Shown here piece after piece: positions 1 through 33,127 of a stretch of DNA of 33,127 nt (position 1 is its first letter; each line of letters begins with the position of its first letter). A model generated the notes under the pieces. It was not told the DNA's origin, did not search any database, and saw only the letters and a program-made list of their open reading frames with translations. Position numbers and translations under genes: made by a program. Location: contig JAJDBK010000036.1 of assembly GCA_029261405.1 (NCBI GenBank), positions 1-33,127 of the forward strand, given 5' to 3'. Source of the DNA: Nitrospinaceae bacterium. Lineage in GTDB: Bacteria; Nitrospinota_A; UBA7883; JAJDBK01.

Positions 1-108
1 GAGTATATCGAAATATTCTATAATCGCCAAAGACGCCACTCGCGTCTTGGCTATTTGTCGCCTGCCGTATTTGCTAAAAAATACGATGAAACACAGGCGG
101 TAGCATGA
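1..108 (+). CDS. IS3-family transposase OrfB, C-terminal end only (partial)
   Basis: Frame 1 is open from the first base to TGA at 106-108 and encodes about 35 residues. It contains the sequence FYNRQRRHSRLGYLSPAVF, which is the hallmark C-terminus of IS3-group DDE transposases (rve integrase domain, just past the catalytic glutamate). In the complete element this is the catalytic half, normally made as an OrfAB fusion by programmed frameshifting. Nothing upstream is visible, so intactness cannot be judged. The identity rests on a short but very characteristic stretch. Confidence 0.75.
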   Translation, partial: EYIEIFYNRQRRHSRLGYLSPAVFAKKYDETQAVA

Positions 109-141
109 GACGGAAGTGTCCACTATTTACAGGACTGGTCA
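1..141 (+). mobile_element. Right end of an IS3-family insertion sequence
   Basis: The window opens inside the last 35 codons of an IS3-type transposase. After its stop at 106-108 comes a short tail that ends in a sequence typical of IS3-family terminal inverted repeats, about 116-141, running gtgtccac to ggtca. Read from the outside this begins TGACC, and IS3 ends normally start with TG. The left end, the target duplication and orfA lie outside the window. The boundary at 141 is inferred from the terminal CA and from integrase sequence resuming just after it. Confidence 0.6.
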
Positions 142-147
142 CTTTCC

Positions 148-801
148 ATGTTGTCAAAAGCCTACAACCTTGCGATTCGGGAATGGGAATGGTTAGAAAA
201 GAATCCGGTCTCCATGGTCTCTATGGAAAAGGAGGGTAACGGTCGGGATAGGTGGCTTACGCATAATGAAGCCGAAAGGCTGATTCGGCGTCTGGAGCCT
301 CCGCTCAAGCAGATCGTAATCTTCGCCATTAACACCGGCATGAGACAGGACGAGATTCTTTCCCTGAAATGGCCTGCAGTAGATATCGCCAGAAGGGCGG
401 TTGTCGTGATGAAATCGAAGAACGGAAGGCGAAGGACTATTCCTTTGTCCAACCATGCGATTGAGGCGTTACGCGACCAATCGAATCTTCGCTACCTTCA
501 CACCGATCTCGTTTTTACGAATGAGGCGGGAGGCAAGATTGACCGGAGCAAGATGACACGGAAATTTAAAAAGGCAGTTTCAAAGACTGGTCTTGAGGAT
601 TTTCGGTTTCATGATCTTCGGCATACTTGTGCAACATGGCTTGCGCAGGCGGGTCACGACATCTATTTTATTTCCCGTTGGCTTGGTCACGAGGACGTTT
701 CAATGACGCAAAGATACGCTCACCACTGCGTTGATTCACTGAGGGTTGGCGTGACTGCGTTTGATTCTGTCCACAATTTGACCACATTTCAGGCCATGTA
801 G
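148..801 (+). CDS. Tyrosine recombinase/integrase, N-terminus truncated by the IS insertion
   Basis: The 217 residues cover the whole catalytic domain of a phage-type integrase. The catalytic set is present: Arg66 (NTGMRQDE), Lys91 in the beta-hairpin (KSKNGRR), His155 and Arg158 (HDLRH), His181 (LGHED) and the nucleophile Tyr190. What is missing is at the front. The frame begins in the last helix of the core-binding domain ([14 protein letters not shown]), and family members usually have 130-170 further residues before this. The IS3 end stops about six bases upstream, so the insertion most likely removed the N-terminus. The ATG at 148 is the first available and has no convincing ribosome-binding site, so this is probably a pseudogene. 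It runs toward the tRNA-Pro 3' end 31 bases away, the usual position of an integrase beside its attachment site. Confidence 0.85.
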
Positions 802-832
802 GAGAGATGGAAAATGCAAGTCTTTGAAAATA

Positions 833-909
<77 letters not shown>

Positions 910-1014
910 ACTCGTAAGGAGACAAATGGTAGCACATTTTATTTGCTTTCGCTTTTTTAGCGGCGATTACTGAAATAATAATACAATACTCGACTGATAA
1001 ACATTGGAGGTTGC

Positions 1015-2226
1015 ATGACAAAAAAAGCGCGAAAAGTTGTGCTCGCATATTCGGGCGGGCTTGATACGTCGGTGATTGTTCGCTGGCTTATAGAGAATTA
1101 CGGTTGTGAGGTCATATGTTTCGCCGCCGATCTGGGGCAGGGGGAGGAACTTTATAAGCTATCTGACAGGGCAAAAGAGTCGGGCGGTAAAAAGCTGGTT
1201 GTACTCGACTTAAAGGAGACTTTCGTAAAGGATTATGTGTTTCCCATGTTACGGGCCAACGCAGTCTACGAAGGGCATTACCTTCTGGGCACCTCCATCG
1301 CACGTCCGCTCATCGCAAAGGCCCAGATTGACCTTGCCAAAAAAGAGAGAGCGGACGCTGTTTCCCACGGTTCCACCGGGAAGGGGAACGATCAGGTCCG
1401 GTTTGAACTCGCCTATACAGCGCTTTCGCCGAACATAAAGGTAATCGCTCCGTGGCGTGAGTGGGATATCGCTTCGAGAGAAGACGCTGTGGCGTATGCC
1501 AAAAAATGGAACATTTCTGTGCCTGTTACGAAGAAAAAACCTTGGTCAATGGATCGAAACCTTCTCCACCTCTCTTTCGAAGGCGGTGTTCTGGAAGATC
1601 CATGGGCGGCGCCACCTGAAGAGATGTTCGTATTGACCAAATCTCCGAAAAAAGCGCCGAACAAGGAGACCGTAATCACGGTTTCGTATAAAAATGGGGA
1701 TCCGGTGGCGGTTGACGGTGAAAAAATGTCACCGGCGACACTACTGGCTCATCTTAACGATGTTGCGGGGAAAAACGGTATCGGAAGAGTCGACCTGGTG
1801 GAGAACAGGTTTGTCGGAATGAAATCACGTGGTGTATATGAAACCCCTGGCGGTACAATTTTACATGTGGCCCACAGGGCGGTAGAGTCGCTCACTCTCG
1901 ACAGGGAAGCGCTCTTTTTGCGTGATTCGCTGATTCCACAGTACGCCAAGCTCGTCTACAACGGTTTCTGGTTCGCTCCGGAACGGGAAGCTCTGCAGGC
2001 CTTGATGGATGAGGTGCAAAAACCGGTCACCGGCGATACGAGACTTTCACTCTATAAAGGTAACGTCACCGTTCTGGGCCGAAAAGCTCCGAACTCCCTG
2101 TTCGATCAGAGATTCGCCACCTTTGAAGAGGACGATGTGTACAACCAGGCCGACGCCGAAGGATTCATTAGACTCAACGCGCTCAGGTTGAGAATAAGGG
2201 CTCTTACGTCGAAGAAAGGAAAGTAG
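1015..2226 (+). CDS. argG: Argininosuccinate synthase
   Basis: It joins citrulline and aspartate with ATP to form argininosuccinate, the penultimate step of arginine synthesis in the cytoplasm. The 403-residue length fits the family. The N-terminal PP-loop motif AYSGGLDTS is at residues 11-19 and the second signature [14 protein letters not shown] at 118-131. The start is supported by GGAGG at 1006-1010, close to the ATG. No other arginine gene is in the window. It is flanked by the tRNA on the opposite strand and converges with cheY across a strong hairpin, so it is probably a single-gene transcript. Confidence 0.97.
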
Positions 2227-2250
2227 CCTGTTAGAGGAAGGGCTTTCGCC

Positions 2251-2284
2251 CACGCCGCCCTGACTTTTGGCGCGGGGCGGCGTG
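2251..2284. terminator. GC-rich hairpin between convergent argG and cheY
   Basis: A perfect 10-base-pair stem, CACGCCGCCC with GGGCGGCGTG (2251-2260 and 2275-2284), encloses a 14-base loop. It lies 25 bases past the argG stop and 23 bases past the cheY stop. Neither side has a T tract, so it is not a textbook intrinsic terminator. It could still pause or stabilise both transcripts. Confidence 0.5.
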
Positions 2285-2306
2285 AAATACTGGTCAGAAA
2301 GTTATT

Positions 2307-2690
2307 TTACTTGAGAACCTTCTTCAATTTCTCTTCCAGTACGGCGGCTGTGAACGGCTTGACTACGTAATCATTGACACCAGCCTGAGCCGCCGCAATG
2401 ATATTGTCTTTCAGCGCTTCAGCGGTAACCATTACAACCGGAACGTTTTTTGAGACTGGATCGGACCTGATAGCTTTAAGCAATTCCAGCCCACTCATCT
2501 GAGGCATGTTCCAGTCAAGCAAGATCACATCGTACTTGTTCGCCTGAATCTTGGGCAATGCTGTTGAACCGTCATCGGCTTCGTCTACATTTTTAATGCC
2601 AAGCTGGCCCAGGATGTTTTTTTCTATCTTGCGCATGGTGGCAAAGTCATCCACCACCAGGACCTTCATGTTGGTATCCAAGTCGCCCAT
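2307..2690 (-). CDS. cheY: CheY-type single-domain response regulator
   Basis: The 127 residues are one receiver domain with no output domain. The acidic pair is Asp14-Asp15 (VVDD), the phospho-acceptor Asp59 (LLDWNMP), the switch Thr89 and Lys111 (VKPF). The VDDFATMR opening and DWNMP core are typical of chemotaxis CheY, which when phosphorylated by CheA binds the flagellar motor switch. The ATG at 2690 has GGTGG just upstream; an alternative at Met8 lacks a ribosome-binding site. No cheA is nearby, so the motor assignment rests on sequence character alone. It has its own promoter-like sequence at 2742-2771. Confidence 0.88.
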
Positions 2691-2741
2691 TTTCCACCGT
2701 TTTTATTGAAGGGTTAACAGATATCTAATTTATGGCTGTAT

Positions 2742-2771
2742 ATTATCGTCGTGACCAGACCAGTAAGTCAA
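2742..2771 (-). promoter_or_regulatory. Sigma-70-type promoter for cheY
   Basis: On the minus strand TTGACT (2771-2766) is followed after 18 bases by GATAAT (2747-2742). Each hexamer matches the consensus in five of six positions. Transcription would start near 2735, giving a leader of about 45 bases before cheY. Confidence 0.5.
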
Positions 2772-2886
2772 GCCACTCAATGTTCCAGAACATGGTTTTA
2801 TACCAAAAACACCCTCTGGACTTGTTCTTTTTTTCTGGATTGCGCATTATTTCTCTTTTATCAGGTTATTAGCGTATAACCATGCG

Positions 2887-4035
2887 CTATTCCCCTTCTG
2901 AGGCGGAGGTTTCTTGCAAAGGCTCCATCTCACCGACTTCCGGCTCGTTAATTATTCCTCCCCGATAAAATTCCGAGCCACGATAAACCGGATCGAGTTC
3001 CTGCAACGTCACCTTTATCACCGCCGCCACAGGAACCGCCAGCAACAGCCCGATCAGCCCGAAGAACGCTCCGCCGACAAGCAGGGACGCCATTATCGTG
3101 ACAGGATGCAGGCCGACGGCTTTTTCCAGGACTCTTGGTGATATGACAAAACCTTCCAGCGCCTGGGCCATGGAGAAAAGTAGCAGGACCAGAACAGGCT
3201 CCCCCAATCCAGGAAACTTTACCACCGTCAGAATCAGGGCCGGAGCCAGGCCGACTACGGCGGAAAGATATGGAACGACATTAGCCAATCCCGCTATGGC
3301 GCCGATGAGGATTCCCATAGGCGTACCGATAAAAAAAAGCCCTGTGGAGAGGATCACCGCCATGGTCATGGCGACGATCAGTTGACCACGCACGAACGCG
3401 CTCAACACTTCGTCGATTTTTTTAACGAACCCGAAAATCTTCGCCCTCATCCTTGGAGGCGCATATTCACCAGCTCCGGCGACGATATGGTCGAAATCCT
3501 TTAATAGATAGAATGCGGCGACAGGAATGATGAGCATGTTTACGATGGCCAACGCAATTCCCATAACGCTCGATAGCCCGGACCATATCCACTGAAACAG
3601 AGCGTTAGCCACTTTCAGGGGAAGAGTTCCAAGGGCGTTGAATGTTTCAAGGAGTGTTTCTTTGATATCCGCCTCAGCCACCGCCGGTATCGATTCTATA
3701 AAAGGAGTCAGCCGGGCTATTATCGATTCGATATAGCCGGGAACGTTTTTCGCCATCGCCACAATTTGCCCCATGACAAGGGGGCCGACTAACGTGACAA
3801 GAAGCGCAAGCAGGGAAAAAAAGAGGATGAGTAGAAGGACGATGGCGGTTGTTCTGTCTACCCGTTTTCGTTCCAGGGCGTCGATGACAGGATCGAAAAG
3901 ATAGGCTATGCCAAAGGCTATTACAAAGGGGTATAGAACGACCCTTGCCGAATACAAAAGCCAAATCGCCAATAGAAACCCGAGCAGAGCCAAGCCGACC
4001 CTGACATCGGGTCTCGACATAAGATTATCAATCAT
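2887..4035 (-). CDS. AI-2E/PerM family (UPF0118) inner-membrane transporter
   Basis: A 382-residue polytopic membrane protein. It has two hydrophobic segments near the N-terminus (about 12-45), a pair at about 60-90, a long soluble amphipathic stretch (about 90-150), then four or more C-terminal segments including GLANVVPYLSAVVGLAPAL. This is the PF01594 layout. Members have been linked to autoinducer export, Na+/H+ antiport and permease roles, so the substrate cannot be named. The acidic C-terminal tail is hydrophilic. Its ATG overlaps the stop of the upstream secreted-protein gene as ATGA (4032-4035), which implies translational coupling. A weak AT-rich hairpin at 2864-2881 lies just past its stop. 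Confidence 0.9.
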   Translation of the reverse strand: MIDNLMSRPDVRVGLALLGFLLAIWLLYSARVVLYPFVIAFGIAYLFDPVIDALERKRVDRTTAIVLLLILFFSLLALLVTLVGPLVMGQIVAMAKNVPGYIESIIARLTPFIESIPAVAEADIKETLLETFNALGTLPLKVANALFQWIWSGLSSVMGIALAIVNMLIIPVAAFYLLKDFDHIVAGAGEYAPPRMRAKIFGFVKKIDEVLSAFVRGQLIVAMTMAVILSTGLFFIGTPMGILIGAIAGLANVVPYLSAVVGLAPALILTVVKFPGLGEPVLVLLLFSMAQALEGFVISPRVLEKAVGLHPVTIMASLLVGGAFFGLIGLLLAVPVAAVIKVTLQELDPVYRGSEFYRGGIINEPEVGEMEPLQETSASEGE

Positions 4036-4949
4036 TGCGCATCGTCATCGGAATGGACCTCCATGGAATGCTCTTTCCATATTCGGGGTGTCTGTAGTGT
4101 AAGCTCTTTTGCCAGCGCATCGACAGCCGCATTGATCGTGTCAAGACTTCCCTTCAGGGCGTCTTCGAATTCTCCGGTCGCCTCCTGCCCGAAAGCGGCG
4201 AGCATTTTACCTTTGGTCGAGTAGAGCCTGACTCGTGAGGTAGCTTTGACGCTGTTACCCTCTCCGGAAGGCTCCACCTCAACTTTTGTAGTTCCGAAAG
4301 CGAACAGATCTGTCCCGAGTTTGTCGTGCAATTCTACCAGCGCCGAGAGGCTTCCCTCAAATGCCGACACCACCAGTTCGTCCGCTCCGCCTTCCCGAAT
4401 CTCTTTTCTTTGTACCGTAAGGTATCCTCTACTGGAGAACGCCTGCGCCATAATCCGTTCAGACATGGAGTTGAGCAACAGGAAATTTGTATTTGCAAAC
4501 AGCTCCTCGCTCTGTTCGTCCATGATTACCAGCACGTTTGGCAGGACTCGCTTCTTTACCCCTATCCCGACGTTTTCTACAGCGCTCCTGATAGAATCGA
4601 GAAACAGGGTGACCTGCAACCTCACAGTCAGGGTTCCGTTTTCCCTGTCGATGGTCTCTTCCAAAAATTTATAGCTGAATACAAAATCCATCCCTTTGGA
4701 TGCGATCTCTTTGTCGATCTCTTCATCCCGTTCCCGGTTCAGGTCCGGATTAATCAAGCCCCCCACCGCAAGTCTGGCGGCGGTGGTAAAGGCGTTCAGT
4801 TTGGCGTTCTCACGAGCCACTGCGTAGTTTTCATCCAGTATCTCAGCGGTTCCGGTAGCGGGAACGGCTATAAACTCCCCTTCCGGAACGGTCGCCAATG
4901 CGCTCCCCGGAGCAAGAAACAGAGCAAATATCAGAAGAAAAAATCTCAT
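4032..4949 (-). CDS. Secreted protein with FlgT/LPP20-like N-terminal region
   Basis: The mature protein is predicted to be periplasmic. Residues 1-19 form a clear Sec signal peptide ending ALA. After it comes a segment (about 27-65: VPATGTAEI, then an Ala/Arg-rich helix AVARENAKLNAFTTAARLAVG) resembling the start of flagellar assembly protein T and LPP20-type proteins. The remainder (about 90-290) is soluble with no motif I can name. The open frame extends upstream to 5357, but the signal peptide makes ATG 4949 the sensible start (305 residues). A TATACT at 4961-4956 sits only a few bases before this ATG, which could mean a very short leader. It overlaps the downstream permease gene by 4 bases. 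The FlgT relation is tentative. Confidence 0.6.
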   Translation of the reverse strand: MRFFLLIFALFLAPGSALATVPEGEFIAVPATGTAEILDENYAVARENAKLNAFTTAARLAVGGLINPDLNRERDEEIDKEIASKGMDFVFSYKFLEETIDRENGTLTVRLQVTLFLDSIRSAVENVGIGVKKRVLPNVLVIMDEQSEELFANTNFLLLNSMSERIMAQAFSSRGYLTVQRKEIREGGADELVVSAFEGSLSALVELHDKLGTDLFAFGTTKVEVEPSGEGNSVKATSRVRLYSTKGKMLAAFGQEATGEFEDALKGSLDTINAAVDALAKELTLQTPRIWKEHSMEVHSDDDAQ

Positions 4950-5044
4950 CGGTAGAGTATAAACCACTCCCGCAGATGGCGCCCGCTTCTTGATGCCCAT
5001 ATTGAACCTGGAGTCGGGGAGCGTTATGTCGGGCGCCATGCGCC

Positions 5045-5074
5045 TTGACAAAGTCCGCATGGAGCTTGCACAAT
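5045..5074 (+). promoter_or_regulatory. Sigma-70-type promoter for the fumarase genes
   Basis: A perfect TTGACA (5045-5050) is followed after 18 bases by CACAAT (5069-5074, four of six consensus positions). Transcription would start near 5081, about 28 bases before the fumarase alpha start. Confidence 0.45.
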
Positions 5075-5093
5075 CTTTGGAAATTCTATTGAT

Positions 5094-5104
5094 GGAGGTG
5101 ATCC
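5094..5104 (+). promoter_or_regulatory. Full-length Shine-Dalgarno sequence for fumarase alpha
   Basis: GGAGGTGATCC is an 11-base uninterrupted complement of the usual bacterial 16S rRNA 3' tail (GGATCACCTCC). It ends four bases before the ATG at 5109 and fixes that start. It suggests strong initiation. Confidence 0.8.
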
Positions 5105-5108
5105 TGTA

Positions 5109-5948
5109 ATGCGTGAAATAGACGCTTCGGCTATTACCGAAGCTGTTCGTACTATGTCTATGAGTGCGAACTACGACCTTGGCGACGACGTGGTGAAAGC
5201 GTTTGAGCGTGGTCTTGAACAGGAGGAGTCGCCGACAGGTAAAGCGGTCTTCAAGGCTTTGCTCGAAAACTCTAAAATCGCACGAAATGAAAAAGTTCCG
5301 ATGTGTCAGGACACCGGGTTTGCTGTGGTCTTTGTTGAGATCGGGCAGGATGTCCATGTGACGGGGGGGGCGATCCGGGAGGCGGTCAACGCAGGTGTGC
5401 GTAAAGGGTATGAGGAGGGCTACCTTCGTAAATCGATATGTGATCCGTTTACACGAACTAATACAAAAGACAACACACCGGCTGTGGTTTTCACCGAAGT
5501 GGTTGATGGCGCCGGATTAAAAATTACCTTCGCTCCGAAGGGTGGAGGGTCTGAAAACATGGCGAGGGTAACGATGCTGACCCCTTCCGGCGGGAAAGAG
5601 GCAGTGGCCGATTTCATAGTCAACCGGTGTCAGGAAGCCGGTTCGAATCCATGTCCTCCGGTTATTGTCGGGGCGTGTATCGGCGGAACGCCTGAACTGG
5701 CGGCTATGCTGGCCAAAAAAGCTCTCATACGCCCTTTGGGAACGAAAAATCCTGATCCTGAGCTTGCGGAGATGGAGGATCAGCTTCTGGCGAGGATCAA
5801 CAACCTCGGTATGGGGCCGCAAGGTCTTGGGGGGCGTATCTTCGCATTGGGTGTGCATCTGGTGAAACATCCGTGCCACATAGCCACGCTACCGTTGGCG
5901 GTTAACATCTGTTGTCACGCCAGCAGGCACAAGGAGACCGAGTTATGA
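5109..5948 (+). CDS. Class I fumarate hydratase, alpha subunit
   Basis: It is the N-terminal half of the oxygen-sensitive [4Fe-4S] fumarase, which interconverts fumarate and malate. In this two-subunit form alpha and beta are separate genes. The 279 residues match the usual alpha length. Likely cluster ligands are Cys66 (MCQDTG), Cys182 (NPCPPV) and Cys268 or Cys269 near the C-terminus. The KGGGSENM segment (144-151) is also characteristic. The related L-tartrate dehydratase alpha is similar; the adjacent succinate dehydrogenase genes favour fumarase. Its stop overlaps the beta start as ATGA. Confidence 0.92.
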   Translation: MREIDASAITEAVRTMSMSANYDLGDDVVKAFERGLEQEESPTGKAVFKALLENSKIARNEKVPMCQDTGFAVVFVEIGQDVHVTGGAIREAVNAGVRKGYEEGYLRKSICDPFTRTNTKDNTPAVVFTEVVDGAGLKITFAPKGGGSENMARVTMLTPSGGKEAVADFIVNRCQEAGSNPCPPVIVGACIGGTPELAAMLAKKALIRPLGTKNPDPELAEMEDQLLARINNLGMGPQGLGGRIFALGVHLVKHPCHIATLPLAVNICCHASRHKETEL

Positions 5949-6502
5949 GCGAAGTGATAAGGCTTACGACCCCTCTCACAGAAGAAGATGTGGCATCTCT
6001 CAAAGCGGGTGATCAGGTGAGCCTGACCGGCGTTCTCTACACAGCCAGGGACGCCGCCCACAAGAGGCTCGTAGCCCTGCTCGACGAAGGGAAGGAGCTT
6101 CCGTTCGACGCAAAGGGAGCCGTCATCTATTATGTCGGACCGTCACCTGCCAAACCGGGCGCGGTTGTCGGGTCCGCCGGTCCGACCACGAGCTACCGGA
6201 TGGACGCATATTCGGAGCGCATGATGGAGGTCGGCATGAAAGGCATGATCGGCAAAGGGAAAAGAGCCGGTGACGTGGTGGACGCAATGGTCAAACATAA
6301 AGCGGTCTATTTCGCGGCCATAGGCGGGGCGGCGGCCCTGATCGCCCGGTCGATAAAGAAGGTCGATGTCATAGCGTATGAAGACCTCGGCCCGGAGGCT
6401 GTCCGCCGTATGGAGGTGGAGGATTTTAAAGTGGTCGTCATTAACGATACAAACGGCGCCGATCTTTACGAACAGGGGCAGGAGCGGTACCGCAAGGAGT
6501 AA
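5945..6502 (+). CDS. Class I fumarate hydratase, beta subunit
   Basis: It supplies the C-terminal half of the class I fumarase. The family signature GPTTSYRMD is at residues 79-87 and the MIGKGKR loop at 101-107, followed by the GGAAAL segment near 128. I chose ATG 5945 (185 residues) because it overlaps the alpha stop as ATGA and has AAGGAG at 5931-5936. A longer frame from 5912 would run inside alpha and adds residues unlike the family. Alpha and beta are therefore translationally coupled, as expected for obligate partners. Confidence 0.92.
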   Translation: MSEVIRLTTPLTEEDVASLKAGDQVSLTGVLYTARDAAHKRLVALLDEGKELPFDAKGAVIYYVGPSPAKPGAVVGSAGPTTSYRMDAYSERMMEVGMKGMIGKGKRAGDVVDAMVKHKAVYFAAIGGAAALIARSIKKVDVIAYEDLGPEAVRRMEVEDFKVVVINDTNGADLYEQGQERYRKE

Positions 6503-6559
6503 AAGTTATGGAAAGCGGGGCTGGTTTGGTATACGATTAATCTTCGATGGTCTCTTTTT

Positions 6560-6584
6560 CTGGTGATCGACAGGCGGTCATCAG
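6560..6584 (+). other. Hairpin in the gap between fumarase and sdhA
   Basis: CTGGTGATC (6560-6568) pairs with GGTCATCAG (6576-6584) as a nine-base-pair RNA stem with two G-U pairs and a seven-base loop. No T tract follows. It is the only clear structure in the 175-base gap and could be a weak terminator or an intercistronic processing site. Confidence 0.3.
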
Positions 6585-6677
6585 GCTTTGAAATGGACGG
6601 CGCAGTCGGGCGAGAGGGGGTCATACATCCTTGATCTTGAATGCGGAGGCGCCGGGCAATATAGCGAGCGGGGGGTT

Positions 6678-8393
6678 ATGTACTCACACGACGTTGTAAT
6701 AGTGGGGTCTGGTCTTGCAGGTCTCAGGGCCGCCCAGGAGTTGGCGGGCAATCTTGATGTAGCGATAATAACCAAGGTCTATCCGAGCAGAAGCCATTCC
6801 GGCGCCGCTCAGGGTGGTGTAGCCGCCGCCTTGGCGAACATGGACGGAGATTCCATCGAAGCGCATATCTACGATACGGTCAAGGGTTCCGATTTTCTCG
6901 GAGACCAGGACGCCATCGAGATCATGTGTAACGATGCGCCGAGGACCATTTATGAAATGGAACATCTCGGTTGTCCTTTCTCACGAACCGATGAAAACAA
7001 GATAGCCCAGAGGGCTTTCGGCGGACATTCATTCCTTCGCGCTTGTTTTTCGGCGGACAGGACCGGTCACGCGCTCCTTCATACCTTGTTCGAACAGACC
7101 TACAAAATGGGCGGTAAACTTCAGGTCTATTCCGAATGGTATATGACACGTCTTATTGTAGAAGACGGAGTCTGCAAGGGTGTTGTCGCCATGGATATCG
7201 CCACCGGCAGGATGGAGGTCTTTTCCGCCAAGGTGGTTCTTTTCGCTTCCGGTGGATATGGTCGCTCCTTTGAGATAACTTCCAACGCCTACGCAAATAC
7301 TGGTGACGGAGCCATCGCCACTTACCGGGCCGGTCTGCCTTTGCAGGATATGGAGTTCGTTCAGTTCCATCCGACCGGTCTTTATCAGCACGGCATCCTC
7401 CTCTCCGAGGCGGCTCGTGGTGAAGGTGGCTATCTGCTAAACGGTAACGGCGAGCGATTCATGGATAAATACGCTCCCGGCAAGATGGAGCTTGCTCCCC
7501 GTGATATCGTCTCCCGTTCTGAACAGACCGAGATAAACGAAGGGAGGGGAGCCGGTCCCGACAAGGACTATGTACTGCTAGATCTTCGGCATCTTGGTGA
7601 GGCGAAAATACTGGAACGTCTGCCGCAGATCTACCATCTGGCAAAAGATTTCCTCGGAGTCGATGCGGTCACCGACCCTGTACCGACCCAACCTACGGCC
7701 CACTACTCGATGGGTGGCATTCCCACGGATAACGACTGTCAGGTTATCCTGGACGAAACAGGCGCCAAGGTGGAAGGTTTCTTCGCCGCCGGAGAGTGTT
7801 CCTGCGTATCGGTCCACGGCGCCAACCGACTTGGCACCAACTCTCTGTTGGAGGCTCTGGTCTTCGGCAGAAGAGCGGGTAAAAAGATCCTTGAAGCCGC
7901 CTCCACCGCCAAGTCGTCGAGCATCGACGAGAAACGGGAGATCGCGGCTGTCAGGGCCGGTATAGACAAGATCGTAAACACTTCCGCAAAAGAGGAGTTG
8001 CACCCGATCCGCAAGGAACTCAAGAATGTCATGACCTATAAAGCTGGTGTCTACCGTTCGGGTAGTGAGCTTGCCGAGGCGCATAAAAAAGTTACCGAGC
8101 TACAGGAGCGGTTTAAACATGTTCGTGTAGATGATAAGAGAGAAAATTTCAACACGAACATGCTCGAAGCGATAGAGCTTGGTCATATGCTCGAATATTC
8201 GGAACTGATTGTGGCGGGAGCCGAAGCGCGGGAGGAGAGCCGTGGCGCTCACGCCCGCACCGATTTCCCGACACGGGACGACGAGAAATGGCTTAATCAC
8301 ACCATGGCCTTCAGGAAGGGCGATGGCGGATATGAACTGAAATACAGACCGGTGGTCATAACCCGGTTTGAGCCTGAAGAGAGGAAGTACTGA
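6678..8393 (+). CDS. sdhA: Succinate dehydrogenase/fumarate reductase flavoprotein subunit
   Basis: This is the FAD subunit that oxidises succinate to fumarate or does the reverse. The dinucleotide-binding start [10 protein letters not shown] is at residues 8-16. His40 in [11 protein letters not shown] is the expected covalent FAD attachment. QFHPTGL is at 229-235, the catalytic Arg275 in LAPRDIVSR, and AHYSMGG at 341-347. From ATG 6678 it has 571 residues and begins with the FAD fold; a G-rich ribosome-binding site precedes it. An in-frame extension to 6588 would add 30 residues of no family character. There is no twin-arginine signal, so it should face the cytoplasm, unlike exported MfrA-type fumarate reductases. 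It overlaps sdhB by one base (TGATG). Confidence 0.95.
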
Positions 8394-9355
8394 TGTCAAA
8401 CGGCGAAGTGACTTTCATAATCGAACGGTTTGATCCTGAAAAGGATACAGCTCCTTACCCGCAGGAATACAAGGTAATCCTGGAGCCGGGTCAGACACTG
8501 CTCAACTGTCTTAACAATATCAAGTGGACACAGGATCAGACGTTGGCTTACCGCTATTCGTGCGGATCGGCCATTTGCGGATCGTGCGCCATGCGGATCA
8601 ACGGCAAAGCGGTTCTGGCTTGCAAAACCCAGGTCTCCGACTGCGTGAAGGATGGCGTTATAAGGCTCGCTCCCATCGGCAACACTAAAGTTGTTCGCGA
8701 TCTGGTGGTGGATCTGGAGCCGTTCTGGAACGCTCTTAAAAGGGTGAGACCTTATCTGACTCCCGATAGCCAGGACGCGCCAGAGAAAGAGCGGGAGCAG
8801 ACAGCTGAAGAATTTTCCAAAATAGATCCCTCCACAACCTGCATCATGTGCGGCGCCTGTTATTCCGACTGCAACGTTCTGGAAGTGGACAATCAGTTTC
8901 TCGGCCCTGTGGCCCTTGCCAAGGCGCACCGGTTCATCTTCGACTCCCGCGACGGCGGTGGTCATCAGAGACTGACCGAGATATCGGAGACCAACGGCAT
9001 ATGGGACTGCACTCATTGCGGAGAATGCACAACCCGTTGCCCGACCGAGACGAAACCGCTCTCCAGAATCGAAGAGATAAAAGTGAAAGCGATGGCTGAA
9101 GGGCATCACGGTAACGCTGGAGCCCGTCACGTTCTCGGTTTCCGGGAGACTGTCGGGAGACGGGGATTGCTGGACGAAAACTATCTACCGTTAAGAACGG
9201 TCGGTTTTTTCAATATTCCGGGTCTGCTCTCGATTATGCCGGTCGGGTTGAGAATGATGTGGCGTGGCAAGAACCCGCCGATGATTCCCCATTATGTCGA
9301 TAAAGTAGGCGAGGTGAATAACATCTTCGCCCGTTTTGAGGAGTTTCGAAAATGA
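8393..9355 (+). CDS. sdhB: Succinate dehydrogenase/fumarate reductase iron-sulfur subunit (type-E-like)
   Basis: It carries electrons from the flavoprotein to the third subunit. The [2Fe-2S] ligands are Cys57, Cys62, Cys65 and Cys77. Two complete ferredoxin-type motifs follow: Cys150/153/156/160 and Cys206/209/212/216. Canonical SdhB lacks the cysteine at the position of Cys209 and makes a [3Fe-4S] cluster there. The extra cysteine is typical of type-E enzymes with two [4Fe-4S] centres. The 320 residues exceed the usual 240 or so of classical SdhB; the extra length is mainly the tail after residue 240. It overlaps sdhA by one base and sdhE by four. Confidence 0.93.
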   Translation: MSNGEVTFIIERFDPEKDTAPYPQEYKVILEPGQTLLNCLNNIKWTQDQTLAYRYSCGSAICGSCAMRINGKAVLACKTQVSDCVKDGVIRLAPIGNTKVVRDLVVDLEPFWNALKRVRPYLTPDSQDAPEKEREQTAEEFSKIDPSTTCIMCGACYSDCNVLEVDNQFLGPVALAKAHRFIFDSRDGGGHQRLTEISETNGIWDCTHCGECTTRCPTETKPLSRIEEIKVKAMAEGHHGNAGARHVLGFRETVGRRGLLDENYLPLRTVGFFNIPGLLSIMPVGLRMMWRGKNPPMIPHYVDKVGEVNNIFARFEEFRK

Positions 9356-10224
9356 AATACGCCCTTTACACCGGTTGCGTGGCCAAGGGCGCTGGCCGGG
9401 AACTGCTCGCCGCCACATACAAGGCGTGCGAGAAACTTGAGATTGAACTTGACGAAATGACAGATGCGGCCTGCTGTGGCGCCGGTGTGATCGGGGAAGA
9501 CAACCCGATGGTGGCCGACCTGCTTAACGCCCGTACCTACTCCCTTGCCGAAGAGCGCGGCCTTGACATAATGAACATCTGCACCACCTGCCAGGGTGTG
9601 CATGTGAAGACCAGACGTAAAATTGACGCGGACGAGAAATACAAGGCGAGACTGAACACCGAGCTTGAAAAAGAGACCGGTCGGGAATACGCCGGAACCG
9701 TAAAGATAAAACATTTCTACGAGATTCTCCTGCACGATTACGGCTTGGACCGCCTGAAAGAGAAGGTGGTAAAACCGCTTACCGGACTTAAGGTAGCTTC
9801 CTTCTACGGTTGTTACGCCACACGGCCCCCCGAAGTTAACGAACTCAAAAACCCGGACGACCCGGACGAGCTTGAGTCTATCGTGACGGCTCTGGGCGCC
9901 ACACCGGTGAAATACGACGAACGACTGAAATGTTGCGGGTTCCCCATCCTGATGATGAACAAACGAAATTCGATGCAACTCTCCGGCAACGCTCTCTCCG
10001 GAGCGAAAAAAGCGGGAGCCGACATAATGGTTACCCCGTGTCCTCTCTGCCATCTGAACCTTGACGCATACCAGCCGGAGATCGAATCGCAGATAGATCA
10101 GAAACTGGCGTTGCCGATACTGCATATTCCGCAGTTGGTGGCGCTGGCCCTTGGGGTAAGCGAAAAGGAACTGAGGATACAGACCCATATAGTCCGTCCA
10201 GAAGGAGCTCTGGCCCCGGCGTAG
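9352..10224 (+). CDS. sdhE: Type-E succinate:quinone reductase subunit, double-CCG (HdrB-like)
   Basis: It is the membrane-side subunit that replaces the haem b anchor in type-E complexes (SdhE/MfrE). Both cysteine-rich CCG domains are complete. The first has Cys9, Cys41-Cys42, Cys77 and Cys80; the second has Cys154, Cys194-Cys195, Cys230 and Cys233. In heterodisulfide reductase HdrB such motifs bind a noncubane [4Fe-4S] cluster. There is no transmembrane segment, so membrane contact would be by amphipathic helices. The 290 residues fit the family. It overlaps sdhB as ATGA, giving a tight sdhA-sdhB-sdhE unit. The symbol follows type-E usage and is not the E. coli flavinylation factor of the same name. 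Confidence 0.92.
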   Translation: MKYALYTGCVAKGAGRELLAATYKACEKLEIELDEMTDAACCGAGVIGEDNPMVADLLNARTYSLAEERGLDIMNICTTCQGVHVKTRRKIDADEKYKARLNTELEKETGREYAGTVKIKHFYEILLHDYGLDRLKEKVVKPLTGLKVASFYGCYATRPPEVNELKNPDDPDELESIVTALGATPVKYDERLKCCGFPILMMNKRNSMQLSGNALSGAKKAGADIMVTPCPLCHLNLDAYQPEIESQIDQKLALPILHIPQLVALALGVSEKELRIQTHIVRPEGALAPA

Positions 10225-10252
10225 AATAAGGCTTATACATATCGGGTAAAGT

Positions 10253-10279
10253 TCCGCCCCGAAGTCGTTTTGGGGCGGA
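10253..10279 (+). terminator. Hairpin ending the sdhABE unit
   Basis: TCCGCCCC (10253-10260) pairs perfectly with GGGGCGGA (10272-10279) around an 11-base loop, 28 bases past the sdhE stop and 30 bases before the next start. Only a short TTT follows some way downstream, so the terminator call is moderate. Confidence 0.5.
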
Positions 10280-10309
10280 GCCGATCCGGTTTAAATCTCA
10301 GAGGTTTCA

Positions 10310-12418
10310 ATGAGAGGTTTTACCGTCTCGCTTGCGCTGGGCCTTCTGTTTGTTCACACACCATCATTCGCCCAGGACTTCGGCGCGTTAGAGCGGGAAC
10401 TGGGATACCTGCGGGCCGAGACATTTGTTGTCACTGCGTCCCGCACTAAAGAGAGCGTATCCAAATCGGCCGCCTCCATAACCGTAATTACAGCGCGAGA
10501 GATTCGGGAGATGGGCGCCAACACCATATCCGACGTTCTGAATACGGTTCCCGGCATTAACATGACAATGTCGAACAACGGCCTTGAGCTTGTGGATGTA
10601 CGCGGTATCACCACTAACAGTAACGAAAAGATCGCTTTCATGAAGAACGGTGTGCCTACAATGTTCGTTTTCAGCGGTGGTGGCATAAGTTTCTACGAAC
10701 CGATCGACACCATTGAGCGGATCGAAGTGATAAGGGGGCCCGGTTCCGCTCTCTATGGCGCCAACGCCGTCAGCGCCGTGATAAACGTCATAACAAAAGA
10801 TCCAGGGTCGGTGGATGGGGCGACAGCCAAGGCGAGCGTCGGCAGTTTTGGCGCCCAAAGGTATAGTCTTATGTATGGAGGGGAGATAGGGGAATTAAAG
10901 ACCCTGTTTTCCGTATACCATATCGATTCGGACGGATTCAAAGAGACTGTAAACCACGATTCGGTGTCGAATCTTGATCTGCTCCAGGCGCCCCTTGGCG
11001 TGACGCCCTCATCAATGGCGCCTGGCCCGACCAACCTTGAAAACAGATACACCGACGTTGTGTTGAACCTGAAATACGGGAAACTGAGTTTCAACGCCCA
11101 ATACCAGGATTATGACCAGAGGGACTATATAGGGTTCGATTATTCGCTTTCGGACGAAGGGACGCAAAGTCATAAAATTTACCTGCTTGATCTCGGTTTT
11201 GAGACCGAACTTTCCGATGGTATTACCCTGCATCCCCGAATATATCTGAATGGGGGATGGGCCGAGGAGACAGCCGATATCTTCCCGGATGGCGCTACCA
11301 TTACAGCGGAGTCTGGTCCGGCGCTCTACCTGCCGGAAGGGCTTCTTTACGAGGGGGGATTCACCAATGTAAGAACCGGCGCCGATATCCAGATCGACTG
11401 GAAGGCCACCGAATCGAATATTGTCATAGCCGGTCTGGTGGCCGAACGACAGGAGCAGAGCGACGTTACGCTTAATATCAATTTTGATTTCGACGCTTAT
11501 CAGTCCGCTCCCCTGCATGAAGTGGAGCCATGGAACAAAAACGCCACCCGCGATTTCTGGGCGGTCTATCTTGAGGATATATGGGACATCACCAACGATT
11601 TGCGTGTCACCCTTGGTATCAGGAACGATTCGTACAGCGATTTTGGCTCCAGCGTAACTCCGAGGGCCGGGTTGACCTGGGAGTTTTTCGAGGGGCTTGA
11701 TTTCAAGCTGATATATGGCGAGGCTTTTCGGGCGCCTACCTTCTATGAACTTTACACCAACGACCCGTTCAAGTATGTCGCCAATCCCGATCTCGAACCG
11801 GAAAAGGCGAGAACCGTGGAAGCTAGTATCGGAATGGTCTTTACCGAAGATTTTTCCGCGCGATTTACTCTATTTCAGAGCAACTACTCAAACCTTATCT
11901 CTATTGCGCCTCTGGAGGAATTTAGCGAAAAAACCACGTTCAAAAACATAGGTTCAACGAAGTCGGAGGGTTTTGAACTGGAGGCGCTGGCGTATATTTC
12001 CGGGTTGAGTTACATTCGGTTCAACTACACACACCAGAAACCGGTCCTGGAATCGACGGGTGATCCGCTCCCGTTTGTTCCCACCGACATGGCAAACGCC
12101 ATAGTGAATATCAGGTTATCAAAATATCTGAATTTCAACGCCCAGGCGGTGATGAGAGGGTCGGCTAACCGGGAGACGACCGATATTCGGGGCGATATGG
12201 CCGGTTACGGGCTTTTAAACTCCACTCTGACGCTTCAGAACCTGCCGGGAAGATTAAAACCGCTGGAAATTCGACTCTCCGGCTACAACCTTACCGATAC
12301 GAAATACTCATACCCGTCTCCGGTCCTCGAATACGGGGTGGCGAGCCTGCCGGGGGTCTACGAAGACTATCCGGCCGCAGGCGTCAGTTTTACACTGGAG
12401 GCGGAATACACTTTCTGA
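10310..12418 (+). CDS. TonB-dependent outer-membrane receptor
   Basis: It is a gated beta-barrel that imports a scarce ligand using TonB/ExbBD energy. Residues 1-21 are a signal peptide ending SFA. The stretch ETFVVTASR (37-45) leads into the plug (about 45-165), which contains the conserved VIRGPGSALYG and AVINVIT blocks. The rest is barrel, ending in EYTF with the terminal phenylalanine needed for outer-membrane assembly. At 702 residues it is a typical full-length member with no extra signalling domain. The ligand (siderophore, cobalamin, other) cannot be read from sequence. The start has AGAGG upstream. Ten bases separate it from the binding-protein gene that follows. Confidence 0.93.
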   Translation: MRGFTVSLALGLLFVHTPSFAQDFGALERELGYLRAETFVVTASRTKESVSKSAASITVITAREIREMGANTISDVLNTVPGINMTMSNNGLELVDVRGITTNSNEKIAFMKNGVPTMFVFSGGGISFYEPIDTIERIEVIRGPGSALYGANAVSAVINVITKDPGSVDGATAKASVGSFGAQRYSLMYGGEIGELKTLFSVYHIDSDGFKETVNHDSVSNLDLLQAPLGVTPSSMAPGPTNLENRYTDVVLNLKYGKLSFNAQYQDYDQRDYIGFDYSLSDEGTQSHKIYLLDLGFETELSDGITLHPRIYLNGGWAEETADIFPDGATITAESGPALYLPEGLLYEGGFTNVRTGADIQIDWKATESNIVIAGLVAERQEQSDVTLNINFDFDAYQSAPLHEVEPWNKNATRDFWAVYLEDIWDITNDLRVTLGIRNDSYSDFGSSVTPRAGLTWEFFEGLDFKLIYGEAFRAPTFYELYTNDPFKYVANPDLEPEKARTVEASIGMVFTEDFSARFTLFQSNYSNLISIAPLEEFSEKTTFKNIGSTKSEGFELEALAYISGLSYIRFNYTHQKPVLESTGDPLPFVPTDMANAIVNIRLSKYLNFNAQAVMRGSANRETTDIRGDMAGYGLLNSTLTLQNLPGRLKPLEIRLSGYNLTDTKYSYPSPVLEYGVASLPGVYEDYPAAGVSFTLEAEYTF

Positions 12419-12428
12419 TAATACCGGT

Positions 12429-13271
12429 ATGAAGATAAAACTTGCGCGATGGTTGTCGGGCGGGATTCCTCCGGTTCTTCCGCTACTGATGGCGGGGACT
12501 CTTCTGGCCCTGTTCGCCACGGTGGCCTTATCCCTTAACCAGGCCATCTATTATTACAACCCTGAAATAAACGTAAATAACTACGCCTCCCTGAAAGTCG
12601 AGTTCGACAAGAATCTCAGGGTGGCCGGTGGTTATGAATTTCAGCCATTTTCCGAGATCGACACATTCGAGAAATTCATCTCCGAGAAGAAGAGCGGTCT
12701 GTTGTTGCTAAGTAGCTGGCACTTTACACTGTTGCGAAAAAAACTCGCCATCGAACCACTTCTGGTGGGAAGGGTTGGCGATAAATCGACCTACAGAAAG
12801 GTGTTGGTCGGTAACAAGTCGATGACAAACCTAGAAAAACTGAGGGGCGCTACCATCGCCACAGCCGGAAGTAAACGATTCTCCAGAAACATGTTAAAGG
12901 CGATGTTAGGAGAGGAGAACTCAGATATCGCCGATTCGGTTATCTTTCTGGTTGCCCCGAAAGATATCGACGCTCTGCTTGCCATGCAGTTCGGTCTGGC
13001 CCAGGCGGCCCTCGGATCGGAGATGGCGCTTAACGCCGTGGGGGAGATAAACAACCGGTTTCGTGATTCGATCAACATCCTTCTGAAAAGTGACGAACTG
13101 CTGTTGCAGATAGTCGCAGGATTCGGCCAGCAAGGGCTGAATGAAAAGGTAATGATAAGTATAATGGAGAAATTCGGGGGTTCCAAAGAGGGGGGCAACG
13201 CCCTGCAAATGATAGGTCTTGACGGTTTCACAAAGATCGGGAAAACGGAAATGGATATCCTGGACCGATGA
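12429..13271 (+). CDS. PhnD/SsuA-like substrate-binding protein with N-terminal membrane anchor
   Basis: A single hydrophobic segment (about 14-36) is followed by a periplasmic binding-protein fold of the PhnD/transferrin-like group. Features are an aromatic-rich stretch (SSWHFTLL near 95), LEKLRGATIATAGSKRFSR (lobe entry, near 134) and an LAMQFGLAQAALGS segment near 185. Such proteins bind phosphonates, sulfonates or other small oxyanions. Here the hydrophobic segment looks like an uncleaved anchor and not a signal peptide. No cognate permease or ATPase is present. Its stop overlaps the next start (13268-13271). The ribosome-binding site is weak, suggesting readthrough from the receptor gene. 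The ligand is unknown. Confidence 0.72.
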   Translation: MKIKLARWLSGGIPPVLPLLMAGTLLALFATVALSLNQAIYYYNPEINVNNYASLKVEFDKNLRVAGGYEFQPFSEIDTFEKFISEKKSGLLLLSSWHFTLLRKKLAIEPLLVGRVGDKSTYRKVLVGNKSMTNLEKLRGATIATAGSKRFSRNMLKAMLGEENSDIADSVIFLVAPKDIDALLAMQFGLAQAALGSEMALNAVGEINNRFRDSINILLKSDELLLQIVAGFGQQGLNEKVMISIMEKFGGSKEGGNALQMIGLDGFTKIGKTEMDILDR

Positions 13272-14182
13272 AAAAAGCAATGGGGCTCCTCCTGATTGTA
13301 TTCTCCTTATCCTTGTATGGAGGAACGCAATCATCCCACGGAAAAATCCTTATCCTCAACTCCGATAAGTCGGTGGAAAAATACGCCCTGGTGGAGAAGG
13401 CATTCCGGGCCGATATCGACGGTGAGATATCTACCCTTGATCTGGGTTTGAAGTTTATCGACTACGGTAAGGTAGCCGAAGAGATCCTGGTGGAGGATCC
13501 GGACCTTATCTTCTGCATCGGCTCCAAAGCTTACCTTCTCGCCCACAAATTCGGGGGAAAACGAAATATTGTTTTCGCGCTGGCCCTGAACTGGCGCAGG
13601 TTCGAGCTGACAGACAGAACGTATGGAATATCCCATGAGTTAAACCGGCTCTCGGAGCTAACCATGTATCGTTATCTTTTTCCAGGCTTATCGAGCGTTG
13701 GTGTGGTTTACGGCCCGAAATTCAGCGAAGAGGCGGTGGAGCGTATGGTCGAAGATGGCAAAGCTGTCGGTGTCAAGGTTGTCCGGTTGCCCATCACAGG
13801 TCATGAAGAGTTAGTTACAGCCCTGACAATAGTAGCCGGGCGGACTGACGCTCTTGTCCTGATTCCCGACCCGGTGGCGCTTGCGGACAAAAAATCCGCC
13901 ATAACCATATTCGAAAAACTTGACAAGGCTCGCATACCGGTTTTTGCATATGACAGGCTCTTCTTCAAATACGGAGCGTTATTGTCCATATCCCCTGACA
14001 TACCAACGGTCGGCAGACAAGCGGCCCGTCTTGCGAAAAATGTGCTTTCCGGCAAAAAGATCGATATGAAGATCGAATACCCGGCCGGCTCCCGAATTTC
14101 GCTCGACGTAAACAAAACCACCGAATATGGCGTTGAACTTAACTCCATGGCCTTGTCATCGGTCAACGAGATCATCAGGTGA
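13268..14182 (+). CDS. ABC_sub_bind-type periplasmic substrate-binding protein
   Basis: The 304-residue protein starts with a Sec signal peptide (about 1-25). It then shows the two-lobe layout of the PF04392 group: ILILNSDKS at the start, DPDLIFCIGSKA near 80, VGVVYGPKFSE near 142, DALVLIPDP near 194 and IPVFAYDRLFFKYGALLSIS near 223. Relatives are sometimes fused to, or encoded beside, sensor proteins as well as transporters. It overlaps the upstream PhnD-like gene by ATGA and the downstream comF by GTGA, so all three are probably co-translated. No ABC permease or ATPase adjoins it, so its partner is unknown and a sensory role is possible. Confidence 0.82.
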   Translation: MKKAMGLLLIVFSLSLYGGTQSSHGKILILNSDKSVEKYALVEKAFRADIDGEISTLDLGLKFIDYGKVAEEILVEDPDLIFCIGSKAYLLAHKFGGKRNIVFALALNWRRFELTDRTYGISHELNRLSELTMYRYLFPGLSSVGVVYGPKFSEEAVERMVEDGKAVGVKVVRLPITGHEELVTALTIVAGRTDALVLIPDPVALADKKSAITIFEKLDKARIPVFAYDRLFFKYGALLSISPDIPTVGRQAARLAKNVLSGKKIDMKIEYPAGSRISLDVNKTTEYGVELNSMALSSVNEIIR

Positions 14183-14916
14183 CTTTTATAAAGGGAATCG
14201 TAAGGTTTGCAGGTTTAATCTGGCCTGAAAAATGCCTGACCTGTCCTGAGTCTTCAGTAGTCCGCTTTCCTGGACGTATGTGTCCTGATTGTGTGAAGAG
14301 TGTAAAAAAGATCCAGGTGAACACCTGCTCTGTATGTGGTGTGGGTCTTGAGTTCGAGTACGAAATTGAGACGGGTGATAAATACAGGTGTGGCGATTGT
14401 CGCCTTAATCCCCCGCCTTTTGAAGAAGCCATGTTCGCTCTTCGATACGACGGGTCTGTGCGGAGCCTTGTTCACAGCCTGAAATACAATTCAGAGCGGA
14501 GCGTCGCGCCTGTTCTGGCGCAACTGGGGGAGGATCGACTCGTTCCGTTTATCTCACGCTGGCCGGAGGCGGTGGTGATACCCGTTCCTTTGGCGCGAAG
14601 CAAACTTTTCTCCAGAGGGTACAACCCGTCATATCTGCTGGCGCGATCCCTTTGCGAAAAGAGTGGCGCCAAAGTGACGGAGGGGGCGCTCAGGAGAACG
14701 AGACCGACAAAACCGCAATTCAACCTCAACAGAAAAGAGAGACTGAAAAATGTCCGTGGCGCGTTTGCGGTTCATAACCCGAGTGCAATAAAAGGAAAGA
14801 CTGTTATTGTGTTCGACGATATCTACACCACAGGCGCAACGGTTATAGAGTGTTGCAAGGTTATTAACAGGGAAAAACCGGAGAAAGTTTTCGTTGTCAC
14901 CTTGTGCCGCGCATAG
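14179..14916 (+). CDS. comF: ComF family phosphoribosyltransferase-like protein
   Basis: ComF proteins act in DNA uptake or recycling during transformation; the catalytic role is uncertain. Eight cysteines in four pairs (19/22, 35/38, 50/53, 71/74) form the N-terminal zinc-binding part. The phosphoribosyltransferase half has IPVPLARSKLFSRGYN (about 133-148) and the PRPP loop VIVFDDIYTTGAT (about 209-221). The 245 residues are standard. The start is a GTG overlapping the upstream stop as GTGA; no in-frame ATG lies close by. Its place at the end of a receptor/binding-protein operon is unusual and may only reflect transcriptional convenience. Confidence 0.9.
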   Translation: MTFIKGIVRFAGLIWPEKCLTCPESSVVRFPGRMCPDCVKSVKKIQVNTCSVCGVGLEFEYEIETGDKYRCGDCRLNPPPFEEAMFALRYDGSVRSLVHSLKYNSERSVAPVLAQLGEDRLVPFISRWPEAVVIPVPLARSKLFSRGYNPSYLLARSLCEKSGAKVTEGALRRTRPTKPQFNLNRKERLKNVRGAFAVHNPSAIKGKTVIVFDDIYTTGATVIECCKVINREKPEKVFVVTLCRA

Positions 14917-15067
14917 CGAAGCTAATTAGAATATAACCGTCGATGAAGATGATACACTTAACCGGTCTGAAAACTGAAAAGCACGGATTATCGATGAAGG
15001 ATCCAATACAGCATGGATAGTGCGACTGGAGAATATGTTGTGAGTTCGATTTCGGGGGAAGCCTTGA

Positions 15068-17179
15068 ATGGTCGCTAAGAGGTCGATAAGGGCGACGATC
15101 TACGCCATTCTTGGCCTTATATTTCTTGTGGTGTTCATCTCCGGCGGAACAATCATCTTGTCGTTGCAGAAAGCGGACCCGGACGCGGATATTATCGACG
15201 CTTTGGGCAGACAGCGAATGTTGTCCCAGGCCATGGGTAAATCAATTCTCGGTTATGACGCCGACCGGAGGAAATTCAAGACCCTCAGGAACAAGGCCAT
15301 CTCTCTGGATCAGTATGTCACTCATATGCGGGCGGTTTACACCCAATACATCATCGGGGTTATCAAGAAGACCGATATAGACATATCGATGACCCCGAAA
15401 GATGATGCGCATCTGGCGCTCCCATACCCCGCCACGTTCACACGTCTGGTAAATAACCGGTTTGCAAAACAGGTGGCCGAGACAGGTGGGGATATCTCAG
15501 TCGATATTATCGCCACCAAACCGATCAATCCGGACAAGGGGCTCGTAACGGAAATTGACAGGAGAGCGACCGAATTTCTGTATGAAAATCGGGACGAGGT
15601 CTATTTTGAGCCATCCGAGGAGAATGGCCTGTTCTATCTTGTTTTCTATACCGTAGACCGCGCCACTGTCGAGGCGTGTGTGTCGTGCCACAACAGCTTT
15701 AATGCGGATGCGAACTACAAGATAGGTGATGTTCTCGGTTTCAGGAAATACAAGGTTCTGTTTAACGATGATATCTCCGCCGGGAAGGCCGAACTTGAGC
15801 CTAGCATCGACGAATACGAGGCGGCCAAAGCGATGTTCTCGCAGACACTTTCAGCAATGAAATACGGTGGAAAGTTCCCAACAGATATGCAACTTTCCAA
15901 ATACGCTGATGTCGATAAAATCGAAGACGAAACGATCCAGAAAAAGATTGATGAAGTTTCAGGCAAGTTCAAGCAGCTCACGGAAACCGCCACATCCCTG
16001 ACCTCAGCTGGTGAGAGCGCCTATACCGGAAAATTGCGCCGCAGGATTATCGCGCAGTCGAACGAACTGCGGAAACTGAGCAACGATGTCGTCCATCTTT
16101 TCACAAACCGGGCCAGAGGGAACCAGAGAAACATCGAAATCGCAGTCCATACCAGCGGTGTTTTTGTCCTGCTGATTATAATTGTGGCGGTTTACCTCTT
16201 CAACCGGGAGGTTATTGTGCCGATAAAATCCCTTACCGAGACCATCGGGTTCATCGACTCAAGCTCCGACCTTAACCAGAGGATAGAGATCAGGAGCCAT
16301 AACAACGAGATAGGCAAGGCGGGACTCGCCTTCAACAAAATGCTCGACAAGTTCCAGTCGATTATCGGAAACATGGCCGAGTCGGCCGAACATTTGGCGG
16401 TGGCCACTACCGAACTTTCAGCCACTACCCTCGAAAACGCGGGGCAGGCCAAAACCCAGCAGGGTATGGTCTCGGAAGTGGCGTTTACCGTAGAGCGGAT
16501 CAACAGCGCCATATCGGACATAGCCAAAAACGCCAACAGGGTAACCAAAACATCTCTGGAGACTAAAAGACAGGCGGCCGAAAGCGGTGAAGTGATTGAC
16601 CGGAGCGGTAAGGCGATAAGCGAACTATCGGATCAGTCCAAAAAGATCGGAGGCATCCTTGATGTTATCGAAGATATCGCCAAAAAGACCGATCTGCTGG
16701 CGATAAACGCCGCTATCGAAGCGGCCAACGCGGGACATCAGGGACACGGTTTCGCTGTTGTGGCCGACGAAGTAAGGAAACTTGCCGAGCGGACAACCCT
16801 GGCTACAAACGAGATCAGCGGTATTATCCAGAAGATTCAGGTCTATACCGATGACGTAGTTCAGTCGATGAAACTGTCGAGTGACGCAATGTCAAAGATC
16901 ATCGTCGATACCACCAAGGTTGATAAGATGGTCGAACAGATAGCGTCTTCGGCGGAGAATCAGGCCAATTTCGTAAATGCGGCGGTTGGCAGTGTCAGGA
17001 TAATCAAGGAATTAAGCGAAGGTTTTTCCAACGCTTCTGACCAGACACAGACGGTGGCGGAAAGCATAAGCAGTCAGTCCAACTATCTGCAGGACGTGGT
17101 CGATCAGTTCAATATCGGCAATAAACATCATGACCATACCGACGCTTTCGATAGCGCGTTTAACATGGATGACGATTGA
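15068..17179 (+). CDS. Methyl-accepting chemotaxis protein with a haem c-type (CxxCH) sensor region
   Basis: The 703-residue receptor has a transmembrane helix at about 11-33, a periplasmic sensor to about 359 and a second helix at about 360-379. HAMP follows (about 380-432), then the cytoplasmic signalling coiled coil with the hairpin tip at about 542-575 (LLAINAAIEAANAG, FAVVADEVRKLAERT). The sensor begins with a PilJ-like DALGRQRMLSQAMGK motif (44-58). It contains CVSCH at 204-208, the covalent haem signature, within a DUF3365/Tll0287-like context. Redox, oxygen or NO sensing is therefore likely. The tip reads GHQGHG instead of the usual GEQGRG. The gene has a G-rich ribosome-binding site (15054-15059). 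No cheW/cheA is adjacent. Confidence 0.93.
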   Translation: MVAKRSIRATIYAILGLIFLVVFISGGTIILSLQKADPDADIIDALGRQRMLSQAMGKSILGYDADRRKFKTLRNKAISLDQYVTHMRAVYTQYIIGVIKKTDIDISMTPKDDAHLALPYPATFTRLVNNRFAKQVAETGGDISVDIIATKPINPDKGLVTEIDRRATEFLYENRDEVYFEPSEENGLFYLVFYTVDRATVEACVSCHNSFNADANYKIGDVLGFRKYKVLFNDDISAGKAELEPSIDEYEAAKAMFSQTLSAMKYGGKFPTDMQLSKYADVDKIEDETIQKKIDEVSGKFKQLTETATSLTSAGESAYTGKLRRRIIAQSNELRKLSNDVVHLFTNRARGNQRNIEIAVHTSGVFVLLIIIVAVYLFNREVIVPIKSLTETIGFIDSSSDLNQRIEIRSHNNEIGKAGLAFNKMLDKFQSIIGNMAESAEHLAVATTELSATTLENAGQAKTQQGMVSEVAFTVERINSAISDIAKNANRVTKTSLETKRQAAESGEVIDRSGKAISELSDQSKKIGGILDVIEDIAKKTDLLAINAAIEAANAGHQGHGFAVVADEVRKLAERTTLATNEISGIIQKIQVYTDDVVQSMKLSSDAMSKIIVDTTKVDKMVEQIASSAENQANFVNAAVGSVRIIKELSEGFSNASDQTQTVAESISSQSNYLQDVVDQFNIGNKHHDHTDAFDSAFNMDDD

Positions 17180-17202
17180 TTATAAGTTTGTTGTATAATC
17201 GC

Positions 17203-17234
17203 CAGCGTCCCGAATCTTGAATAACGCTGTTTTT
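17203..17234 (+). terminator. Weak intrinsic terminator after the chemoreceptor gene
   Basis: CAGCGT (17203-17208) can pair with ACGCTG (17224-17229), followed directly by five T residues (17230-17234). The stem is short and the loop long (15 bases), so strength is doubtful. Confidence 0.4.
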
Positions 17235-17258
17235 CCCGATATTACCAAAGGATAAAGA

Positions 17259-18941
17259 ATGGAACTCAAAGTCGTCCTTAACATGGTTTTTCATGCGATA
17301 GGTGGACTAGGTATTTTTCTGCTCGGAATGAGATACCTCTCCGATGGCATTCAGTCGGTGGCGTCAGGACCGTTGCGGAGACTGATAAACGCCGTTACGA
17401 ACAACCGTTTCGTTGCGCTTTTCGTCGGTGTGATCTTTACCTGCATGGTGCAATCAAGCAGTATCACTACGGTAATGGTCGTGGGTCTCGTAAACAGCGG
17501 TGTCATGAATCTGGCCCAGGCCATCGGTGTGATAATGGGCGCCAACATCGGGACCACCATCACAGGATGGATACTTGTTATCAAAATCGGCAAGTACGGG
17601 CTTCCGATGCTAGGTATCGCGTGCCCTTTTTTCCTCTTCTCAAAGAACGAACGACTCAAGTTTATCGCCATGATAATCATGGGGATCGGCATGGTTTTCT
17701 TCGGTCTGGAACTGATGAAAAGCGGGTTCAAACCTATCCGCTCCATACCCGAATTTATCGAATGGTTCTCCTTTTTCCAGGCGGACACATATTTCGGTGT
17801 TCTGAAAGCCGCCGCAATCGGATGTTTCCTTACTTTTCTCGTACAATCCTCTTCGGCAACCCTTGCCATTACCATGGGGCTTGCGGCCACAGGGGTGATA
17901 GATTTTGAAACCGCCGCCGCCCTGGTATTGGGCGAGAACATTGGAACGACAATTACAGCGTTTTTGGCGTCATTGGGGGCAAAAACAAACGCCAAACGGG
18001 CCGCCTATGCCCATATTATCTTCAATGTGCTCGGCGTATTATGGATAACAGCCCTTTTCCCGATCTACCTGTCTTTGGTTAAAGCTTTCCTGGGATTGGA
18101 TCCGGGAGCGATGGTAATGGATGGGGGAGAGATGTCTTACCCCAATATCATCCTTGGCATCGCCACCGTACACTCAGGTTTTAACATCGCCAATACGATC
18201 ATCTTTATACCGTTCGTCAGGAAGATGGAGAAACTCCTGATGACCATCGTACCTGAAAAGTCAGTTGGCGAAAAACCACAGCTCACCAAGCTTGACGAGG
18301 TTCTTTTCGAAACGCCTGTTGTGGCCATTGAGAGTGTGCGTACAGAGATCATCGGCATGAGTGATATTGTTGACAAGATGATGATACAGCTCAAGGAAGC
18401 CACAGGGGGAGACTCTGTCAACAAGAAGCTGGAAAACAAGCTGTTTCACAGGGAGGAGGTTTTGGACAAGGTACAAAATGAGATATCGATATTCATTACC
18501 GGCCTGCTCGCCGAAGGTCTGCCCCACGAAATTACAAATGAAGCCAAACGCCAGTTCTACATGGCGGACGAATACGAGTCGATCAGCGATTACATCGTCA
18601 AGATACTGAAACTCCATCTCCGTTTGAGGGAGGCGAACCTGACCCTGCCGCCGGAAGACATGAAAGATATATTCGAGTTACACGATGAGGTGGCCGATTA
18701 TCTGGGCATGGTGGCGGGAGGTTATTCAGAGGGCGGGAAAGAGTTTCTATTCAAGGCAAACCCCCATTCTGACGCCGTCACACACCAGATTCGGAAGATC
18801 CGTACACAACACGTCAGCCGTCTGTCGATCGAACGGAAAGATCCTCTCATCTCCATGATCTATTCAGATATGCTCAACGGATACCGGAGGATAAAGGATC
18901 ATGCGCTCAACGTCGCCGAAACGTTGGCGGGTGAGAAATAG
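17259..18941 (+). CDS. Na/Pi-cotransporter family protein with PhoU-like C-terminus
   Basis: It is an inner-membrane protein of the NptA/YjbB type, coupling phosphate movement to Na+. The two inverted repeats carry the family QSSS motifs at residues 65-68 and 196-199. Each is followed by a GxNIGTT motif (94-100 and 225-231). About eight membrane segments occupy residues 10-330, and the C-terminal helical region (about 345-555) resembles PhoU. The 560-residue length is normal for this fusion. AAAGGA precedes the ATG. A perfect TATAAT (17194-17199) lies 60 bases upstream but lacks a good -35 box. No pst or pho gene adjoins it, and direction of transport cannot be inferred. Confidence 0.92.
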   Translation: MELKVVLNMVFHAIGGLGIFLLGMRYLSDGIQSVASGPLRRLINAVTNNRFVALFVGVIFTCMVQSSSITTVMVVGLVNSGVMNLAQAIGVIMGANIGTTITGWILVIKIGKYGLPMLGIACPFFLFSKNERLKFIAMIIMGIGMVFFGLELMKSGFKPIRSIPEFIEWFSFFQADTYFGVLKAAAIGCFLTFLVQSSSATLAITMGLAATGVIDFETAAALVLGENIGTTITAFLASLGAKTNAKRAAYAHIIFNVLGVLWITALFPIYLSLVKAFLGLDPGAMVMDGGEMSYPNIILGIATVHSGFNIANTIIFIPFVRKMEKLLMTIVPEKSVGEKPQLTKLDEVLFETPVVAIESVRTEIIGMSDIVDKMMIQLKEATGGDSVNKKLENKLFHREEVLDKVQNEISIFITGLLAEGLPHEITNEAKRQFYMADEYESISDYIVKILKLHLRLREANLTLPPEDMKDIFELHDEVADYLGMVAGGYSEGGKEFLFKANPHSDAVTHQIRKIRTQHVSRLSIERKDPLISMIYSDMLNGYRRIKDHALNVAETLAGEK

Positions 18942-18950
18942 CGGCGAAAA

Positions 18951-20894
18951 CTATCTGTTCCGGTTGACAGCTTCCTGTATGGCCCGTGAGACCTCGCTTA
19001 TCTCCACAGGTTTGTTCAGAATTGCTGATATGCCGGGGAGTTTCGATCCTGATGCGATAGAAGGATCGTAACCTGTGTAGAGCAGTACAGGAATGTCCGG
19101 CCTGATACTGATAATCTCACGCGAAAGGTCAATCCCGCTTAAACCGGGCATCATGTGGTCGGTCAAAACCAGATCGAAACTCTCCGGTTTATTTCTGAAT
19201 TCCTCCAGGGCTTTTTCGCTGTCGCAGAAAGCCTTGATATCGTAACCGAGGGTCTCAAGGGATTCTGTCATCATTTCGACTATCGGCTCTTCATCGTCCA
19301 CGAAGAGAATACGTTCGTTTCCCCGAAGCGGTATGAGCGCCTTTTCCTCTGTCGTAACCACTTCGTTTCTTATTATGGGCAGATATATGTGAAACGCGGT
19401 TCCTTTATGCAAACCGGTTACGCAACTGATGGCGCCACCATGATCCTTGATGATGCCGTAAACCACGGAAAGCCCCAGTCCGGTTCCTTCCCCCGGTTTT
19501 TTTGTAGTGAAAAAGGGATCGAAGATCTGTTGTTTTGCAGAGTCGTCCATCCCTGTTCCACTGTCGAAAACCGAAAGTTTTGCGCAAGGGAATTGAACAT
19601 CGTCAGCCAAGTCGTCTGTTTCATCTTCAGAAGCGCTGTAACAGGTCGAAAGGGCTACCCGCATGGTTCCCCCGTCTGGCATGGCGTGTATGGCGTTGAT
19701 GAGGAGATTCATTATCACCTGCCCCATCCTGGACGGGTCGGCGTTCACCACAAGTTCTGTTGTCCCGATCTTCTTTTCGACTACGACATTCCTGGGGATG
19801 GTCGATGAGATCATCCCAAGGGTTTCGTCTATGACCGATTCCAGGAGTATCGGTTTTTTATTACTGCGTGACTGACGACTGAAAGTCAGAACCTGGGTGA
19901 TGAGGTCGTGCCCCCTTTTCGTCGATTTGGCTATTATGTCGAGGTAATGCGCATCTTTACTTCCCGCCGCCGCATTGTCCTGGAGCAGGGCGGCGAATCC
20001 CAGGATATTTTGAAGGATGTTATTGAAATCGTGGCTTATACCCCCTGCGAGTCTCCCCAGGCTCACCAGCTTCTGATTCTGTTCGACTCGTTTGGCAATA
20101 TTGCGTCTCTCCTCCTCTGCCCGTTTCTGTTCTCTCAAGTCGGAGATTACCATCGCAATATAACGAGGAGCGCCGTTATCGTTGCGGATCAGGTAGATAT
20201 TCTCCAGCGCCGGAATTTTTGCGCCATCGACTGTAAGGAGGGTTGTTTCACCGGTCCACTGGCCTGTCAGCATAACGGTGGGCATAATTTTTTCTCTTAA
20301 CTTCTCCTGCGCATCCTCTGGATAATAGCTGTAGAATTTCTTCTTGTAGCTCTCCTCTGCGCTCTTTTCCCCAAGAAGTTGGTATAAACAAGGGTTCATG
20401 TAGACTACATCCCCCTCAAGGGTACCCATACCCATCCCCTGGCCGGAGCTTTCAGCGAATTGCCGGAATATTTTCAGTTGCTCGGCAGACTCTATCTTCT
20501 CGGTAATTTCGTGGGCTTTTTCGACAACGTGAACCACGTTTCCTTCTTCGTCGAAGATCGGGAAAGAGGTAAGCTCTACGTTGGTGATCGATCCGTCCTT
20601 CGCGATTCCGGTGTGGCAAACCCTGGACGGGCGTCCGGTCTGGAAAGTTTCGGCCACTGCGCAGTCGTAACACCTCTCCTCCCTTCGGTGTATCAATTTA
20701 TAACAAACTTCTCCTAAAACCTCATCCTCAGTCATTTTCAGGACCTTCAACAGGAATTGGTTGACCATCCTGATCCTGTACCCCTTGTCCAGGAGTATCA
20801 GGCCTTCATCTATGTTATGAAGGACAGTCTGGTAAATTTGCTCCGATTCACTTCCCGATCCGGTTTCTGGATTGCCGGAAGAAGAGGGGTTCAT
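18951..20894 (-). CDS. Soluble PAS-PAS hybrid histidine kinase with receiver domain
   Basis: The 647-residue protein has no membrane segment. Order: PAS 1 (about 20-133), PAS 2 (about 140-256), coiled linker, HisKA with His288 (GGISHDFNN), and an ATPase domain with Asn396, Asp444 (DSGTG) and GTGLGLS at 470-476. A C-terminal receiver has phospho-acceptor Asp579 (LTDHMMPG). PAS 1 carries Cys64, Cys75, Cys78 and Cys93, a cluster that could bind metal or sense redox state. Its ATG overlaps the stop of the upstream secreted-protein gene as ATGA (20891-20894) and has no good ribosome-binding site, so translation is probably coupled. It ends nine bases from the convergent Na/Pi gene. The downstream regulator is not in the window. 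Confidence 0.93.
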   Translation of the reverse strand: MNPSSSGNPETGSGSESEQIYQTVLHNIDEGLILLDKGYRIRMVNQFLLKVLKMTEDEVLGEVCYKLIHRREERCYDCAVAETFQTGRPSRVCHTGIAKDGSITNVELTSFPIFDEEGNVVHVVEKAHEITEKIESAEQLKIFRQFAESSGQGMGMGTLEGDVVYMNPCLYQLLGEKSAEESYKKKFYSYYPEDAQEKLREKIMPTVMLTGQWTGETTLLTVDGAKIPALENIYLIRNDNGAPRYIAMVISDLREQKRAEEERRNIAKRVEQNQKLVSLGRLAGGISHDFNNILQNILGFAALLQDNAAAGSKDAHYLDIIAKSTKRGHDLITQVLTFSRQSRSNKKPILLESVIDETLGMISSTIPRNVVVEKKIGTTELVVNADPSRMGQVIMNLLINAIHAMPDGGTMRVALSTCYSASEDETDDLADDVQFPCAKLSVFDSGTGMDDSAKQQIFDPFFTTKKPGEGTGLGLSVVYGIIKDHGGAISCVTGLHKGTAFHIYLPIIRNEVVTTEEKALIPLRGNERILFVDDEEPIVEMMTESLETLGYDIKAFCDSEKALEEFRNKPESFDLVLTDHMMPGLSGIDLSREIISIRPDIPVLLYTGYDPSIASGSKLPGISAILNKPVEISEVSRAIQEAVNRNR

Positions 20895-21457
20895 TTCACA
20901 AGTTTTTTTAGCTCGGCGAAGTTTATCTTTGTCATGTAAGTCTTCAACGTATCTTCGGAAACATCGTCGCTACCATCCACTGAAACCAACGCTTTCCCCT
21001 CAACCATCGCCTGATACGAGTTTTTTCTTCCATCGTAGATAGCCCTCATATCGCCTATCATCACAAGCCGGTTGTCCCCCCCCAGCATGGCGGGGTTGGA
21101 GAACATCATGCCCATGCTCTGCAACATCGGTGAGTTTGAGAGGATACTTATTCTTACATCCTTGTTCCCTTTCCTGAACCGTTTGCTGACACTCATTCCA
21201 ACCATGGCGACACCGCCCGATTTAGATCTCTCCATGGTCCATCCTTCAAGCGGAGCTGGGATAACCTTCATGATGGCGTCCCCGATTTTCTGGTTTAAAA
21301 AAACCTTGGCTGTGTCGAGCGCCGTCTGGGCGGCGGACATGTCTCCTGCCTGATACGCCTTCTGCGCGGCTCCAATCTGGTCGCTCACCTCATCGGCGAA
21401 AACAGGAGAAACGACAGCAAGAAAACCAACCATAAAGATAGTTAAACACTTTTTCAT
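20891..21457 (-). CDS. Small secreted protein of unknown function
   Basis: I do not recognise a named family. A Sec signal peptide (1-21, ending VFA) precedes a mature protein of 167 residues. It starts with a helical stretch with spaced alanines (about 28-58, AYQAGDMSAAQTALD). A central mixed region (about 70-165) contains EGWTMERS and the methionine-rich SPMLQSMGMMFSNPAML. A strong ribosome-binding site (AAGGGGAT) supports ATG 21457. It lies 12 bases after nadC and overlaps the hybrid kinase by four bases. The context suggests a periplasmic partner to the kinase, but that kinase has no membrane segment, so direct contact is unlikely. Confidence 0.75.
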   Translation of the reverse strand: MKKCLTIFMVGFLAVVSPVFADEVSDQIGAAQKAYQAGDMSAAQTALDTAKVFLNQKIGDAIMKVIPAPLEGWTMERSKSGGVAMVGMSVSKRFRKGNKDVRISILSNSPMLQSMGMMFSNPAMLGGDNRLVMIGDMRAIYDGRKNSYQAMVEGKALVSVDGSDDVSEDTLKTYMTKINFAELKKLVK

Positions 21458-21469
21458 ATTCCGATCCCC

Positions 21470-22360
21470 TTAAATAATGAGTAGTGACAGGTCCGCTGAT
21501 TGGGGCGAGTGTGTTAACGCGCCAACCGATATATAGTTTACCCCTGTCTTTGCGTAAGCCCTGATATTAGATAACTTGATACCGCCGGAGGCTTCAGTCT
21601 CCGCCCTTCCGCCGATAAGCGCCACCCCCTTTTTTATCTTTGCCGGGAGCATGTTGTCGAGCATGATTCTGTTAACCTTTGCGTCGAGCGCCTCTTCGAT
21701 CTGGTCGAGACTCTCCACTTCCACCTCCACGAACTTTCTTTCTCCGAGGTTATTGCGGACGTCTCTTACCGCCGATTCGATGGAACCGGCTATCCTGATA
21801 TGGTTCTCTTTTATAAGGACGGCTGAAGAGAGGTCCCTGCGATGGTTCTCTGCGCCACCACACCTGACCGCGTATTTCTCCAGGTCGCGGTAGAGCGGTG
21901 TTGTCTTCCGGGTATCGAGGATGACACATCCGGTCCCCTCTACCGCCGTACAGTATTTGCGCGTCAAGGTGGCTACACCAGATAACCGCTGGATAAAATT
22001 CAGGGCTACACGCTCTCCGGTGAGGATAGCCCTGACAGGTCCGCTCAGTTGGGCGACCACCGTTCCGGCCTTGACGAAGTCTCCCTCCTTGACCAGATTT
22101 TTTGAGTCTACTTTCGGATCGACTCTCCTGAAAACCGCCGCGAAGAGGTCCAGGCCGCATATAACCATATCCTCCTTGGCTACAAGATTTGCACGGCAAA
22201 GTTCGTTATCCGGGATTATCGAATCGGTGGTGATATCCCCTTCGGGCGCATCCTCCTTGAGGGCGTGATTGACGAGTTCTATATCGAGAGGAATGCGTCC
22301 TGGGAGTATTTTTCTCTTTTTCGTAGCGGGGACGCTTTCTTTTTTCTCTATCTTGGCCAT
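21470..22360 (-). CDS. nadC: Nicotinate-nucleotide pyrophosphorylase (carboxylating)
   Basis: It converts quinolinate and PRPP to nicotinate mononucleotide in de novo NAD synthesis. Core motifs are EDAPEGDITT (36-45), GERVALNFIQRLSG (115-128), DTRKTTP (149-155) and GGAENHR (168-174), all conserved active-site segments. The open frame runs back to 22579, but ATG 22360 has AAGGAACC just upstream and gives a 296-residue product. A lysine-rich leader of about 20 residues precedes the core, slightly longer than typical. The gene heads a minus-strand operon with the secreted protein and hybrid kinase. The 55-base gap to the divergent radical SAM gene must hold both promoters. Confidence 0.95.
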   Translation of the reverse strand: MAKIEKKESVPATKKRKILPGRIPLDIELVNHALKEDAPEGDITTDSIIPDNELCRANLVAKEDMVICGLDLFAAVFRRVDPKVDSKNLVKEGDFVKAGTVVAQLSGPVRAILTGERVALNFIQRLSGVATLTRKYCTAVEGTGCVILDTRKTTPLYRDLEKYAVRCGGAENHRRDLSSAVLIKENHIRIAGSIESAVRDVRNNLGERKFVEVEVESLDQIEEALDAKVNRIMLDNMLPAKIKKGVALIGGRAETEASGGIKLSNIRAYAKTGVNYISVGALTHSPQSADLSLLII

Positions 22361-22415
22361 AATGGTTCCTTGCGGTTTAAACTGTCGCTCAATTATAGAA
22401 CGGATAGCAGGTGAT

Positions 22416-23900
22416 ATGGCGAAAAGCGTAACCCTCTGTATCCCGCCCCAGGGATATTTTGCGGAACGGTGGAAAGATGGAGGGATGCCATCCCTCGGTG
22501 TGTTGTACATGGCGGCCGTTCTGGAGAAGGAGGGCATACCTGTAACGGTCCTTCCGGCGCATGTGAAAAAGATGACCATTGAGGATATCGTCGATTATGT
22601 AAAAACCGAACAGCCAGATGTTTTTGGCATAACCGTTACCACGGAAAACCGGCTGGAGAGCTTTGAACTGGCAAGGGCGATAAAGAGAAACCGCCCGGAA
22701 ACGGTGACCGTTTTGGGCGGTCCTCACTGCACGTCGACGGCTGTCGATACCATGTCGCATATACCTGAAGTCGATATGGTTGTGGCCGGTGAAGGGGAGA
22801 TCACGATTGTCGATCTCGTGAGAGCTATTGAGGCGGGCGGGGGACCCGGAGAACTTGCAAAGGTCGGAGGGCTTATATATCGGGACGACGGAAAAATCGT
22901 CTCCAACGAGGTGAGGGGCAAGATCCCCGACTTGAACCAACTCCCGCTCCCGGCGCGGCACCTGGAGGATATCTCTCTCTACAACTTCATGGTGGATGTT
23001 CCGGGAAAAGGCAGACTGCCCGCGTCGAATCTGATGACGAGCCGGGGCTGTCCTTTCGATTGTAACTTCTGCGCCACACCGACCAACTGGGGGCGAAAGG
23101 TACGCGGAGTTTCACCTGAGCGGGTGATAGAAGAGATCGAACTTTGCATCGACATGTACGGATCGAAAGTGATCTGGTTTTATGATGACACCTTAAACTA
23201 CAACCCGAAACGGCTTGAGACGATCTGCGACTCGATTATCGAGAGAAGGCTCGACATAAACTGGTTTTGCGAAGTGCGGGTCGACGCGTTGGCTCGTCCC
23301 CTCTTCGACAAGATGGTTACGGCCGGTCTTTTTCATTTCGGATTTGGGGTGGAATCCGCTAACGAGAGGATATGTCGTGACATTATTCATAAACAGGCGA
23401 CCTTGCAACAGGCTAAAGATGTAATCACCTGGTCGGAGGAGGCTGGCATAACCGCCAATCCGTTCTTCATCTTCTCCCACCCTACGGAGACATGGGAGGA
23501 GGCGCTGGAAACCCTCGATTTTGCCGAGTCGTTAAAAGGGCGAGCGCAATGCTCCATGGCGATACTCCATGTCTACCCCGCAACCCGACTCTGGAACAGG
23601 GCCCTTGAGGAGGGGAAAATACCTGAAGACTTTTCGTGGACCACCGAGGATGATCCGAGAATAGTTGAGCTTCCGGAAGCGCAGGGGCGGATACCACTCT
23701 ATATGGACAACCTTACTTGGTTCCAGATATCGACGATCATCTTTCGTTTTTCCCAGAGCGCCCTGAAAATATCGTTGTGGACGAAGATAAAAAAGGCGTT
23801 AAGCGGGATAACAAGCTGGCGGCGGTTTGTGCAATATTTTATTATGGGCCTCGCCTTTATAAAACTCAAGGCGCAGGCTGTTACAGATGAAAAGAGATAA
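22416..23900 (+). CDS. B12-binding-domain radical SAM protein
   Basis: The 494-residue enzyme begins with a cobalamin-binding-type Rossmann domain (about 1-145). It includes PSLGVLYMAAVLE near 25 and the GGPH motif near 101, but no DxHxxG loop is evident, so cobalamin may not be bound in the usual way. The radical SAM domain follows with Cys212, Cys216 and Cys219 (GCPFDCNFC) for the [4Fe-4S] cluster. A C-terminal region (about 420-494) is helical and partly hydrophobic. Relatives act in methylation or unusual C-C chemistry on lipids, natural products and tetrapyrroles; the substrate here is unknown. ATG 22416 is preferred over an in-frame start at 22269, which would lie inside nadC. Confidence 0.9.
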   Translation: MAKSVTLCIPPQGYFAERWKDGGMPSLGVLYMAAVLEKEGIPVTVLPAHVKKMTIEDIVDYVKTEQPDVFGITVTTENRLESFELARAIKRNRPETVTVLGGPHCTSTAVDTMSHIPEVDMVVAGEGEITIVDLVRAIEAGGGPGELAKVGGLIYRDDGKIVSNEVRGKIPDLNQLPLPARHLEDISLYNFMVDVPGKGRLPASNLMTSRGCPFDCNFCATPTNWGRKVRGVSPERVIEEIELCIDMYGSKVIWFYDDTLNYNPKRLETICDSIIERRLDINWFCEVRVDALARPLFDKMVTAGLFHFGFGVESANERICRDIIHKQATLQQAKDVITWSEEAGITANPFFIFSHPTETWEEALETLDFAESLKGRAQCSMAILHVYPATRLWNRALEEGKIPEDFSWTTEDDPRIVELPEAQGRIPLYMDNLTWFQISTIIFRFSQSALKISLWTKIKKALSGITSWRRFVQYFIMGLAFIKLKAQAVTDEKR

Positions 23901-23906
23901 TCCCTC

Positions 23907-24311
23907 TCATTTAACTCCGTTATAGTTTAAAAACCTGCCGAACTTTTTATCGATATTGGCGATATGAGTCGTGAGCCATTTCACAAGGAAAGCCAGCAGT
24001 TCAAGGTTCAGCACGCGGTCCCCCTTCTCAAAGGAATCCCACATCTCTGAGGCGCGGAGCAGAAGGGCGTTATGTTCCTTTTTATGTTCGTCAGTCCCAC
24101 GGTATTTGTGTTCGACCATCATTCTCTCTTCGGCCTTGAAGTGGTAATCGGCGTAGTCGATCAAATCAAGAAGGATTCCACCGACCTTCTCCCTGGCCGT
24201 TCCCTGCTTTATACCGTCATGAAGCTGATTGATAAACCCGACAAGCTCCTTGTGATCGTTGTCGAACTTCTCTACGCCAATACTGTATGTGTCATTCCAT
24301 TCCATGTACAT
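23907..24311 (-). CDS. Bacteriohemerythrin
   Basis: A stand-alone hemerythrin domain of 134 residues that binds O2 at a di-iron site. All seven ligands are present: His20, His57, Glu61, His76, His80, His116 and Asp121. Family roles include oxygen delivery and sensing in microaerobic, motile bacteria. A GGGAG ribosome-binding site precedes ATG 24311. A perfect TATAAT (24365-24360) lies upstream without a clear -35. It converges on the radical SAM gene with a six-base gap and diverges from the GT39-like gene. Confidence 0.95.
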   Translation of the reverse strand: MYMEWNDTYSIGVEKFDNDHKELVGFINQLHDGIKQGTAREKVGGILLDLIDYADYHFKAEERMMVEHKYRGTDEHKKEHNALLLRASEMWDSFEKGDRVLNLELLAFLVKWLTTHIANIDKKFGRFLNYNGVK

Positions 24312-24442
24312 CGGAGGCGCTCCCTTGAAAAAACCTGATTGTCAGAAGACAGGCCTCTCATTATAACAAAATAATTGACCTGTAATGGGCCATAATAAAC
24401 CAGGTGAAATCCATAAACGTTATTTTCGGTTGAATCTGTCAG

Positions 24443-26491
24443 ATGGGCGTTACGCTTCCGGTTGTATGTCTCACCCTCCTTCTGCTTTTTATAAAGTCCA
24501 ACTGTAAAGAGACTGGCCGCTGGCGGGATTCTTTCCTTTCGGCTCTCATAATCATAACGCTCCTGTTATTGCTTGCCACCGAGGTGTTGAGCCTGTTTAC
24601 AGCTCTTTCTTACTGGCCTCTTTTATCCGCATGGTCGATAATCGGGCTTACGCTTCTCGCTTTTGTTGTTCGGGCTGGTAAAAAAATATCAACGCCGATT
24701 CTCCCCGGTCTTACCCGAACAGAGATATCGATGATCGTGGTTATGGCGCTGGTTTTCTCGGCGGTCTTGCTGGCCGCCATCCTCGCGCCTCCCAACAGTT
24801 GGGACGCCATGACCTACCATATGGCGCGGGTGGCCCACTGGGAACAGAACGGGAGCGTGGCCCTCTATCCGAGCCACGTTATAAGACAGCTTTTTATGCC
24901 ACCATTGGCCGAGTATCAGATTCTGCATCTTCAGATCCTTGCGGGTTCCGACCATTATGCGAATCTGGTCCAGTTCTTCGCCATGGTAACCGGCGCTATT
25001 GCGGTATCGTCCATTGCGAAACTTCTGGGGGGCGACAGGCGAACGCAGATCCTCGCAAGCCTGATAGCCGTAACAGTACCGACCGGAATCCTGACAGCTT
25101 CAGGCGCCAAAAACGATTATGTAGTCGCTACATGGATCGTTATATTCGTCCATGCTGGCATAAAATGGCAAAAAGAGACCACCCTGAAGAACGGTATCTG
25201 GGCCGGAGCCGCTCTCGGACTGGCCCTGCTGTCGAAAGGAACCGCCTATGTATATGTTCTTCCTTTTCTCCTCTGGTTCGGCTGGAGTGGATTTAAAAAA
25301 GAGAGGTCGGGTGTTCTGAGGACTATCCTGGTTGTGGCGGCGGTGGCCATAGCCATAAACGGACCCTTCTACGCTCGCAACATGGAGGTTTTCGGTCATC
25401 CTCTCGGAACAATGTCAGAAGAACTGCCCAGCCTGAAACCGACCAACGATATGCGCACAGCAACAGCTTTTGTTTCAAACCTCGCAAGAAACGTATCACT
25501 CCACCTTGCAACCGCGTCGGCGCCCCTTAACACGAACCTGCAAACCTTCATGGAATGGTTGCATGAGGATATTCTCGAAATCGGGATTAGCGACCCCGCC
25601 ACCACCTGGCTGATTCCCTTTTTTATTGGCAGCCACGACATATTCATCCAGCACGAAGCCGCCACAGGCGCCCCTCTCCACTTCGTTCTGGCCTGTCTGT
25701 TGTGTGTTACAGCATTTTTCGCTCAACGAAAAGGTTCAGCCCTGTTGTCGTATATCTTGTGTCTGTTCGTTGCATTTGCCCTTTTATCGTTCATCTTCAA
25801 ATGGACCCCTTATAACGTCAGGTACCATCTCCCCCTGTTCATACTGCTGGCGCCTTTTATGGCCATGGTAATCGGAAGAACCGGTTCCGCCCTCTTCATT
25901 ACAAGGATTCTCGCGGCAATACTGTTTTTCCAGACCATGCCGCCTGCCCTGATGAACGTCAACCGCCCTCTGCTTCCGCTCAAGGGGCCGCTCCTTGAAC
26001 TTGGACGCAAAATGAAACCACCTGATGTTCTGGCCGGTTATAACGCCATGAACCTTTTCAGGGCAAAGAGGCGTGATCTCTATTTCGCGGCGCAACCTGC
26101 CAAGCGGGGAGCCTACCTGAAAACTGTTCGATATTTAAACTCCGTTAAGTGCAGGAAGGTCGGGTTGATTACCGATCTTGATAACGACCCTTCCGGGCAG
26201 GCCGCCATGGAGTACCAGTTGTGGGCACTGCTTAAGGAGAGCGGTGGGCGGTCCCCGTTTCGCATTGAACATGTTAACGTTGTGAACGAATCGGGAGTGA
26301 AATCAGAAGAGCGTCCGTTTGCGCAATTCGATCCATGCGCTGTGATAAAGTTGTACGAACCAGGTTCGGCTTATGGCAGTGGAAAAGTGGTAAAACCGTC
26401 CACCGGTCCGCTGGAATTTAACGGGGGCATGTATCTGAAGGCTGTCGGTTACAGGTTTGTTTCGATATATGCTAGAGACTATGAAAGATGA
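24443..26491 (+). CDS. GT39-like integral-membrane glycosyltransferase
   Basis: The 682-residue protein has about ten or more membrane segments across residues 1-500, then a soluble domain of about 180 residues. The first periplasmic loop carries PPNSWDAMTYHMARV with Asp121, matching the catalytic acidic loop of GT-C enzymes that use polyprenyl-phosphate sugars. The region near 210 (TVPTGILTASGAKNDYVVA) is also common in this group. It probably adds a sugar to a lipid-linked glycan or protein on the periplasmic side. The ATG is the only good start after an in-frame stop at 24431; no strong ribosome-binding site is visible. It overlaps the GT2-methyltransferase gene as ATGA, implying a common pathway. 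Confidence 0.82.
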   Translation: MGVTLPVVCLTLLLLFIKSNCKETGRWRDSFLSALIIITLLLLLATEVLSLFTALSYWPLLSAWSIIGLTLLAFVVRAGKKISTPILPGLTRTEISMIVVMALVFSAVLLAAILAPPNSWDAMTYHMARVAHWEQNGSVALYPSHVIRQLFMPPLAEYQILHLQILAGSDHYANLVQFFAMVTGAIAVSSIAKLLGGDRRTQILASLIAVTVPTGILTASGAKNDYVVATWIVIFVHAGIKWQKETTLKNGIWAGAALGLALLSKGTAYVYVLPFLLWFGWSGFKKERSGVLRTILVVAAVAIAINGPFYARNMEVFGHPLGTMSEELPSLKPTNDMRTATAFVSNLARNVSLHLATASAPLNTNLQTFMEWLHEDILEIGISDPATTWLIPFFIGSHDIFIQHEAATGAPLHFVLACLLCVTAFFAQRKGSALLSYILCLFVAFALLSFIFKWTPYNVRYHLPLFILLAPFMAMVIGRTGSALFITRILAAILFFQTMPPALMNVNRPLLPLKGPLLELGRKMKPPDVLAGYNAMNLFRAKRRDLYFAAQPAKRGAYLKTVRYLNSVKCRKVGLITDLDNDPSGQAAMEYQLWALLKESGGRSPFRIEHVNVVNESGVKSEERPFAQFDPCAVIKLYEPGSAYGSGKVVKPSTGPLEFNGGMYLKAVGYRFVSIYARDYER

Positions 26492-27993
26492 ATGAGAAAT
26501 CGCCGAAGATAGGTGTGTTCGTTGTGGCGTATAACGCTTCGACCACCATAAGTCAGGTCCTGACCAGAATTAAATCTGAAACCTGGGAGAGAATATCGGA
26601 GGTTTTTGTATTCGACGACAGTAGCATCGACGACACCGCCGACAAAGCGGTTGAGAGCAGAGGAAAATTTCAGCTCGACAAGGTGAAAATATTCCGTAAT
26701 CAGGTGAACCTGGGCTACGGCGGCAACCAGAAGAGGGGATACCGGTACGCCATAGAGCATGGATTTGATATTGTGGTACTCCTGCATGGCGACGGGCAGT
26801 ACGCCCCTGAAGTGATGGACCAACTCATCAATCCGCTGGCCGATGACAGCGCCGATGCGGTATTCGGATCGCGCATGATCGTGAAAGGTCAGGCCACAGA
26901 GGGGGGGATGCCGTTCTATAAATACGCCGGCAACAAAATCTTGACCGCTACTCAAAACTTTGTTATGGGTCAAAAAATGTCGGAGTACCACTCCGGCTAC
27001 AGAGCTTACAACGTGAACGCTCTCGCCGATCTGCCGATCATGAAAAACTCGAACGATTTTCATTTCGATAACGAAATCATCGTTCAGCTCATGGACGCCG
27101 GGATGCGGATAAAAGAGACACCTATCCCCACCTATTACGGTGAGGAGATATGTTACGTCAACGGTATCGCATACGCCTTCAACGTCATGAAGACCGTCGC
27201 AAGATACAAGTTGCATCGTCTGGGGTTTTTATACTGTCCCCAGTTCGATCTTCACAAAGAGGATAAATACACTTTTAAAGAGAACCGCTACTCCAGCCAT
27301 AACCAGATTATCGGGGCCATGAAAAAGATCAGCCGGGAGAAGGGTCTGCGCGTTCTTGATATCGGTTGTGGCGCCGGATTGCTGGCCCGAAAGGTAACCG
27401 GGCTTGGGCATGAGGTTACCGGCGTTGACAACAGGATAGTTAAAGATTCGGGTGAGAGTTTCCACAGGTTCTATACCGCCGATATCGAAAAAGATTTTGG
27501 GGTCACCGAACCTGAGAAGTTTGATGTAGTGGCGCTGGCCGATATTCTGGAGCATACCCGCAACCCGGAGGAAGTAACCCTGCGGGCGAGGAAATTTCTG
27601 GAGCCGGAGGGGAAAATCGTGGCCTCCACAGGAAACGTTGCGAACCTCTATATCCGGCTTGCTCTTCTCTTCGGGCGTTTCACCTATACGGAACGGGGTA
27701 TCCTCGACAGGACCCACAGCCGTCTTTTTACGAAACGCAGTTTTCTCACGATTTTCAGGGAGTGCGGGTTCAAGGTGGAACAGGTCGATCCGACACCGAT
27801 ACCTTTCGAGCTTGTCTTTCGTGGCTGGCCTCGTTTGGCGAATTTATTGTGCGCCATGAACCAGGCGCTGGCTGTGGTCTGGCCCTCCCTCTTCGCTTAC
27901 CAGGTTATTGTCACCGCATCGCTGGATTCCAAAGCCACTGAGCTTTTGCGGAATGAACAGATATACGATGATTATCGTGAGCATGGCGTCTGA
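26488..27993 (+). CDS. Fusion of a family 2 glycosyltransferase and a SAM-dependent methyltransferase
   Basis: Residues 1-245 form a GT2 domain of the polyprenyl-phosphate sugar synthase kind. They include VVAYNAS (12-18), the nucleotide-binding DDSSIDDT (43-50), HGDGQYAP (100-107) and the acceptor-side SGYRAY. There are no C-terminal membrane helices of the usual type. Residues about 265-490 form a class I methyltransferase with the SAM motif VLDIGCGAG (289-297), an acidic second motif (TGVDN) and ALADILEHT. A single protein thus could make an activated sugar and methylate a sugar or lipid intermediate. The start overlaps the upstream gene by four bases. No frameshift joins the two parts; the frame is continuous. 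Confidence 0.9.
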   Translation: MNEKSPKIGVFVVAYNASTTISQVLTRIKSETWERISEVFVFDDSSIDDTADKAVESRGKFQLDKVKIFRNQVNLGYGGNQKRGYRYAIEHGFDIVVLLHGDGQYAPEVMDQLINPLADDSADAVFGSRMIVKGQATEGGMPFYKYAGNKILTATQNFVMGQKMSEYHSGYRAYNVNALADLPIMKNSNDFHFDNEIIVQLMDAGMRIKETPIPTYYGEEICYVNGIAYAFNVMKTVARYKLHRLGFLYCPQFDLHKEDKYTFKENRYSSHNQIIGAMKKISREKGLRVLDIGCGAGLLARKVTGLGHEVTGVDNRIVKDSGESFHRFYTADIEKDFGVTEPEKFDVVALADILEHTRNPEEVTLRARKFLEPEGKIVASTGNVANLYIRLALLFGRFTYTERGILDRTHSRLFTKRSFLTIFRECGFKVEQVDPTPIPFELVFRGWPRLANLLCAMNQALAVVWPSLFAYQVIVTASLDSKATELLRNEQIYDDYREHGV

Positions 27994-28007
27994 ACTGGTC
28001 TCAAGCT

Positions 28008-28877
28008 TTGAATATCCCGGAAGTCAGAATAGTGATCTACCTCATACTTTTTCTTCTGACCATCCCTTATCTCCTGTCGTTGAAAATCAGCAACGCCGAA
28101 ACCCGCTTCGGCCCCCGTTATGCCGGGGAAGAGAAAAACCCGCTACCCTTTGAGGCGAAACTTCTCACCTTGACCGCAAGCGACGGCATAAAAATCCGTG
28201 GCTGGTACGCTCCATCCGGACAGAGTGAAACGATAGTCATAGTCATTCACGGTCACAGTCTCTCGCATAAGGAGAACCTTGAAAAATGGAGAGGTATCTA
28301 TCCTGAGACTGCGTCGTTTTTCTTCCTCGACCTGCGAAACCACGGGTTATCGGACGACGCTCCCACCACCTACGGTTACACCGAAGCGTACGATGTGACA
28401 GCCGCAGTTGCGAGGTTTCGGGCCGAGTACAAAAAAGTGATCGTATGGGGAACGTCGATGGGCGCCGCAAGCGCTGTCAAGGCGGTCAACTACGGCCTGA
28501 ATGTTGATGGCCTGATTATTGAGGGTTTATACGGTACCTTGGCCGAGGCTATCACATTGCGGGCGAATGGGATGAATATCCCGGAGTTTCCGCTGGTTAC
28601 CGCAACACTCTTCTATTACGAACTGATATCGGGCGTAAAACTTTCCGAAATGGATATGAGCGAAAACCTGAAAGCGATTGAGGGGATACCGATACTTCTG
28701 CTCCATAGCCGTATGGATGAAAAAACACCGATGGAATCATTTTACCGCCTCGAAAAAGCGCTTGAAGGGAAAAATTCGACAATTGCGCTGTTCGACCGGG
28801 GCGCCCACGAGTTCATATACGAAGCTAACAGCGTAAAGTATATTGATATGGTAAAAGGCTTTATCGAAGACTCCTAG
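28008..28877 (+). CDS. Membrane-anchored alpha/beta hydrolase
   Basis: An N-terminal hydrophobic helix (about 7-26) would hold the enzyme at the membrane. The hydrolase fold follows with the oxyanion region HGHSLS (81-86), the nucleophile Ser150 in GTSMG, Asp237 (HSRMDEKTP) and His267 (GAHEF), a complete triad. The substrate is unknown; relatives include esterases, acylhydrolases and peptidases. The start is uncertain. After an in-frame stop at 27978-27980 the first usual start is TTG 28008, 14 bases past the upstream stop, with no clear ribosome-binding site; GTG 28032 is an alternative. It converges on the TPR protein gene, and the CTAG at 28874-28877 holds both stops. Confidence 0.85.
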   Translation: MNIPEVRIVIYLILFLLTIPYLLSLKISNAETRFGPRYAGEEKNPLPFEAKLLTLTASDGIKIRGWYAPSGQSETIVIVIHGHSLSHKENLEKWRGIYPETASFFFLDLRNHGLSDDAPTTYGYTEAYDVTAAVARFRAEYKKVIVWGTSMGAASAVKAVNYGLNVDGLIIEGLYGTLAEAITLRANGMNIPEFPLVTATLFYYELISGVKLSEMDMSENLKAIEGIPILLLHSRMDEKTPMESFYRLEKALEGKNSTIALFDRGAHEFIYEANSVKYIDMVKGFIEDS

Positions 28878-30733
28878 CGTCTGATCCGTTCAAGTTCTTT
28901 TTTGGCGGTTTCGTTGTCAGGTTCTAACTCCAGAACTTTCGCAAAGCTTCGTTGCGCAGTTTCCAACTCGCCAGACCTTAAATGGACAATACCGAGGGCA
29001 AGATGGTTCACCCCTATATCGGGCCTGAGACCTGTAGCGATCTTAAAATAGCTCTTCGCTAAAACAAGGTTACCGCTGTTCAGATAAATCCTGCCGAGGG
29101 CAAAATGGGCGCCAGTGTGTGAAGGCTCTTTTTCTATGGTAATACGATACTCTTTCTCGGCGAGATCCGGTCTGGACATCTTTTCGTAGACCATTCCCAG
29201 ACCGTAATAGTTGACCGCGATCCAGGGAACCAACCCGACTGCGATTCTGTACTCCTTCTCCGCATCGGCAAGCTGGCCTTGTTTCAGTCGTATGTTGGCA
29301 AGGTTATGATGAGCTCTGGCCAGATCAGGATCGAGTCTTACAGCCTCTGTGAACTGAAGGGCGGCCCTTTCGTAATCACCCGTTCGTTCGTAAGCGATTG
29401 CGAGGTTATTACGGGGTCGGGCTTTTTTCGGGCTTTTGGATACCGCATCGGTCCAGAGTTTGACGGGGCTTGCCCATACGCTGTTCCTGTCGTAAGCCGT
29501 CAGAGCGAGGATCAGAACCGCTACGCTCATAACGATTACCCCTCTTTCCCCCTTAAACGTATGCAAGATAGCGACCATTGCAATGATAAAACCGACCGAT
29601 GGCAGGTAGACCCGGTGTTCGTGCATGACATCGGCTATCGGAACGAAACTCGACTCCACGGAGATGGTGATGAAAAACCAGGCGATTCCGAAAGAGACCA
29701 GAAGCCAGACACCTTTCTCATCCTTGTATCTGGTGTAGAGATAAATAGCGCAGACGGCAAGGGAGACTAAAAATATGGATGACAGGAAAGGCGCCGATTC
29801 AAAACAGGAGTTATGGACAGGGTGGTCATGGTCGAGGTTCTGGCCGACAGGAACCAGTAATAACCCGATATATTCGGTCACTACATGCAGTTGGGTAAGA
29901 AAATAGTTCCACGCGGTTATTCCCCTGCTGTAATCGGTGGAGCTGTAAATGGTCAGGACATCGCCTGGAGCTTTTGCAACGCCAGCCGGGTTTAACATCA
30001 GCCACGCCGGGATAATCGACATCAATATCAGGAATGGAGAGACCACCTTTACCCTTTCCTTGAGGCCACTTTTTATGAACATCAGGTCGAACAGAAGAAT
30101 CATGACCGGAAGCGTAAAGGTCATCTCCTTGGTGTGCATGGCTGTAACTGTAGAGACTAACGCCAGCATATAAAATATGCGTCGGGAGCTGTCGCATGAA
30201 CGGAACCTTGCGTAAGATGCGAAAGAGAGGAGATAAAAGAAGGTGGCGAGGGAAGCGTTCCGTTGCCAGATGTATGTCACAGCCTGAGTCTGCAACGGGT
30301 GGCAAACGAATATCAGAGCGCAGAAGAGGGGGAAAGAATCGATTGATCGAGCCATGGCGATGGCGGTGATCGAACGGGCAAGCCAGTAGAGCATCCAGGC
30401 GGAGAGAATATGCGTAACAATGTTGAACATATGGTAACCAAACGGATTGTCACCCCCCATATACCTGTTTGCCGCGAAGGTCAGATATGTAACGTATCTG
30501 GTGAAGAAGGTTGACCTGATCTCCGGGATTACCCCCTCAGCGGCCTTGAGTGAGAACGGGTCGGCAAAATATGTGAAGTCTTTTACAACCTTGTTTTCCA
30601 GAATGAACGGCAGGTCGTCGAAGACGAAGGGCGAATACAGGGTGTTTGAATAGACCAGCAGACCGGCAAAAGCCACCAGCGCAAGTTGCGTGAAGACCCT
30701 GGATGATAATTGGTGTAGTCGCTTGAAAGCCAT
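28874..30733 (-). CDS. TMTC-like multi-membrane protein with C-terminal TPR repeats
   Basis: Residues 1-415 contain about ten membrane segments. A first extracytoplasmic loop carries SPFVFDDLPFI with Asp39-Asp40, the acidic pair typical of GT-C mannosyl-type transferases. Residues about 437-615 consist of roughly five tetratricopeptide repeats, with recurring positions such as NLAIAYERTGDYERA and HHNLANIRLKQGQLADAEKEY. The architecture matches eukaryotic TMTC O-mannosyltransferases and their bacterial relatives. A role in protein O-glycosylation is plausible, but activity is unproven. The ATG at 30733 is the first in frame and lacks a clear ribosome-binding site. It diverges from the second hybrid kinase. 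Confidence 0.85.
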   Translation of the reverse strand: MAFKRLHQLSSRVFTQLALVAFAGLLVYSNTLYSPFVFDDLPFILENKVVKDFTYFADPFSLKAAEGVIPEIRSTFFTRYVTYLTFAANRYMGGDNPFGYHMFNIVTHILSAWMLYWLARSITAIAMARSIDSFPLFCALIFVCHPLQTQAVTYIWQRNASLATFFYLLSFASYARFRSCDSSRRIFYMLALVSTVTAMHTKEMTFTLPVMILLFDLMFIKSGLKERVKVVSPFLILMSIIPAWLMLNPAGVAKAPGDVLTIYSSTDYSRGITAWNYFLTQLHVVTEYIGLLLVPVGQNLDHDHPVHNSCFESAPFLSSIFLVSLAVCAIYLYTRYKDEKGVWLLVSFGIAWFFITISVESSFVPIADVMHEHRVYLPSVGFIIAMVAILHTFKGERGVIVMSVAVLILALTAYDRNSVWASPVKLWTDAVSKSPKKARPRNNLAIAYERTGDYERAALQFTEAVRLDPDLARAHHNLANIRLKQGQLADAEKEYRIAVGLVPWIAVNYYGLGMVYEKMSRPDLAEKEYRITIEKEPSHTGAHFALGRIYLNSGNLVLAKSYFKIATGLRPDIGVNHLALGIVHLRSGELETAQRSFAKVLELEPDNETAKKELERIRR

Positions 30734-30851
30734 ATGCGCGTTATGTAATTAGTTTGTGTCATTCCCTCTTGTTGCGGTACGATTATAGTCATATATCCGA
30801 GTGCATTACCCGGAACATGGGGAATCTTCCCGTTTTTGCAGGATAAGAAGT

Positions 30852-33071
30852 ATGCGGTCCAGAGCGCAATCCATAATATTGATGAGTGTGGCCATTGTAT
30901 CGCTGATCTTTGTTGTGGCCACAGTTTGGGAATTTTTTCTTGAGGAGTTGCTTCCTTTCGATATATTCGGCCATGAGGGTGAAATTGAAGCGCCGGGGAA
31001 AAAATGGGAATTCGTTTATACCTCCACGTTTTTCGGTTTTCTGGCGACCCTCATTCCGACCTTCTGGTTTCTTAAATCGGATAAACAACGGACCGAAATC
31101 GCAGAGGAACTCGTAAAGAGCGAATACAGGCTCAGAAAGGCCCAGAAAGCCGGTCGGGTAGGAGTCTGGGACTTGGATCCTGTGACAGGGGAATTGATCT
31201 GGACGCACGAGATATTCGAGATCCTCGGTTTTGCCCCGGGTGAGATCGCGCCGAACCATGAGATATTTCTGGGAATGGTCAATCCCGAGGAGAGGGAGTT
31301 CGTAGCTTTGTCGGGGAAAAGAGCCATTAAAAAAGAGAGCGACTACAACTTCGATTGCGGGATCGTAACCACAACCGGCGCGAAAAAGATATGCCATGTC
31401 GCAGGCGAAGTAGTGTTCAACGATAACGACAGGGCGGTCCGGATGCTGGGGACGTTCCAGGATATTACAGAACGCAAGGAGATGGAGTACGCCTTGCGCG
31501 ACAGTGAAGAGAAATACCGGCTCTTATTCAGCAATATGCTCAACGGTTTCGCCCTGCACGAGATCGTTCTCGACGATCAAGGAACCCCGATTGATTATAA
31601 ATTCCTGGAAGTCAACGAAGCGTTTGAGAGAATCACTGGATTGAACGCCAACGATATTATCGGTGAAAGGGTGACAACCATCCTGCCGGGAATAGAGAAC
31701 GACCCCACCGGTTGGATAACCCTGTACGGCGAAGTGGCGTTGACCGGTCGTGAGGCGCGGATTGAGCAGTTCTCCGAGAATCTGGGGCGGTGGTATTCGG
31801 TCTACGCCTACAGCCCGGTGAAATACCAGTTTGCGGTTATATTCGAGGACGTTACTAAAAAGAAAGAAGAGGAGGCGGAGCGGACGCGGTTTGAAAGAGA
31901 AATGCGGCATACCCAGAAGCTTGAGAGCCTGGGTATCCTGGCTGGTGGAATAGCCCACGATTTCAACAACCTGCTCACAGCCATGATGGGCAACGCCGAA
32001 CTTGCGCTCTACGACATACCTGCGGATTCGCCGGCCTGTAAAGCCGTCAAGGCGATCCAGACCACCGCCCGGCGAGCCGCCGATCTGAGTCACCAGATGC
32101 TGGCCTACTCGGGCAGAGGTAAATTCAAGGTAAGGGTGTTTGATATAAACGAGGCCATCATGGAGATGACCAAACTTGTCGGCTCTTCCATATCGAAAAA
32201 CGTGACCATTCAATATGAACTGGGCTACAATCTTCCCCGGCTTTCAGCCGATGTTACCCAGATAAGACAGGTGATTCTCAACCTTATCATTAACGCTTCG
32301 GAATCGATCAAGAAGTACGGGTCGATCATTGTGCGGACAGGGCTTGTTAGAGTGGAAGAGGGAGCGGAGGGTCAGCCCGGCGGTAACGAATATGCGCTGG
32401 TTGGTGATTACGTCTACCTTGAGGTCACCGATACCGGCTCCGGTATGGAAAAGGAGACTCAGGAGAAGATGTTCGATCCTTTCTTCACAACAAAGTTCAC
32501 CGGACGTGGGTTAGGAATGTCGGCGGTCCTCGGAATTATCAGAGGACACAAAGGTGACATAAAGGTGAAAAGCAGACTTGGACAAGGTACTGTAATTACC
32601 CTGATGTTACCCGTTCTTAAAGAACCGGAGATGATAATCACCGAAAAGAGCGCCGATGAATCGACTGAGATTCTCAAGGGTGATTGCACGGTTCTTATAG
32701 TCGATGATGAGGAGTATGTGCGGGATGTTGGCCAGAAGTTGCTGGAAAGACTCGGTTTTACCGTTTTGACCGCAGTGAACGGGCTTGAAGCCATTAAACT
32801 TTTCAGGGAACGTTCCGACGAGATCGACATCACCATAATCGACCTTACGATGCCTGTTATGAGCGGTGAGGCGTGTTTTAAAAGCCTCAGAAAAATAAGG
32901 ACTGATATCCCGGTGATTATAATCAGCGGGTACCATGAGCAGGAGGTCTCGTCCCAGTTGAAGAATATGGAGGTGGACTACTTCCTGCAAAAACCGTTCA
33001 GAATGGCCAGCCTGAAAACGGCGCTACGGGAAATAGTGGCAAAAAGAAAGATCGATATTTCCATTAAATAA
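30852..33071 (+). CDS. Membrane-bound PAS-PAS hybrid histidine kinase with receiver domain
   Basis: Two membrane helices (about 8-29 and 55-75) enclose a short periplasmic loop of about 25 residues. Two PAS domains follow (about 95-208 and 218-336), then HisKA with His369 (GGIAHDFNN). The ATPase domain has Asn477 (LNLIIN), DTGSG near 527 and GRGLGMS (551-557). A receiver ends the protein with phospho-acceptor Asp664 (IIDLTMP). I prefer ATG 30852 (739 residues) because AGGA at 30840-30843 is well spaced; the GTG at 30801 adds 17 residues without a ribosome-binding site. The short periplasmic loop makes intracellular sensing through PAS more likely. Its kinase core resembles the other hybrid kinase in the window. 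Confidence 0.93.
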   Translation: MRSRAQSIILMSVAIVSLIFVVATVWEFFLEELLPFDIFGHEGEIEAPGKKWEFVYTSTFFGFLATLIPTFWFLKSDKQRTEIAEELVKSEYRLRKAQKAGRVGVWDLDPVTGELIWTHEIFEILGFAPGEIAPNHEIFLGMVNPEEREFVALSGKRAIKKESDYNFDCGIVTTTGAKKICHVAGEVVFNDNDRAVRMLGTFQDITERKEMEYALRDSEEKYRLLFSNMLNGFALHEIVLDDQGTPIDYKFLEVNEAFERITGLNANDIIGERVTTILPGIENDPTGWITLYGEVALTGREARIEQFSENLGRWYSVYAYSPVKYQFAVIFEDVTKKKEEEAERTRFEREMRHTQKLESLGILAGGIAHDFNNLLTAMMGNAELALYDIPADSPACKAVKAIQTTARRAADLSHQMLAYSGRGKFKVRVFDINEAIMEMTKLVGSSISKNVTIQYELGYNLPRLSADVTQIRQVILNLIINASESIKKYGSIIVRTGLVRVEEGAEGQPGGNEYALVGDYVYLEVTDTGSGMEKETQEKMFDPFFTTKFTGRGLGMSAVLGIIRGHKGDIKVKSRLGQGTVITLMLPVLKEPEMIITEKSADESTEILKGDCTVLIVDDEEYVRDVGQKLLERLGFTVLTAVNGLEAIKLFRERSDEIDITIIDLTMPVMSGEACFKSLRKIRTDIPVIIISGYHEQEVSSQLKNMEVDYFLQKPFRMASLKTALREIVAKRKIDISIK

Positions 33072-33127
33072 ATCCTTCTCCGGGATTGATTAGTAAACCA
33101 TGCGGTTTTATATTCATGGAGTTTTCG

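Follow-up and report, generated by a model that had tools for sequence, protein, structure and literature searches.

Genes of the locus and their products

The window analysed here, a stretch of 33,127 nucleotides, is the whole of contig C36 of a 3.27 Mb host genome assembly (81 contigs, 99.5% complete). Three consecutive genes on its forward strand encode a TonB-dependent outer-membrane receptor (TBDR; positions 10310 to 12418, 702 aa), a periplasmic binding protein of PhnD fold belonging to a distinct family (12429 to 13271, 280 aa) and an ABC_sub_bind periplasmic binding protein (PF04392; 13268 to 14182, 304 aa). The receptor and PhnD-like genes are separated by 10 bp, the two binding-protein genes overlap by 4 bp (start at 13268, end at 13271), and a second 4-bp overlap joins the ABC_sub_bind gene to a gene for a comF-like phosphoribosyltransferase (14179 to 14916, forward strand). 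After a gap of 151 bp follows a chemoreceptor (MCP) gene on the same strand (15068 to 17179). A sequence-only reading of this DNA had described the triad, its overlap and the position of comF in the overlap chain in the same way, and ORF calls, strand and Pfam domains agree with it.

Pfam assigns both a plug (75 bits) and a TonB barrel domain (156 bits) to the TBDR, the Phosphonate-bd domain PF12974 to the PhnD-like protein (33.7 bits, cut-off 27), PF04392 to its neighbour (62.3 bits), a ComF-like double zinc ribbon and a PRTase domain to the comF product, and HAMP, MCPsignal and Tll0287-like domains to the chemoreceptor; alignments support the assignment of both binding proteins. Each ORF of the triad is intact, with the residues that are invariant in its family conserved. 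As the earlier reading had stated, no ABC permease or ATPase is encoded among the 25 other window ORFs scanned with Pfam, and FecI/FecR-type partners were likewise absent from the ORFs scanned. Promoter and terminator scans gave hits no more numerous than in shuffled sequence, and an Rfam search over seven loci returned a tRNA as its sole match and no ligand-naming riboswitch.

The TBDR is probably the entry gate for the ligand. It carries no N-terminal STN signalling domain according to Pfam, and no ligand can be assigned to it because all curated ligand-specific NCBIfam TBDR models score far below their cut-offs.

The PhnD-like family is marked in the alignment by the signatures IY[FY]YNPE..[IV]NN and PKDIDAL. 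An AlphaFold model of the window protein shows a two-lobed binding protein (pLDDT 87.5), whose best structural matches are ArrX, BstB, XAC2383 (5ub3/5ub7) and AioX; all of these but the sterol binder BstB act in signalling. The uncleaved anchor previously proposed for this protein is doubtful: relatives have ordinary signal peptides before IY[FY]YNPE, and the window protein itself contains a possible cleavage site, VALS|L. The host genome's two true PhnD proteins carry the Ser-Thr-Ser oxyanion motif, S[TNS]S[GA], as does one member of the PhnD-like family, and its absence from the other 53 of 54 makes a phosphonate-like ligand unlikely, as far as a motif test can tell. No invariant Cys is found in the family alignment. 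Homology between the PhnD-like and ABC_sub_bind profiles was not accepted, their match being weak and confined to the N terminus.

Linkage and co-occurrence with a shared sensor

When the two PhnD-like proteins of the host genome were searched against 84,980 species genomes, 16 loci were obtained, which belong to Scalindua, Kuenenia, other Brocadiaceae, Methylobacter, Methylomonas, Oceanospirillaceae, Oleiphilaceae and one odd MAG. Profile searches detected the family in 34 of 251 genomes of the order Methylococcales, in 10 of 75 in the class of Kuenenia and in 2 of 369 drawn from Gammaproteobacteria, where the query genome is one of the two. The 23 other genomes of the window's own phylum lack it, and a plasmid search for the PhnD-like protein gave no match. 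The family is rare and patchy.

Neighbourhoods were counted at 49 non-duplicate loci from anammox planctomycetes, Methylococcales and Oceanospirillales-type bacteria; two further loci, L120 and L122, carry all four parts and were left out because of ORF calling. At all 49 loci the PhnD-like and ABC_sub_bind genes are immediate neighbours, and at 39 a TBDR gene lies within 8 kb. The three genes stay linked in relatives, and the refuting case named beforehand, relatives in which they are unlinked, is not borne out. The looser linkage of the TBDR, together with scores of about 200 to 1025 bits for TBDRs of different loci against one profile, indicates that the receptor partner is variable.

In 36 of the 49 loci, among them a second copy on contig C17 of the host genome, the fourth part lies within 6 kb: a gene for a transmembrane receptor with a common sensor domain. 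It is directly downstream in 31 (gap −19 to +145 bp); L171 is a linked case hidden by a broken contig. The window locus itself has no such linked receptor gene, and comF sits where most relatives have the sensor gene, which together with its Pfam domains marks comF as a bystander. No ABC transporter ATPase was found near any of the 49. Two apparent ABC ATPases near relatives were set aside on reading their sequences: one is SMC-sized (1207 aa) and the other ABC-F-like (555 aa), and neither looks like a transporter component.

Residues 1–205 of the MCP encoded on C17 match the sensors of pair-linked kinases from other phyla (best BLAST match 41% identity, E 3e-48), and the divergent Oleiphilaceae sensors still reach 28–30% identity (E about 1e-16). 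The outputs attached to this sensor are swapped between organisms, ranging from histidine kinase cores alone, hybrids carrying one or two receivers and Hpt phosphorelays to GGDEF-ending phosphorelays (8), SpoIIE-type phosphatases (4) and the single MCP, one arrangement being HK-REC-REC-HPT-REC-GGDEF. AlphaFold predicts a Cache/PAS-like domain between two long helices (pLDDT 83), and the fold of this single-Cache-like sensor resembles the Cache domains of WalK, CitA and DcuS in structural comparison.

Genome by genome, the sensor occurs in 43 of 44 carriers of the PhnD-like protein versus 4 of 282 non-carriers. The association holds within Methylococcales (33/34 versus 3/217; Fisher p 1e-36) and within the class of Kuenenia (10/10 versus 1/65; p 1e-11), with p-values that ignore the shared ancestry of the genomes. 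All 26 carriers tested for the sensor have one, and several encode two pairs and two sensors. Where the pair has no linked sensor, the sensor is found elsewhere in the genome, and such sensor-less loci are common. In Methylobacter the neighbours of the unlinked sensor gene resemble a siroheme synthase gene, a gene for a small cytochrome c and a gene for a 203-aa protein (names from sequence reading), and at L105–L107 the PhnD-like, ABC_sub_bind, sensor and TBDR genes stand together at that same siroheme-synthase/cytochrome c locus, so the unlinked state apparently derives from, or is exchangeable with, a linked one. Pairwise distances among the PhnD-like, ABC_sub_bind and sensor proteins correlate with r of 0.87–0.89, values not corrected for the species tree.

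Copies in the host genome and the proposed relay

The host genome encodes three PF04392 proteins, each beside a TonB receptor: one in the window, one on C17 and one on C72. On C17 (L010) a TBDR gene (5661–7688) is followed by genes for a PhnD-like protein (7713–8567) with 43% identity to the window copy and an ABC_sub_bind protein (8525–9532), and 3 bp later by the chemoreceptor with the module sensor. On C72 (L011) genes for an ABC_sub_bind protein, a TBDR with 34% identity to that of the window and a hybrid histidine kinase lie in a row, and the sensor profile detects no significant homology in the sensor of this kinase. The genome thus holds two PhnD-like/ABC_sub_bind pairs and one module sensor gene, that on C17. 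In a tree of the joined pair proteins, in which deeper nodes are weak, the window copy groups with second copies of Kuenenia-type genomes (support 0.79) and the C17 pair is placed elsewhere, which argues that the window pair is not a recent duplicate of the C17 pair and has long been retained.

From what was observed, namely which genes are present, their linkage and co-occurrence, the sensor domain they share, the swapping of outputs and the lack of nearby transporter ATPases, we favour the reading that the triad is one of two host copies of a conserved module that senses through a membrane receptor. We give this explanation a probability of about 75%; its docking, ligand, signalling direction and trans use are inferred. 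The TBDR would bring a ligand across the outer membrane, and in the periplasm the PhnD-like protein, the ABC_sub_bind protein or both, acting as a constant pair, would bind it. The loaded pair may then dock on the periplasmic single-Cache-like domain of the membrane receptor, whose cytoplasmic output would respond in a manner that differs by organism, through a histidine kinase, a phosphorelay, a phosphorelay ending in GGDEF, a SpoIIE phosphatase or an MCP. In the host genome, the window pair would most likely feed the C17 MCP in trans, so that a second ligand also evokes a chemosensory response.

Signalling instead of transport by the binding proteins had been suggested from the window alone; their neighbourhood and co-occurrence with a transmembrane sensor and the lack of transporter ATPases nearby support this part of the claim well for the gene family, and the recipient offered as a possibility is not supported. 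An ordinary uptake system, in which the pair hands its ligand to an unlinked ABC permease and ATPase and the linked kinases merely regulate uptake, would suit two families that Pfam lists as binding proteins of ABC transporters, and one PhnD–ATPase–permease set does exist on contig C1. For a matching permease and ATPase elsewhere in the genome, the other refuting case raised earlier, a check in part found this one set, but its own PhnD is of a different family: the true phosphonate-type PhnD proteins encoded on C1 (with an ATPase gene and a permease-like ORF) and on C5 are missed by the PhnD-like profile even at E 10, and that of C1 gives no profile alignment with the family. Cognate permease and ATPase genes of the PhnCDE or TrpXYZ type were found neither in the window nor near the 49 loci, and invariant pairing with one sensor, with chemotaxis among the outputs, is unexpected for the regulation of uptake, so that we consider this explanation improbable. 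Linkage alone is not proof of joint function. Three binding proteins of P. aeruginosa are encoded near sensor kinases with no evidence that they activate them, and among characterised pairs 10 of 11 with kinases and 3 of 11 with chemoreceptors are gene-linked (PMC11113362). In the present case, proximity is not the sole evidence.

No sensor gene accompanies the window copy, and just one exists in the genome, which counts against the sensory reading at this locus; the copy has apparently lost its sensor or shares one. With two pairs and a single sensor in the genome, the likeliest target is the C17 MCP in trans, and taken on its own we give this an even chance, the alternatives being the C72 kinase, the downstream MCP or a loss of signalling. 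The assembly might also lack a further sensor gene. The MCP 0.9 kb downstream, previously named as a possible recipient, has proximity and strand in its favour, but comF and the 151-bp gap lie between, and its sensor is of a different, Tll0287/PilJ-like CVSCH type, with no similarity to the module sensor by BLAST or profile comparison. This sensor, which from its CVSCH motif probably binds haem-c, looks self-sufficient, and a motif-based reading detected no such MCP beside relatives; signalling from the window pair to it seems distinctly improbable. Decay or repurposing of the window copy after duplication, with loss of its sensor and of signalling, is also unlikely. The position of comF in place of the sensor gene and the count of two pairs to one sensor would fit such decay, but all three ORFs are intact with their invariant family residues, the grouping with Kuenenia-type second copies points to long retention, and sensor-less loci are common where the sensor is kept elsewhere.

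Relation to known sensing and transport systems

The nearest known kind of system comprises solute-binding-protein-dependent receptors such as AioX-AioS, ArrX and XAC2383. XAC2383 and XAC2382 of Xanthomonas citri, which we take to be a binding protein–diguanylate cyclase pair with a signalling role for XAC2383, likewise combine a PhnD-like periplasmic protein, one of the structural matches above, with a membrane signalling enzyme. Sequence identity is just 12–14%, and we know of no ABC_sub_bind partner or TonB receptor for XAC2383. AioX-AioS, ArrX and ArxX sense arsenic oxyanions through a PhnD-like binding protein and a histidine kinase (PMC5908839). The module shares with AioX and ArrX the PhnD fold, these proteins being among the top structural matches, and the linkage of a binding-protein gene to a sensor kinase gene. 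Unlike them, it always includes a second, ABC_sub_bind protein, usually has a linked TonB receptor and fuses its sensor to several outputs; the pocket Cys106 of AioX has no counterpart as an invariant Cys in the family, and comparison of the family with the AioX and ArrX structures by sequence profile gave no match.

BstB, a sterol-binding protein of Methylococcus whose Bst genes lie beside sterol synthesis genes (PMC10942540), shares the PhnD fold and the occurrence in Methylococcales, and among NCBIfam models it is the one that the window protein matches best. The score of that match is 20.1 bits against an equivalog cut-off of 350, and the module genes, unlike the Bst genes, adjoin sensors. 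TrpX-type ABC_sub_bind transporters have the PF04392 fold in common with the second binding protein, which reaches 46 bits where the cut-off is 390, and the module is without permease or ATPase neighbours. As in the FecA/FecR/FecI TonB-dependent transducers, an outer-membrane receptor would be coupled to signalling; unlike FecA, the window TBDR has no STN domain, and soluble binding proteins would relay the signal to a Cache receptor in place of an anti-sigma factor.

Activation of a receptor by a binding protein is already known. What appears new is the combination of two fixed binding proteins, one sensor, a TonB receptor and swappable outputs; no description of a module combining these families was found in open-licence literature, which is weak evidence of novelty. 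We regard the odds as evenly balanced that this is an undescribed class of outer-membrane-coupled sensing, in which a TonB receptor feeds a relay of two binding proteins and a dedicated Cache sensor with outputs in chemotaxis, phosphorelay, c-di-GMP or PP2C partner-switching, and in which trans pairs share a receptor. If so, a further route of signalling would stand beside FecIR-type transduction for TonB receptors, which are commonly interpreted as gates for nutrients. Organisms such as anammox bacteria and methanotrophs would then watch one specific molecule to steer swimming, c-di-GMP or gene expression, and one sensor with five kinds of output would offer a set of natural experiments. In these genomes, the annotations 'phosphonate' and 'ABC substrate-binding' are likely wrong as to function.

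Related rows in the window's genome and at L179

On contig C72 of the same genome as the window, genes for an ABC_sub_bind protein, a TonB receptor and a hybrid histidine kinase follow one another (5009-10395 of locus L011). This row, in which no PhnD-like protein is present, is a second sensing arrangement related to the module; CHASE8 is weak in its kinase. Locus L179 combines an ABC_sub_bind protein, a sensor-kinase-GGDEF protein and a TonB receptor (about 2800-9965), and a PhnD-like gene was not recognised there.

Binding-domain proteins beside the module

At locus L099, a histidine kinase fused to NMT1 and SBP_bac_3 binding domains (379-4278) adjoins the module's kinase. Proteins with two ABC_sub_bind stretches lie 3′ of the module at loci L115 (11829-13832) and L117 (2-2149), adjoined by SpoIIE/GAF and anti-sigma-kinase-like genes, a neighbourhood that could represent a partner-switching output.

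Window chemoreceptor and contig start

The chemoreceptor downstream of the window triad (15068-17179) contains a PilJ-like, P-box-like stretch, DALGRQRMLSQ, and CVSCH inside a Tll0287-like domain, sequence features which together suggest a c-type haem sensor of redox or gas. At the contig start, a phage integrase family gene (148-801) lies near a minus-strand tRNA (836-909).
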